From positions 144,702 through 208,701 of the forward strand of contig BCJJ01000011.1 in the NCBI GenBank assembly GCA_039545355.1: a stretch of DNA of 64,000 bases. The letters run 5' to 3'. The notes under the pieces are model-generated. The model did not search any database and was not told the origin of the DNA. It worked only from the letters and a program-made list of their open reading frames with translations. Origin of the DNA: Trichosporon coremiiforme. Taxonomy: Eukaryota; Basidiomycota; Tremellomycetes; Trichosporonales; Trichosporonaceae. How positions within the stretch are numbered: position 1 is the first letter of the stretch; each line of letters opens with the position of its first letter. Below, piece after piece: positions 1-64,000 of this stretch. The translations under genes and the position numbers were made by a program.

Positions 1-318
1 GGCCAGTATGCACGGTGCGCTCTGCAGCTCCATTTGTCCGAGCTGCCAAGCATTCCTTTCGGCTCTACGCGGAGTTTCTAGGCATAAAGAGTACCGTTGC
101 ATGAGTTATGGATCAGAACATGAGCCACGGCGAGGTTGACGATGACGGGACCGTGCGCATCCGTTCGACTTAACCTGTGACCCTAGTTTAGTTTTCGGTG
201 GTTTGACCTGTCAAGCATTGGTCTCACCTTCTTCAGCAGCGAGCAGCGGTGCGCCAACGCGTGACTGGTATATCACATTCATTCGACTTCTATGTACAGT
301 GGTCCCTACGGAAGGTGT

Positions 319-571
319 CTACTCCTCACGGACGAGAGGAAAGATGAACAGATCACCCATGGGGCGGTTGCAGAATCGGCAGCGCTGGCACTTGTCGCCG
401 AGCACCTCACAGTAGGCTTCAGGTCAGTACATTTCTGAAGACCAACTCACCGCCCTCGTTCTTGCCGTCGTGGTCACCGTGGCAGCCGGGACGGATCTTG
501 CGGGTCGAGGTGACGTTGAAGGTAGGGAGAGCCTTGGGCTTGTTGGTCTTGAGACAAAGGAAGGCGAACAT
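319..571 (-). CDS. Small Cys-rich family protein, member 1 (72 aa)
   Basis: Exons are complement 451-571 and 319-416, with a 34-nt intron (GTGAGT donor, CTGAC branch, AAG acceptor). The joined frame is open from ATG at 571 to TAG at 319. A 32-residue N-terminal part with several Lys and Thr precedes the core, which begins RPGCHGDHDGKNEG and ends CQRCRFC. It fits C-x-G-D-x2-G-x-N-x4-C followed by C-x-F-C, the motif shared by the eight small genes in this window. The intron interrupts the codon two before the second core Cys, in phase 1, as in the other copies. A second likely intron (577-620, GTGAGT to CTGACAACAG) lies in the 5' leader. No convincing signal peptide or membrane segment is seen. 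The closing Cys cluster suggests metal binding, but that is inference; function is unknown. Confidence 0.72.
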
Positions 572-621
572 GGTCTCTGTTGTCAGCACTGTGAGGGGCA
601 AGGGGATGATTCTAACTCACC

Positions 622-1367
622 CTTGTTGCTCGAGGGGAAGAGGTTGAACCTGGAGGAATGAGAAAGCGAATTGCTCACCTCGTTGACATTTATCCACCCG
701 CTACCACTGTTAGCAGTGTTGAGAACGTCGGAGACAGCTGCCGCGATGCCGCCCCGCAAACATGTCGACTCCTCGATCCAGAATGCGGTAGAATTGCGCC
801 CCTCAGGAAGGTGAACGTGCCAAGACTCCCAAGACTTTGCGGACCAACGATGAGATGACAACGATGAGATGAGACGAGAGTTGCGACGCTGTGCCGTTCT
901 CCCTGTCGTACGCGGGTCGTGCACATTATCGTGCACCCTTTGCGGAGACGTCCTCGATTTGTCACTCGGGACCGCCGGACCGCACGCTACGCCGCCGTAG
1001 AGGATAATTGGGGTCATCGGGCGTGATGGAGAAATGGACGTTTCACAATGTGCAGTCCATATGGTGCCTGTTTCCAGAGACAGCGATGTGAAGACAGTTG
1101 ACACTTGTGCACAATGCTTTGCTCTGACAGCTTCACTCCAGTGACTCCAGTGAGCATTGCCAGCACTAATGTCAGTGACCCTCAAGCAATGGCCGTTATC
1201 AAGCGTTGTTGCATCGATTTCGAACCTGTAACACAAACCGACGCTCCGCTCAGAAGTTCCGCACGCTGCTCTCATGACATGGCTATGCATACATTTCGAC
1301 TTGTAGCAGGTCTCCTACAACCCTCTCTGGAGTGCTTGGTGAGAGCTCAATCCGCGAGAGTCTGGCG
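622..1367. other. Intergenic stretch between family members 1 and 2
   Basis: It holds the upstream region of member 1 and the 3' flank of member 2. A long minus-strand frame crosses it, but there is no family motif, no recognisable domain and frames are open on both strands, so I call no gene. Nothing else is seen. Confidence 0.5.
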
Positions 1368-1530
1368 TCACATGAACCGCTCGCAGTAGAAGCAGAAGAA
1401 CACCCCATCAAACCCCTGAACGGCACGAAACTCGCCTGGCTGTCAGCTCCGTATCCTACGTTGGCAGCCCACTGCCGCGATTGTCGCCGTCGTCGTCACC
1501 GTTGCATAGGTCTGTGTCGCGGTGTCCCAT
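1368..1530 (-). CDS. Small Cys-rich family protein, member 2 (41 aa)
   Basis: Exons are complement 1473-1530 and 1368-1435, with a 37-nt intron (GTGGGC donor, GCTGACAGCCAG acceptor side). ATG at 1530 is followed after seven residues by the core CNGDDDGDNRG, and the protein ends in CFYC plus four residues before TGA. The phase-1 intron sits exactly where it does in the other copies. One thing is odd: the residue at the second core Cys position is Phe (SEF), so this copy keeps only three of the four core cysteines. Both exons are below 70 nt. It may be a diverging or dying copy. Function unknown. Confidence 0.62.
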
Positions 1531-2352
1531 ATCGTTCTACTTGTTTTAGTGTCAGGCTAGCGGTTTTATTCTGAGGCGTGATATCGGACAGCGATTTGTC
1601 GACGTTTTGGATTGGGGTTGATGGAAAGAGACGATGGCGCTGATATTTAGACAGAGCGAATCGGCAAACCTGGCGACGAGACAGCAAGTGGGACGACAAG
1701 TCGGACTACGAGAAACAGTGCGCCGGCTTCGTGAGAACGCACACATCGTTGTCAGCATGACACGACGTCGCGATGGCGGGATGATGGGAAGCAACACACG
1801 AAGTGGCGCACACTTCTACGGCCATGACGTCTGGTAGCGGGTTCAGCCTCGACCTCCACTTCTCCCACTCCACATCTCTTCGATAGAGCGCTCGTGCAGC
1901 CACATGGCTCCCGTAACCGCTAAGGGGGCAGTGCGCCATTTTCGTGTCGATCAAGGCCCAAGCGTCAGAAAGTCAAAGCAGTGCACGGCATCAGTGGTGA
2001 CAAGCGACATGGAAGTGATGCATAGAGGGGTCTGATTCTAGCAGAGCCCCAAGAGATAAAGGTCGGGCGGCGGGCGTCGGAGGTTGGGCGTGAGATACGT
2101 GTGTGAGAACTCCAGGCCCGTCTAGGGCGGAAGTCTGTCGGGGCGTTGGCCGTAGGGATGAAGATTACGGACTGATGGGACTTTGATGAGATTTGGGAGT
2201 TTGCGGATTTTCGAATCTCCTCGATCTTCGATCTTCGGCCGTCAGGTCGCCAGCCACGCAGTAGCCGTTCCCTCGGGTCGAGAGTGAGAGTGAAGGCGGG
2301 TGTTGAGGGTGAGGGAGGGAGGGGTAATGAGGGCAGCATTGACGCGCTGCAG
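1531..2352. other. Intergenic stretch between family members 2 and 3
   Basis: I looked for the C-x-G-D core and the C-x-aromatic-C ending on both strands and found neither. Overlapping open frames are of the kind GC-rich DNA produces. No gene is supported. Confidence 0.5.
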
Positions 2353-2511
2353 CTACTCGATAGCCTGCAGACAGTAGGAGCAAAAAACGAGGTCGGCGAC
2401 CTGGACGGGGGCGCAGGTACCTGCTGTCAGCGAGTGTCCCCAAGGGGCAGCCAAGCTCATGAAATTCGTACATCCCGCGTTGTTACCGTTGTCGTCTCCG
2501 GAGCAGGGCAT
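2353..2511 (-). CDS. Small Cys-rich family protein, member 3 (35 aa)
   Basis: Exons are complement 2472-2511 and 2353-2420, with a 51-nt intron (GTACGA donor, CGCTGACAGCAG end). This is the shortest copy and almost pure motif: it opens MPCSGDDNGNNAG and closes VFCSYC plus five residues. The intron is in phase 1 at the standard codon, and splicing creates a Cys codon there. Cysteines fall at core positions 1, 12, 14, 25 and 28. With only 35 residues it would be ignored by most gene finders; its credibility comes from the match to its neighbours. Function unknown. Confidence 0.68.
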   Translation of the reverse strand: MPCSGDDNGNNAGCTNFMSLAAPWGHSLTAGTCAPVQVADLVFCSYCLQAIE

Positions 2512-3543
2512 TGTTATTGTTGGTATGGGTAAGGGGCGTGGGAGTCGAAACCGGAGTCGTAGTTGTAGTTGCTCGGGTGGTCGCGTTGGGGGTGATCGGG
2601 GGTCACGAGAGAATTAAGAGTGAGGAAGAGAGGTTATAAGGAGGTCGGCGTGAAGGTTTGAGGGCGTTGGTGGAGCTGGTGGTGCGAAAGTACCGAAAGG
2701 ACAGTGAATGAGAGTAAGAGTGCAGTGTTGACAGCGTTGCTGGCTGTGCTCCCGTTTCGTGGAGAGCTAGGAGTGGAGGCAAGAGGGGATGTCGATCTGC
2801 ACCTTGCGCCCCCGCGGACCGACGCCCCGACGCTCCATCGCCCCGAACAGCGAAACACACACGCGTCTTATCTGACCCCCATTTGTGCCGCAGTAAGTGC
2901 TCATTGACACGGCGCAGAGCGCCCAGTTCCTGACACGGCCGGAAGGTTGCGCGGGTTGGTCACCTCAGCGAGTCGCTCCCAAGCCTCAGGCTGAGGTGTG
3001 GGCCGTGTGTTGTGCCCCCTTGTTCTTCGACTCGCATGCGCATTTACCTGTGTCACTATGGATTGACTAGTGAAGTAGCAGTACCAGCGATGCCAGCGGT
3101 GCCAGATCTCGAGCGGAGCGATACCGCCGGGATCCAAGTCGGATCTGGGCGGAGCCGTCCGGCGATTTTCTGAGAATCGTCTCCTGGCTAAATCTGCCAC
3201 ACTCGCCCCTGTTGCCCGCCTCTCTGGCATCTGTTGGATTGCGACCGAGCTCCGGCGGACGATGGTGTAGATAGACATGCTTCAGTGCACGGTGCGTGCA
3301 GACATGCTTGTTGTGACTCCCCGCCCAGGTGCGCTGTGCACGCAGCCCAGCGTCGGCTCCGCACCACTCGCCCATCTGCGCATCCTGTCTCACCCATAAC
3401 GCAAAAGTCTCGGTCGTCTCCACAGCTCCAACGTCTCCTTCCTTCCCAACTTCACTGCTCGAGTCCACGAAACTGCTGAATAGCTCCAACGACGCCCTCA
3501 CCAGTGCTTACCTGATTCCAACGACCGGCGACTGGACCTTGCA
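2512..3543. other. Divergent intergenic region between members 3 and 4
   Basis: This kilobase separates a minus-strand and a plus-strand family member, so it should hold both upstream regions. Frames with scattered cysteines occur around 3200-3400, but none shows the family spacing. No gene is called. Confidence 0.5.
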
Positions 3544-3742
3544 ATGAGCCGCAAGCTCAAGCCCGACCCCATTACGCCCGGCATGTGCGCCGGCGACTAC
3601 CTTGGCGACAACCGCAATCGTGAGCTACGGCACGCCGACGCACTGCCCCAAGCTGATGCCAGGTCCCTGCCACTTCCTCTGCAACAGGGAGAAGCGGTAC
3701 CTCGTTTGCGGATACTGCTATCGCTGTCTCTGGACTGCCTGA
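3544..3742 (+). CDS. Small Cys-rich family protein, member 4 (51 aa)
   Basis: Exons are 3544-3619 and 3663-3742, with a 43-nt intron (GTGAGC donor, CTGATGCCAG end). It starts at ATG 3544 and ends TGG ACT GCC TGA. The core reads PGMCAGDYLGDNRNR across the splice, then PCHFLCNREKR and a C-x-Y-C ending with one further Cys (VCGYCYRCLW). The phase-1 intron position is identical to the other copies. It is the only plus-strand member in the 0.3-6 kb cluster, so the array is not a simple head-to-tail tandem. The leader region is pyrimidine-rich, as is usual upstream of genes in this window. Function unknown. Confidence 0.72.
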
Positions 3743-4288
3743 CGATGCCCTCCTCACTTGTTGGGCCGAGCTCAATTCCTCAGTCCTTCTCGCACCGTAC
3801 CCTCCGCACCGTCACACCTAGTCTTCGACTTTAGGTAGCGCCCGCCTCCACCTCCACCTTTCCAGCCATACCCAACAACCCAGACCAGTCACCCCTCACG
3901 CTGGGCCAGCTGTACCCGAAACACTAGCATCTACACGTGCCACGGGAGAGTAACGGAATGTACAATGAAATGCATGCATGCTACAAAAGAGTGGGTTTTT
4001 ATACAACGTGATCGTCAGGGCTCCTCTTGCCGGCGGCCGGAGTGGCCGGATGAGAGTGCAAGGGTGAATTGTATCAGGGTTGGGGGCGCGGGGCTCCGTG
4101 CTGGGTGATTTAAGCTTTCGGCTGTCGACGCCGCCTAGGCTATAGGCTGTTTGCTTTGTGTTTGTTGTGCTGGCGTTACCAACTCTTGGGAAGGGATCGA
4201 AGTGCGGTGTGCGATGCAGTGAGGCAGACTTGAGGCGTGGATACGGCGTGTTGATCTCGGGGAGACATGCGAAGATGGAGTACTGGCG
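3743..4288. other. Intergenic stretch between convergent members 4 and 5
   Basis: Members 4 and 5 converge here, so this is shared 3' flanking DNA. It includes an A-rich patch near 3960-4010 that could serve polyadenylation. No gene is seen. Confidence 0.45.
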
Positions 4289-4520
4289 TTACGAGTGCCG
4301 CCAGAGCGACATGGACAGCCTCCTTAGCCATCCCTTCTCCTGTCGCATGGGGGTGAGGAAGTGCCAGAGCGTCACTTTCTGGCAGAACTGGCACCAGAGT
4401 TTCTCCTCACTGAGTCGGACGAGATGGCAGGGTGCTGCTGTTAGCTTACGGAGGTTCGGGAAACAGCTTACCGCCGGCATTGCGCGAGCACGAGTCGCCG
4501 ACGCACGGGACGTCGACCAT
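4289..4520 (-). CDS. Small Cys-rich family protein, member 5 (64 aa)
   Basis: Exons are complement 4472-4520 and 4289-4434, with a 37-nt intron (GTAAGC donor, GCTAACAGCAG end; an alternative acceptor three bases earlier keeps the frame). From ATG 4520 the core is PCVGDSCSRNAG, then APCHLVRLSEEK, then CQFC. A 26-residue basic and Trp-containing tail follows (KGWLRRL, SLWRHS). The core Gly after D-x2 is Ser here, while Cys, Asp and Asn positions are kept. The frame is open far upstream of 4520 without another ATG, so an upstream exon cannot be excluded. Function unknown. Confidence 0.68.
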
Positions 4521-5185
4521 GCCGTACTCGCTTGGAGGGCCGCAGCTATCGTGCGAGCTGCAGGTCGCGCAGGTCGAGTCGGACCCGACGCTACTGAGGC
4601 GATTCGTGCGGGCTGGAATGGTGAAGATGTTGATGTGGAGGAGGAGTGGAAGGTGTTCTGGTGCTGATACGATGGTGGGATGACGGGGGTCCGGGGACGC
4701 GTGCCCGTCAGGAGCCAGTTCAGGATCTAAACGAGGAGTCGTGTGAGGTGATAGCGAGGTTGGTCGTGAGAGCGAGAGTGATAGGGTCAACGGTGTCCAC
4801 CCAAGAGGAGATGTGTAAGGCGTAGTGTGTTGTGTTGAGATGATTTGAGTTGAGCGTTATGGGAAAAGTCGACGTCGGCGTCGGTGCATCCCGGCTGTTG
4901 CTGGATCTGGCACGAGGCTAAGGAGGCGCAATTACCGCACGATCCCGGTTCCTCGGATCTGATTCTTTCCCCGGCGTGATATTTCTGTCATCAGCTCCAG
5001 ACACCTTTCTTGAAGCTCACTGTATTGTACAGATGCTGGGTATGCTTGGTATGCGATGCTATGCAGTGTGCAGAGTGATGTGGTGGGCGGTGTTGCGGCT
5101 GTGCGTTGTTGGCGGGGGCTGAAAGGACGAGGAACCGAAAGTGGAGGTGGAGGTGGAGGCGTTTGTTTTGGCCTTTTCAGCGTCG
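4521..5185. other. Intergenic stretch between members 5 and 6
   Basis: Contains the upstream region of member 5 and the 3' flank of member 6. Short ATGC/TATGC-rich iterations occur near 5030-5070. No gene is supported. Confidence 0.45.
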
Positions 5186-5546
5186 TTACTGAGCAGCGGC
5201 CGCTGTGACGGTCGCGGCGGTAGCAGCCGGTGCGGCGCGGAGTGCGCGATCGAATAGGTCGTATGCGAACCCGTACTCAATCCTGCAGAAATAGCAGTAG
5301 TGTCCGTCGTCGTAGGGTAGGAACCAGCAGAGTCCTGATCGTCAGTTTGCATGCGAAGCCGTCTAACTCACGGCTTGCGTTGTGCCGCGAGGGCCGGGAA
5401 CCGGCACAGAAGATGATGACGCGGGGGCAGCCGGGGATCTGAACGTATTGCTGCGGCGCTTTCCCCGTGGTTTGCTGTTCAGGTTGGGAGACGGCTTTGG
5501 CGGGGACGGGGGTGGGATCTGCGGCAGTATCTGGAGTCTGGCTCAT
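5186..5546 (-). CDS. Small Cys-rich family protein, member 6 (107 aa)
   Basis: Exons are complement 5372-5546 and 5186-5334, with a 37-nt intron (GTGAGT donor, CTGACGATCAG end). It is the longest copy. A Pro/Gln-rich N-terminal stretch of about 45 residues precedes the core CAGSRPSRHNAS-R-LC, then WFLPYDDGHY and CYFC, and an Ala-rich tail ends the protein. Core Asp is replaced by Ser and the first spacing is one residue longer (C-x13-C), yet the phase-1 intron still lies two codons before the second Cys. This is the most divergent member, and the intron position is the strongest argument for membership. Function unknown. Confidence 0.66.
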
Positions 5547-5848
5547 TACGATAAGCTCTTGAGGAAGACTTCGATGATGGTGAAGGTGAGTGGAGCGAGG
5601 TGGGTTAGTCGTAGTGCACCGACCAGACGCACAGACGCACAGTCCGTACGCGTAGCGTGCACCTGGAGTGAGACAGTCCCTTCGCCGCAGCTTCGCGCAG
5701 TGATCCGCGTCCTGGCCTCCTCATCGCTATGCGCTATGCCATGGATTGACCCCTTCAGACTCCTTCAAATTAGCAACGCCTCTGTACTGACCACTTCAAG
5801 CTTCGGCAGACGACGTCGAAGAGGTGGAGAGCATACAGAAGCATCAGA

Positions 5849-6017
5849 CTACCACTTAACAGCCTTGGAGCACCACTTGCAAACCCAGCCGTGATGCTTG
5901 TGCTTGACGGGGTTGCAGAATTCTACCCAGGTCAGCGCAGAGCTCTCACGAAGGATCGGAAAGCTCACGGTCCTGGTTGATGCCGCGGTAGTCGCCAGTG
6001 CAGAGGATGGCGATCAT
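5849..6017 (-). CDS. Small Cys-rich family protein, member 7 (40 aa)
   Basis: Exons are complement 5969-6017 and 5849-5922, with a 46-nt intron (GTGAGC donor, GCTGACCTGGGTAG end). ATG 6017 gives MIAILCTGDYRGINQDQFC, an exact fit to C-x-G-D-x2-G-x-N-x4-C. His- and Lys-rich NPVKHKHHGWV then leads to CKWC and a short Lys-rich end before TAG. The His cluster beside the Cys pair makes metal binding plausible, but that is inference. It is the last member of the left cluster. Function unknown. Confidence 0.7.
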
Positions 6018-7015
6018 GGTGCTCGCGAGGGCATGAGTAGAGAGGGTGAGCTGACAGAACTTGCGGGAGGTCGGTTTGACGATCGTTTGATTAGGACCGA
6101 CGGGTAAGAGTAGGCGTGGGAGAAGGAAGCATCAAGCTCCGTGCGATGAGGGCGGCAAGCGAGCAAGAGCGTCGAGCTCGGCAGGGTCAAGCTGATTGTT
6201 GAGGGATGTGAGCTTCCTAAGCATCACCTGTGGCTTAAGTATCTCAAGACGTTGTATAGAAAAGACGGGCGGAACAGTCGTACGTCATGTACGTCGTCAC
6301 GACGCAACGAGACCTTTGTCGAACATCGTGCTTTGTGCGTGTCCTGAGATCCGGATGTGCTATGCGCAGCGGAGAGACTGATTGAGCAGCACTGGATGAG
6401 CCTGGCCGCCGGGAAGGCCGCGAGTCTTTGCGCTCTGCACCGCTGGGTGGTTGGGGCGCTGGGTCATGGAGTGAGGTGGGGCGTGGGAGGTGGGGAGCGG
6501 ATGGAACAGACCTGGCCGCGACCTGGGCGCGCATATGATGCACACAGGGAGAGTCGTGCAATGCGGAGCATTCAACCAGCGGCCGTCATTGCTTTATCCT
6601 TATCTGCCAGCTTGCGTTAATCTGCCACACCTCTGTCGCAAGTGAACGAAGCCGTGAAGTGGCCAGGAGTAGAGAAGACGCTGTCAGCCATCATGGAAGC
6701 CTATGCGCCGGCCTATGCCTAGCAACCAAGTCGATCGGGGCGTCAAAAGTCGTCGTGCCACCGACGATGACTCGTGAACCCACTCTCCGCCTAGATCTGC
6801 AGATCAGCCGCTACAGAACCCAATGCATCTTCTTTCTTTTATCTATGAACTTTTGTTACAACCAACAACACTCTTCACGCTCATACCTTCTCCGTAACCT
6901 TGCCTCCGTCCTCGTCATCGTCCTGTGTCGGAGCATCTGTCGCCTGTCCGCTAACAGTAGCACCAGCAGTAGAAGCTGAGTATTTCGGAGGGGACGCAGG
7001 CAGAGAATTGGATGT
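6018..7015. other. Intergenic stretch between member 7 and the otubain gene
   Basis: About 1 kb with upstream DNA of member 7 and the 3' flank of the otubain gene. Both strands carry open frames without any recognisable motif or family core. Nothing is called. Confidence 0.5.
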
Positions 7016-8607
7016 CTACGGGGACAGGTTGGAGCGCGGGGACGGGAGCTCGACTTGCGCTGAGGAGTGCGGGGACTCTGGCTCCGGCGCGGCGAGTCCA
7101 GAGCCAGAGGCAGCAGCGCCGGAAGCAGCAGCGGCGGCGGAGCTTCCAGCCGCAGCGGAAGAGCCGGCAGCAGCAGTTGTGGCCGGCGCCTCAGTCGATG
7201 CAACGATGTGCAGGCCCTCCTGAGGCGGCCTGACCTTCTTGGGCGATGTCGGGGGCGACTTGGCCGTCGAGCGCGATTTGGGCTGCCGTCCGGCCGCAGA
7301 AGCGGCGACTTCTCGTTCCTGCCTTGCGAGCTCGGCGTGCATGTTGTCCTTCGTGACGACGTCAAAGTGTCCGGGTCTGGTTGTCAGTTGAACTCGCAGC
7401 CTTTCAACTCACCGATACAGCAGTGTCAGGGGCCTGGCGTCCTCGCTGGCGGCGTTGTCGCCGACCTCGAGCCAGACGTCGTCCCCTTGGCTCTGGTCGA
7501 GATACGCAACGCGGACGGGCATACGGAGTGCGCTCGCCAGCGCCGTGATCTGAACATTGTCCGCTTCCTTGCCGCACGGCTCGACCTCCTCCCTCGCAAA
7601 CTGCTCGGGGGATATCGGCTCGAAAGTCACGGGCGAGAACAGGAAGGCCGCGAAGCGATCCTCGTGCGTCCTGATGTATGCGCCGGTGATGAGGCGCAGG
7701 GCGACGACGATGTAGTTGCTCCGCTCGGGATCTTGGAGGAGCTGCAGGAGGGAGTACTCTGTCGGTTCGTTGCCCGGGGACGGGGAGACGAAGCTGCTCA
7801 CGGCCCCGATCAGGGGGTCCATGAACTCCTCGACCTGGATGTCAGCTGAAGGTGGCCGCCAGAGAGCTCACAAGATCAGCCTGGAAGCCAGCGCTCTGCA
7901 TCGAGGGAAGCGTCGCGTTGATAACGGCGAGCGCGGCCTCGGCATCTTCCTTCGGCGAGGGCGCGTACAGGATGCGCAGGAGGTAGGCGAGCGTGAACGC
8001 TGTCTGTCAGCTCAGCCCAACCATCTAGCTCACATCGGTAGAAACAGTCTCCGTCACCACGCGCGCGCCAAGCCTGGTCCCACCCGTTCGCCTCGAGGTC
8101 CTCCAGTTTGCGCAGCACAGCAGGGCTGCCGTGTAGGTACTCCTGCCGGATAGCGAGGAGGGGTACAGGGCCAGTGAGCAGGGGCTGTCATGTCAGCTGA
8201 AGGACTAACGGGTAGCTCACCTGCTTCAGCACATCCGCCTGTATTCCCTCAGTCAACCTCGCAATCTCCTGATCCGTGAGGGAAGAGAGCGCGGTCGTCT
8301 CGTCAATAACCCGTTCGGGCCGGGGCGTGCGTGCCCCGCTCGCGTACCCGCCCTGGTTCTCCCATGTCATGCCCGCGTCGGCGGCGGCCATGGCGCTGGC
8401 CATGAACTCGGACATCGGAGCTGCATTCGCGTAAGCCGCATTCCCGGTGCGCGAAGCGGAGCGGCTGTGGGCGGCGGCGGGCGTGCTCGTCCCGGAAGCA
8501 GCAGCGGAGGTTGGTTTCGGCCTAGGCTTGCTCCCAGAGCTCGACGGGGGCGTAGGGCGCTTGTTGTCGTCCTTACTCGCGCCGAAGACCTTGTTGAGCC
8601 ATCCCAT
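7016..8607 (-). CDS. Otubain-type ubiquitin thioesterase (OTU cysteine peptidase, C65)
   Basis: Five exons: complement 8221-8607, 8034-8184, 7872-7999, 7413-7834 and 7016-7376 (482 aa). The first 130 residues are Ser/Pro/Ala-rich low complexity. The catalytic Cys lies in RGDGDCFYR (about residue 176), immediately before an intron, and continues SFTLAYLLRIL. The catalytic His lies in LLYRPGHFDVV (about residue 366), as in the OTUB1 ending PGHYD. The middle part (LRLITGAYIRTHEDRF) is also otubain-like. Otubains remove Lys48-linked ubiquitin and can inhibit E2 enzymes in cytosol and nucleus; that is family knowledge. The final 100 residues are an Ala/Ser/Pro tail not found in human OTUB1. The upstream region is shared with the divergent Vma12-type gene. 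Confidence 0.88.
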
Positions 8608-8914
8608 GGTGCAGTGTTGATGGATGGGGGAATGGCAACGAGGCAACGAAGGCCAGCTGATAAGAAGTCCGGAGACTAGATCCCAGATCCAGACGACGCG
8701 ACCATGACGTTGGCCTCTGACGCAGCTTGGCGCAGTCAGCCCTGGCTGGACTCGGCAACAAACCATGTTGCCACCCAAGCCGGGTCACGTGCCCGGCATC
8801 CTGCCCGATCGCCTTGTACGCCCGCCGGTCTGGCGCGTCGAAATGTCGAGACGCTGACGCTGCTGCTTGTCAACAACAATCCATCTCAACTGCACAGCAA
8901 CACGATCGACACGA
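8608..8914. promoter_or_regulatory. Divergent promoter between otubain and VMA12 genes
   Basis: A 307-nt intergenic region lies between two start codons on opposite strands and so must hold both promoters and 5' leaders. No TATA box or named operator is evident. Confidence 0.55.
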
Positions 8915-9950
8915 ATGGCGTCGACAAAGCTGGTTCTCCAGCCGCACCTGCGGCAACGCCTCGATACTGTCTCTCCCCTCCTCGACGGCGAGCTGCGGAA
9001 GGAGCTCGAGGCTGTGCTCGCCCAGCCTGAGGTGGAGGCGAGCCACGCAAGCGCGCCGCTTGCTGGCGGCGAGGAAGGATCAGACATCGCCCCACAGAAG
9101 GAGGAGTCACATTCCAGCGTGACAGAAGCAACGCCAGCTGTCGACCCTTCAGCTTCCACGGACGAGACAGAGAAGTCGGAGAAGACGGATGTCGGCGGAG
9201 AGGACGCCGAGGATGAACAGCCCGAGATCATCCCACCAACAGTCGATGTCGACCTTCTCGATCGATTATCTCGCTGGACGTCGGGACAAGGAGCTTCTCT
9301 CCGAAAAGCAGGCCTCGGTGAGTTATCTTGTTATTGGACCCAGCCAACCCCAGACCCCGCCGAATACAGCTACATAGCCCTCCTGGCGGGTACATCAGCG
9401 TACCTTCCCCGAGCCCAAGTCCGCGCGCTCCGGGACGCAGAGCAAGCCAGCGAGAAGGTAAGCTTTATTCTTTCACTTGCAGAGCTGACCCCAGCCCTCC
9501 CCTTATTTGCCGTCACACCTCTCCGCAACCCTGCAACCGACTTTCGCCTCCGAGTATCGACAACTGACCCGACTCCTGTCGACGATTCTGAACATTCTCT
9601 TCTCGGTTTTCGGATGCGGGTTCGCAGCGTACGTTGCTGCTACCACGGGCGCGGGGTGGAGCCGCGAGAATGCCGTTCTGCTTGCTGTTGCCGTCGGCGC
9701 CATCGTTGGCGTAGCGGACGCGGGCATCGTGTTCCTGTACAAGAGACGGGTTAAGGAAGATGGCGTGCGGAGCGCGAAGTTGAGGGCGAAGTATAGTCGG
9801 GGTACGGGGGCTACGGGCGTACTCCTTGAACGAGACGGGGAGGGCGAGATCACGAAGGAAATCGCGGTCGCGGTGGGTGAAGGGACGGTCATCCCCGCCC
9901 CGAAGCGGGAAGTGAGGCTGCGCCGACGGGCGGTGGGAGAGAAGCATTAG
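8915..9950 (+). CDS. VMA12: V-ATPase assembly factor, Vma12/TMEM199 type
   Basis: Exons are 8915-9317, 9354-9457 and 9495-9950 (320 aa). The N-terminal 100 residues are acidic (TDETEKSEKTD). A conserved middle part reads LLAGTSAYLPRA, matching the family pattern of a short loop ending in Y-[LI]-P before a basic helix. SEYRQLTRLL then leads into two hydrophobic segments at about 196-218 and 228-250, as in Vma12/TMEM199. The protein acts in the ER membrane, helping to assemble the V0 sector of the vacuolar ATPase; that is family knowledge. The third exon starts after a GCTGACCCCAG acceptor. The C-terminal tail is basic (PKREVRLRRR). Identification rests on architecture and short motifs. Confidence 0.75.
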
Positions 9951-10031
9951 AGCTGTTATAGAATGACTAGATGTATGCATGGTAATATGGTATGCTGGGT
10001 ATATGCTATGAATGAGGGTGAGGGTGTTACG

Positions 10032-11513
10032 TTAGATGGGCCCGTCGATGATGCCCCTATCTGCGCCGACGCCCGCTGCACTGTCCGCCCCTGCTGTCGG
10101 TTGCGGGATCGTGCCGTCGTTCCCTGGTCTCTCCACTTTGCCTCCCTCCCCGACACCTTCTCCCCCTCCTCCACCGGTACTCCGACTTCCTCTCGGCTTG
10201 TATATCAGCACCAAGATGAGTCCCACAATAATCAGGATCAAGAGCAGGATACACTTCCGCTTCCCCGTGTTGCTCTGGTACCGCTTCGCAACCTTCAACT
10301 CCTCGACCGCGTCGTCCATCTGCCGCGCGGTCTGCTGGACATTGTACTCCACGCTGTCGAGGACTGTGCCCTGCTGCACGATGAGACCTGAGAGGTCACG
10401 GAACAAGTCGGCCAGTTCCGTGATCGAAGTCGCGATCTGTGTGATCTCGTTGTTGCGTTGTTGAATATCGACACTGGGAGCGTACTCAGTCGATTGGAGC
10501 TGGATCGCGGCCTCGTCCTCGGCCAACGACTCCAAGCCTTCGTTTCCCCGAAGCGAGATCGCGCCAGACGCAGCGAGGAGATCCTTGTTCTTGATCTGGT
10601 GCCCTTGCAGTTCTGTCGTCAGCTTCAAGTTCCTCCAGTCTCGGCAGCTGTTCCATCTCCTCCGGTCGGGCACGCGGAGAGCATGACATCCTCCTACGCC
10701 GACATCTACTCACTCTGCATGTACACCCGCTGCTTCTTGCGGAACTGCCCGCTCGCCTCTTGCACCTTCTGCGCCAGGCCGCGTTGCACGTTCTTCGCCG
10801 TTAGACGCTCGACGCGGGCGGCTCCCTGCTCAGGCGTGATCGTCCCGATCAGGTGGGACGCTTTCCGGAATTCCTGAGGTCAGCTCGGCCTTGTGAACGT
10901 TCCAGCTATGCCGAAGCGAACGTGACAGCACAAAGACATCAGGTCAGAGTCGCGCAAGGCCGCGCGCCACGATGTGATACTCGGGCATGGCGACTCCCGC
11001 TTCGCGGAAGTGTCTACAAGACAGCTCTGTGTCGGAGAGCACTCACTCTCGTGATTTCCGTTGTCGCCTTCTCGATCTCGCGCTCCTCGGCACTCCTGTC
11101 GTTGAAGCCGGGGAGGACATGCTTTGCATGCAGCTTGTCGAGTGCGGCGACCTTGCCTTTGACACGATTCAGAATGTCCTCAACCTCATCGCTGATATCC
11201 ACCCTGTTGGTTAGCTGACCTTCCAGATATCAAGCTTCGACGACGTCATAGCACAACAAGGTGCCGGGCGGTATGCACCGTCGCAATAACCATCGAGCAG
11301 CGATACGCACCACTTCGGCGGCAGACCTTGTGAGAAGTCTATGCGGTGTTCGCGGAGGAGGCCGCCTCGCTCGTCGTCTTCGGCTACGTCTGCGCCGTAG
11401 GATGGGCCGGACTGGCGGCGAGAGCCGAAGGTGGACGTGTCGCGGACGGAGAGGAAGAAGAGGGTGCGGTTGCGTGTGATGGGCTGGTTGTCCTTGTCCC
11501 GGACGAAGGGCAT
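10032..11513 (-). CDS. TLG2: t-SNARE of the syntaxin-16/Tlg2 family
   Basis: Four exons: complement 11311-11513, 11047-11203, 10714-10873 and 10032-10612 (366 aa). GLPPKWVDISDEVEDIL and LDKLHAKHVLPGFND are the Tlg2/syntaxin-16 N-terminal (Habc) signature. The Qa SNARE helix spans about 222-283 with the zero-layer Gln in LIVQQGTVLDSVEYN, followed by GKRKC and a single membrane anchor at about 294-311. This SNARE works at the trans-Golgi and endosome in retrograde traffic; that is family knowledge. Unusually, about 55 Gly/Pro-rich residues follow the anchor, which would put them in the lumen. The intron between exons 2 and 3 is long for this genome (173 nt). Confidence 0.87.
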
Positions 11514-12284
11514 GGTGAACGGTGGTGGTGGTTGCTGCGTCGCTATCGGTACTGGCTGCTGTGGGTCAGCGGCGCGGCGATGCAGGCGAAGCAGGTGATG
11601 GAAGTTGGACGGACGAGTTGCCCGCTGGGATGTCTGGATGTTGAGGATGATGCAACGGCGGCCGGGCGACTGAATGGGCTGGGTGAACCCTGCCAGCCCT
11701 GCTCGCTCAGCGCGAGGCGATAAGGGAGGTCACAACGTGGCAAGGTGGGTGGGGTCGATAAATGAGCGTCAGGGGGTTGCTGATTAGGAGTGTGCCTAAT
11801 CAGTCACGGGGGTGCACGTGATTGGGATTAGGAAGAAGCAGTTGTGGTTTGTAATGGTGTCATTGGTTGCTAAGTCCGGGCCACGCGGTGTGCGTCTGAA
11901 CCGGACAATGCGCCGCGCACCCAGAGACTTTTCAGCCCTGCGAGCCCCTGTCGGTTGTGACCGGTCAGATGACAGCCGATGACTCCAGCATCCGGCTTTG
12001 CCTTTCCCAAGTTTATCATCCAGTTTGAGTTTGCTCCATCTCTCACACTTTTCTCGACTCCACGCCAACATCGTCGAGCAAAACCCTGGGACCACCGTCG
12101 CCGCCCAGGTCCCCCTATAGAGTCGAGTTCGCTGCCCAAACGTTTTGTCTCATTTCCCGACCACATCGCATTCCTTCCCTGTACAGCCCCACCCCGACAA
12201 CCAACCCCATCTCCGACAACCCGGCTATCGACCGGGTTTGCCACGACTCATTGCCGTACCGATACCCGTCGCTGCCCCGTCACC
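11514..12284. promoter_or_regulatory. Divergent intergenic region between TLG2 and PEX5
   Basis: 771 nt separate the two start codons. The PEX5 side is strongly pyrimidine-rich from about 12000, consistent with a long 5' leader. A near-palindrome (GAGTGTGCCTAATCAGTCAC with AGTTGTGGTTTG nearby) is visible around 11780-11850, with no identified factor. No gene is seen. Confidence 0.5.
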
Positions 12285-14632
12285 ATGAGCAACTTTCTCG
12301 GCGGTAGCGCCGTCGAATGCGGCCCGAGCAACGCCCTCAAGGACGTAGGAGCCCTCGTCGAGAGGGATTACGGCGCTCAGCGTGTAAGTACAAGTCACGC
12401 TTACGCAGCTGCCGGACCTGGACCTGGCACCGCTTGCGACAAGTCGCCCGTTCCTGCCAGTCGGACACCTGAGATGCACACTGCAGCTTCTGACCTCTGA
12501 CACCGTCGCAACGTTTGCTGACGTGACAGGATCGCTATGCACCGACCGCCGGACCCAGCGCGGGCCTCAGTGCCTTCCGATCCCGACCACAGCAGCAGCA
12601 GGCCGGGCCGGCCCCGAACCAAGCGTTCGACTTGTCGCAGCTGCGCTCGCATCTTCCCGCCCAGTCGCAGCAGCCCGTGCACTACGCCCCCCAGCACGTT
12701 AACCAGTCCCACGCTGGTCCCGCGCATGCTCCCCAAGCTCACGCGGGACAGAACTGGGCTGACGGCTTCACGGTGGACAAGGGCAAGTCGCGCGAGTGGG
12801 GCAACGAGTTCGAGACATCGCGGGGATCGCCGCTGCAAGCTGGGCCGAGGACGGCATCGCCTTCTGTCGCTCCTTGGCAGCGCCAGAACGTCATCTCTCC
12901 CGGTCCCAGCATGTATCAGCAGCCCATGCCGTACCAGCCGATGTTCCAGCAGACGACCCACCAGCACATGATGCACCAGTATCAGCCTCCGCCCCACATG
13001 CGGGCACCCACGCACGCCCCACCCCCGATCCCCCAAGAAAAGCAAGCCACCCAGTCGCCCGACATCGTTAAGGCCTATGAAGCCGAACTGGTGGAGGAGC
13101 GACAAGAAATCGATTCCCGAGCCGACATTCCCCAGGACGAACTGGCGCGAACGGCGCAGGCTCTCGTTGATCAACTGAAAGAGGAGAACCTGATGAAGTC
13201 CGACCCCAAGCTCGCCAACTCGGAGTTTGTGCGACTTCTGCGCGGTCTCGGTAGCGGCGACATAAAGGTTCAGGAGGGCGATCAGAACGTGGTCGGTGAC
13301 GAGGCCGTCGGCGATGGCGCCAAGTTCGTCAACTCGGCGGGTGCCGACTGGGCCGCCGACTTCATGTCCACCGAGGACTTTGGCAAGAGCGCGAGCGAAG
13401 CCGGCCAGCAGGCGACCTGGGAGCGCGGCGTCCAGGACAACATTGCGATGCGCGACGGCCTGGGTGCGACCCAGCAGCGACGGAAGAGTGTCCACTTTGA
13501 CGAGGACAAGCCGATGGTCGCGGACACGCACGTCGCCGGCGCCGGCCAGGACTGGGAGGAGCAGCTCGACGACGACGATTTCGACACCGAGCTCCTGCGA
13601 CACTTCAACGGCGGACCGCGCGTGGTCGAGACGCAGCCGACGATCGCCGAGACGCAGCAGAACGAGATGTGGGAACACGCCGAGACGGACTGGGACGAGA
13701 TGATCCGCCAGCACTCTCAGCCCCCGCCCCTCGAGGAGTACCTCTTCCACCGCTCGAACCCGTACGCGAATGGTGGACCGATCGTCCGCGAAATGTCTCC
13801 GACGACGATGGGCGTCCTCGAGCTGGAGGCTGCCGTCCAGCAGAGCCCGCGTGACGGCTCGGCCTGGCTCGCCCTCGGTCTGAAGCAGCAGGAGAACGAG
13901 CGCGACGATGCCGCTATCCGCGCCCTCGCCCGTGCCGTCCAGCTCGAGCCCGATATGCGCAGCGCCTACCTTGCCCTCGCGGTCAGCTACACCAACGAGG
14001 CTCGCGAAGAGGAAGCTATGGCCTCTCTGGAGAAGTGGATCGAGCTCGGCGGTGGCGGTATTAACGAGACCCCCGGTCTGACGATCAAGGAGCGCCAGGG
14101 TCGCATCATCGAGCGCCTGATCGACATTGCGCGCCAGCGTCCCGATGACCTCGACCCGGACGTGCAGGTTGCGCTAGGCGTCCTCTTCAACTCGTCCGAG
14201 GAGTACCACAAGGCGGAGGACTGCTTCACCGCCGCGCTCGAGGCGCGTCCGGACGACTGGGTGCTGTACAACCGCCTCGGTGCGACTCTGGCGAACAGCG
14301 GACGCTCGCACGAGGCGATCAAGTTCTACCACCGCGCGCTCGCCCTGCACCCCAACTTTGTCCGTGCGCAGTTCAACCTCGGTATCTCCTACATCAACCT
14401 GGCGCAGTACCGTCTCGCAGCCCAGTGCATCCTGGACGCGATTCGCCTCCAGCACGCGGACATCACCGAGGGCTACGGCGAGGGTTACGGCGAGGGCGTC
14501 CCGAGCGTCAAGGGTGTCACGAGCGACGCGCTCTGGAGCACGCTCCGCATGGCGTGCCTCCACCTCCAGCGTCCCGACTACGTCACCGCGGCTAACAACC
14601 ATGACCTCAGTGGATTCCCGCTCGAGCTGTAG
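12285..14632 (+). CDS. PEX5: Peroxisomal targeting signal 1 receptor Pex5
   Basis: Exons are 12285-12383 and 12530-14632 (733 aa). The N-terminus (FLGGSAVECGPSNALKD) carries the conserved Cys whose monoubiquitination drives receptor recycling. Pex14/Pex13-binding WxxxF-type motifs follow: WADGF near 107, WGNEF near 122, WAADF near 306, and a related WEEQL near 374. A TPR array occupies about 455-725 (for example AWLALGLKQQENERDDAAI and LYNRLGATLANSGRSHEAI) and binds the SKL-type signal. The protein ends DLSGFPLEL at TAG 14630-14632. The same frame remains open and coding-like to 14905, as reported separately. Pex5 shuttles between cytosol and the peroxisomal docking complex. Confidence 0.95.
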
Positions 14633-14905
14633 CGCGGCTTGAGCTCTGATGGGGAGGGAGCTGCGTCGGAAGCTTCAGCAGCACCCGCAGTGGCCGAAGC
14701 GACTCGGAAGGAGGCGGCTGCGTCAGCTGCGGCGGCATGGGACAACGACGGCGACGTCCACATGGACGCACCCGTGTATCCCTCGCCTGCTGAGCGTGCT
14801 GCCGCCGCGGCCCAGCGCGGGCTCGAGGCCAAGCGCCGCGCGGCTCGCGCTAGCGTCGCCGTCGCGCATGGCCTCGCTGAGTCGGACGACTGGCACTCCC
14901 TCTGA
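14633..14905 (+). other. In-frame coding-like extension after the PEX5 stop
   Basis: After the PEX5 TAG the same frame runs 90 codons to TGA at 14903-14905. Codon choice matches the host (GAC, GAG, GCC, GTC), with an Ala-rich, acidic then basic sequence ending LAESDDWHSL. It has no ATG near its start. It could be reached by stop readthrough (TAG CGC), or by an alternative intron from GTGGAT at about 14603 to CTTCAG at about 14686, which keeps frame and removes the stop. Both routes are inference. It might also be a remnant of a longer ancestral C-terminus. Confidence 0.4.
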
Positions 14906-15643
14906 TCTCTTTCCCATCCAGTAGCAGAAGCTGTAGCTACAATACAAAAGTATACGAGACGTAGACGTATCTTACACCATTCCATTTCGTTGTATGAATT
15001 GCATGACCACTAGTATGGGCGGCGAGCGCCGCAGCGTGAGGCGTGATGACGGTTGATGCGCTTATCATCGATCCGGCCAAGATGGCGCAGGAGGCGCATC
15101 GCTGGGCCTGGCTCTGGTGACCGTGGGCTGCCTAAGACGATGGGAGAGCATGCATGGGCCGAGGAAGGGCCGAGCCTCGTAAGCGCGATTGCCGAGTGTA
15201 AGACTAACGGAACAATCTCGGAATGATGGTCAATGGCGTCGATAAGCGAGCTGCCTAGCTGCCTTGCAGATCTTGAGCGGTTCCTGAACACGCCATGATC
15301 GGCCGATCACGGATCGCGGATGGGTGGTAGCGGCGTTGATGAGAACGTGAGTTTGTTCCGGAGAGGCGTGCATACGGTCAGACAAAGCTCGTACGGTGGC
15401 ATGCGTGCCCCACGGCCATGCTGGCTTCTGCACTACATGTTTCGTCGTCTGATGGACATCGTTCCAGATTTGGCGCTCTAGGTTAGCAGGGCTGTAACCC
15501 GGTCTGAACACCCTCCCATCGCCATTATCGCTACCGGCATTGCCACCGGCATCGTCGATCTTTCCACCCGTCCAGCCATTGAGCCAGTTCATCACGACTG
15601 CCAACGCCGGTCTTGCCTGGCCTGCTGATCAACGCCGAACGCG
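14906..15643. other. Intergenic stretch before family member 8
   Basis: Contains the PEX5 3' flank (AT-richer near 14930-15010) and the upstream region of member 8. Frames on the minus strand show no motif. No gene is called. Confidence 0.45.
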
Positions 15644-16039
15644 ATGGGCCAGAACCACGTCAACGCTCTGAAGTGCAAGACGAAGGGAGAGCTGGAACGC
15701 CTCAAGATCCGGAAGAAACCAGTCCAGCGGCCCGAGTCGCAGCAAGCCCTGCATCCTACCGCTGAAGTGGCGATGCCCAAGTGCGAGGGGGCGTTTAACG
15801 GGGACAACAGGGGAAGTCAGTATTCACCTGAGCTCTCCCGTTCATGTCGCATAGCTTGTCCTTGTTCTAAAGCGTGACGGTCATCACAAGACGGCTCGGC
15901 GATGAAGGCCAATGAAGCAGATAGTGTCGACGAGAATTGCATTGGTCATGCTGACCATACAGAACACTGCATCCCAGCTCAGGAGTTTGACTACGAGATC
16001 TGCCGATTCTGCTACGTGGCGCTGCCCAATGCGTCCTAA
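15644..16039 (+). CDS. Small Cys-rich family protein, member 8 (82 aa), isolated copy
   Basis: Exons are 15644-15815 and 15963-16039, with a 147-nt intron (GTCAGT donor; GCTGACCATACAG end). From ATG 15644 a Lys/Arg-rich region (KTKGELERLKIRKKP) precedes the core KCEGAFNGDNRG, then after splicing KHC, IPAQEFDYEI and CRFC, ending YVALPNAS before TAA. Spacing is exactly C-x12-C-x10-C-x-F-C, and the intron is in phase 1 at the standard codon. Core Asp is Ala here. It lies about 10 kb from the main cluster, and its intron is three to four times longer with a weaker donor. The basic N-terminus could be a nuclear signal or nucleic-acid contact; that is inference. Confidence 0.7.
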
Positions 16040-16499
16040 ACGAGGTGCTGACGAGGTGCTGACAAAGGAAGAAGTGTAGAGTGCATGCAATGTCCTGCGT
16101 ACGCTAACCGCTAGGTGGTCGTGACAAGTGGTTGTTTGTTCATCACTTGACTTCCTTTCGATGCGGCTTGGCTTCCATGCACCACGGGGATGCTTGTGCA
16201 TCACTGCATCTGTGGCAAAAGAGAGCTCGGAGAGGGGGGTTGCATACCGGCTCGAATGCTTCTAAATCTTTCTCCTCCTATCTTCCTCTCATTTGTTCCT
16301 TTTCCTTTCGTGGTCGCTGGCATACACGCCAGACGACGGCTTTGTTTACACCTTCCACGCACACTCGTTACACCCACACTCTTTCCTGTTCACACTCTTT
16401 TCCCAGTCCCACTCGTTTGCCACCCACACTCCTTTCGCTCACCATCAATCGCTGTTCGTCATCATTTCATAGTACCTGCTCACTGCCACAAGGGACAAA
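16040..16499. promoter_or_regulatory. Pyrimidine-rich leader of the 16.5 kb gene
   Basis: From about 16260 to the ATG the plus strand is strongly C/T-rich, typical of 5' leaders in this genome. A perfect 11-base direct repeat (GAGGTGCTGAC, twice) lies at about 16041-16064. No gene is seen. Confidence 0.4.
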
Positions 16500-17625
16500 A
16501 TGCCCAGTATTCCCCCATGGTTGTCCGGGCGGTCGAGCCTGCGTTCAACTTTCCGTCAACGCTCACCATCGACCTTCCGCTCCTCCCGCAGTCCTGCCTC
16601 TTACCTCTCCGACAACAGCGACTTCGACCGATCCACCATCAAGGCTCACTCTCGACCTCCCTCGTTCGCGCTCTCCACCTCTTCCCACTGGTCGCTCTCG
16701 ACGAGTGCCAGCTCCAGCGCCAGCTTCAGCTCCAGTTTCACAGCCACCGCCACAGCCTCACCCGCCCTCACCCCGCCTTTCACCCATCCCCGCTCGCATG
16801 ATCGGTACGTCGCTCTGACGAGGACGCACAATGCCGCCGTGGAAGAACTCGACGCCGTCGCGTCCACCATCCTCTTCGGACTCTCAGGTGTGCACAAGCA
16901 CGCCACGGGTGAGATCCGCGCAGCCTCGGCATGGATGATGCTCGAAATGATCGAGGCGCACTTTGAAGCGACGAACGACATGACGACGAGGCGGTACGAC
17001 GTGATTTGTGCGTGGGAGCCAGACAATTCTGAGCTCACCCAGTGGGCAAACCGGATGGAGGAGCGGTATGCCCTCAAGATGCGTGAGTCACATTGACCCT
17101 TGGGCCATCCCGTTAGATGGTAAGCATGGAGAGACCGCTGACACCACAGCACACGAACTCCGCGTCACGAAGCTCAAAGCTCTCTCAAACGCGGTTGGGG
17201 TTATGTATGACGTCTTCCCCTGCGTTGCGGAGTTGCGCACTCCGCGCCGAAACACGAGCCGTGAATTGAGGCACATCATCTTCGACATGCTCGTGACGGA
17301 GCTAAGGCGCATGCCCGAGGCCAGCGTGCCGGATCTGTACGAGGCGACGTGTCGCTGGGCCAGGGGAGAGGTTCTTCTGGCTCTGACTGAGGACGACGAC
17401 GATGAGAGTGTTCACGAGTTGTCTGCCATTGTTGAGAGTAGTGCGGAGTTCTGCGCTGAGTCTGACGAGAGTTGCGACGAGGGAGACGGAAAGAAGATCC
17501 AGTTTGAGAGCAAGTTCGAGAGCGAGTACGAGACTCGCCTGAGGGAGTTGGGACTATGTCTCGAGGAGATGAGGGCTATGGAGCGTCTTGTCCGGCAGCT
17601 AGCTGAGGATCAGGAGGCGATGTAG
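16500..17625 (+). CDS. Hypothetical protein, Ser-rich N-terminus, acidic C-terminus (352 aa)
   Basis: Exons are 16500-17082 and 17150-17625, with a 67-nt intron ending CCGCTGACACCACAG. ATG 16500 directly follows a long pyrimidine-rich leader. Residues 1-100 are Ser/Pro/Thr-rich low complexity. From about 100 a helical region begins (RTHNAAVEELDAVASTIL) and continues past the splice (HELRVTKLKALSNAVGVMY). The end is acidic and probably coiled (TEDDDDESVHELSAI; MRAMERLVRQLAEDQEAM). I do not recognise the family. There is no signal peptide or membrane segment. It starts a run of plus-strand genes of unknown function. Confidence 0.62.
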
Positions 17626-18536
17626 GCTTGTCCTTTCTCGCCTTGTCCATCCCTGCGCTAATCATGCCCTGCTAGTGCCGCCACCATGTCCCGCGTTCGG
17701 ATCCTGCAACCGACTGTTCACCCCGTCCTCCCCAGCACACAAGTCCACCGTTCCGTTCCTGCCCTTCCCTACACACACCACCATATGTACCACCACTTTC
17801 AATGTTGATAGTCAGATACCCGTCCCGAAGATACCCGTTCGTGTTGTTATGCATATGCAATGTTTCCCGCCTCACAGCTGGAGGCTTCGAAGTGGCATGC
17901 AGGTGGCGTTTCGCTGGATTAATTCTGCGGATCGAGTTTCTCAGAATTAAGCATTTTGGACATCGTCTGCGCTAGCTCTGCACAACGCCGTGGACGTAGA
18001 GAGACGGTAGGGCCCTATGAATGCATCCTGTAACAACTGCACTCTGCAGCCCGCCTAGTTCCGGAGGTCGGATGGATGCCGACTGCTGGCAGTACTGTAC
18101 CATGCAGGGTGCGGTGAGGGCGACGACCGTGCGGGGGCGATCTTGGGGTGGAGCGTTTCGTTGGTTCCGGAACCCCTCAGAAGCTGGACCACCAGTGGAC
18201 CCCCTTGTGGCAATGGGTTAGTTGTCGCATTAAGCATAACGATACACAGAAGGAACGGAAGTCACGGAAGGGCTGGGTAGCAAGTTCAGGCGCACCCATA
18301 AGCCCCCGTGCACACACGGCCAGCCTTCCAACGCGAACGAGGGTGCTGGCCCCTTCCGTCTCGCGGTGTTGTGTGTTCTTTTCGAGACCACGTTCTGACT
18401 CCACCGTCAACCAGCGGCAGCAAACTCTCCCCATCCTGATGGAAGGCTTGCCTTGAGTGTTATCCCACTACTCTCACTGTTCATCATCCTCCCTCCTCCT
18501 CCACGTCTCGACTGCCTTCTCGCCGACCTCTTCGGC
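17626..18536. other. Intergenic stretch, 17.6-18.5 kb
   Basis: Holds the 3' flank of the 16.5 kb gene and the C/T-rich leader of the 18.5 kb gene. A short frame with a CxxC (near 18035) lacks the family core and is not called. Confidence 0.45.
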
Positions 18537-20470
18537 ATGCTCTTCCCTCAGATGACGGGCTCTCACAGTCCCACATACTACCAACACCTCGAACGCATCA
18601 ACAGTAAGTACTACGCACTCAATAGGCAGGTCCTCCGGACTGGCAACGACATGCTCCAGTACGGCCCCTACAATGCCTGGTTTGCGAACAGTGTGCCTTT
18701 GGGAGTTATGCACAGTCTGGATAGGCTGGAGCAAGACCGCCAACAGGCGCTCGACGAACTACTCGCCGCGGAGCGTAGTGAGTAAATCATGGTCTAGCGT
18801 CGCTGACCATAGACGGCCACCTCTCTCATGAACCCGGAGCGGGTTCGTTCGCAGACTGCAGTGTCCATCAGTCGATCCTCATACCCGTCTGCGGCCCCAT
18901 GCCCTCGCACCACACTGGCATGATCTGGGGACCTCCCGCCGCCTCCGTGATTCCTGGAACGCTCTCAGAGCCCTTCATGGACGGTCAGCGCCCGGTTATC
19001 GGTCAGTACTACTTCACCACTCAGGGTGGCTCTGCTAGGAGCTACCACCGTAACAACATGGCGACTCACCCTGCCAACGATGCTCCGACCCCGCTCCAGT
19101 ATCTCTACGGTGTGTCAGCTCCCCCAGGAACGCCCCGCATCACACCTCGCCCCAGTTCTCGCACGGCATGTGCTGCTGGCACCACTGCCAAGTCTCGCTC
19201 CGGCGTACGCGAGTCCATCAGCCAAGCAACTCTCTCGGGCACCACGCTCGTGGATCGCCGTGAGAATTCGCATTCTACTGCTTCAGGAGCCCCCTCCGCT
19301 CAGCGCGGTGTTTCCGCGGTGTCTGGCCGCAACTCCATCAAGACCTCCCCTTCCAAAACGTCCAGTGCTCGCAAATCCAACCATGCGCCGGCATTTGAGC
19401 GCACGCGTGCGGCCAGCTCCAGGGCTTCTAGCCTGACCGCCACCTGGGTAGATGAGACGAACAACCCGCAGTCGATGGTCCCCTCTCAGCTCACCGACGA
19501 GGCGACCACCGGCGGATCCACCACCCAGCTGGGCATCTATGCCGAGTCGTACCCCCTGTCGACTTCCAGCACCAGCTTCACCTCCAATGGTCGCCCCACC
19601 TCTGTGCTGACTTCTGACATCAGTCCCGAGGACAGCATCAGCCAGCATGATCCCATGACCACAAGCATGGCCAGCACACTGCCCATCCCAACCAAGACAG
19701 CCGCCTCCGGCACCACCTACCAGACCCACACCGTTCGCCGGAGCCTCTCAAACTGCAGCCGTCCAAGCCAGGCTCGTGGCAGCGTCCTGAGCCCCATTGC
19801 TGAGGCGTATAACCACTCTTCTCGCCAGACTTCGAAGACCGGCTCTTCTTGCCAGAGCCAGGGTTGCAGCTCTTCTTCCCGTGGGAAGCAGGGTGTTTCG
19901 ACCTCCACCGAGCATAAATGCAGTACCGGCACCAACCCATCCGAGACTAGTGGCTACAGCCAGGCTGATGGTGGCGTGGCCACCCCGCTGTCGAGCTCGG
20001 GCCGCTCATCTTCTACTCCTTCCTTAGGGCCCTCTGCCAAGAGCAACCCGACCTCCTCGAGCTCCGGCCACCTCTCAACCCCCTACATGGCCTACGCCGG
20101 TACGACCATGGAGACGGACGAGCTCCAGGCCATGTCTCCCGCCCGTTTCCGCGCCATTGCCCGCGCAGATGCGTTCGAGAGTGTCCTCCTGGTCGCAGTC
20201 ACGGCTACCCTCGGCAATGCGGAGCTGCGCGAGCGACTCAGGCGCCACGAGGGCCGTTTCCACTACTACAACGCGCTCCACCCCGAGCCCGACTTTGACG
20301 GGCGCGAGTTCACCCCCCAGGAGCGCCTCTCCGGCCGCGCGAGGCACTTTGAGATTGTCCGGATTGTGGCCCTTACGCGCCGCGGGGCCAGCGACGAGCT
20401 GCCGAGGGAGATTGCGGACAAAGTTGAGCGATTCAAGTCGCTCAACATTCTCGACGACGAGAACATGTGA
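18537..20470 (+). CDS. Hypothetical Ser/Thr-rich protein (632 aa)
   Basis: Exons are 18537-18777 and 18813-20470, with a 35-nt intron (GTGAGT to CGCTGACCATAG). The first exon encodes a compact helical module (LERINSKYYALNRQVLR, NSVPLGVMHSLDRLEQDR). The long second exon is Ser/Thr-rich low complexity for roughly residues 150-480 and then folds again near the C-terminus (FRAIARADAFESVLL; GRARHFEIVRIVALTRRG). No signal peptide or membrane span is seen. The first module and the intron position resemble the gene at 20.9 kb. Low-complexity Ser-rich regions suggest phosphorylation, which is inference. Family not recognised; an upstream exon is possible. Confidence 0.62.
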
Positions 20471-20943
20471 GATGAGCAGATTCCCCAGAGCCCCCGTTTC
20501 CTCTTCCGTAGCTTTTCCCTTTCCCGCACACTCCTGCCCTGGTGGCGGAGACGTAGCCTGATATCTCGAAAGTTCATGTAGTGTATGCTTCCGGTTCCCA
20601 TAACTTATGCACGCGCCTGGAGCAGCGATCGGCGACTGGTGACCCCCTGTCGTGGAGCGATCAGCGTGACCTCCTCCTTTTTGATCGCTCTTCGGCACCC
20701 TCACTGGTCTCGACCTCGCGCCCCTGATCAGAAGATCGCTGCTTCTTCTTGGCAACCCCTGCCGTTCGATTCCCTCTTCTGCCTTCCACGACAGCAGCGG
20801 TCCGCACCAAGTTGCGCTCGAGTCCTCCCTCGTGCGCCTCCATCAACGCGCGCTACGCCGAGAAGCTGCGTCAGTGCCAAGCGTCCTTTCTCGCCCTCAA
20901 GATCGCCAGCACACGCGACATCGGCCTGAACATCCCCGCCGGG

Positions 20944-21262
20944 ATGCAGCGCATGACCCACCTCAACTTCAAGGAGGACTCGGAGGCGCTCAAGATCGAG
21001 TTTGACAGAGAGGAGGAGATGCGCGAGTTACAGAAGAGGGCGGGGTACAGTGAGTCGCTCTTTTCACCATGTGCTCATGAAAGGCCAAACGTCCACCACG
21101 ACCCACCGCGCCGCGACGGGTCACGTCAACGATGCCGGTAGCCGGGCCGTCGCTGTTGGCGCTCTCGCCGCGATTGCGCGCGGGATGCTCCAACCCGAGG
21201 ACCTGATGACCCGTCAGGAGATCGATTACTGGGTCGCCAAGTTCGAGGCTTCGAACGGTTGA
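20944..21262 (+). CDS. Hypothetical protein, probable paralogue of the 18.5 kb gene (5' end unresolved)
   Basis: Supported exons end at 21049 (GGG TAC A, GTGAGT donor) and run 21084-21262 to TGA. 20944 is the first in-frame ATG, but the coding-like frame reaches upstream to about 20750 (SINARYAEKLRQC), so a first exon is probably missing from my model. The segment INARY...NIPAGMQRMTHL resembles INSKY...NSVPLGVMHSLDRL at 18.6 kb, and both genes splice in phase 1 soon after. It lacks the long Ser-rich middle of that neighbour. The second exon ends DYWVAKFEASNG. Function unknown; it may be a shortened duplicate. Confidence 0.45.
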
Positions 21263-21447
21263 GTGGTGGTGGTGCCGCTCTAGCCTGGCTTTTGCCGGTA
21301 ATCTGCTCGTTCTACTCGTCACATACAAGAACATACCGAGTCTCTATAGGGTATCATGGATCGTATCTCGTCAGAGCATCCCCTGGTCCTCGCGGGACTG
21401 GCGATGCAGGAGGGGCCGCTTTCTCCGTGTCGTGGCGTCTCCTTTCT

Positions 21448-22243
21448 TCAGTCGCGGTTGACAGTCTCGAACTCATTCTGTAGTTCGTCCAGGAACTCCT
21501 TGTGTTCCTCCTTATCTGTCAGATCTCTTGCAAACTTGAGCAAAGAGTCAAAGAGCACGGCCCGCTGTGCCGCCGCCGCCGCGTCCGAGATGCGTTGGCG
21601 CTTGAAGGCGGGCTCAGCGTCGCCGAGGTGCGGAATAACGGGCGCACCGGGTGCGTAGTCGGTCTTTGGTGACCAGGCAGCGAGTCGCTGGTGTTCAGGG
21701 GATTGGCCGGGTGAGTGGCCAGGTGAGGGCGTCTTGCGTTTCGCGCTCGCTACGCTTTCAGGGAGAGAGGGAAGTCTCAGATACTCGAGCTCTGCGACTT
21801 CGAGAGCTGAGGTTGGGGCTTTCGGCGAGCGGAGGTCGAGGGGCGAAGCAGGCCCACGCACTGCTGTCAGCTACAACGTGCAAAAGCGACCCTTCGCTTC
21901 TGCATTATTTAGTCTACTCACCAGTATCACTCCCGCTGGAGCTGGTTGCCGACCTTGGCGTCGCTCCCTCCACAAGCGCGATAGGCGGTGCCTCAGCATC
22001 GACTTCTCTCAAACGCTCAGTCTGTTCCGCCGAGATAGCAGATAGCTCCGCCGTCTCGCGCAGATAGATGTCGCGAAGCAGTTCGCGCGCACGGATAATC
22101 TTGCTCAGCGGCGTCAGATGCTTCCTCGCCCTAAGGATCGCTTCAGCTTCCACTCGATACCGCGTCTGGCACGATTCGACGCGGCGCGCAAACTCGGCCC
22201 GGATGTCGCGCCGGCGCCGCTCGGCTTCGGCGGCGGTCAACAT
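21448..22243 (-). CDS. Hypothetical coiled-coil protein (244 aa)
   Basis: Exons are complement 21922-22243 and 21448-21860, with a 61-nt intron ending GTAGCTGACAGCAG. The first exon is a charged helical region (AEAERRRRDIRAEFARRVES; LLRDIYLRETAELSAIS) that probably forms a coiled coil. A Ser/Pro-rich linker follows, then KRQRISDAAAAAQRAVLFDS and LLKFARDLTDKEEHKEFL at the C-terminus. The frame stays open upstream of ATG 22243 with SP/RR-rich sequence, so an upstream exon is possible. The C-terminal block recurs in the decayed locus at 24.2 kb, suggesting a local duplication. KRQR could be a nuclear signal. Family not recognised. Confidence 0.58.
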
Positions 22244-22973
22244 CGGGCGGTCATTCGAGCGGCGGGGAGAAGGAGGGCGGTCGTTAAGTCTGGGGGGGGA
22301 CTCGGTTTGGATGCGTGCTGAGAGCGAGAGTGTGCTTCACGGCACCTCGAGCTGGAGGTCTATGGTCGTGCGCTTGAAAGCAGGTGTGCCGGATGGTCGA
22401 TGTGCAAGACGTCGGCGTTCATGAGTCGTGCTTTCGCGGGGAAATTGCGGCGACGAGGTGGTTGGGTGGGCTGGGCTGGGATTGCGCCCGCATCACGTGC
22501 CAAGGCTTGGCAGGGACCGGACCCGTGCTAGGCGCCCTTTGACGCCGCGACGCCCGACGAGGACATGTGACGGCCGGACAGGAACCAAATATGGGGCTCC
22601 ACTGCCGTGACAGAGCAAGACTCATGAACTCAATCCACCTTGGATACCCGGAAGACATTTAAGCATGACAGGGTTGACAGGGTTGATGCTGCTTCCGAGT
22701 GCTTGGAAAGCAGTCGCTACTCTGCATCACATCCAACTGATGATCAAGACTGACACCCCGATCGACTTCATCATTTTTTTCTGAGGACAACAACATGGCT
22801 GCACGCTTAGGAACCACCCACACACGATTGCGCACCTTTGTCTGCGCACCACATCCCACTGCTCACAATGTGCGGTGCTGTTCAGCACTACACAGCGCGG
22901 AGGTTATCCCAGGCTGGTGAATGCCTTGCATCTGTCTTTACCATCATCCACTCCACCATTCCCGACAATCGTC
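22244..22973. promoter_or_regulatory. Divergent intergenic region, 22.2-23.0 kb
   Basis: 730 nt between divergent start codons. A tandem GACAGGGTTGACAGGGTTGA repeat lies near 22668-22688. It may also hold an unidentified first exon of the minus-strand gene. No separate gene is seen. Confidence 0.45.
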
Positions 22974-24086
22974 ATGGCCTCAGAAAAAACGACAGGCAGG
23001 CATCACGCCAGCGCCACGACCCATCAGCCCGCCGCTGAGAGGCGCACTATCACCCCGTCCTGGAGCCCACGCTACATCTCCCAGTGTTCCTACAACGAAC
23101 ACGTACACGAAGCGTACCCATATGAGCCGGCTCTGAACGCCATCCAGTCGAGTCTATACAAAACCATCCTCTCTAAACCGAATCCACCCGACGCATGCCA
23201 CCTAATGCGCATCGCCCTTGAGGTCGTGAGACTCTTCCTCCGTCCGCTCCTCTACACAGATATTCCAGATGACGCACGGCACCACGCTGTCATCCAATGG
23301 TATCTCCTGGGCCAGGTTCACGCATTCAACATTCCACGCGACCGCGTCGTTGGCGGGGAATGCAGGATCGAGAAGGTCATCATGGACTTCCAACCGGCGA
23401 ACGTGCACGAGGGAGCCGTCAAGACCTTTGCCCTCGACTTCATCCGCGCCGGCATGGCGTACTTCGGCCTCCTGGCCCATGACTCGCCAGCGGGCTCGCA
23501 ATCTGGCGGCACCGGCGTCGTCATTCCGCCCCGATCCAGCTCGCTGCGCGCTTCGGGATGCAAGGACATGGACAAGCATTCCGTCCCGACGACCGCAGTG
23601 CAGTGCCCCGCTCAACCGTCTGGGGTGGAGATGAAGCCTAGCCTCCAGCTCTCGCTGAATGTGTTCCTGACCGGAGCCGACGCGGCACTCGAGGCACTCC
23701 GACGTACTGTCTTCGTCCAGTTTGACGATGCGCGCGTAATGTGGGCGGGCAAGATCCGTGCATCTGAGTGTCAACTCATGATTCTGGGGGAGATCAGGAG
23801 CCAGATCTTGATGCCGATTGGCGGGGAACAGTCGGGCCAGTTGGCGGATGAAGGTACACGAGAAGAGGAAGGAGGCGGACAACGCATGGACGAGGAAGTC
23901 GACAGCAGCAGCGACAGCTGGGAGGACGTCTGGTTCGGAGAGGAAGGGGAGGAAGAGGAAGCTTTGAGCGACCTATATCATCCCGCTGCGAGCAGCAAGG
24001 ATGCTGAACAAGCCGCGCCGAGGAGGAAGGTGAAGAAGATCAAGAATGCCAAGTTGCTGAGGGCGAGGGCGCGCTTGGGGAAGTAG
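22974..24086 (+). CDS. Hypothetical protein, acidic/basic C-terminal tail (370 aa)
   Basis: Single exon from ATG 22974 to TAG. A folded-looking N-terminal half (LMRIALEVVRLFLRPLLY, WYLLGQVHAFNIPRDRV, FALDFIRAGMAYFGLLAH) is followed by a linker. The C-terminus is very acidic (about residues 300-345, EEEGGGQRMDEEVDSS and similar) and ends strongly basic (RRKVKKIKNAKLLRARARL). The basic end may be a nuclear signal; that is inference. No signal peptide is present, and the hydrophobic helices look amphipathic rather than membrane-spanning. It lies between the coiled-coil gene and its decayed paralogue. Family not recognised. Confidence 0.6.
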   Translation: MASEKTTGRHHASATTHQPAAERRTITPSWSPRYISQCSYNEHVHEAYPYEPALNAIQSSLYKTILSKPNPPDACHLMRIALEVVRLFLRPLLYTDIPDDARHHAVIQWYLLGQVHAFNIPRDRVVGGECRIEKVIMDFQPANVHEGAVKTFALDFIRAGMAYFGLLAHDSPAGSQSGGTGVVIPPRSSSLRASGCKDMDKHSVPTTAVQCPAQPSGVEMKPSLQLSLNVFLTGADAALEALRRTVFVQFDDARVMWAGKIRASECQLMILGEIRSQILMPIGGEQSGQLADEGTREEEGGGQRMDEEVDSSSDSWEDVWFGEEGEEEEALSDLYHPAASSKDAEQAAPRRKVKKIKNAKLLRARARLGK

Positions 24087-24165
24087 TCACTCGTTGAGGC
24101 GTGCAGGCGACTCATTAGCTTATCAGTATGCTAGTCATTAGTATGCAGTGAGGTTGCATGAGCGC

Positions 24166-24985
24166 TCATTCTCTGCCCGCAGCCTCATACTCCTCGATCC
24201 ACCTGTCCAGTAACCGGTCCGTCCGGTCGTTGTCTGAGAGACCTCTCGCCAGCCCGAAAACGCGGTAGAAGAGTCCCTCTCGCTTTTGTCTTTCTCGGTG
24301 ACTGCTCCATCAGCATCTGCATCCACAGCATTGCGCTTCTGCTTGCGACCGGCATTTGATTGAATGCCAGGTTTAGACTCGGGGTCCGGTGAGCGACAAA
24401 GCGTGCCCTCGCCTAATGTGTCCCGGCTGTTGGACCGGCAGCGGGAGCCTCTAGCGACGGCGTGCTGATGCGGTATCCGCGGTTGGACTCTGGAGCTGTA
24501 GTTAGCATACTTGGGGAGGTGAACGGCAAACACTCTTCTCAAGGGGCTAGCCAAGCTCACCATCGTACTCCTCCAACGTTTTCAGTTGCCGCGCTAGCTG
24601 CTGACGCATTGCAGCGATGCACTCGGCCTCGCAATCCTCCGACTACTGCAATCCGGCACGCAAGTCCGCTGGCATTCCACCTATTCCCTCCATGTTGTCC
24701 CGCTGCGATTGTAGGCATTGCTCCACAGGCGGATGCGGTGCTCGATGATGTGCTCGATTGCTTGCCGGAGCGAGCCCTTCTCTGCCTGCTGAGATCGAGT
24801 GGGTAGCACGTTGGGGAAAGTACGGAGGAGTGATGGTGGTGATATTCGAGTGATGAAACGGCCGAATGAGGAAGACTGAACTCCATTCCTCTTGACATGG
24901 CCGGCCGGCATGGTGCGAGGTCGGTCGTGGAAACCCAGGAACCCGACGTGTGACTCACCTCGATCTCCGCCGAGATCGTCGCCAT
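24166..24985 (-). pseudogene. Decayed paralogue of the 21.4 kb coiled-coil gene
   Basis: An apparent first exon (complement 24959-24985, MATISAEIE) joins in frame to AEKGSLRQAIEHIIEHRIRL. The coding signal then shifts frame to VEQCLQSQRDNMEGIGG, hits a TAG, resumes as SEDCEAECIAAMRQQL, has a normal splice at LEEYDG (GTGAGC to CTCCAG), and changes frame twice more before ending LFYRVFGLARGLSDNDRTDR...RWIEEYEAAGRE. That last block aligns with LFDSLLKFARDLTDKEEHKE at 21.5 kb (shared L-F, A-R-x-L-S/T-D and L-D spacing). With at least three frame changes and one in-frame stop it is probably non-functional. Unrecognised introns are the alternative. Confidence 0.5.
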
Positions 24986-25079
24986 CGGTACAGCGATAGC
25001 AGTTTGCTGATGCACCTCAGGAAGCGGTGGGAAAAGCGAGTAGCATCTCCTTTGTGTATGTTTATGCATGTCTACCTTC

Positions 25080-26258
25080 CTACAGCTGGTGCCCTCTGCG
25101 CATGAGCATATCCTTCCACTGATCCGGCATGTGGCCCTTCTTGAGCTTCTCATAGTCGTACATGACGCAGGTCGAGTCAGCAGTGACAGCGAGCTGGTTC
25201 GCCTTGACAGACCAGCCGGCAAAGGCGAGCTTGAAGCTGCCGCGCTCCTGGTCGATCGAGTGCGGTCGGCACGCCCACATGATCTGGCGTTAGCTTCTAT
25301 GCCAGAGAGCTCAACTCACAGAGTCCGGGTACGTCACGGGATACCTGAATCGGATGGTCTGCTCCTTCAGAATGATGCCGAGACCTCGGCCGGCGACAAG
25401 GTCGTCCTTCGCCTCCTTGCCCAGGTCGCTCTCGAGCGTCTCGACCCAGCGCATCCGAGCCGATTCGATGTAGCGCGCGTACGTCACGTTGTTAATGTGT
25501 CTACGGGTTAGCTTGAGACTCTAACCACCCTTCTGCTGTCCATGCTTCACAGACACCGCACCGACGCGACTGCCTTCCCTCACAGGGGCGCATGAAAGCG
25601 ATAGGGAACGAAGAGACTCACCGGTACATGTCGCTCTCGCCCCACGCACACGGCCACTCGATGCGGCCCTCGTCGTCGAACCCGTTCGAGTCGAACCACT
25701 CCTGGCCTGTCGCGCGCGCCCGGTCGTAGTCAGGGTTCACGTGCGGCGGCAGCGGGATCTTGTCCTTGCTTGTCGGGACGCTAGTCGTTAGCTTGAAAGC
25801 TCGTTCACGTTGCCCTCCTGCACAACCTCCTCCTGTATTTCACGGCCACTCTCAGCTCTCTCAACATCATCCTTTCCCACCAGCAAGCTACCAGCCCCTT
25901 TTCTGGCGCTATCAACAGCCGGCATGCATCTGAGTAGAGTGGAGACCTTGATTCTCTCGGCTTCCATGAGGGTGAGTGTAGGCAGGCAAGCTACACCACG
26001 CCAGAAGTCAACTCACCGAGGTCGCTCGTACTGCACACCCTCCTGTCCCGGGAGCGGGCGCGCCGTCGTCGTGTCGTCTGGCGAAGCGGGGCCAACCTCG
26101 CCCTTGGCGAGGTAGTACGGCGATTTGGGGTCTGAGAATTTAGCGAGGAGGTCGTTCAGTTTTTCGTCGCGCTGCACCGCGCCGGCAGAGAACGCACGGG
26201 CAGCGTTCGATACCTGCGGACGCAGGGTGCGGACGGCACGGGTCGTGAGGCCGAGCAT
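25080..26258 (-). CDS. Mitochondrial thioesterase-like protein, 4HBT hotdog fold (257 aa)
   Basis: Four exons: complement 26017-26258, 25622-25768, 25320-25500 and 25080-25283. The N-terminus (MLGLTTRAVRTLRPQVSN, then ARAFSAG) is a typical mitochondrial presequence. The core reads WGESDMYRHINNVTYARYIE, the hotdog 4-hydroxybenzoyl-CoA thioesterase pattern in which a D-x-x-x-H-[IV]-N-N loop forms the active site. Later parts (IILKEQTIRFRYPVTYPDS; STCVMYDYEKLKKG) fit the beta-sheet of this fold. Such proteins hydrolyse acyl-CoA thioesters; the exact substrate cannot be read from sequence. The first intron is about 250 nt, long for this genome. It lies tail-to-head upstream of SEC10 on the same strand. 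Confidence 0.8.
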
Positions 26259-26534
26259 GTTGTTATGATACGTGGACGATGGAAGTATGAGAGAAAGCAA
26301 AATGTCAACAAACGGTGACTACTGCGTTAGAGCCGGCCGTGCCGGGATGACGAAAGCCGACTGTGGACGGGTATCTTGCCGAGCGCCGAGGACGGAGGCT
26401 GATTCGCCTAAGTTTATCGGACTTCGCCGTCCCCACTTCCCCGCACCGCGCATTTGCACGCCCGTAGCGGCGCCGCCAACACCGAAGGTTCATATCATAC
26501 ATAGCATTCATACGGTCTAGTCATGTCATTAGAG

Positions 26535-29500
26535 TTAGGGCATGCCCATGTACACGAACGGCTGGGTGCGGTGCCCGCCCTGGCTGTTCCAGGTACTGGG
26601 AGGCGGCGCCTTGGAGCTCGCACTCGACGCCGAGCGCTCTATGCCGGGCGTGGAGGGACTCGAGCTCTCGTTGTGCGCCTTCTCCGTCATGTTCTCGAAG
26701 TCCTTCAGCGCGTCCCTCAGCTTTTGCATGCCGGCCATGCCTGCGCCCGCCATACCGCCCATGGCTGCGCCGGCGGCTCCGCCCATCGCTGAAAGACGCT
26801 TGCTGGCCTGGCGGCCGAGGAACATCGGAGCCGCGACAGCGGTGGTCTCGATCTCCTCGGTGTCGCTGAACTGCCGCGCGAACTGCGACCAATCGCTGCG
26901 CTGCTGCAGGTATGGTCTCAGCAAGCGAGAGTCGATCCTTCCTAGGTGCGATTCCGTCATGTATGTGCGGAGGACGTCGGGCTGGACAATGAAGCTGTTG
27001 CCGAGCTGACGCAGCATCTCGAAACGGTCGTTCAGCGGCGGCGAGTTGAAGGCAGCGATGCACTCCTGGTACGTTGCCAGATCCTTCGTGAGCATCAGAC
27101 CACCAGTTGGGTTCACCGGGAACTTCTTGTAGTGGTCCAGCAGCAACGAGTGGAAGCTAACTCCGACCTCAGTCAGAAGAGCATCGAGGTTCTTCCCGCT
27201 CAAAGCGCTTGTCGCCGTAACGTGAACTTGTGCAAGGAAGTCGCAGCACAGCTCGCAGGGCTCCGTGTTAGTGCGGGCAAAAGACAGCTCGTCGTTCTTT
27301 GGCTTGTAGTCGTTGCGCTTCTGCTTCGTGAGGAGGTAGCTCAGCCAGAGCACAATGACGTCGACAGCCTTCTGCAAAACAGCGTTGGCCTTGTTCTCCA
27401 TGCGGACAGTGTTGTGCTGGTTGAAGGTCGACATCTCGCGGCGCACAGCCGGGCTTGTCGCGAGCGGCAGGAGCGCCGTGCTGGTGTAGCGCTGCCAAAG
27501 ATGACAAACGAGATCTGCGGGGCGTAGGACTGTGAGCACTGACAGATCTGGCTCAGTTCGTCCGTCATACTGCTCAAGACGCGCCAAGGCCGAGTCAAGT
27601 GCGGTGTCAATGAATGACCGTCCAATCGCCTCCGCGAGAACCTTGGAGAGGGCGAACACGTTCTTTGCGACTTCGGCCGGCGGGGAGAGCTCGACAACGC
27701 GGCCAATTGCTTCGGCATGCCAACGCATCATTCGCTCAGCAGGCTCGATGTCCAGGACGCCGTCCTCAGGCGAGGGCATCCTTTCAGTCGGGGTGTCGTA
27801 CGAATTTTGACGAGTGGGGAGCCCCGGCAGTTGCATGCTGAGACGCGAAGTTGATCGTGGTGGCGGCGTCGGAGCGTTCGATGTCGGCGTTTTGGAGCCC
27901 GAAATAGCGTTCTGGGCTGAGGAGGCAAACAGGTTGGCGTACTTGCCGATCGCCTGTGCTGCCGATGAAGCGACTTGAGCGGTGGCGTTGGTCGTGCCTC
28001 CACCCGAAGTCGAAAGCTGGTTCACCACACGGTTCATCAGCGAGTTCGGCTTAGCCTTGAGCACCGTCTCGTGATAGTGCGTGAACTGTGACAACAGCCC
28101 GGCGTAGAGCTCGACCAAGTTCTTGCTCTCGCTGTCCAGATAGCGACTGCCTTCGAGCCATGGGATGAAGATCTCTTCCAGCGACTGATCGAGCAGAGTG
28201 GTAATAGGGCCCGTAGCGGCCGCTGCCATTTTTGAGGATCCGGCTACGGGGCCGCCAAGAGTCACGTCAAGCGATTTCAGGTCCTCGACCAGCTTGGCAC
28301 ACATCGAGTGTGACAGATGAAGAATGCGCAGAACGGCGAGGGTGGAAACGGTCGAAGCGCGGGACACGAGCGACTCAATGTGCTGCTGGATCTTCGTTGT
28401 CAGCCATCTTCACAAACAAACAAGGATGACTCACGACTTGTGCAAACACACGCTGGAGGAAGACCTGCATGACGGCAGCAGGGTTGGGGAACACGGCAAG
28501 AACGATTTGAGCTTCCTGCGTGACAGTGGTGCGGATTTCTTTGAAGAGAGCAGCAAGACCAGGCTCTGACATGGGAGGCGGCAGACTTGGGTCTCCCATG
28601 GTCTTCCAGCTGAGGTCAGCTTATAAGCCCTAACTCCCACTCACATTTCAACTGCAGTCCCGTTCGCTTCCGCCTCCTCCATGGCACTCTCGATGAGGCG
28701 ATCCTTGCTGATGAAGAAGTCGTGCTGGTTGACGTATACCTGAACACACGACGTTCCGCCGTTGAAGTCTTGGAGGACTTTCGCGCAATGCCCCATGTTC
28801 CGAGGGTCACCTTTCTTGAAGGCACGGTTGAAGTATGTGAGCACCTCCTGCTCAAATCGCTCGCAGTACTTTTCAATTTCCGCAGCGACACGGTCCGCCT
28901 TTTCCTTCTCGCCGCGCTTCAGGAGGACATTCCGGTGGGCGGCGGAATGGCTCTCGCCATTGACATCGGTAGCCTCAGCGTCCGCCAGCGCTGTGGCCGC
29001 AGTATCAGCGACATCCTTAGCGACAGCCATAAGACGGCGGAGGACGACGGCGAGACGTTGCCTTCCTTCGGGAGACTTGCGTGTGGAGTAAAGCTGAGCC
29101 AGCGGTGACTTCTCCTCTCCTGTTGTCGCAGTATACTGCACAAGCGAGATGTAGTATCCAACGAGGAGCGAGGTAGCCTGTGCGGTGCTTCGCACTTGGT
29201 GCAGGCTTTCAAGTTGCTCGCCGATCTTCGCAGCCGTGCGCCCGACGTCGGTGATCTTGTTCTCGAGGCTTGAGAAGGACGAGCCGACAGCCTCGAATCC
29301 GCTGTCTAGCTCGCGCAGCCGCTTGCCATACTCTCGATTTGCTCGCCGCACCTCGCTCTCCATCGATCGCGTCCGCTCAGCAACTTGTGACCGCAGCGCG
29401 AGCAGTTGGTCGAGGGCAGGCGAGAACGTGTCCATGAACGGCTTCGGATTGAAAGCTGATATTATTAGCGCAGCGATGGTACTCAAGATGCTTACGTCCT

Positions 29501-29759
29501 GACTCAGCCTTGCTCGACTGAATGAGATGTTCGCTCAGATTCCCGATGAAGTCTTCCGTGGAGTAGCCATCCTTCTCGTCAGCTATACTCCTAGACATCG
29601 GCATCTCTGGTGGAGGACGGCTACGTCACAACCTCCCCGGCCGGTACTCACCACGAAAGTCGGGAGTTGGATGACCTTGCCGATAACGGGATCCTTTGCC
29701 TGGGGAGACGCCTGTTGCCGTCTCCCTGGGCGCCTCGGTGGGGTCTCCGGAGCATCCAT
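26535..29759 (-). CDS. SEC10: Exocyst complex subunit Sec10
   Basis: Five exons: complement 29652-29759, 29496-29571, 28645-29455, 28435-28609 and 26535-28391 (1008 aa). Diagnostic segments are the N-terminal coiled region (ALRSQVAERTRSMESEVRRA), VQVYVNQHDFFISKDRLIE, and FPNPAAVMQVFLQRVFAQV, all strongly Sec10-like, then helical-bundle sequence to the C-terminus. Exon 2 uses a close acceptor after CTGAC (CTGACGAGAAG), and the frame continues cleanly across all four introns. Sec10 is part of the eight-subunit exocyst that tethers secretory vesicles at the plasma membrane. An insert of about 60 Ser/Pro/Thr-rich residues (TPTSNAPTPPPRSTSR) interrupts the helical bundle. The upstream region is shared with LCL2. 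Confidence 0.92.
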
Positions 29760-30027
29760 GGTGCCGATGAATGATGGAGACGTGCAGAGCGTTGTTGCCC
29801 TTGCTTGAGACGCGACGTTGTAGTGCACATGGAACCACGGTCACTCGATCGCGTGCATCATTAGCGGAATCAAACGCTCGCTTACAACCTCCACCGCTGC
29901 TTCCTAATCTCAATTAGGACGGGTCAAATGTTACCCCGCATACCCCGCATTCTGACGTGGAGTCGCGCACAGAACAACAATCAGTGTCTTCCTCGACGCG
30001 TCTGTTGGCATCGACAACCCCGTCAAC
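29760..30027. promoter_or_regulatory. Divergent promoter between SEC10 and LCL2
   Basis: 268 nt between opposite start codons, carrying both promoters. A tandem TACCCCGCAT pair lies at about 29931-29950, a possible factor site without known identity. Confidence 0.5.
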
Positions 30028-30578
30028 ATGAGGATAGCCGTCACGCTCGCCGCCCTCGGCCTCGTAGGAGGAGCTTCTGCGCAGTTCGGAAACTTCTTCG
30101 GTGGCGGCTTCCACTTTGGCGGACAGCAGCAGCAGGAAGCCCCACCATCACAGCCACCGAAGCGCGAGCACCCCGGCTGGAACGTGTACCAGGAGAGTGA
30201 GTCGAGAGGCGGCGATGATATTGAGCGAGCGTCGTGAGGTCCTTTAACTTCGCTACTCGGAGAGTTATCATGGGCTCAATGTGTTGGAGACTCTGAGCAG
30301 GAGGTGCTGCGACTTGGAGCTCAGTGGAGCTCAGAGCTGACGTCCAGTCCACTGCCGAGCAGGTTACGTTTGTCCTTCCTCGCTCACATGTGTACCCACT
30401 CCAGCCGACTGCCCCTGTCCTTATCCGTGAGTCCCACCGAATACCATCAGCTGATGAAAGGGATGACACGAAATGCGTGATTCCCGACGACCGACCGCGC
30501 GACGAGGGTGAGGGACCACCCTTCGTCTGCGTCCGCGGAGACTGCGACCAGGTCAGCTCTTTCGCCAAACCCATCTAG
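30028..30578 (+). CDS. LCL2: Long chronological lifespan protein 2 family (121 aa)
   Basis: Exons are 30028-30196, 30348-30426 and 30461-30578. The N-terminus MRIAVTLAALGLVGGASA is a signal peptide, followed by QFGNFFGGGFHFGGQQQQ, the Phe/Gly/Gln-rich start typical of LCL2. The Cys-rich part (HCRAGYVCPSSLTCVPTPAD, CPCPYP, then DDTKCVIPD and PFVCVRGDC) matches the family pattern closely, although one residue usually Ser is Ile at the first splice. LCL2 is an ER/secretory protein linked to lifespan and ER-associated degradation in yeast; that is family knowledge. Intron 1 is 151 nt, intron 2 only 34 nt. Confidence 0.88.
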
Positions 30579-30670
30579 ACATCGCTCCACCCGGCTTCCG
30601 GCCCACCTCAGACGACCCAGACTTGTAATGCATACCCGGACTCTACTTACGCCGCCTGCCTTGGAGACGA

Positions 30671-31078
30671 ATGACTTACGCTGATCTGACCCACACCATC
30701 GAAACATGCGTGGTGCAGTGCCTGAGACGGCATTGCTCCACAACCTGGGAGCCGACCTGCACCTGCAACTTGCCGCCCCCACATGACCAGGATGCACCAG
30801 CAAACTGTCTCCCGGCTCATTCCGAAGCGCATTGGAACTCAAACTTGGGTACCTTCAGGAATGTAGATCAGAGTTCGGATGCCGTCCTCGATCACGGACA
30901 TGACCTCACCAAAGTCATTTTCGGGCCGACCGAGACCCCAAAAACATCCCGGATCTTACAGCAGGCAACATCCGGTAGGCGCAGCACACAGCACATGGGC
31001 CTCAACCAACTCGTGCTGAAGGTACTGGGCGCGGGAAACAGATTCCACTCCTCGGCAGCCAGCTGTGGCGATGGTTGA
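30671..31078 (+). CDS. Possible Cys-rich secreted protein with CFEM-like spacing
   Basis: An ATG-initiated frame of 135 codons. Near the start it reads ETCVVQCLRRHC, then TCTCNLPPP and later ANC, giving C-x3-C-x4-C-x7-C-x-C, close to the CFEM spacing in which a C-x-C pair closes the motif. There is no signal peptide, the CFEM Asp is not evident, and only six early Cys are present; an upstream exon may be missing or this may be a relic. The C-terminal half looks like random translation. It sits between LCL2 and the decaying GPI-like genes. Low confidence. Confidence 0.25.
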   Translation: MTYADLTHTIETCVVQCLRRHCSTTWEPTCTCNLPPPHDQDAPANCLPAHSEAHWNSNLGTFRNVDQSSDAVLDHGHDLTKVIFGPTETPKTSRILQQATSGRRSTQHMGLNQLVLKVLGAGNRFHSSAASCGDG

Positions 31079-31272
31079 CGCGGGCCGCCGTGACACATAA
31101 CCACGACAGCGCGAACAACCAGGCACGCTCGTCTTGAGTGGCTGGCAGTGGGTTCTAACGGATATGCTTCGGCAGCCCCAGTGAGGCTTTACTCCGTTCC
31201 TGCAAGGCAAGACTGGTATGCATCGCACCCGCTGGGAGAGAAACGTACAGTCCCACTGCGACGCCACCGGAC

Positions 31273-31290
31273 ACCCCCCCCCCCCCCCCC
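31273..31290 (+). repeat. Poly-C homopolymer tract
   Basis: A run of about 18 consecutive C occurs in GGACA(C)nTCGGG. Such tracts are prone to length errors in sequencing and to slippage in vivo; no gene overlaps it. Confidence 0.85.
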
Positions 31291-31441
31291 TCGGGACGGC
31301 CACCACAGATGCGACGACGGACAGACACTTTTTGCTCATCTCCACGAAATCCCGGCACCGGGCGACATCCGGTGCTTGGTTAAGGTAACCGGCGGCAACC
31401 AAGACAGGTGTTGCATGAGCAGCTGAGGATGTATCACAGTG

Positions 31442-31885
31442 CTACAGCATGGCGACGAGTGACGTAAGGCCGACGAGGAGCATAGGTGCCCACGACCAGC
31501 TAACCTGAGGAGCGGCGTTTTCGAGGAAGTTACAGGCTAGGAGGTCCTTCAACCCGCCCGGTGAATACATTTTCACGATGCTGTGGTTGATGTCGTCGTT
31601 GTTGCGATGTTCCGGTCCGTCTTGAAAGCCGCAAAACCAGACGTCAGCGTCGAGGATGTTCTTCGTGCGGGAGTTGAGGATCGCCATGCCGCCGTGGGAC
31701 TCGCAGTCTTCGACCTTGGTGCGGTTGATGGTTCCAAGGACGAAGCATCCGGGTACTGTAGCTTCATCCCACTGGTTTGATTTGCCGATGTTCACGGACC
31801 AAAGTTGTTGCAGCTCGGTTCGGCCCGTTGTATTGCGGCCGTCTACTCTCCTGAATTGGTCCCAGGCATTCGTCCAGGATGAAGG
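31442..31885 (-). pseudogene. GPI-anchor-like secreted family, copy A (5' end missing)
   Basis: The frame is open from a TGA at 31886-31888 down to the stop at 31442 (147 codons) but has no usable ATG: the only in-frame Met lies inside the conserved block. Features are SSWTNAWDQF, PGCFVLGTINRTKVEDCESH, GGMAILNSRTKNILDADVWF and a hydrophobic C-terminus (SWAPMLLVGLTSLVAML) of the kind replaced by a GPI anchor. Copy B at 32.2 kb is clearly homologous (PGCFYLGTLNETKVKRC). A 5' exon could exist but I cannot find a splice acceptor, so truncation is likelier. Function unknown. Confidence 0.5.
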
Positions 31886-32201
31886 TCAATTCAATAGGCA
31901 CCGTACCTTCCGATTCAACCTTACATAGGGGGAAAGGAACCTCCGGAACGAAGACCTGGATCAGGTTTGATGCATCAGGATACTGCCGATGTCCGACGAT
32001 TGGCGTACTTCATAACCCTGTCCACGGAGGCTGTTCTGCCTCATTGCAGGAGACAGGACGGTGGGCGGTCGCCGTATCGAGCCTTGACACTGCGTGCCGT
32101 GACTTGCATGCACCGCCTCGCTAAGTACCCGCGCGGCCAGTGCGACAAGACGATCGCGAGAACTGCAGATCTCGGGAGAGATTCCAATAGACCCTTAGCA
32201 G

Positions 32202-32764
32202 CTAGGGTATGGTCATCAAAGAAGTCAACACGATGGCGATCATGGGGATCCAGCCCGAAAGTGGAGCTCGATGTGATGCCGTGTTCCGGCTGGGCATGAG
32301 ACAGGTGATGGGTTCCAGTCCGCCGACGCTGTGTCTCAGCTTGTTGAGGTCATCGTCAGTGGGAGGGTTCGGCGCCGGGAGCTTGCCGCTGGTTCCAGGG
32401 ACACCACAGAACCACACATCAGCGTCCGAGACATGTTTCGTGCGTGATGTAATGACAGCCATTCCGCCCCCATCTTCGCACCTCTTGACCTTTGTCTCAT
32501 TGAGTGTCCCCAGATAGAAACAGCCGGGGATGCTCGTCCACTTGTCCCCTACTCGCACTGCGAAGAGTTGCTCGAGTACGTTTTTGGCTTTTGTCGCCAG
32601 TCCACGCGTCGCGATAGTCATCCCAAGGCTTTCGTCCAGTTGTACGAAGGGTTGTTCACCGTGTGGAATGCTGCGTCGAGAGCGCAGGTGGTGCTCGTTG
32701 AGTTCGAGGTGATCATGACGGATGGTGTAGCTCGAGGTACTGCGAGAGAACTATCTGAAGGCAT
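32202..32764 (-). pseudogene. GPI-anchor-like secreted family, copy B (frame break)
   Basis: The downstream frame (from 32621) encodes PGCFYLGTLNETKVKRCEDG, GGMAVITSRTKHVSDADVWF and a hydrophobic end (SGWIPMIAIVLTSLMTIP), parallel to copy A. The expected preceding part (TTCALDAAFHTVNNPSYNW, then TKALG) lies in a different frame starting at ATG 32764, with a TGA after TKALG. At the DNA level both copies align around CTGGACGAA..GCC, where B has CCTTGGG against CCTGGG in A. No splice signal reconciles the frames, so this is a frameshifted gene or a sequencing indel. Translation from ATG 32621 alone would lack a signal peptide. Confidence 0.5.
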
Positions 32765-33907
32765 TGGTAGCTGCAGCTCGTAGTCTGTATCAGCCTCACC
32801 GCGTCCATCATGTATGTCCTCCTGGCTTGGAAGTTATGCTTCCCCGAGGATGCACAGCCCATCGAAGACCAGTCGGAATGTGGTGCAGCGGCCTGTCCAG
32901 CAGCGGAGTTCTTGGCATTGCGGTCTGGTGCCTTAAAACTCCAAAATGTCCCACTTAGCTCGGCGTGACATCATGTCCGCACCCGATAGCACACAGACTC
33001 GTAATCCTCAATCGTCCACGAGGTGCAGTGAGGGCTCGGCGGCGCAAGACTAAGCAGTGCGGAGCACTGGAAGTGATGCACCCACGTTGGTGTCTTGTCA
33101 GCACATGTGATCCTTTCGGTGACAAACTCTGAGTAAGGTTTACCGACGTTGGCTCAGCGGCCGGTCAGGTGGCCCTTCACCTCCCTATCAGAACCCGCCC
33201 CCGCCGGTTAGCATCACTTACCTGAAGGAGTCGAGTTCAAACGTAATGAAGTTCTACCTGACAGTCGATCTGAGCTTCTTGAGAGGTAAGTAGTACGCGG
33301 ATCAGATGTGCTTGGCTTCATTTCATGTCGGGTTGCTAGTGGGAAGACGCGTATCGGCCGTGCTAGGCACCAGCTCGTGGGTCAGTTCCCAACGACCGTC
33401 TCCTGACTGGGGACCATATCCTCGGTTTTCATTGCGGAATGAATGCACTCTTTTAAGCAAGGTATAATCGTGTCAGAGGGAGCCGACCATGTGATGTGGC
33501 ATGCCACTTGACAACCGACCAGTACTGCATCAGGCGAACAGCTCAGAGGCTTTGAGGTCCTCAATCTCAACGCGAGCCACGCTAAGCATGGCGGGTGTCG
33601 CTCAAATCCTGCTTGACCTACGTAGAGAATCTCTCCACCTGATCACGGGACGGAAAGGAGCGCACCTTTGGCATCGGTCCCACACGGGTGAGCTTCTGTT
33701 AAGGAGACATCGACTTCGGTCAAGCGTCTCTTCCGAGGAAGCGTCGTTGATCCGGCGAGCTCCAAGGTCCCGGTCTTAACGTCTCGTGACGCTGACGGTG
33801 TGGAGTCGGGGCTACCCATGCCATACTTGACCCGTCATGCAAAGGCGCCACGCCATATATAAAGATCAGTGACAACCAATGCCGCAACTAGCGTCTTTCG
33901 CTCCATT
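32765..33907. other. Intergenic stretch in the secretome island
   Basis: Upstream DNA of copy B and of the secreted gene at 33.9 kb. TATATAA occurs at 33856-33862, about 50 nt before the ATG at 33908, a plausible TATA box. Open frames near 33.4-33.8 kb have no recognisable motif. Confidence 0.45.
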
Positions 33908-35336
33908 ATGATCTCTACTGTGGGTTACGTACAGAAACTGCAGCACTGAGAATGGCTGCGGGAGGTTGGTTCACGAGGGAAGCTGACACCTAGCGAAAAA
34001 TTGTTCTCTTGACATGGCTTTTGGCTGCGAACGTCGCTCAAGCGGCGTGGTGTTGCGGATGGATCAAGACTGTTGATGAAGCGGCGCTTTGGAAGCTGCG
34101 GGAAGAATTTTGCAGCAATGTCAAGGGCGCCACGAAAGAGCCGAACCAAAACGAGTATCATTTGAAGACCGAGGTCGTGAACGGAAATTTGCACAATGAA
34201 TACGCCTTCTTCGCCCACAACAACGAGGACACTTTTGGCGACTGCTTTGAAGCCACCGATAACCTGATCACTCAGTGTGCGCGTGCCCACCAAGCACACG
34301 GGTCCTGGGAGCACAACTCCCAGATCTGTGGCATGACCCTCGGCGACACTGCGGCAAGCAATGGTAGGCGCTCTGTTCGCCGTTTCGACGGCAACATCCG
34401 GAAACGCTCTCTGGCCGACCTTCCCCTAGTTTCCACGCCTGAGGACGTTGGCAAACTCTTCAGTGGCGTTTTCGACGTCGACGGTGAGGACGTCCTCATC
34501 GACTTTCATGACTCGGTCAACGCGGGCTCAGCTCCACCCCAGGGCGTGGAGGGCGTCTCACCCTCCGATGGCTCTCACACTAGCGCCTTCCAAACAACAC
34601 AGGGCCCCGCTCACAGCTGGACGACAGTCTTCAACACGACCATAGAACTCCAGGATGCCATCAGACAGGAGATCGCTAGCGTCAAACGTCGTTCAGCTCT
34701 TCGGAAGCGACAAGCACCCCAGCAGTGCGAGACCAGTGAGACTGGTGACGGCAAGTGGGTCGTTCTTCAAGCCGGCGAGTGGGAGAAACCCGAGGAAAAG
34801 GCGTTACGTTGCGTCCCCCCCTCTAGCTTTCAAAAGGCAACGGGTAACCAGACCTGCGAGTCTTTTAGTATCAATCTGGGTGCCAACATGGCCAAATCGA
34901 TTGCTTCAGTCGGAACTACCTTCGGCTTCACTTGGCAAAAGTGCTATATCCAGCTCGATATCAGGGGTTGCGACTGGACGGACCAAGGTAAGTGATGCCA
35001 GCCGTCGAGTGCCATGAGGGCTGACTTGGACTAGGCAGCTGCCACTTACTTTTCACACGACAGTGGATGTACTGGCAGCGTGGATTTGCCATTCAGGTCA
35101 AACGACAGTTCGATCACGCCAATGCAAACGGCGCCGTCACTGTGAAGGTTGACTTCGTGCACGCCGACGGCCCAAAACAAGACGTTTCAGCCGTGTGCGA
35201 CCGGGGCTGTTGCAACTACTGTCTGGAGAACCTTCCCGCCGACGTAGACCTTACCAAGGAGTACTGCTTGAACAACGCCACTGAGGAGATGAGACCGTGG
35301 TACGCAACGTGCGACCAATGGACCAGTAAAGATTGA
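33908..35336 (+). CDS. Secreted Cys-containing protein with kexin-type sites (435 aa)
   Basis: Exons are 33908-33919 (MIST only), 33994-34987 and 35035-35336; introns end GCTGACACCTAG and GCTGACTTGGACTAG. Splicing creates the signal peptide MISTRKIVLLTWLLAANVAQ, with cleavage expected after AQA before AWCCGW; without the 12-nt exon no signal would exist. Basic pairs that could be kexin sites occur at NGRRSVRRFD, NIRKRSLAD and VKRRSALRKRQAP, dividing an N-terminal Cys-containing part, a linker and a Cys-rich C-terminal part (FTWQKCYIQLDIRGCDW, VCDRGCCNYC). No transmembrane or GPI signal follows. I do not recognise the family; a processed secreted preproprotein is inferred. Confidence 0.66.
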
Positions 35337-35724
35337 CATTCTCAGGGTAGCGATCACGGGAAGTAGGGTGGAGATTCTGATGATTGAGGAACACGCGTTC
35401 TCAATGCGACGATCATCCACCGTAGGCTCAGCTCACATTCTGAACCGAGGTCTAAGACTGCTCCTTTGAAGTCTCTCACACCATGGCACGGCGTCAGGAA
35501 GCGTAAACACGGGAAAAAGAAAAGAATTGTCGATTTCGATATGCGCCACAATTCATCACGTGTTGGAGTCCAACACACAGTAATGCTGCGTGCTCTGAAG
35601 ACATGTGCGTCTCATGCCCTGTACTTTCCAGATTCAAGAGGATGTATTCTTAAGTTCACTGATGGCAAGAAGTGATCTCTAGCCGGGGTGTTATCAAGCC
35701 CACGACGAGGACCGTCGAAGACGC

Positions 35725-36010
35725 CTACGTTTTGGACGACGAGCCGCGGAGTGCAGTTGCAAGCAAAGCCCCCGCCACAAGGCATAGAATACCGCTTATC
35801 GCAGATGATCGTTTCAGTAGGGTTCATTCATTCGGACCGTAAGCGGTGAAACCGCAGAATCACATGTCAGCCTCGAGAGTATCTTTGATTGCCGAGGTGA
35901 GGTACGCCGAAGACCCCGAAGTGCCCGGAAGCATCTACATGCGCGCGGTTCAAGCACAATCACAGAATCTGCATTTACGGAGTTTCTGCCAGCCGTCACG
36001 CGTATATAAC
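35725..36010 (-). pseudogene. GPI-anchor-like secreted family, copy C (relic)
   Basis: The minus strand contains YLTSAIKDTLEADM, a TGA in place of the Trp codon, then FCGF, matching NSRTKNILDADVWFCGF of copy A. Upstream, in another frame, LNRAHVDASGHFGVF parallels INRTKVEDCESHGGM. Downstream SGILCLVAGALLATAL resembles the hydrophobic GPI-type end. One nonsense change plus at least one frameshift make this a clear relic if the homology is right. The match is short, hence moderate confidence. Confidence 0.4.
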
Positions 36011-36110
36011 ATCGCAAAACGTGGGGCATGAGAATGCAATTAGGGGAAGATACGTGCTTCTCCCATGCGGTCGTCGGCGACCATGGCACATCGCGTGGCC
36101 AAGGCTCGTA

Positions 36111-37411
36111 TCAGTAGATGGGGAAGTTCCCATCGACCTCGCGGCTCCAGGCCACCAGGCCACCCCGGACGTCCCTAGCCACTCGCCCCACTGTGCGCAG
36201 CTTGGCGGCAGCGACCTGGCTATCGTTCCCGCGGCGACAGAGGAAGGTGACCTCGCCATCACCAGGTATATCATCGGGCCGCTTCAGAATTTCGCCTAGC
36301 GTTATGTCTGTTTCCTGTCAGCAACACCCTTCACGTGCACACTCACTCATCGTCCCGGGTAGGGAGCAGATGGCGAACTCGGTCGGCGGCCGGGTATCCA
36401 CGACCACGGCGCCGAACTGCAGGACCGTCTGCAGCTCGACGGCGGATATCCGCTCGCCTTCCTCGCCTTGGGCGTACCCGTCGTCCATTTCCACGGCACA
36501 AAGCTGCGCATACTCCTCAGCATCCTCGTTCAGTGGCTTGCCAGCCAAGGCACAGCCGGGACAGCCCTCCCGTGGTGGGCGTACTTTCACAGTGCGCACC
36601 ATCGGACTTCCTCCGAGCTGGAGACACTTGAGACCTGGCTCGTACCTTCCAAGCAGGACGGCGAGGGCGTCGGCCGCCATAGCAGAGCCGACAATGCCCA
36701 CGGTAGGACCCCACACTCCAGCGTCGGCGCAGGACTGGGAGGCTCCCGCTCGCGGCCAAACGCATCGATAGCATGCACGCTGCCCCGGCGGACCGTACAC
36801 GCTCCACTGACCCAGTGTCGATATGCCCGCACCACTGACTAGCGGTACAGAAAGAGAGCATGCAGCGTCGGAGACAAGGTAACGCGTCGCTGGGCGGTCG
36901 GTGCAGTCGAGGATCAGGTCGTGCCCTTCCAACAACGAGAGAGCAGTCGAAGGAAGAAGCGGCTCCGGTATCGGTTTGTACGCAACATGCGGGTTCAGTC
37001 TATCGTCAGCTTCATTCGATGGGCGTAAACAGCTACTTACACTTGCAGAGCCTCAACAGCACTCTGCGCCTTGTTCATACCAGCCCGTCCGCCGTGCAGA
37101 ACCTGCCGGTGGAGGTTTGATATCGACACCATGTCATGGTCGATAATCGTGAGAAGGCCTGAACCGTCAGCTACAGTGGAACACATTCAACTTACCAACT
37201 CCAGCCCCTGCGAGGTACTGTAGGGCCGGACATCCGAGACCGCCAGCACCAACAACCGCGACCCGTGCGCGCTTCAATCTGAGCTGTCCTTCTCGTAAGC
37301 TTCGGTTTGAATTCAGGGCTCACCGTCGAGGCCCCAGCCGGGCTGGATCATCTGCCGTCCATAGCGTGCGTACTCATCGAGCGACAGGCGAGTGACGTCG
37401 GTGTCGGCCAT
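36111..37411 (-). CDS. UBA4: Uba4/MOCS3: E1-like adenylyltransferase and rhodanese sulfurtransferase
   Basis: Five exons: complement 37324-37411, 37196-37288, 37041-37158, 36347-36999 and 36111-36307 (382 aa). The ThiF/E1 domain has [15 protein letters not shown] (ATP loop, about 39-53), zinc Cys pairs CYRC (176/179) and CPGC (246/249), and the catalytic Cys in [12 protein letters not shown] (about 190). The rhodanese domain (about 285-382) has its active Cys in [13 protein letters not shown] (about 341). Uba4 adenylates and thiocarboxylates Urm1 for tRNA wobble-uridine thiolation and protein urmylation. The protein is somewhat shorter than yeast Uba4 but complete in all catalytic features. 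Confidence 0.93.
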
Positions 37412-40401
37412 GTCGGAGCTCGGCGACGTCAGAGAGGTCTGATGTTGACTTTTTCGGAGGTGTCGAGAGCTGAGTGGACTGTTCGGTGGCAAGAGAGGTG
37501 GAGGTGGAGGTCGAGTGATGGTGGAGGCTCCGGAACACGTGACTTCATAGCGGAGCGGAACGACCTCGGATAATCGACGGCGTCGTCTCGTTGGTCCATG
37601 TGCTGCGTGCTCATGTCTGACGTCCGTCCGCTCTGACAGCAGAACTCATGACTTCGCTTTAACAGAGTTCTACGCACCCGTTTCTGAATGCACAGAGTTC
37701 ACCTAGCGCCGCTTTCAAGTGCACATCACCCGGCTGCTCGGCCGTTCTCTGCGCTAATCCGCTCCTTCCTTTAAGCATCTTTCGTCACCGTGCGACAACG
37801 GACCGTTGCCCTCTGATGTCCCTCCGGAGTTTCAACGCTTCCCAAGCACTTCGCCGCTTGCCCCGACAGACAGAGAAGGTTGCAACTCTGTCTGCATTAT
37901 GTCTTTCCTCCGAAACATATGTCGCAGCTCCGAGACCCTAGGCGTTTTCGACTGCGCCGAACGGTATCAAGACAGATACAAGCTTGCGCTTAAGCCTGCG
38001 CAATCCGCAACAGCAATCACTAACCACCAGAGAGCTCACATCGTTGCCTACAGCTACGCTTTCGGATGTGCCAATTGCAACGTTCTACCATATCAGACCG
38101 TTACATAATGTCCATGACACAGTCGTCAACATTCGCTCCCTCCCTGCCTGCTGTCCCACGCCTGACACATGAAGTCATGCACCACCGAACAACGACACCA
38201 CATGCACCGCCGTTCCTAATGAAGTGCGGGTGCTCGTCTAGCCCTTACTGAATGCGAAGAAACCTGGCTCGGGACGGCCCAAAGCGTACCCAAACCCAAC
38301 TTGCAGAATGACTGCCCCGTCCTGCAGGGAACGCAAGGGAAGACGCGAGGTCCGAAGCCAGACCAGACAAGTTGTGCGTGGGACGGGCATTGCTCATGGC
38401 GAGCGCAGGGTGTGAGGTGCGGATCCGAAGTCTGGGGAAAGCTGTGCACTTCTGCGGTCCTGCTGGTGCACGTTGGGCATGTCTGCTGTGCCTCGCGAAC
38501 GCCGACGAAGCGACGGAGGCACGGCGGCGCCAGCCCGCTCTCATGCGTTCCCCCGACCTCGAGATGTACGTCTCCAGTGCCTCAGATTCACATGACTGGG
38601 AACCGGGTTCGATGCGGTCCAGGACCGATTCATCTGCATTCACTCGAAGCCCGTGCTGCCGTGTTGAAAGCGACTGTAAAGTGCACGCGAGACCCGCGAA
38701 GCGACGCGAATCGACAAGTCGCGTCCAGCGTGACTGGGCAGGAACGCTATACACCAAACATGGAGAAATAAGGTTTCTGCCCGGGTTCCTTCCTGAAACC
38801 CGTCTCAGGCTTTCTCATCGAAGCCCCTCCGGACCCACTGCCCCATTGCACCCGTCAAGCCGGCGTGGGGACAGTTGTCTCTCGTCCTCTCGTTGATGTT
38901 GCGTGATCGTGCGACCCAGCAATTCAGACCGTCAGGTGCTGACCGCCGTCGATCGCGACCCATTGCATCGCCTGCCGTGCACTGCTGCGGCCCGAAATAC
39001 TGGCTCCCGAAAAACCCAGCGTATCAGAGGAGCCAGCAGGGCATGCCGCGTCTCACCGATGGGAAAGTGGGTCTCGAGGTGCTAGAAGGCGTTATCGGGA
39101 ATCGACCGAGAGAATTCGTTGACCCAAAAGTAGTGACGGGAAGACGTACGCTCATAGCTGAGACCATCTGTTGGGCGTCGCTATCCTCGGTCCTTGCTCT
39201 CCTCGCGTCCGAGGTCGCAACAGCTCATCTTGATACCAACTCCCCAGCGGTGAGTCGTCAAGCAGAGCAGCGCTCCTGCCTGGCAACGGTGTCTGGTACC
39301 CTGCATTCTGGTGCTTACTCCTGCACACTCCTGGGTGTCTCCTGGCCTTGACTCCTGGAACGTCCTACTCGACCCTGGAGTTTCAGTACACCCACGTCGT
39401 GTTTCATGCTTCCATTGGTGGCCAAGTGGCGATGACGCAGTGCATGCCTGCTGTCTGATTCGATCGCCGCCGGTGTGATGAACTTTCCACAACTAATAAG
39501 CTCGACGAGCAATGCGTAAGCCCGCGGCAGGGCTCTGCAAGCACTGCACAAGCTCTGAGAGAGCGTTCCATGCAGCGGTCATCGTGAGTTCCCCGGCAGT
39601 CCGAGCGGTGCGACTTCCGGAAGCAGGTAAGGTGAACGCAAGGCACGCTCGAAACACCAAGCTCCAACTCAGCCAACAGGATCAACTCAGCCAACTGGCC
39701 CGCCAGCCTGCAACGCGTCGTCTGTTCTTTTCAACGGGAACTCAGCAACTCGGCATAGAGTTAAGGTACTCACAATTGAGCGGTCCCCAAACCTCATTCC
39801 CTCGTCAGCCCTTCTCCACACCGCTCTCACAGAAGGAGCGATGCGCAAAGGGCGATGTGCGCATCGCATGCGGCGTGGGTGCCCCGCGCGCAGCATCCAC
39901 ACGGCGCGAAGGGCGTGCGACTCACCTGGTCACTCACTCGTGCGATCGATGCTACACTCCAGTCCCCAAGGAAGTTTGGTGGGACCACTGGACCAAATTC
40001 CAGCACTTGCGCCGGGCTTAGCACCAGCACTCGAACCGTCCACGGCTCAAACAGGCTCAAGCTCAAACTCGCCCTTTTCCAGCTGCTTGCCTTCCCTCTT
40101 TTCTCTCCGTGGCCGCCGTCATGCCCCTCCTACTCCCCTTCGACCCACTGATCTCCTTGCACCTCGCGCCGCCTTCGCCTCTCACACGGCATCTGCATGG
40201 TTTGCTCGCCTGCACCTCGCACCTTACGCACCCTCATCCCTGCCGCCCCTGCGGTCGGCTGCCGGCTGGCTCTGGTGGACTTTGGTCCTCGTTCCCTCCC
40301 ACGTCGCCGGCTCGGACTATCTGGCTACAAAAGCAGCAGGCTCCTCTGCATAACAATTCTCCCACCCGTCAACCCACGCTCGTTTCACTACACTCGTTAC
40401 C
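37412..40401. other. 3 kb intergenic stretch between UBA4 and the GH5 gene
   Basis: Frames of 150-175 codons overlap one another on both strands at 38.2-38.9 kb, which argues for low stop density rather than genes. None has a domain, a family core or consistent codon bias. The last 350 nt (40050-40401) are pyrimidine-rich and are the probable leader of the GH5 gene. Confidence 0.5.
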
Positions 40402-42549
40402 ATGAAGCTGCACGCTATCGCCGGCATCGCCGCTGCGACCGGCACATACGCCGCAGCGATCCAGCCCGACGGTACCAATGCCGGAGCCCTCCACGCGCGC
40501 CAGGGCGGTGGTAGGTGGCCGTTCGGCGGTTGGCGCCAGCACCAGCAGTTCGACCCATGCAACCCGCCCTCCGACCTGCACGACTTCCACGGCGAGATCG
40601 AGGAGAACGGCCAGCGTCGGCAGTTCGGCAACTGGGCCGACTTCCAGCAAGAGCTGCAGAACCAGCAGGGCAATAGCCGCTGGCACAAGTGGGCGCCGTG
40701 GCTATTCCCGGCGACCTCATGCAGCACCGGTGCAGGCGGCCTGCCGACACTCGTCGGCGGCAAGCAGAACGCGGCCTCGACGCAGTCGCTTGACCCCACT
40801 CAGACGCTCGAAATCACGCTCACCGCCGGCACGGACGGCACGGACACCGCCGTTCCTGAGACCACGGGCGGAGTCGTCGCCTCCACCCCAGACCCTAATC
40901 TCACTTCAACCTCAAGCTCTACTGCGAGTTCCTCGGCGAACAGGGTCGAGAGCTCCCCCCTGGTCCTGTCGTCCGCACCCCTTTCCAGCTCAACCAACCT
41001 CGTCGCGAGCAGCAGCACGGACCTTCTCACGACCACCGCCGTTGTCCCTACTTCTTCCTCCGCCGATGTCCTCTCTTCGAGTGCCGACCCAAATGCCCTC
41101 TCTTCCTCATCGAGCGTCGACCCCAACACTTCCACGCTGGTGCCGACGTCCTCGCTGCCAAATGCCACCGCTGTGCCCACGTCGAATGCAACCCTCGTGC
41201 CGACCGCAACATCGACCAATGTGACCACCCTTCCCACCAACGGCACCGTCGCCTCGACCAACGGCACGGCTCTGCCGACGAACACGACCACGGCTCTGCC
41301 GCAGCCAACGATCCACAACAACAGCGGATCAATCGATGACCCTTCCGTTGTACAGGGCCTCGACAAGATTCGCGGCGTGAACCTCGGCGGCTGGCTCGTA
41401 TACGAGGGCTGGATCACTGCCGACGGCGGCGGTTTCGGTTCCGGCAAGGGCTGGACCGACGAGTGGACGATGGCGCAGACCTACGACCAGAACCGGGAGT
41501 ACATCGACAACCACTGGAAGGGTTTCGTGACCGAGGCGGACTTTGCCGAGATCGCTGCCGCGGGCCTGAACACGGTGCGCATCCCCGTTGGCTACTGGAC
41601 CTTCATCCCCACGGCCGGCGACGAGCCATACCGCGGCCAGGTCGTGACCTGGACGGTCCTGAAGCAGGCCTTCGAGTGGGCGAAGAAGTACGGCCTGCGC
41701 GTCATGCTGGACATGCACGCCGTCCCCGGCCCGCAGTCGCTGGACGCGCACTCGGGACACCAGACGGACCGGGCCGGCTTCTTCTTCAGCGAGGAGAACA
41801 AGAAGCGCACGATCGACGCGCTCGTCGTCGCGGCAACCGAGTTCACGCAGCCCAAGTACGGCGGCGTGCTCCGGTCTCTCATGCTCGTGAACGAGCCGCG
41901 TCTCCCCAACGAGCGCCGCGACGAGGCGCGCCAGTTCCTGAAGCAGTTCTACGTTGAAGCGCACAACGCGATTCGCGCCATCCCCTCCCCCGACATCCAG
42001 AACGTGACTGTTCTCATCCACGACTCCTTCGACGGCGCAGAGCGCTACGGCGACTTCCGCAATGTCACTGGCGACCCGAACGTCGCCATGGATCGCCACC
42101 TGTACTCCATCTTCGAGCCGACCAAGGCGAACTGGACCGGCGCCGCCGTCCTCAAGGCGCAGTGCGAGCAGGCCAACGCCCTCGTCGACTTTGCGCGCAA
42201 GTACTACACCGTCATGGTCGCCGAGTTCGGTGCGCCCGCGCGCGGTGGCTCGTGCTCGTGGTTCGAGGGCGTCGCTGGTATCCAGAACCCGGGCCAGTGT
42301 CCCGGATGGGGCGACGAGCCCGACCGCGTCACGTGGGTCAAGGAGAGTCTGCTGTCGCAGATCCAGGCGTACGAGACTGTCGCGGGATGGGTGTTCTGGA
42401 CTTGGAAGACGGCCAACGGAGACATCGGATGGGACATGAAGCGTATCATCGACAAGATCCTCCACGGCCTCCTGGGCGTGCAGCGCTTCGACCAGATCAC
42501 ACTGGACAGGTGCCAGTATTACAACGCCTCCATGCCCAAGACTACCTAG
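40402..42549 (+). CDS. Secreted glucan 1,3-beta-glucosidase, GH5 (Exg type, 715 aa)
   Basis: Single exon. MKLHAIAGIAAATGTYAAA is a signal peptide; a KEX-like HAR site follows within 20 residues. Residues about 40-110 form a Trp/Gln-rich N-terminal region, then a long Ser/Thr/Val/Pro linker (about 130-305) that should be heavily O-glycosylated. The catalytic domain starts at IRGVNLGGWLVYEGW, with the acid/base Glu in LMLVNEPRLP (about 498) and the nucleophile Glu in VAEFGAPARG (about 608); GWVFWTWKTANGD closes the barrel. It hydrolyses beta-1,3-glucan in the cell wall. The long mucin-like linker is an extension absent from yeast Exg1. Start chosen because it gives the signal peptide. Confidence 0.92.
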   Translation: MKLHAIAGIAAATGTYAAAIQPDGTNAGALHARQGGGRWPFGGWRQHQQFDPCNPPSDLHDFHGEIEENGQRRQFGNWADFQQELQNQQGNSRWHKWAPWLFPATSCSTGAGGLPTLVGGKQNAASTQSLDPTQTLEITLTAGTDGTDTAVPETTGGVVASTPDPNLTSTSSSTASSSANRVESSPLVLSSAPLSSSTNLVASSSTDLLTTTAVVPTSSSADVLSSSADPNALSSSSSVDPNTSTLVPTSSLPNATAVPTSNATLVPTATSTNVTTLPTNGTVASTNGTALPTNTTTALPQPTIHNNSGSIDDPSVVQGLDKIRGVNLGGWLVYEGWITADGGGFGSGKGWTDEWTMAQTYDQNREYIDNHWKGFVTEADFAEIAAAGLNTVRIPVGYWTFIPTAGDEPYRGQVVTWTVLKQAFEWAKKYGLRVMLDMHAVPGPQSLDAHSGHQTDRAGFFFSEENKKRTIDALVVAATEFTQPKYGGVLRSLMLVNEPRLPNERRDEARQFLKQFYVEAHNAIRAIPSPDIQNVTVLIHDSFDGAERYGDFRNVTGDPNVAMDRHLYSIFEPTKANWTGAAVLKAQCEQANALVDFARKYYTVMVAEFGAPARGGSCSWFEGVAGIQNPGQCPGWGDEPDRVTWVKESLLSQIQAYETVAGWVFWTWKTANGDIGWDMKRIIDKILHGLLGVQRFDQITLDRCQYYNASMPKTT

Positions 42550-43614
42550 AACTGAACACGGACTCTTCACGGACTATATCATAGATGTACACATTGCTAC
42601 ACACCTTATGCCATGCCTAATGTACTACGTACACTCCCACATCCAGGTCGATCTTCCGCGATAAACGGCTTCACTGCCGAGGTACAAAGCCGCGCCGCCG
42701 CATCTGATCTGGCTTCGATTCGAAACTCTGCAGGCTCTTCGGATGCTGCCACGGTGGAGTAGACACTCGGGGCGTTGAAACTTGGCCCCCTCCGCCCTCC
42801 GACGCCAGGAAGCAGGGCCATCCTGTCCTTCTGAAACGTGGCATGTTGGAACATGAGAGAGGGCTGAGATGTCCGTAAAACCTCTGAGACCAAGACCACG
42901 ACCGTCGAGCACGGCTGGCAGCGGCCAGACTCCCCGAGGTAGATCACCGACGACTCGAGCGGGGCGTCTAGCAGGATCAAACCGGTGCACGAGCATCACG
43001 GCCATAGTCTTGACGAAACCTCCACGCTTGCGAGCCTCTTGAAGCTCAGCTATACGCAGTCGACGTTCATTGTCTGAACGGGTAGCTCCCTATGTCTCAT
43101 TGCTATCAGAAGCGTGCACGAGCGCGTGGAGAGCCCTGGGGATGGCGATACGCAAGTAATTGTGACTCAGAAGAGATGAGCGACGACAGAGGACATTCTG
43201 AGAGCCTCGGGTAGTGAAAAAAGTGTGGTTGCACTCTCTCCGCGAGGACGATCGACCAACGAGTTCAGCTTTTCACGAGGAACACACTGGAGGGGAGCGG
43301 GAGCCAGCGCCGGAGACCTGGGATTGCCAGCCTGATCAGGAGCTGTAGGACAAGCAGAGAGGGGCGTCAGTTTGACTGAGGGTGCGCCGATGAGCAGCGG
43401 CCATTTCTGTGCATGGGATTCCTGGTTACAACATGTTAACGATCGAATGGGAAGAGTAGAGTACACCAGTACCAACAGAGCAGTGCAAAAGGGGGTCGCT
43501 CTAGGGAAGCAGCAGGCTTCCATTGTCGTTAGAAGGTTGAAGGGAGACTGGTCATGAACGGGCGTTGATGGGATCGCGACGAAGGAGGGTGCCGGGCACG
43601 AGCGTGGCAAGAGC
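42550..43614. other. Convergent intergenic stretch, 42.6-43.6 kb
   Basis: Shared 3' flank of the GH5 and transporter genes. Minus-strand frames of up to about 180 codons (43167-43703) overlap the transporter end and show no motif. No gene called. Confidence 0.5.
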
Positions 43615-45269
43615 TCAGTACGCGCCGCTCTCGGCAATCTCGTTGCGCACACCCTTGCTCGCGCTCGCCTCGAGCGGCTCTCCGATACCTGCAACATCGA
43701 CACCGTTCTCCTTCAGGTACGCTCTCCACTTCTCGTCCTCTGATCCGAGCTCGCAGTCCATGTCGGGGATGAGGAACCACGTCACAAGCGCACCGACGAT
43801 GGACACGGCCGACCCGATGAGGAACACGACCTGCTGCCCCTTGAACTCGTCGTGGAACGCGTTCTGGATCGGCGTGAAGACTTGGGTCCCGATCGCGGCG
43901 CCTGCCTTGCCCCACGCGGCGGAGAAGCCGAGCATGTGTCCGCGAAGAGGGGTCGGGTACACCTCGCCGCTGATCAGGATCGTAGCTACACCCGGGCCAG
44001 CCTCAGCACAAGCAAGGAAGACACCGTAGTAGATGATGAGACCCGCCGTGGACTTCTGCACCGTGGCCATGCCCCCGCCAAGCCCAAAACCGAGGATACC
44101 CTGCATCGCGAATCCGAGGGCCATGGTCTGCTTCCGCCCAATCTTGTCCATGAGGTACCCTCCGATGAGGCAGCCGGGGAGGAGGAAGGCGTTAATGAGC
44201 GTGCTCCAACCAATGTTCTGCACGATACTGTTATGCGGGTTGACCTGGCTCATGATCTGCGAGCTGAACAGGGAGAAGGGATACGAGACGGCGTCGTACA
44301 GGAACCACGTGAGGCAGGTGCCGATGATGCGAGGGTAGTAGCGCTTGAACGCGAGCCAATACACGCGTACTCCGAGCATGCCCTTCATCGCTGCGTTGCG
44401 GTACGCGGTCGAGTTGACCATCTTGAGACGTGCCCAGAACACGGCGAGGGGCGGGATGAGACCGAGACCGAGACAGATACGCCACGTTCCCTCGAAGCCG
44501 TGGGTGCCCGTGCTGTGCAGGCCATAGCCATAGCACTGCAGGACGATGATCACAACGATACCGGCGAGGACGAAGCCAAAGTCGATTGCAAAGTCGCCGA
44601 CGCTGGCGACGAGGAAACCGCGGTGCTTGCGCACGGTCGACGTCTCGTCAGCCGCCTCGATGGACGAAGTGCCGCACACGGGGTACTCGCCTCCGGCACC
44701 TACGCCGGCGAGACCACGACCGACGAGCATCATCCAGAACATGCCCATCTCGGACGTGCCGTGCGCCGCGCACGAGATGACGATACCCCCGATCAGGGCG
44801 CAGGTCGTCAGGACGACACCGAACTTGCGCCCGATGCGGTCGATCAGTGCACCGAACACGAGCATACCGACGATCTGGCCGATGAAGAACGAGTTCGAGA
44901 TACGCGTCTTCATTGTCGCGTTGAACGTGGCGGGATACACTAATGTCAGCCGTGATAGACCGGCTATCGGTACTTACATTCCTTGAACAGCAGGTTCAGG
45001 TAGCCGATGACCTGGGCGTTGTAGCCATCTGACACGAGCGCGATGCCCGAGAAGATGACAGTGACGATAGCGGAGCTGGCATTAGTTACAGCGGTCGGAG
45101 GTAGAACTCACATCTTGGTCGTGTGGTTGTAGACATGGCGAGAGGGCTCCTCGAGCTCAGCGAGACGGGAGTGGAACATGGGGCTGGGCTCGCCAGTCTC
45201 AGACCCAGCAAGCGCGAGCTCCTTCTCCTTCTCCTGGGCGAGCGTGGTGGTGTCGTAGGTGACGCTCAT
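43615..45269 (-). CDS. MFS transporter, Git1-like (phosphate/glycerophosphodiester family, 526 aa)
   Basis: Exons are complement 45112-45269, 44978-45075 and 43615-44939. A soluble N-terminus of about 50 residues precedes 12 predicted membrane helices. Family markers are GIALVSDGYNAQVIGYLN in the first helix, GALIDRIGRKFG in the loop after helix 2, and a second D-K-I-G-R-K-Q loop (GGYLMDKIGRKQ) at the start of the second half. RGLAGVGAGGEYPVCGTSS fits the phosphate:H+ symporter/Git1 subgroup. Substrate could be glycerophosphoinositol, glycerophosphocholine or phosphate. The C-terminal tail is acidic and ends GVRNEIAESGAY. Confidence 0.85.
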
Positions 45270-47654
45270 GCTGCTCCGTGTTCTTCTGGGGAATCTCTGT
45301 CCCTCCCAACCCACGCCAGGTTATATACCCATGCTGGCGATCGGCATCTTGCATCTCTCACCTCCCGAACGCACATAGCGCCGTAGCGCTCTGCGGGCAT
45401 CTCCAGAATTGGCAACAGAGATGGCCGCGCCGCTAGCGTCTTGATGCATGTACCAGCACCAGGCGCGAATGGTCGTGTGCGGGTCGTGTGGAGCATGCAG
45501 ACGAGTTTCCTGGGCAAAGCCGCAGAAATAGACTAGTGAACGGTCCAAGGCGCAGATTGCAGCACGCACGTTCTCGGATGTGTGGTGAGCGGCGCCTCTC
45601 AGTGGCCCCTTTCAGGTCGCGGACATGAGGGAGGCCCGGAGCCGCCGGAAGTACCATAGCTGGCCGGAAGGGCAGTCACTCTTGCACCCTGGGTGGGATA
45701 ATCTTGGCGAGATACACGGGCAGGCAGCTGCGTGTCGCTCGACATCTCGGTGTTCACCGCGCCCGAGCGCGATACGCACGTTTCAAGCGGCTCAGCATAT
45801 CGCAGCGCGCTGATTTCGTACCCCGTTCAATCGGCCCCACGCTCTCCTCGACCAGCTGATGTTCCTGGATCCATCCCGGCGTCTGCGCGGATGATAAGCA
45901 TCCCCTCCCGGCTCTCACGTGCGCTGTTCGGGCCGGCAGGATGGCTTGGTTCGGCCAAAAAAGTTGCAAATGACCCTGGACAAGACGGCATAGATCGCAT
46001 AGAGCGTAAGGCACTGCCTTATTCCTCGCTAGCCTCGCTTGTGCGCGTGCTGATTTGCTCCAGGCTTGACTTGCGATTGGCTTGCGATTGCTGGAAAGAC
46101 GAAGGAAACATCATATTTCAGCGGCTGCTAGCGCTGCAAGCCGCTCAACTATAAGGCAGTGCCTGGCGGGGTTGGAAAACCGATGCATTCGAGTGTCCGG
46201 ATCGCGAACGGAGAGCCCTGAGGATGTCAGGAAAAATCACATAGTAATCTGGAGATATCCATCTCGTCAGCACTCTTCTGCATGGTTGGGACGAAGCCAA
46301 GACGAGTGGCACCACTGATGCACGCACGAGCCGGCCGTTGAACCATCTGCATAGCTTGTTTGGGCACGCTGGGCACGTTTGTGAAGGTATGGATGAGTGA
46401 CGGAGCGTGAGATAGGCGTCCGGGGAGAGCGGTAGCCCAGCAACGGTCATGCGGATCAATCCGTTGGCGCGCATCTCACATCCGCTATCGCACATCGTGA
46501 GGCGTTGCCGACGAAGGAGGAAGGTGAGGGAATGACGAGCTCTCAAAGCATCGATTGGTTGGTCACGGCTTTCCCAACGACGTCCCCGAGCAGCACGGCC
46601 GCGCGCAAGAGCTTTTGAATGTGACTGGGGAAAATGGAGAGGATTCGTCGGGATACTCTACTCACTTCAAAGCGCTTCCAGATATCCAGATGAATGCGAA
46701 GTGACACCGCACAGGGGGGCACAGGCGAGCTGCACAGGCTCAAGCGCGCTGCAGGACAAAGATGTCGTCTGAATCGACCGACGTTGTGTGTTGCTGTGAA
46801 CGTCGCAGAAGGTGAGGAGAATTGGGAGACCATGAGAGGAAATCGAAGTGAAAGTCGTGTTCATGGAGGTCGCGTAAGTCCCAGAGTCACAGCGAGTGTG
46901 ATGAGTAGTCAGATGGTCAGAGAGCGACATCAACTCCCTCTCCACGTCTCGACGTCTTCTTCGTCTCCAATGTTTCGGCTTCGGCAGCGCGACAGCATTG
47001 TCTCACTTTTCTTCGAGCTTCGCGACGTTCTGGAGTCTGGACCCTCCATAATCTGCGCCCCCATTCCAACTTGCGCCCCCATTCCACTTGCGCCCCTCCC
47101 GGCTACTTACGCCCCAGTCCATAAGACCAACGATGGCAACGAATGCATCTCCGAACCCGATCTCGATCTACCACCTTCCCGGGCACGGCTCGTGGACGAT
47201 GGTATTGGTACGCATCGTGTAGCTCAGGCTCATCCGGCACCGCTCCGTCGAAAACCAGTCCAACCTCATCACCTTGCCCAACCCCGCGCATTCGCGTACG
47301 CCACTGCGGGAGCGCATTCCCGACCAGTCCTCTGTCGAGGCACTTCCCAGTGGGAGATTTTGATCTCTGGCCCCAGATCAGACTCTCGAGTTCTCGACAG
47401 TCTGAGCCTGTTGTCTCATCTCTGAAGAGAGGGGCTAGACTGGCACTGAGACTGAGCCCATGCCACTGCTGCGTTCTGCCACAGGCTCTCGACTGGCTGA
47501 GCGACAGCTGTACGTAGCACACTCGCAACCTCTGATTGGTATGACCCATCGCTGGATGCCTGATCACTAAATCACTATATGCATAATTTACAGATAAAAC
47601 TTCTAAAGAGGGGGGCAAGCCACGTCAACGGAACTAGAGCCTGGAGCGCACATT
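45270..47654. other. 2.4 kb intergenic stretch between transporter and ALT
   Basis: No frame has a recognisable motif. It contains the transporter promoter, a 156-nt inverted-repeat element (listed separately) and the 3' flank of the aminotransferase gene. Confidence 0.5.
46009..46164. repeat. Inverted-repeat element, MITE-like or hairpin
   Basis: AGGCACTGCCTTAT at 46009-46022 is the exact reverse complement of ATAAGGCAGTGCCT at 46151-46164, bounding 156 nt. Beyond the 14 perfect bases similarity fades. I see no clear target-site duplication, and there is no coding capacity. It could be a small non-autonomous element or a chance or regulatory hairpin. Confidence 0.35.
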
Positions 47655-49340
47655 CTACTCGTACTTCTTGATCCAGTCCTTGTGGAACTTCTCAATCTTG
47701 TCGACATACTCCTCGACACCGGGGCAGAGCGCAGTGACGCGCATGTGGAACGTGCCGGGCTCCTGGCCGAATCCGCTTCCCGCAACCGCGCAGATGCCCG
47801 TGGCATCGAGCAGGTCGAGCGTGTACATGACGTCGGGGGCCTTGCCGCGCTTCTCGGCCTCCTTGACCGCCTTGGCCGGGATCTCGATGCGGGGGAAGAG
47901 GTACATGGCGCCGTCGGCCGGCTGGCAGCTCATGCCCGGCAGCTGGGAGAAGCGCTCCTGCATGTACTTGCTGCGCGAGGCGAGGTTCTCGTGCGTCAGC
48001 GTCGTCTCCTCCTTCCACTGCGGGTAGGACTCGTCGCCCTCCACGGGCGGGTTGACGAGGAGGTCCACGCCGACCTGGCCCGTGACGGGCGGGCAGAGCG
48101 TGACCGAGGCCATCTTGTAGATCTGGTCCACGACGTCGGGCTCAATGTTGCACAGCTCAAAGTACCCTCCGCGCCGGCCGCACTCGCCCGAGACACCCTT
48201 CGAGATCGAGTGGAAGGACACGAGCTCGACACTGTCCGCAATGTCCTTGTCCATGCTCTTCACCACCTCCTTGAAGGAGATGAACGGCTTGGTCTCGCTG
48301 TTGAAGATGTTGCGCTGGTACACCTCGTCCGCGAGCAGGAGGATCGACTCCTCGTAACACAGCCGCACGACGTCCTCCATCGCCTCGCGCGTCAGGCACG
48401 CGCCCGTCGGGTTGCCCGGGTTGATGACGACGAGCGCCTTGATCGGCGTGCCGTCCTGCTTCGCCTTGGAGACTCCCTCGCGGAGGGCGGCAGTGTTCGT
48501 CGACCACTCGGCGTCCTCGTTCAGGTAGTAGGGGATCGGCTTGCCGTGGATGTAGGAGAGGGTCGCGGTGTAGAGGGGGTACTGGGGGATGGGGATCATG
48601 GCGCCGTCTCCGGGCTTGAGGGCGAGGCCGAGGATCTGCGAGACACCGGCAGAGGCACCGGCGGTCAGGAAGATCTGCTCGGGGTCCGAGGGGTAGCCGT
48701 CACGCTCTGTTGGTCAGCTGTCTGTCCCTCCGTCTAGTAGCTATCACGACGTCACCCTCCGAACCGGGGACGGTCCGAGCATCTCGCGGGAGCACCCGGT
48801 GTCCCTAACGCTCGTGCCCCGTCTGCAGTCGTACTCACTCTCGATGAACTTGGCGACACGCTGGCGAATCTGCAGAACACCCTTGGAGTGGGTGTAAGCG
48901 CCGACGGATCCGATCTCCTTGTGCAGCGACTTGGCGCGGGCAATGACGTCCTTGGGGTAAATCTTGGAGATGACGTCGAGGTGCTCCTCCATCAGCATCG
49001 GGTTCTCGAGGAGCGAGATGACCTGGCGCCAGTACGTGATCGGGCGCTGGTCGAGGCCCTTCTGCTGCGGGTTGCCAATGTTGGCCGTGACGACCTTGTC
49101 GAAAGGGAGGTTCTTGTCGCCGTCCTCGAGCTGGTGCACGTACTTGTCGGCCTTGAGGGCGAGCTCGCCGCGGACGGCGTACTGCACGTCCAGGACGGCG
49201 GGGTTGATGCTCTCGAGCGTGAGGGCCTTCTTGTGCGTCATCCTGATGCTGATGCGGTTAGCACGCTGGGCACGCTGGGCGGGGGTCTTAAGAGCCGAGC
49301 CGGAGAGGAGGCTCGCACGCGAGCGCATAGCCGAGAACAT
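47655..49340 (-). CDS. Alanine aminotransferase (PLP-dependent, class I, 517 aa)
   Basis: Exons are complement 48839-49340 and 47655-48706, with a 132-nt intron. The N-terminus (MFSAMRSRASLLSGSALKTP, with further Arg) looks like a mitochondrial presequence; a second Met (IRMTHKKALTLESINP) could give a cytosolic form. Conserved features are INPGNPTGACLTREAME, ADEVYQRNIF and the PLP lysine in SFHSISKGVSGECGRRGG (about residue 337), plus FHMRVTALCPG at the C-terminus. The enzyme interconverts alanine and 2-oxoglutarate with pyruvate and glutamate. Dual targeting from alternative starts is inference. A GGCT microsatellite lies about 100 nt upstream of the ATG. Confidence 0.93.
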
Positions 49341-49442
49341 GGCGGGCAAGGTCCGGGAGATCCGGTCGGGTAACAGTGGGAGTAGGAGGAATAGAGGAGA
49401 AACGTCGTGGACGTTGTTGGGAAAATAGTCCGTTCGCCGGTA

Positions 49443-49500
<58 letters not shown>

Positions 49501-50764
49501 GTGGGCCGGAGTGATCTTGCGGGGGTCAAAAAGAAAGGTGGAGAGCGGAGAGGCCAGTCATATGCAGTGCATGGTAGCCGCCACCCCCGCAAAGTCAGGC
49601 CAAGGTTGGGTGGAGACGAGCCCGCACGGTGGTGCCCGGTCCTAGGTGGTCCTGATTCGATTCGACTCGGAGCCAATGACCCGTAGCCAACTTCAGCCAG
49701 CCAGGCCCGCTCGCACCCACCCCCGCAGCCAGTTGTGTGCGGGGGGTGTTAAGCGAGAGCAATGAATCCGGCAACGCATGCCAGAGTGGAAGAGACGGAT
49801 GCCAGCTAGGTCTGTACTCACAGTGTCGTGTGTGGGTTCTTTTCTGGTGTGGGTGCGTGCTTGACGATGCACTGGTCACTGATGATGGGTCGGGGGACTG
49901 GGAATGGGATGGATCGGTTTATGTAGTGTGATAACGGCTACGCACGGAACTACGCCCTCGGCCGGACAATGTCGTGGGGGCCATTGGCTGGACCTCCACT
50001 TGGCTGCCCTCGCTCTGGCCCGGGCCGCTTGCCGCAACCACACCGGCCACACCGGCCACACCGGCCTCCACCGAGAGACGATCATTGCATCACTCCACCC
50101 CTGTGCTCACGCCCACCTCTGCATGCAGTTTGCCGAGTCGACGCATATACGCAGACCACCTCCACACACCTCCACAATCCACGGCTACCCCGTCTGTCCC
50201 TTGCACGGCTATCGCCCCCCCACACATTCACCGATTCGATATCCTTGCCGCATGCACTCGCGTCCTCTGACTTCGTACCTTCCCACCTCCTGCTCTCGGA
50301 TCTTCGAGCGGCTCCCCGCCATCCCATTCATCCCCTGCATCCTCCTGCCGCCGGCTACCCCTATCACCAGTTCCACCCTCTCCACACACCCTCCCTCGTG
50401 CCTGGCTATGGTTCCACACGACCATCTCCGACCCACACCTACCCTCTTGTCCGATCGCTACCGACACTGTCCGATCTCCGTGAAACCCATCCAGATAAAC
50501 CACAACTCCAAAGATCCAAACTGATGCCATGACACATGTGAAACTACGACTGATACTGGAGGGAATACAACTGACTCAACCTGCTGGGCAGGAGGCTGGC
50601 ATGGCGCTCAAAAGGCGGCGAGGGTGATGTGGACAGTGTGGGGCCCGGGCCGGATGAGCGAACGCATGCCGCAACGCAGCCTTAGATACCCGGCGCTTTA
50701 CCGAGCCACACACCATTAAAACGAACCGGAACGAGAACAAGAATATAGGACTGATGGCCGGGGA
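49341..50764. other. 1.4 kb intergenic stretch upstream of ALT
   Basis: Contains the ALT promoter with a GGCT microsatellite, three copies of ACCGGCCAC near 50041-50070 and a long C-rich plus-strand tract (50090-50480). Long C-rich frames here look compositional. No gene called. Confidence 0.5.
49443..49500 (+). repeat. Tetranucleotide microsatellite (GGCT)14-15
   Basis: About 14.5 uninterrupted GGCT units lie roughly 100 nt upstream of the ALT start, in the probable promoter or leader (AGCC on the coding strand). Length polymorphism is to be expected. Confidence 0.95.
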
Positions 50765-51532
50765 CTAGTTCCACTGTCCGGCATCCTGAGGTCAGCTAAA
50801 CCCAGAGCTCTTAGCTCACCATCATGCGCTCGTTCGGGTTGCCCTTGACGTTGGCGCTCGACGAGGTCCGTCGCTCCATCGCTAACTTCTGCGAGAGCTG
50901 GCCCGCCTTTGCGTTCGTCGGAGACACACCACGGTTACCGGCCTGTGCGTCAGCTGCTAGATCATTCCTCGCCGCGGCCGCCTGTGCCTTCCCTCTTCCT
51001 TATCTGCCCTGTCCGCATCGTACTCCGCTTGGGACGCTCGGAGGGAGGGATGACCTGCAGACGGACCAGGCGCAGCTCTGTGCGCTCTCGCACGCCTGCT
51101 TGTCTGCGCGTGGATCTTCCAACCAGAGCGGGGGACTACGGCGACCACGCTGACCTTAGTCTTGAGGTCTAGGCGCGGCTCAACTAGAGACTTCCCACAC
51201 CGTAGGCCACATCCGTAATCCCTTCGCCCTGCCTTTCCTCGCGCTCAGAACCTCTTCCTGTTCCCCACTCCTCAGTTGCCCTGCTCCCCTGCCTGTGCTG
51301 ACCAGGGCCGTCATGTATCACTTACAGCCTGAGCTCTCGCCTCTGCCGCTCGCAGCGCGGCGGCGCGCGGATCGTCCAGGTTTCCGCTGCCGCCTATTGT
51401 GTTCCCAGAGGGCGAGACGGGCGTACCCCCCACGCTGGGGGCGCTGGCACCCGCACTCCCGCCAGCGGTAGTGCTGGGCGGGCCGGAGCCGAGCACCTGG
51501 CCTTGTTTCTTAGACGAGACGCAGTTGCCCAT
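50765..51532 (-). CDS. Small myristoylated p97/VCP-interacting (SVIP-like) protein (116 aa)
   Basis: Three exons: complement 51326-51532, 50820-50942 and 50765-50785 (last exon only DAGQWN). MGNCVSSK is a consensus N-myristoylation start with an adjacent palmitoylatable Cys. After a Gly/Ser/Pro-rich stretch comes PRAAALRAAEARAQAAGNRG, which contains R-x5-A-A-x2-R, the VCP-interacting motif found in SVIP. The helix is split by a 383-nt intron, very long for this genome, but phases match (both phase 0). SVIP inhibits p97-dependent ER-associated degradation at membranes; that role here is inferred from the motif and acylation signal. The rest of the protein has no other recognisable domain. Confidence 0.65.
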
Positions 51533-51978
51533 TTGTCTTCAGTTGTCTGACGGCTGCGTCGAAACCTCGTTGCGGATGCGCCGGCGTTGCGAGCGAGGGA
51601 AGACTGAAAGGTTCGGTCGGTGGGAAAGGGGTGAAGGAGCGTTAAGGTCGGGATGTGCGCCGCTATCGGATGCGAGAGGGCGTACTGCGCAGACTTAGAT
51701 GGTGAGTAACGGTAGTTGACTGATGGTGACGAGGTGACGAGTAACGATGGCGCCGTCACGAACGTCCGGTGAGCAAGGAACCGCGTCTTCCTCGGTTGCG
51801 CCGCCTGGGCTGGAGCTTGGCGCTGAGACTGGAGAGGGGCTCACTCAAGGTGGAGGGAAGGTGGAGGTCGATCGGAGTTCGCGTGCATGTCCGCCAAAAT
51901 ATCAGAGCCTACCGCCGCCGCGCGCTCCTTGCCGATCAACTCAACGTCAGAGGTGTCGTTGTAATCACCAACAACAAC
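51533..51978. promoter_or_regulatory. Divergent region between the SVIP-like gene and translin
   Basis: 446 nt between divergent start codons. A plus-strand open frame crosses it without any motif. It is interpreted as two promoters and leaders. Confidence 0.45.
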
Positions 51979-53173
51979 ATGTCCGAGTCAAAGAAGAGCG
52001 TCGAGGACACTCTGTCCAGCGCAATTGCGCAGCTCGAGGAGGAGGCTGCCCTCAAGAAGGTGAGTCGGGATCGGACCCAGCCTGTCAAGCGGGATAGTGA
52101 GAAGTGGAGGGAAAGCAGCGCGGCTGTGGTGCGACACTGGGCCGCAGAGACTGGGCGAGACATGAACGAGTGTCGGTGGCATACGAGATGGACGGCGAGT
52201 GAAGTATGAGTGATAAAGTGGACGAAAGGAAGGAAGGGAGATTTGCAGGTTGACGTAACCTGCGATCGGACAAGGGCACATGATCGCGGAGGGTAGGCGA
52301 CAGCTGGTGGAGAGGGAAGGTGTCATGCCGCACAGGACACTGCAGATGACAGGCTTAGAGGTCGAAAGAGACGTGTACAGGTCAACGTGCTGACATCCAG
52401 ACGATTAAGGAGGCCACTGAGCCCGTCGAGGACATCGTCCGTCAGGCGACTGCCGAGCTGAACCGCCTCCACTCCGCCAATGTCTCCCAGCGTGAGTCAC
52501 CCTTCCTGTCAATGTCGCCTCCGACCTGCCGTGCCAGGCAGGATGGACACAACTGAGCGAATTCCTGAGCTAAGCTGACGTGCAGATGAGGCTATCGCCA
52601 ACAAGGCGCTCGAGATTGTCGCCAGCGCGCACACGCACTGGGCTTCGATCGCGACTCTGATTCCCAAAGGCGAGTTCTTCCGGTATCAGTGGGCTCTGTC
52701 TCCCATGTTCAAGAGCCTCGTGAGCTCGATCGCCATGGCGCGCTTCATCCTGCACGACGAGCTCGTTCCCGCTTTCACGGCCGCGAGCCTGATGGGCCGT
52801 AAGTTGACACCGCCTTGTTCGAACTAACGAGACAGTGCAGGGTGAGGATGTCGGCGAGCTCCAGCTCGTCTCGGACGACTACCTCCAGGGTGTGATTGGT
52901 ATGGTGAACGAGCTGGTGAGTAGGGCAGGAAGAGCAGCTTTGGAGAGTGGACTCGAAGTTAACAAACAGCCCCGCCTCGCGGTCAACTCGGTCACGGCGC
53001 AGAACTTTGGCCTGCCGCCGCGCATCGCTTCGTTCATCCAGGACATCTTCAGCGCCTTCACGTCGCTCAACCTCCGTAACGACGCCCTCAGGCGCAAGTT
53101 CGACTCGATCAAGTACGGTGTCGCGCGCTGCGAGGACGTCGTGTACGACCTGACGCTTAGGGGACTGACTTAG
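51979..53173 (+). CDS. TSN: Translin (single-stranded RNA/DNA-binding, C3PO subunit, 222 aa)
   Basis: Five exons: 51979-52059, 52401-52491, 52586-52798, 52836-52915 and 52970-53173. Conserved parts are ELNRLHSANVSQH, FFRYQWALSPMFKSLV (translin FYRFHEHW region), GEDVGELQLVSDDYLQGVIG (translin ...YLLG...ELSR-like block) and FGLPPRIASFIQDIFSAF, NDALRRKFDSIKYGVAR at the end, where translin ends in K-[FY]-D-x-[IL]-K-Y. Total length is close to the family norm of about 228. Translin with TRAX forms the C3PO endoribonuclease. Intron 1 is long (341 nt). No TRAX gene is in this window. Confidence 0.9.
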
Positions 53174-53644
53174 ACAGACGAGATGTAAGATAAGGGTTTG
53201 ACATAGACTTTGCCACCATTCTGCTTTGGATTGTCGCGCCTCCATACTGAGACTGATTTTGCCCCTCTTCTCCTTGCTCACAAGTGTGACAGCGCCGGGA
53301 TTGTTCAGGGCCGAGGTGTCGGTGTGAAGTACTTGATCTAGGTTAACGAGTGGAAAGGCGGCGACATCAGCAGTTAAAACGGGTATCATAGTCACATCAC
53401 CCGCGTTCTTGCTGTGGAGCACAACACTTCCCTCTTGCAAGCTAGGCAGTGTGCGTCGCCAATGCAGCGACGGCGAGAATAGATGCTCATCTCCTGAGCA
53501 ACCTAGTCTGCCGCCAGGCTGGGCGGGGCGGAATCAACCTCGCGCACGTGACCTCCCAAAAGTCAACAAAGTTCGGCGTCCGCTGCGCATGAAACCGGTC
53601 TGCTGTGACCTCACTCCGCGACACACGCACACAACGCACGCACG
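53174..53644. other. Intergenic stretch between translin and EFM7
   Basis: Translin 3' flank and EFM7 upstream DNA. A minus-strand frame over translin is a shadow. No gene is seen. Confidence 0.5.
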
Positions 53645-54718
53645 ATGGAGTCCGACGATGAGATGGGTCTCGGCGACCTCATGCCGGTGAGTATTCAGCT
53701 GACAGCACAGCATGGTTCCCTACTAACGGGCAGCGCGAGCCCTCGCCCCCTCCCCCCGAGGCTACGTTCTCGACCTACACCCTTCCGGAGGGCTATGGCC
53801 CGGATGAGCTGAAGATCAGGCTCGTCGGAAGCCACCCGCTGTGGGGCCACCACCTGTGAGTATTCCTCTAGTCTTTTCCTCCCTGCCCGCCTCCAATGCA
53901 CGGCTCGTCCCAGCACAAGGTAGTGCTTGGCTCAACGCCCTACTGCTGCCTCCCTCCTCGGCCCTCCTCGGCCCCGCTCATGATCTGCGTTGGACAGACA
54001 AACTAACGCCAGGTGGAACACGGCCCTCGTCACCACCTCGTACATTCTTTCTCACCCCTCGCTGTCAAGACACAAGCGCGTGCTCGAGCTCGGTGCCGGT
54101 GGCGGTCTGCCCTCGCTCGGTTGCGCGCTTGCGGGAGCCAAGACGGTGCTGATCACGGACTACGCCGACGCCTCCCTCGTCGAGAACATCGAGTACAACG
54201 TCGAGTCAAACCTGGGCGGCAGCGAGGAGGGCAAGGCTGTCCGTGTCCTGGGTCATGTGTGGGGACATGACGTGACGCCGCTGCTGGAGTGTCAAAGCGA
54301 GGTCGAGTCCGCCGTTGACGACCCGTTACCCGGCAACGTTCCGAACTTCGACTTGGTCATCCTCTCCGACCTCATGTTTAACCACTCGCAGCACGTAGCG
54401 CTCATGAAGACGCTCGAGGGCACGCTGCGCGGCGCCCCCGTCCCGCAGTTCGTGGAGGGCAAAACGCCCTGCGCGCTCGTGTTCTTCACGCACCACCGGC
54501 CGTGGTACGCGAAGGAGGACATGGCCTTCATCGACGAGCTCGGCAAGAAGGGATGGCAGTGCGACCGTGTCGCGGAGCAGTACACGGGTGCCATGTTCGA
54601 GGATGATCCCGGAGATGAGCGGGTTAGGGGTACCGTGCACGGGTTCCGGTGTTGGCGGAGCAGCGCGCCGCGCCAGCCGGAGGAGGGCAAGGAGGAGGAC
54701 AAGGCGCCGGAGAGCTAG
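53645..54718 (+). CDS. EFM7: Protein N-terminal and lysine methyltransferase Efm7
   Basis: Exons are 53645-53686, 53734-53855 and 54013-54718 (289 aa). The start MESDDEMGLGDLMP is acidic; RLVGSHPLWGHHLWNTALVT is the Nnt1/Efm7 signature, spanning intron 2. The S-adenosylmethionine loop is VLELGAGGGLPSLG (about 78-91), the acidic residue lies in ITDYAD, and the post-loop motif is FDLVILSDLMFNHSQH. Efm7 trimethylates the N-terminal Gly and methylates Lys2 of elongation factor eEF1A; that is family knowledge. The C-terminal tail (PEEGKEEDKAPES) is charged and specific to this protein. It converges with the P450 gene. Confidence 0.88.
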
Positions 54719-55008
54719 AAGCATTTGCGCGATGCTGCGGGTATTGTGGGGATTGCGCCGATGAGCTCGAAGCCTGCCTGTGACCACACTGTCGCCGAGG
54801 CGAGCCGACCTGAGGATGTAGAGGGAAGGCGGTCGAGATCGAGGGAGAGCTAGAAGCTCGCTCGGTCCGGCGGCGCGGCAGTCTGCCTCCTGCTGCTGTG
54901 CTGGGTCTGTGGCGAGCATCCTGCCGCCTGACCTTTCGCTGAGAGGATATCATAGACTTCATGTAACATTTGCTACGGAAGGAACGCGGGATCTGAGGAC
55001 GGCTCCAC
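54719..55008. other. Convergent 3' region of EFM7 and the P450 gene
   Basis: 290 nt of shared 3' flank; nothing else is seen. Confidence 0.5.
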
Positions 55009-56865
55009 CTACGCGGTGTCGAGGGCACGCACGAGGAGGGGGAGCTGGAACGTGACCTGGTCGTCCTCGCCCTTGACGGCGGGGCGGAGGACGATTTTGA
55101 GCTGACCCATGATCTCGGGCTTGCTGGGGAGCTCCTCAAACGTGAAAGCCCGGAGCATGGTGAAGAGCACGACCTTCATCTCGATGATGGCGAAGCGCCA
55201 CCCGATGCACCCGTGCCGGCCGTTGTTGAACGACATGATGCTGCCCCAGAGGCCCGGGAGGGACTTGGCGGGGATACCCGGCCGGGCGAACCGGTCGGGG
55301 TTGAACTCGCGCGAGTCGGCGCCCCACACATCCGGGTCCCAGTTCATGACCTGCATGGGGATGCAGGCCGTGTCGCCGCGCCGCATGAGAATCTCGGTGA
55401 TCATGTTGCCGTCGCGGCCGCGCACGGGGATCGCGAGCTTGATCACCGTGTCCCTCTGCGCCGTGCGGAGCGACGCCTGCACGGGCGCCTTCACGCGGAG
55501 AATCTCGCGCAGCACCGCGTCAAGGTACGGCAGGGCCTCGAGCGTCTCGATGGGCGGGCGGTCGGCGAGCGTCATGACCTCGGCGCGCAGGCGCGCCTGC
55601 ACTTCTGGGTGTTGGGCGAGGTGCATCAGCCCCCAGCTGAGGGATGCTGCCGTCGTCTCGTTTCCGGCCAGGATGAACGTGCGCAGTTGCGACTTGATGT
55701 CATAGTCGCTCAGACGCTGGTTCTCCTTGATGTCGGGGCTCATGTTGCTGCGCAGGAATAGGCTGAGCAGGTCGCGGCCCTGCATGACCGGTGACCCGCT
55801 GGCGAGACCGTCCTTCTCGGCCGCCATCTGGGCAGCGACCTCAGCCTTGCTCTCGTTCAGACGCTCTGCCAAGACCGAGTCGGCGAGCACCACGCACTCT
55901 CTGATCGTTCGCGCCGCCTTGGTTCTGCCCCGGAACAAGGGAATCATCTCCAGGAACATCTCCAGGCGCGAGGTCGACATGCCGGCCTGGATCAGGACAC
56001 GGAATGCGTCGACGAGCTTGTTCGGCTCCCCGCGCAAGGTGTCCAGGGCCCGGAGCTGGTACCCGAACCCGGCCTCGCCGATGATGTCGACCGCCATCGC
56101 CATCATGCCCTTCATCATGTCGATCTTCCTGCCGCCGTTGGTCTCATCCCCGGGCTTAGGGGGATAGGGGGCGGGCTTGACATAGCCCTCGGGCTCCGAG
56201 TGCGTCACAAGTTTGTGCCAGATGTCGCGGAGCTGCTCGGCCTTGTCGAAAAAGATCGGCCCCATGAGGCGGATGTTGCGGTGCGAGAAGGCTGGCGCGC
56301 ACACGCGACGGATACGGATGTGCTGGGGGCCTTCGATGGCTGTAAGCCCGTTGCCGAGGATAGTGCGGAGGAGCACCTGTGCGTCCCATGGCTTGTGCCA
56401 CGTATCGCAGTCCATGAACGCGCTGTGCACGAACGCCGTATCCGTCGTCAGGACGCGGATCGAGCCGTACGCGAGCGTGTGCCGCAGCGTCGGGCCGTAC
56501 TTCTGCGTCCAGATGTAGAACATACTCGATGGAGGAGAGTACACGAACTCGAGCAGGTTGCCCCACAAGAGGGAAGTCGGGGCGGGCCCGGGCAGGTTGG
56601 ACCACGCCAGCTGAGAGGGGTAGTACACGTACAGTTGCCAGTAGACGTAGGCAGCGTAGCCAGCGCAACCCGCGAGAAGAGTGCCGAGGAGGGAGGCAAT
56701 GGGGAACGCGGCGATGTAGGCGCCAATGAAGGGGAGGCGGCACACCTCAGCCCACGCCACGGCCAATACTGTTGCCACCGTCGAGCGCGCTTGGTCGAGA
56801 AGAGTGTCGAGGGGAGGCGGCAGCGCCTCGTGAAGCCGCGATGTCAGCTCCGACAGTGGGAGCAT
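55009..56865 (-). CDS. Cytochrome P450 monooxygenase (618 aa, single exon)
   Basis: An amphipathic leader and one membrane anchor (about 50-75, AAFPIASLLGTLLAGCAGYA) are followed by the proline hinge LPGPAP. The oxygen-binding helix is FILAGNETTAASLSWG, the K-helix is AVLREILRVKAP (E-x-x-R), and the heme loop is FNNGRHGCIGWRFA with the axial Cys near residue 553 (His replaces the common Arg, as in several fungal P450s). Length exceeds the usual 500 because of an extended N-terminus. It should be ER-anchored and need a P450 reductase. The SNLPGPAPTSLLWGN style is common among basidiomycete oxidative P450s, but the family number and substrate cannot be set by eye. There are no introns, unlike most neighbours. 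Confidence 0.93.
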   Translation of the reverse strand: MLPLSELTSRLHEALPPPLDTLLDQARSTVATVLAVAWAEVCRLPFIGAYIAAFPIASLLGTLLAGCAGYAAYVYWQLYVYYPSQLAWSNLPGPAPTSLLWGNLLEFVYSPPSSMFYIWTQKYGPTLRHTLAYGSIRVLTTDTAFVHSAFMDCDTWHKPWDAQVLLRTILGNGLTAIEGPQHIRIRRVCAPAFSHRNIRLMGPIFFDKAEQLRDIWHKLVTHSEPEGYVKPAPYPPKPGDETNGGRKIDMMKGMMAMAVDIIGEAGFGYQLRALDTLRGEPNKLVDAFRVLIQAGMSTSRLEMFLEMIPLFRGRTKAARTIRECVVLADSVLAERLNESKAEVAAQMAAEKDGLASGSPVMQGRDLLSLFLRSNMSPDIKENQRLSDYDIKSQLRTFILAGNETTAASLSWGLMHLAQHPEVQARLRAEVMTLADRPPIETLEALPYLDAVLREILRVKAPVQASLRTAQRDTVIKLAIPVRGRDGNMITEILMRRGDTACIPMQVMNWDPDVWGADSREFNPDRFARPGIPAKSLPGLWGSIMSFNNGRHGCIGWRFAIIEMKVVLFTMLRAFTFEELPSKPEIMGQLKIVLRPAVKGEDDQVTFQLPLLVRALDTA

Positions 56866-59800
56866 GGTCTTGGATGAATTTCTTTCACTGTGCTAGACGG
56901 GAAAGGAGGGCAGAGCCTGCTCTCGCTATCTCCTTAAGAGTGCGTCGAGTGCGGCTGCGTCGCGATCTATGCACATCCTGCATCATGCTCGGCTCCCCCG
57001 CTGTCGTCAAGAACAATGGTCAATCTCGTCTTGCAATGAGTTTTATAGTTCGCACAGTATCAAGCGTGAGTGAGCAGCGTGGGAGGCAGCCAGCGTTGCG
57101 GTATTGCGATGGATGTCTCTGAAACACAGAGCGGCAAACTCGGGCGTGTCTAGCAAGAGCAGCAGTGAAACATCCTCCGTCAGATGACAGCCCCCCAGCC
57201 ACGTCCGATCGGAAGCTGCTCCTGCCATTGTAATCTGAGACGGGCGAGGCGTCCGAGCGTAGCTTCTGCTCCATTGTCAGGCGGCGTTCGCGAAGCCGTG
57301 CGTCCCTGTTGCAAGTATCAGGTGTAGCGACCTAGCGCACGCTTCGAGCAACCTCCTCGCAGGTCGCTGAATGCCAAGTCACCGCTGCCGATCGGATACC
57401 GCGCTCGTTTCTCTTTGTTCGCAATTGAGGTCGATGAAGATCCAAAATGCAATCAAATCTGACAGTCAGGAGGAAAGAGCTAAAAGGGCGTCAGCCATGA
57501 TCACATAGCGATGTTCCCCGCTTGATTGGATTCTCCAAGTCGTTTCCGACACCGTCCACCTCCGCGCCGCGAATGGGACGTTTCGCGAAGATAAGAGTTC
57601 ACAGGCGACAGTGGGTACGGCGCAGCGTCTTGCGCAGCATCGACGTGTGCCAGCAGTTGCGGTCTAGGGACCGTGCATCCGCATTCCGAGGCCCGACGAT
57701 TACCAGCCGTCCTTCGAGTAGACTGGATCCAGCTTCCGCGTGCGGCTCTCCGTGGGCTGTGGGGTAATCGGCCAGCCAGTCTATTGTCTTCCGTTGTGGT
57801 ATGTTCGGATAATGAGGGGAAGTCCGTCGCCTTTCCAAGTGCACGCCATCGTCTCGTCTCGTTGCGGATTGCGCCCGCATGAGTTCGTCAAGTTCAGCGT
57901 CTCAGTCAGTTGTCTTGCATCAGAGTCCGACCGATGGTAAGTGAGTGTGCGGAGTGGAATCAGCGCTGCGGAGCAAAGTGATTGGGGCGGCGCGGCGCGG
58001 ATGCGGACATCTGCACGCCGTCCGGGGGGCCTGGAACGCGCGGCCCCTCTCTCGCGAGAGTCCCGGTGTAATTTCGGTGGATTGGCGTGTCTCCCGCCTT
58101 CCGAAGTCACTTAAACCAGAGCCGCGGTCGCGCGAGGGGCGGAACGGCGACTGCTTATGTTGGGCGTTGAATTCGAGTCTGATCAAGGCTTTGAGGGTGT
58201 CAGCATTCATGTGCAAGGGGATGCCGCTTAAGATCTGGGGAGAGTCCGAACCTTCTTCGGTACGGGGCTCTGCGCCGAAACTCCGTCTCCCGTGCGCGTC
58301 GCGACGCCGCTGGTATGATCGTCTAATTTCTGATCAATGACGGCCTCTGCTCCTCAGCCAAACAGACGGAGAAGCTATCTCAGATGCTTTGCCCGCGTCT
58401 TCAGTTTTCCCTGGGGGGCGGCGAGTGTGCGGCCCGAAGAGCCGCCTCCGCAGGCGACGCACGTCGCGCCGGTGTTTGTTTCGGTAGTTCTTTTGAAGGG
58501 ACAGAGCAGGGACGGCGAGGGAGACAAGGGACCGAGTGTGGGGAAGGGGGAACCGAACGGAGGACCGAAACCAGGACCACTTGAGAACAGCCGAACATCG
58601 AACATACGACGCGCCAATGAGCAGCAAAACATTGGCGAGCATAGCGAAGCCGACGACGAGCAGACACCGATATGACGGAGTCGGCGTCGGATGCTAATCT
58701 GAATGGGCGACTGGAAAAATGAATGCGCAGCGCGAGTACCCTGGTTAAGTGAGTCGGCTTTGCTTGAAGTCGAGCTGCGGATGTGCTGAGAGCCACATGC
58801 TCGGTGTGGCACGCGCAGCGATCGCTGGGTTGGCCTCCGCCCGGGGTTCCGTCCTCAACCTACACAGCTCTGCGCGACTCTACGCAACTTGTGCTCACAT
58901 CGCTGGCCGAGAACGACCGACTAGGGTGCAATAGGAGTATCTAGGTGGATTCGCGGCATTGAAATGCAGTGCCTAGTGGTCTGTTGCTATGCTGAGTCCG
59001 AAGCGGACAGCTGATGAGCTACCGCGAGACTTGCGATGGAGCATGCTTTCTGACTGCTTTCAGGTCTCACACTTGACAGCATGATAATTAATCAAGTCCT
59101 CGGTAACGAGAGGGGCCAGTGTCTCAAGCGCCAAGCGCGGAGCAGGAGAGGAAGCGGAAGAGAGAAGGCTAAGGAGGTGGGGGCAGCCGCGGCAACGGTC
59201 ATGGGCGCTTGACTCACACCTGACATCCTCGACACGAGCCATCTCGAGCCGCTGGGCTCTCACACCGCACTGCTGCCTCCACCCACTCCGCGCGCGGAGT
59301 CCTTCCCGCCCCATCAACCTCGCGCTGCGCCTCGGTGACGGCGACGTGATGGCGACGCGACGCGGAGGACATGCTCTCTGATCTGATTCCTGGCGTCGAC
59401 GCATGTGCAATGTGAGCGAGGTGGGGGATACTCGAGGGGTCGCGGGCTCAGCGCTTGTGCGCGCGTGGCGCAACAGTTTCCGCCGCGGAGATCAAGCTGA
59501 GCAAGCATGCAATCATGCAATCGGTATTGCATGCTAGTGCCGCCGGCACTCGGCTACTTACCACCTCATGTGAACGGATGCATCTTGTAGGGACCGCACA
59601 ACTGGCAAAGTGGGGGAGGGGTCTCGATATATGTCGGCGATGCTCGGGTGGTATGTGATGACATCCAGGTGAGAGTGCTGGAATCGATGCCGCCCGATTG
59701 TGAGTTTCGCGTAGTTCCTGGAAAGAGTGGGGGAGCATGTACTCCAACACCTCATGCTTTTCATGCTAGTGCAGAATGCAACGAAAAGTGAACGTTACTG

Positions 59801-60203
59801 ATCATGAATCGATGGAATGGGGAGGCGCCAATGCTACGCACCCGAGACAAGCGAGCACTCGGGGTCCCACGGTCTTCGTACTCGCTTACCGTTATCTCTA
59901 AGCGCACAGAAGACGATCGGACAGATCAGCGCGGCACGTATACTGCCTCGGTTGATGATAACTCGCTCGTCGTACGCCATTAGCGCCTTCGATCTGCAAT
60001 CCGCGTACCTGTAGACAGAATTCTAAGCGAGGCTTGCCAACCTGCAGGGCAGTAACTTTCGGAAGGGATCGAATGGCACAGAAGAGGACTGGGACAGCTA
60101 AGCGAGGGATCGACACCGGAAAGCCAGGAGAGTAGTCACCCTTCGACCCGCAGGGGGCGGAGGCAGGGGGAGGAGGCTTGTTCGGTGCTCTGCTAAGCGA
60201 GGT
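56866..60203. other. Gene-poor stretch, 56.9-60.2 kb
   Basis: The first 200 nt hold the P450 promoter. Beyond that, frames overlap on all strands with no motif, no consistent codon bias and no splice-joined structure. I see no tRNA, no long repeat and no complete transposon gene. Confidence 0.5.
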
Positions 60204-60854
60204 ATGCTGCGTCGCACCCGTTCCACAACCCACATCCCCGACCACCCAACCCGACGGCTGCTATCCCGAGGCCCGAAACGTCGGGTTACCGCTCCTCTGC
60301 AAAGCACTGCCCGGAAACTAATCGATTTAATCAAGTCTGAGTCACCTGCATGTGACAACAAGGGGTGTATATCTTGTGACATCTCACCTGATTCAGGTGA
60401 ATTCAGCCAATCGAGTCACCACATCTTGTGCCTGCCCCCTCAACAACCGCTCAGATCGATCCCGCTCAGCCCTCGTCTTCTTCACTGCTGGCCACGGTGG
60501 CATCACAGCCCCCATGTCGAGCTGCACCTACCACCTGTCCCCGTGTTGAGCTGCAACTGTCCGTGTGTGCAGCGACAGACCGAGCCGTCGAGGCGGGTAC
60601 CATCGCCATCCTCGCCGAATCCAGCGACCACTCAGGAGCCTCAGAGCTCCGGCCTCACGTCCCAGGGTCAGAGTTTTCGGGTTCGGTCAAGGGCCGTTCA
60701 GGGCAGCGAGCTCAACAAGCTTCGAGCTTGCGTCGTTGATGTCAGGCTGGCCGAGCTGCCTACCTCGCTGACCGTTCGGTGCATTGTCCTTCCGTGTCCG
60801 CGATCTCAGCAAGGCTCGGCCACCTCGGTGGTATTGCTGACCAACCATGATTGA
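60204..60854 (+). CDS. Doubtful ORF, Ser/Pro-rich (216 aa)
   Basis: An ATG frame of 216 codons. The last third (RQTEPSRRVPSPSSPNPATT, GSELNKLRACVVDVRLAELP) looks more protein-like than the rest, and the DNA upstream is pyrimidine-rich. A second frame over 60428-60739 is equally open, which weakens the case. No domain is recognised; possibly the last exon or relic of a gene. Confidence 0.18.
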   Translation: MLRRTRSTTHIPDHPTRRLLSRGPKRRVTAPLQSTARKLIDLIKSESPACDNKGCISCDISPDSGEFSQSSHHILCLPPQQPLRSIPLSPRLLHCWPRWHHSPHVELHLPPVPVLSCNCPCVQRQTEPSRRVPSPSSPNPATTQEPQSSGLTSQGQSFRVRSRAVQGSELNKLRACVVDVRLAELPTSLTVRCIVLPCPRSQQGSATSVVLLTNHD

Positions 60855-63800
60855 CAGATGAGGTGCTCAGGGAGCTCGTGGAGACGATGGGACGATCTGA
60901 TATGGGCTAGTGAACTCTCCATGCTGTTATTCACGCCCTCAGCCTGCTACTACTCTTCGGCGCTCGGCGCATGTAGCTCTCACTTTGCGCCGCCGCCAAG
61001 CCCAGACCCGCCCCTTACTGCCGTGCCGCAACCTCGGCCCCCGGGGCTGCGGTGAGACATCCTCGATAGCCTCCTGACCATGGGTATCAGAGGGCTGGCG
61101 TAGTTTACGACAGCCAGTTAGAGACGTTACCGAAGTGCACTAGGGGAATTGGCGGCGCTACGGCTTCGGGCCTGACAGAGGAGCCTGACAACGCTGAACT
61201 CGCCATTGAGAGCAACGCTGGCATTGGTGAAGCGAACAGAAGCAGCCACATCACGAGCAGAAATCTGCGGGCAGCAGTGCTCGGTCATCTGCCGCTGGCC
61301 GTTGGCTCAGCAGCATGACAGGATGCCTTGCACCTTGCATGTATTGGGGCGATCGTAATTAGGCCCCATGTCAAACCCAGGGCTCGCTCGCGCGGCTCGC
61401 GGTCTAGGGCTGAAACGCTGCCAGGCGTAAACAACGTCGGATGTGCAGACCGCGCATAACCGCCAGCGTCCTAGCGTTCCAACGGGCCAGCTGCTCGCTA
61501 GCTCGCCAGGAGCAGCCAAAGCAGAGACGCATGGACACGGACGCATAAGCTCAAGAGGTTACACAATCCGCCGGCCTGGATGAACTGGCGCTCTGCATCG
61601 GGCATCCAAAACGCCTACGGCATTGTGACGTAAAGCCTCATCGCCATACCTTGACGCTAAAGCACATGAACTCGACGTCCGTCTCGTCCAGAACCGCTCC
61701 GCTGCAGTCTCATGACCAAAGCCAAGTCCGAGACCCAGCACAGTCGAAGCCCGGTAGCGCCGGTAGCATTCCAATCCCACAGCTCTGTAGGCGGATCCGT
61801 GCCCGCCTCTCGAAGCCTTCGGCGCCAGAGGGTCGGTGCTTGCGTACATGCCTTTCGTGCCAGTATGCCGGGGTGCCGAGAGCCAGCGATCCTCGACGCA
61901 GCGCTCTGGAGAAGAGACGGTCCACTCCGAAGTGGGCTGAATCACTTTCGACATTTCGAGACGAAGTCACGGGGACAAGAACGGCAGAATCGCTCAAGAG
62001 CGCAGACGCGGCCTTCACGGCCCGCCGTCAGACGGCGAGACGGCAACAGGAGCGAGACGAGCGAGGCCTATTCCTGTGATATCGGTCCAATGGCACTGTC
62101 ACGGCCTGAGTCTCGCCCCCTCCTGCCATAGCGCTAATGATAATGTTACACCGCGTTCCGCGGCGCGTGCTGTCGTGATACGAACGCCGGGTCGCGCAAC
62201 GATCCAATGGCATACTAGGCAGGGGTCAATGCGCCGACAGCTGCTGATAATAGCCTCTTCGCCGTCCTAACATCGCCGCATGCCAGGAAGACGGCGTGCA
62301 GTCCCTCACAGCAAGAGGACAGAGGTATCAGGGATCCAGCGGCGGGAGGTTATCATGGCATCTGCAGGCACCGCACTTCGAGTTACCCATCAATGAAGAC
62401 AGTCGTGCCCAAAGCGACAGGCGCACGAGTGTCCGTCGATGGGAGGACATCCTTGGGTCTCCCGCACTAAGCTCTAGAGTTGAGTTGCGCTAATTAAACG
62501 CACGCATTCTGCGAATTTCGCGAAGTCGTGAATTCATTCAGCATTCAGCCAAGGATCCCAGTGCTGCCCAGGGCAGCCACACAGCACAGGAGCCCGATGC
62601 ACTGCACGTCTGTTCCCCACCCATCCTCCCTGTCACCCTTCTGCCATTCCCTGCCGCCTCTGACGCGCGGGCTCACGATCCTGCAGCGTTGAGGTATTCA
62701 TTGAACCCGCTCCTGGGTACTGGGTGCCCGCTCACTACGGAAACGGCTCAATAGGGGTACGGCGAAGGCTGATGTCGTCCTGCATCATTGAATCAATGAC
62801 GCTTGTGCATACACCGTGGCACGCCGCCCTGGCCAGGGTGACGAGACCCGATGAAGTCGTCGGTCGTCGACAGAGACCGGGCGACCGGTCATCTGCGAGT
62901 CAAGAAGGTCAGCATATGCGTCGTGATCGGACGTGCCTTGCATAGTAGCCTCGGCAGTGGTAAATGAGCCTGGTGACTGGTGACAGCTGGCACGCAGACG
63001 TACATCGGCAACATCCTCTGTTGTCGAGCGCTGCGAGGGTTAACGTCAACAGCATACACTAAGCTCGAGGTCAGGGCGCCCAGGGCAGGGGGTCACAAGT
63101 CGGTCCATTCTCCCGTGAGCGGCTCCGGTGGCAGCTAACGGCTGATCTTGCCCGGACCTGTCTGGCATCTGCTCATGTTCCTGTACCCTTGTGCGGATCA
63201 CAAGAACGTCCACCGAGGTGGCCCAGCGCGAGGCGAGGGAGTGTGGCCCCTCTTGTGCCTTTGTTCACCAGGCCATCACCTTCAGGGTCGTCTCCGCCCT
63301 GAAGCGTATCCTCCAGGCATCCTCTGGCATTAGGGATCAACTGCAGCCCGGGCCTGGGCAGATCCGGAGATCTTCTCCCCAAGCATATGCAAGCTTGCAG
63401 ATGTCAGAGACCTTGTGCGCATATCCTGGTCCCCAGTCCCACCGAGGAGGAAACGCCCCATCCAGGCCCATGGCCACTGGGCCGGAAAGATCACCGGCTT
63501 GTTTAGCTTTGGCTTTGGACCTGGGACCGCAGCGACGCAACTCATCCAGCGGCTGCCCTGCTACCCTTGCCTGGTCGGACGCCAACGTGAATCCCAGCAC
63601 GTCGAAGACCCAGCCCAGGACCTGGTCCAGGACCAGACAGCCTGCATGTCAGGTAGGGCTCACCTCTAGCCCGAAATGCTGCTCAGGTCATGGATTTGGC
63701 CCGATGGACGTCTGGACTGACGGATACCTACCACCAGAGCCCGAAGCCTTGACCGCCCAAACGCCAGCTGAGACTGCCAGTTAAGCCGCTGGCCGACCGA

Positions 63801-64000
63801 CTTGCAGCCCGACCCAAGACTAACCAGACCTCAAGTTGTGCACTCCTTGGTAAACTAGTCACAGTCAAGCCCGTCGCGCGTTCCCGCCCTCCGCCTCTTC
63901 CTACTTAGCGTCTCCCGCATCAGTCTCAAAACGTCGACCGCTTTCTCGACCGATTTTCGACCGTCCGTACCCTCCGCCTCTCAGCCATCAGCAACGTCAG
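60855..64000. other. Gene-poor stretch to the window end
   Basis: No supported gene. A 197-codon frame at 63191-63784 lacks an ATG and a motif. The last 150 nt (63850-64000) are pyrimidine-rich with repeated TCGACCG, resembling a 5' leader, so a plus-strand gene may start beyond the window. Confidence 0.45.

Follow-up and report, generated by a model that had tools for sequence, protein, structure and literature searches.

A dispersed family of small predicted two-exon genes in a probably hybrid fungal genome, with a likely zinc-binding four-cysteine core joined across a fixed intron

The closest described systems include DUF5763 (PF19067), whose consensus is a CxGxTxxGxxC...YCxxH knuckle, and the fungal small secreted cysteine-rich proteins, which are effector-like, small, cysteine framed, and present in multiple, clustered copies. 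The window examined here is a 64,000-nucleotide (nt) stretch of DNA from Trichosporon coremiiforme, from a 42-Mb fungal genome that has homeologous contigs and is probably a hybrid. Positions 319 to 6017 of the window hold seven predicted genes (g1 to g7) of two exons and 35 to 107 codons, all of which were proposed in an earlier note on this DNA and hold as gene models. We explain them, with moderate confidence, as members of a dispersed two-exon family with a phase-1 intron at a fixed codon, whose four cysteines, once splicing has joined them, probably coordinate a single intracellular zinc ion.

Six of the seven genes are on the minus strand, and only g4 is on the plus strand. g1 (319 to 571; 72 amino acids [aa] predicted) consists of exon 1 at 451 to 571 and exon 2 at 319 to 416, separated by a 34-nt intron at 417 to 450, and has all four cysteines in its core; its N terminus is uncertain, with a possible 5' intron immediately ahead of the ATG. 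g2 (1368 to 1530; 41 aa), with exons at 1473 to 1530 and 1368 to 1435 and a 37-nt intron at 1436 to 1472, has the donor GTGGGC and a Phe at the place of the second cysteine (Cys2), so that it is without Cys2, and it is possibly in decay. The smallest gene, g3 (2353 to 2511; 35 aa; exons at 2472 to 2511 and 2353 to 2420), has a 51-nt intron at 2421 to 2471, across which the reading frame stays open, and a 48-nt intron is also possible. g4 (3544 to 3742; 51 aa) has exons at 3544 to 3619 and 3663 to 3742 and a 43-nt intron at 3620 to 3662. g5 (4289 to 4520; 64 aa) has exons at 4472 to 4520 and 4289 to 4434 and a 37-nt intron at 4435 to 4471, for which 34 nt is an alternative length. g6 (5186 to 5546; 107 aa) has exons at 5372 to 5546 and 5186 to 5334 and a 37-nt intron at 5335 to 5371, and g7 (5849 to 6017; 40 aa) has exons at 5969 to 6017 and 5849 to 5922 and a 46-nt intron at 5923 to 5968. 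Because a run of 3,970 N abuts the left edge of the window, the cluster may extend further left.

The family comprises at least 21 predicted genes, the seven in the window and 14 at seven other places, which have the intron at the same place as the window genes; members are grouped, with up to seven per group, and this count is a minimum. Elsewhere in this genome, the search recovered the same motif with its intron, which the earlier note wished to see sought in relatives; outside it, three database proteins were covered. Protein queries for more paralogues returned only the queries themselves and their homeologues, or nothing. In simulated sequence, a strict spliced-motif scan that recovers five of the seven window genes found nothing across 100 windows of 64 kb, and a looser scanner that recovers all seven found nothing across 3.84 Mb; a chance origin of the motif was rejected on the basis of these zero matches. 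At the threshold of the looser scanner, no additional member appears elsewhere in the window. No common promoter word was found among 15 members (the best 6- or 7-mer had a P value of ~1e-4 among thousands tested), and a survey of 20 long ORFs chosen from the window and the member loci revealed neither a common neighbor gene nor a transposable element (TE) domain. A many-copy element of ~105 bp beside the homeologue on contig C23 was set aside, as it overlaps a tRNA gene.

The motif C-x-G-D-x2-G-x-N-x4-C, followed by 9 to 12 residues and C-x-(F/Y/W)-C, had been described as common to all seven window genes; it is exact in g1, g3, g4, and g7, while g2, g5, and g6 deviate. g5 has a Ser at the second Gly, and g6, with the variant core CAGSRPSRHN, has one extra residue and a Ser in place of Asp. 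Most family members have C-x-G-D-x2-G-x-N-x4-C, 9 to 14 residues, and C-x2-C. In the window, the motif appears only once an intron of 34 to 51 nt at the same site is removed. As predicted from the sequence, the first cysteine (Cys1) and the GD..G.N turn are encoded in exon 1, and Cys2 and the C-x2-C knuckle come from exon 2; therefore, the four cysteines would not be held by either exon alone. Cys2, which raises the scanner score but is optional, was found in 19 of 21 members, and the generality of Cys1, Cys3, and Cys4 is partly built in because the scanner demands them. The member on contig C44 (L039:5574) has a His at the place of Cys2 if a 52-nt intron is used, and Cys2 is otherwise missing or shifted. 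The C23 copy of g7 has a Phe at the place of Cys1, and it shares with g2 the combination of a GTGGGC donor and a lost cysteine.

Every window model needs a single intron, in phase 1 and at a constant position: counted from the start of the Cys1 codon, its donor lies at 34 nt, or at 37 nt in g6. A phase-free scan of 241,576 bases, in which donors were permitted 18 to 75 nt from Cys1, gave 16 solutions in 14 genes, every one with its donor at 34 nt. The other seven genes fail the stricter core or splice-site rules of that scan and come from a scanner presuming phase 1, with the C23 copy of g7 placed by hand. Across all 21 members, the donor is at 34 nt in 19 and at 37 nt in the g6 pair, the donor is GTRAG in 17, and 18 have CTGA within 30 bases of the intron end. 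The introns span 32 to 53 nt, and in 17 members their length is not divisible by three; the four that are multiples of three, all stop-free, belong to g3, the C23 copy of g5, and a C27/C11 pair (L040:4745 and L047:3475).

The paralogues have little in common beyond this frame, with a median core identity of 0.34 (105 pairs, 15 cores), and to that extent they deserve the term hypervariable given to them before; yet homeologous cores are 0.83 to 0.93 identical (four pairs), and the homeologues tested are held by purifying selection. For five homeologous pairs (288 codons, NG86), the pooled dN/dS was 0.11 (bootstrap range, 0.07 to 0.16), a result that speaks for the homeologous level only. The individual values, all between 0.03 and 0.24, reject between subgenomes the diversifying selection that had been proposed. 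The dN/dS values against the C23 homeologues were 0.14 for g5 (L009; 91% protein identity), 0.12 for g6, and 0.24 for g7. Over four homeologous pairs, exons are 80 to 94% identical, apart from g6 exon 1 (65%), which is kept no better than the g6 flanks (68 to 69%) and intron (62%); introns are 46 to 62%, the 200 nt upstream 53 to 72%, and the 150 nt downstream 43 to 75% identical. Gene content turns over between the subgenomes: g1 to g4 lie in a 9,853-base stretch of contig C11, of which window positions 1 to 3932 are a part, and the homeologous contig C23 retains 371 bp of it.

As far as Pfam goes, the family is unnamed, as had been supposed: 18 of the 21 members were scanned against Pfam-A without a match over the gathering cutoff, and three families gave one weak match each, the best being DUF6436 (E value, 0.025; 14.7 bits versus a cutoff of 27.3). 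The same number of members gave nothing over the curated cutoffs of NCBIfam, with one weak match (E value, 0.15). A profile search of the PDB found no convincing relative, its best and weak matches being eL43 (E value, 0.025) and ZFAT (E value, 0.082). DUF5763 was unlisted for 18 members at E values up to 10, in a search whose HMMER filters drop most weak matches. In the genome itself, no DUF5763 match exceeded the 26.3-bit cutoff (best, 15.8), likewise in control genomes, and three weak matches fall on contigs C39, C1, and C3, none at member loci; given the empty controls, this genome search by itself carries little weight. Protein searches returned just P0001 to P0003, which are closely related to g7 and to two further members, and all three read through the intron; P0001, the g7 relative, retains Cys1. 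Such read-through is also expected from gene callers without splicing. No description of the family was found in the literature surveyed, including passages of PMC7026411 and PMC12820176.

Several other explanations were weighed. The genes might form an intracellular conflict or self-recognition repertoire (e.g., poison-antidote or allorecognition) shaped by diversification after duplication and lineage-specific gene content. Groups of up to seven members, the low paralogue core identity, and the near-complete loss or absence of the g1-to-g4 stretch on C23 agree with this, the last being the one indirect support for the conflict or recognition role suggested in the earlier note, but the subgenome dN/dS values give no sign of an arms race, and the 20 selected ORFs have no toxin or TE domain, so that we consider it unlikely. 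It is very unlikely that the products are secreted, disulfide-bonded small cysteine-rich proteins whose signal-peptide exon lies unseen upstream. Most cores do have an even number of cysteines, the proteins are small, and g1 may have an intron just before its start. However, the chosen starts lie 1 to 46 residues ahead of Cys1, 12 of the 15 members examined lack an ATG in the 100 nt preceding the start, and the C-x2-C pair and the likely Cys-to-His replacement suit metal better. A by-eye reading of the predicted N termini found no signal peptide, in agreement with the earlier account.

We give only a slender chance to intron retention as the source of a working protein or second isoform. The stop-free introns of the four members with multiple-of-three lengths and the read-through of all three database relatives would fit it; against it, the other 17 introns have lengths that three does not divide, all four homeologous pairs compared show poor conservation of intron sequence, and the 37-nt intron of g5 measures 39 nt in its C23 copy. 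That the genes are nonworking chance ORFs or relics of old mobile elements is highly improbable given the empty simulated sequence, the purifying selection over five pairs, and the absence of a TE domain among the ORFs scanned, even though, as described above, g2 and the g7 copy on C23 have each lost a cysteine and have a GTGGGC donor.

The preferred reading thus remains that of a dispersed family with a splice-joined core. The core is probably a module for binding zinc that becomes complete only after splicing, and the small metal-binding fold suggested earlier is a fair reading of the pattern. The likely Cys-to-His replacement in the C44 member and the weak alignment of the C-terminal half with the zinc knuckles of eL43 and ZFAT favor metal. 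Splicing would join the Cys1 half to the half with Cys2 and C-x2-C, and the four cysteines would then coordinate a single intracellular zinc ion. The shared frame may serve as a rigid scaffold on which the loop and tails differ per paralogue, each paralogue may act as a small adaptor or regulator dedicated to a conserved partner of its own, and copies would be gained or lost in blocks. A broader version, which we offer tentatively and consider doubtful, is that these are fungal zinc microproteins assembled by splicing, with a new sequence and perhaps a new fold, forming an intracellular recognition or regulatory repertoire with a single rigid frame, a conserved partner per paralogue, and parent-specific blocks. 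Standard gene finders likely miss proteins of mostly 35 to 72 residues with introns of 32 to 53 nt, and the family may therefore have been left out of existing annotations; with its fixed intron and core, it offers a search key for other genomes. In addition, the probably hybrid genome supplies orthologue pairs, which separate differences among paralogues from fast evolution of the genes. If the zinc and partner steps are true, the family would amount to a compact natural collection of diversified mini-scaffolds.

Compared with known systems, the family resembles DUF5763 in having two half-sites, CxG...GxxC and then an aromatic-Cys-x2-ligand knuckle, but its first two cysteines stand three residues farther apart, it usually has Asp and Asn, and its last ligand is Cys. 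With the zinc ribbon of eL43 (60S L37a) and the C2H2 fingers of ZFAT it shares the C-x2-C knuckle with aromatic and basic neighbors, although mainly the C-terminal half of the family aligns and C-x-G-D-x2-G-x-N is without a counterpart there. Like the fungal small secreted cysteine-rich proteins, its members are small, cysteine framed, multicopy, and clustered; unlike them, they show no signal peptide by eye, have C-x2-C in the core, and are under purifying selection between subgenomes.

The first 6 kb of the window contain seven two-exon gene models (g1 to g7) of 35 to 107 codons. The exact cysteine motif that the earlier note had assigned to all of them holds in four, and g2, g5, and g6 deviate from it. 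A strict spliced-motif scan, which recovers five of the seven window genes, found no sites in 100 simulated windows, and a looser scanner that recovers all seven gave no matches in 3.84 Mb of simulated sequence, in the remainder of the window, or in five flanking regions, of which one is partly N. Since a run of 3,970 N abuts the left edge of the window, the cluster may extend into that gap. Upstream of the g1 start, donor- and acceptor-like sites at window positions 570 to 680 suggest that this gene may have a 5' intron or another first exon.

Across the genome, a 27-base pattern encoding C-x-G-D-x2-G-x-N gave 27 matches, compared with 8 for a reversed control. Twelve of these are spliced members with introns shorter than 100 nt, and one further match is a C48 member (L034) with a 140-nt intron. 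The other 14 yield no spliced member even with introns of up to 400 nt, a scan that also missed L034, whose C-x-I-C lies outside its rules; the looser scanner likewise found nothing in the 14 pattern loci judged memberless. Members outside the strict pattern adjoin these pattern members: g5, g6, the C23 copies of g5, g6, and g7, and one further gene each on C48, C44, and C11:1161k. In total, at least 21 genes lie at eight places: seven at C11:145k, three on C23, two at C11:1159k, two on C27, three on C48, two on C44, and one each on C81 and C95. The true number is probably higher, because the strict pattern catches only five of seven genes in the window and only about 8 to 10 kb was read around most other places.

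The intron occupies a nearly fixed place in the core. A phase-free scan of 241,576 bases, which allowed any phase and a donor 18 to 75 nt from the first base of the codon for the first core cysteine (Cys1), returned 16 solutions in 14 genes, all with a donor offset of 34 nt and phase 1. The other seven genes fail the core or splice-site rules of that scan; their introns were placed by a scanner with phase 1 built in or, for the C23 copy of g7, by hand. The offset is 34 nt in 19 of 21 genes; both g6 copies, which carry one extra residue each, have 37 nt. Twenty genes have an intron of 32 to 53 nt, and the remaining one has an intron of 140 nt; the donor is GTRAG in 17 of 21, and CTGA stands near the intron end in 18. 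Exon 1 encodes Cys1 and exon 2 encodes Cys2 to Cys4, with a loop of 9 to 14 residues before the final C-x2-C, which contains F, Y, or W in 18 of 21 genes when g1 is taken as CRFC (the counting script picked the overlapping CQRC). In the gene with the 140-nt intron, L034:1501 (C48:79848), CRGDKQGYNVGRPC...CVIC is followed by a long open tail, and the core may therefore also occur as part of a larger protein.

Intron length is not a multiple of three in 17 of 21 genes. The remaining four introns (g3, L009:8190, L040:4745, and L047:3475) are all free of stop codons, and a retained-intron, read-through isoform is therefore possible at these genes. A search of about 5.8 billion proteins identified three relatives, P0001, P0002, and P0003, close to g7, the C48 member L033, and the C27 member L029, respectively. 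All three likewise read in frame through the intron, as a splicing-blind gene caller would yield, and so they point to close relatives elsewhere and give no evidence of a transcript. No spliced form was found among these proteins, a weak negative because such a form would be disfavored both by the word filter of the search and by gene calling.

The assembly comprises 42,036,993 bases in 134 contigs; the window spans C11:144702-208701 and has a G+C content of 59.64%. C23 carries a second collinear copy of the window region in pieces 66 to 84% identical, and C11:1.16 Mb and C27:0.41 Mb form a further homeologous pair with 74 to 85% identity; these collinear copies indicate two diverged genome halves. 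Trichosporon coremiiforme JCM 2938 is reported to be a hybrid with 42,353,277 bases and 59.60% G+C (PMC7026411). Pieces of C23:2326-7231 match C11:128,811-138,780, and C23:7603 onward matches the window from 3933 onward. Between these matches lie 9,853 bases on C11, including the 3,970 N and g1 to g4, and 371 bases on C23. Elsewhere in the assembly, the DNA of window 300-6100 matches a single stretch, C23:7603-9627, limited to g5 to g7, and no convincing g1 to g4 exon was found in C23:1-12000. g1 to g4 may have been gained on C11 or lost from C23, two histories that look alike in a comparison of two subgenomes. In both g2 and the C23 copy of g7, one framing cysteine is missing and the donor reads GTGGGC, which fits decay but is not proof of it. 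tRNA genes lie beside the C23 homeologue (L009:3638-3708) and upstream of the window (L003:5431-5510); the former overlaps an element of about 105 bp with dozens of genome copies, 80 to 96% identical.

In four homeologous pairs, the exons are 80 to 94% identical, except for g6 exon 1 (65%), with 46 to 62% identity in the introns and 43 to 75% in the flanks. The dN/dS values (NG86) are 0.14, 0.12, and 0.24 for the g5, g6, and g7 pairs and 0.05 and 0.03 for the two C11/C27 pairs, and the pooled value over these five pairs is 0.11 (bootstrap, 0.07 to 0.16; 288 aligned codons). The neighboring otubain gene has a value of 0.02, and an adjoining ORF at window 8915-9754 has 0.54, far above the tiny genes; its subgenome copies are 49% identical in protein over the aligned part, a divergence that a wrong gene model could partly inflate. 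By these comparisons, the family is constrained between the subgenomes, yet it is not among the slowest genes. The median identity among paralogous cores is 0.34 (105 pairs from 15 cores). Because it is 0.33 both within the window and between the window and other places, the cluster does not resemble the product of recent tandem duplication.

Among 20 long ORFs chosen from the window and the member loci, those lying near members include otubain, EPL1, a WD40 protein, an exonuclease, a sugar transporter, and an MgsA-type ATPase; the 20 reveal no shared neighbor, and several have no Pfam match. The net charge of 19 cores spans -5 to +3 and so does not suggest a single nucleic acid role common to the members. 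Conserved orthologs with divergent paralogs would fit a set of mini-scaffolds, each paralog having one partner. A putative zinc site is favored over disulfides by the C-x2-C, the two additional cysteines, the absence of a visible signal peptide, and a His found in one member where Cys2 would stand; this His depends on a 52-nt intron, and a 46-nt alternative moves it by two residues. In a PDB profile search, the second half of the core aligns with zinc knuckles, weakly, with a best E value of 0.025.
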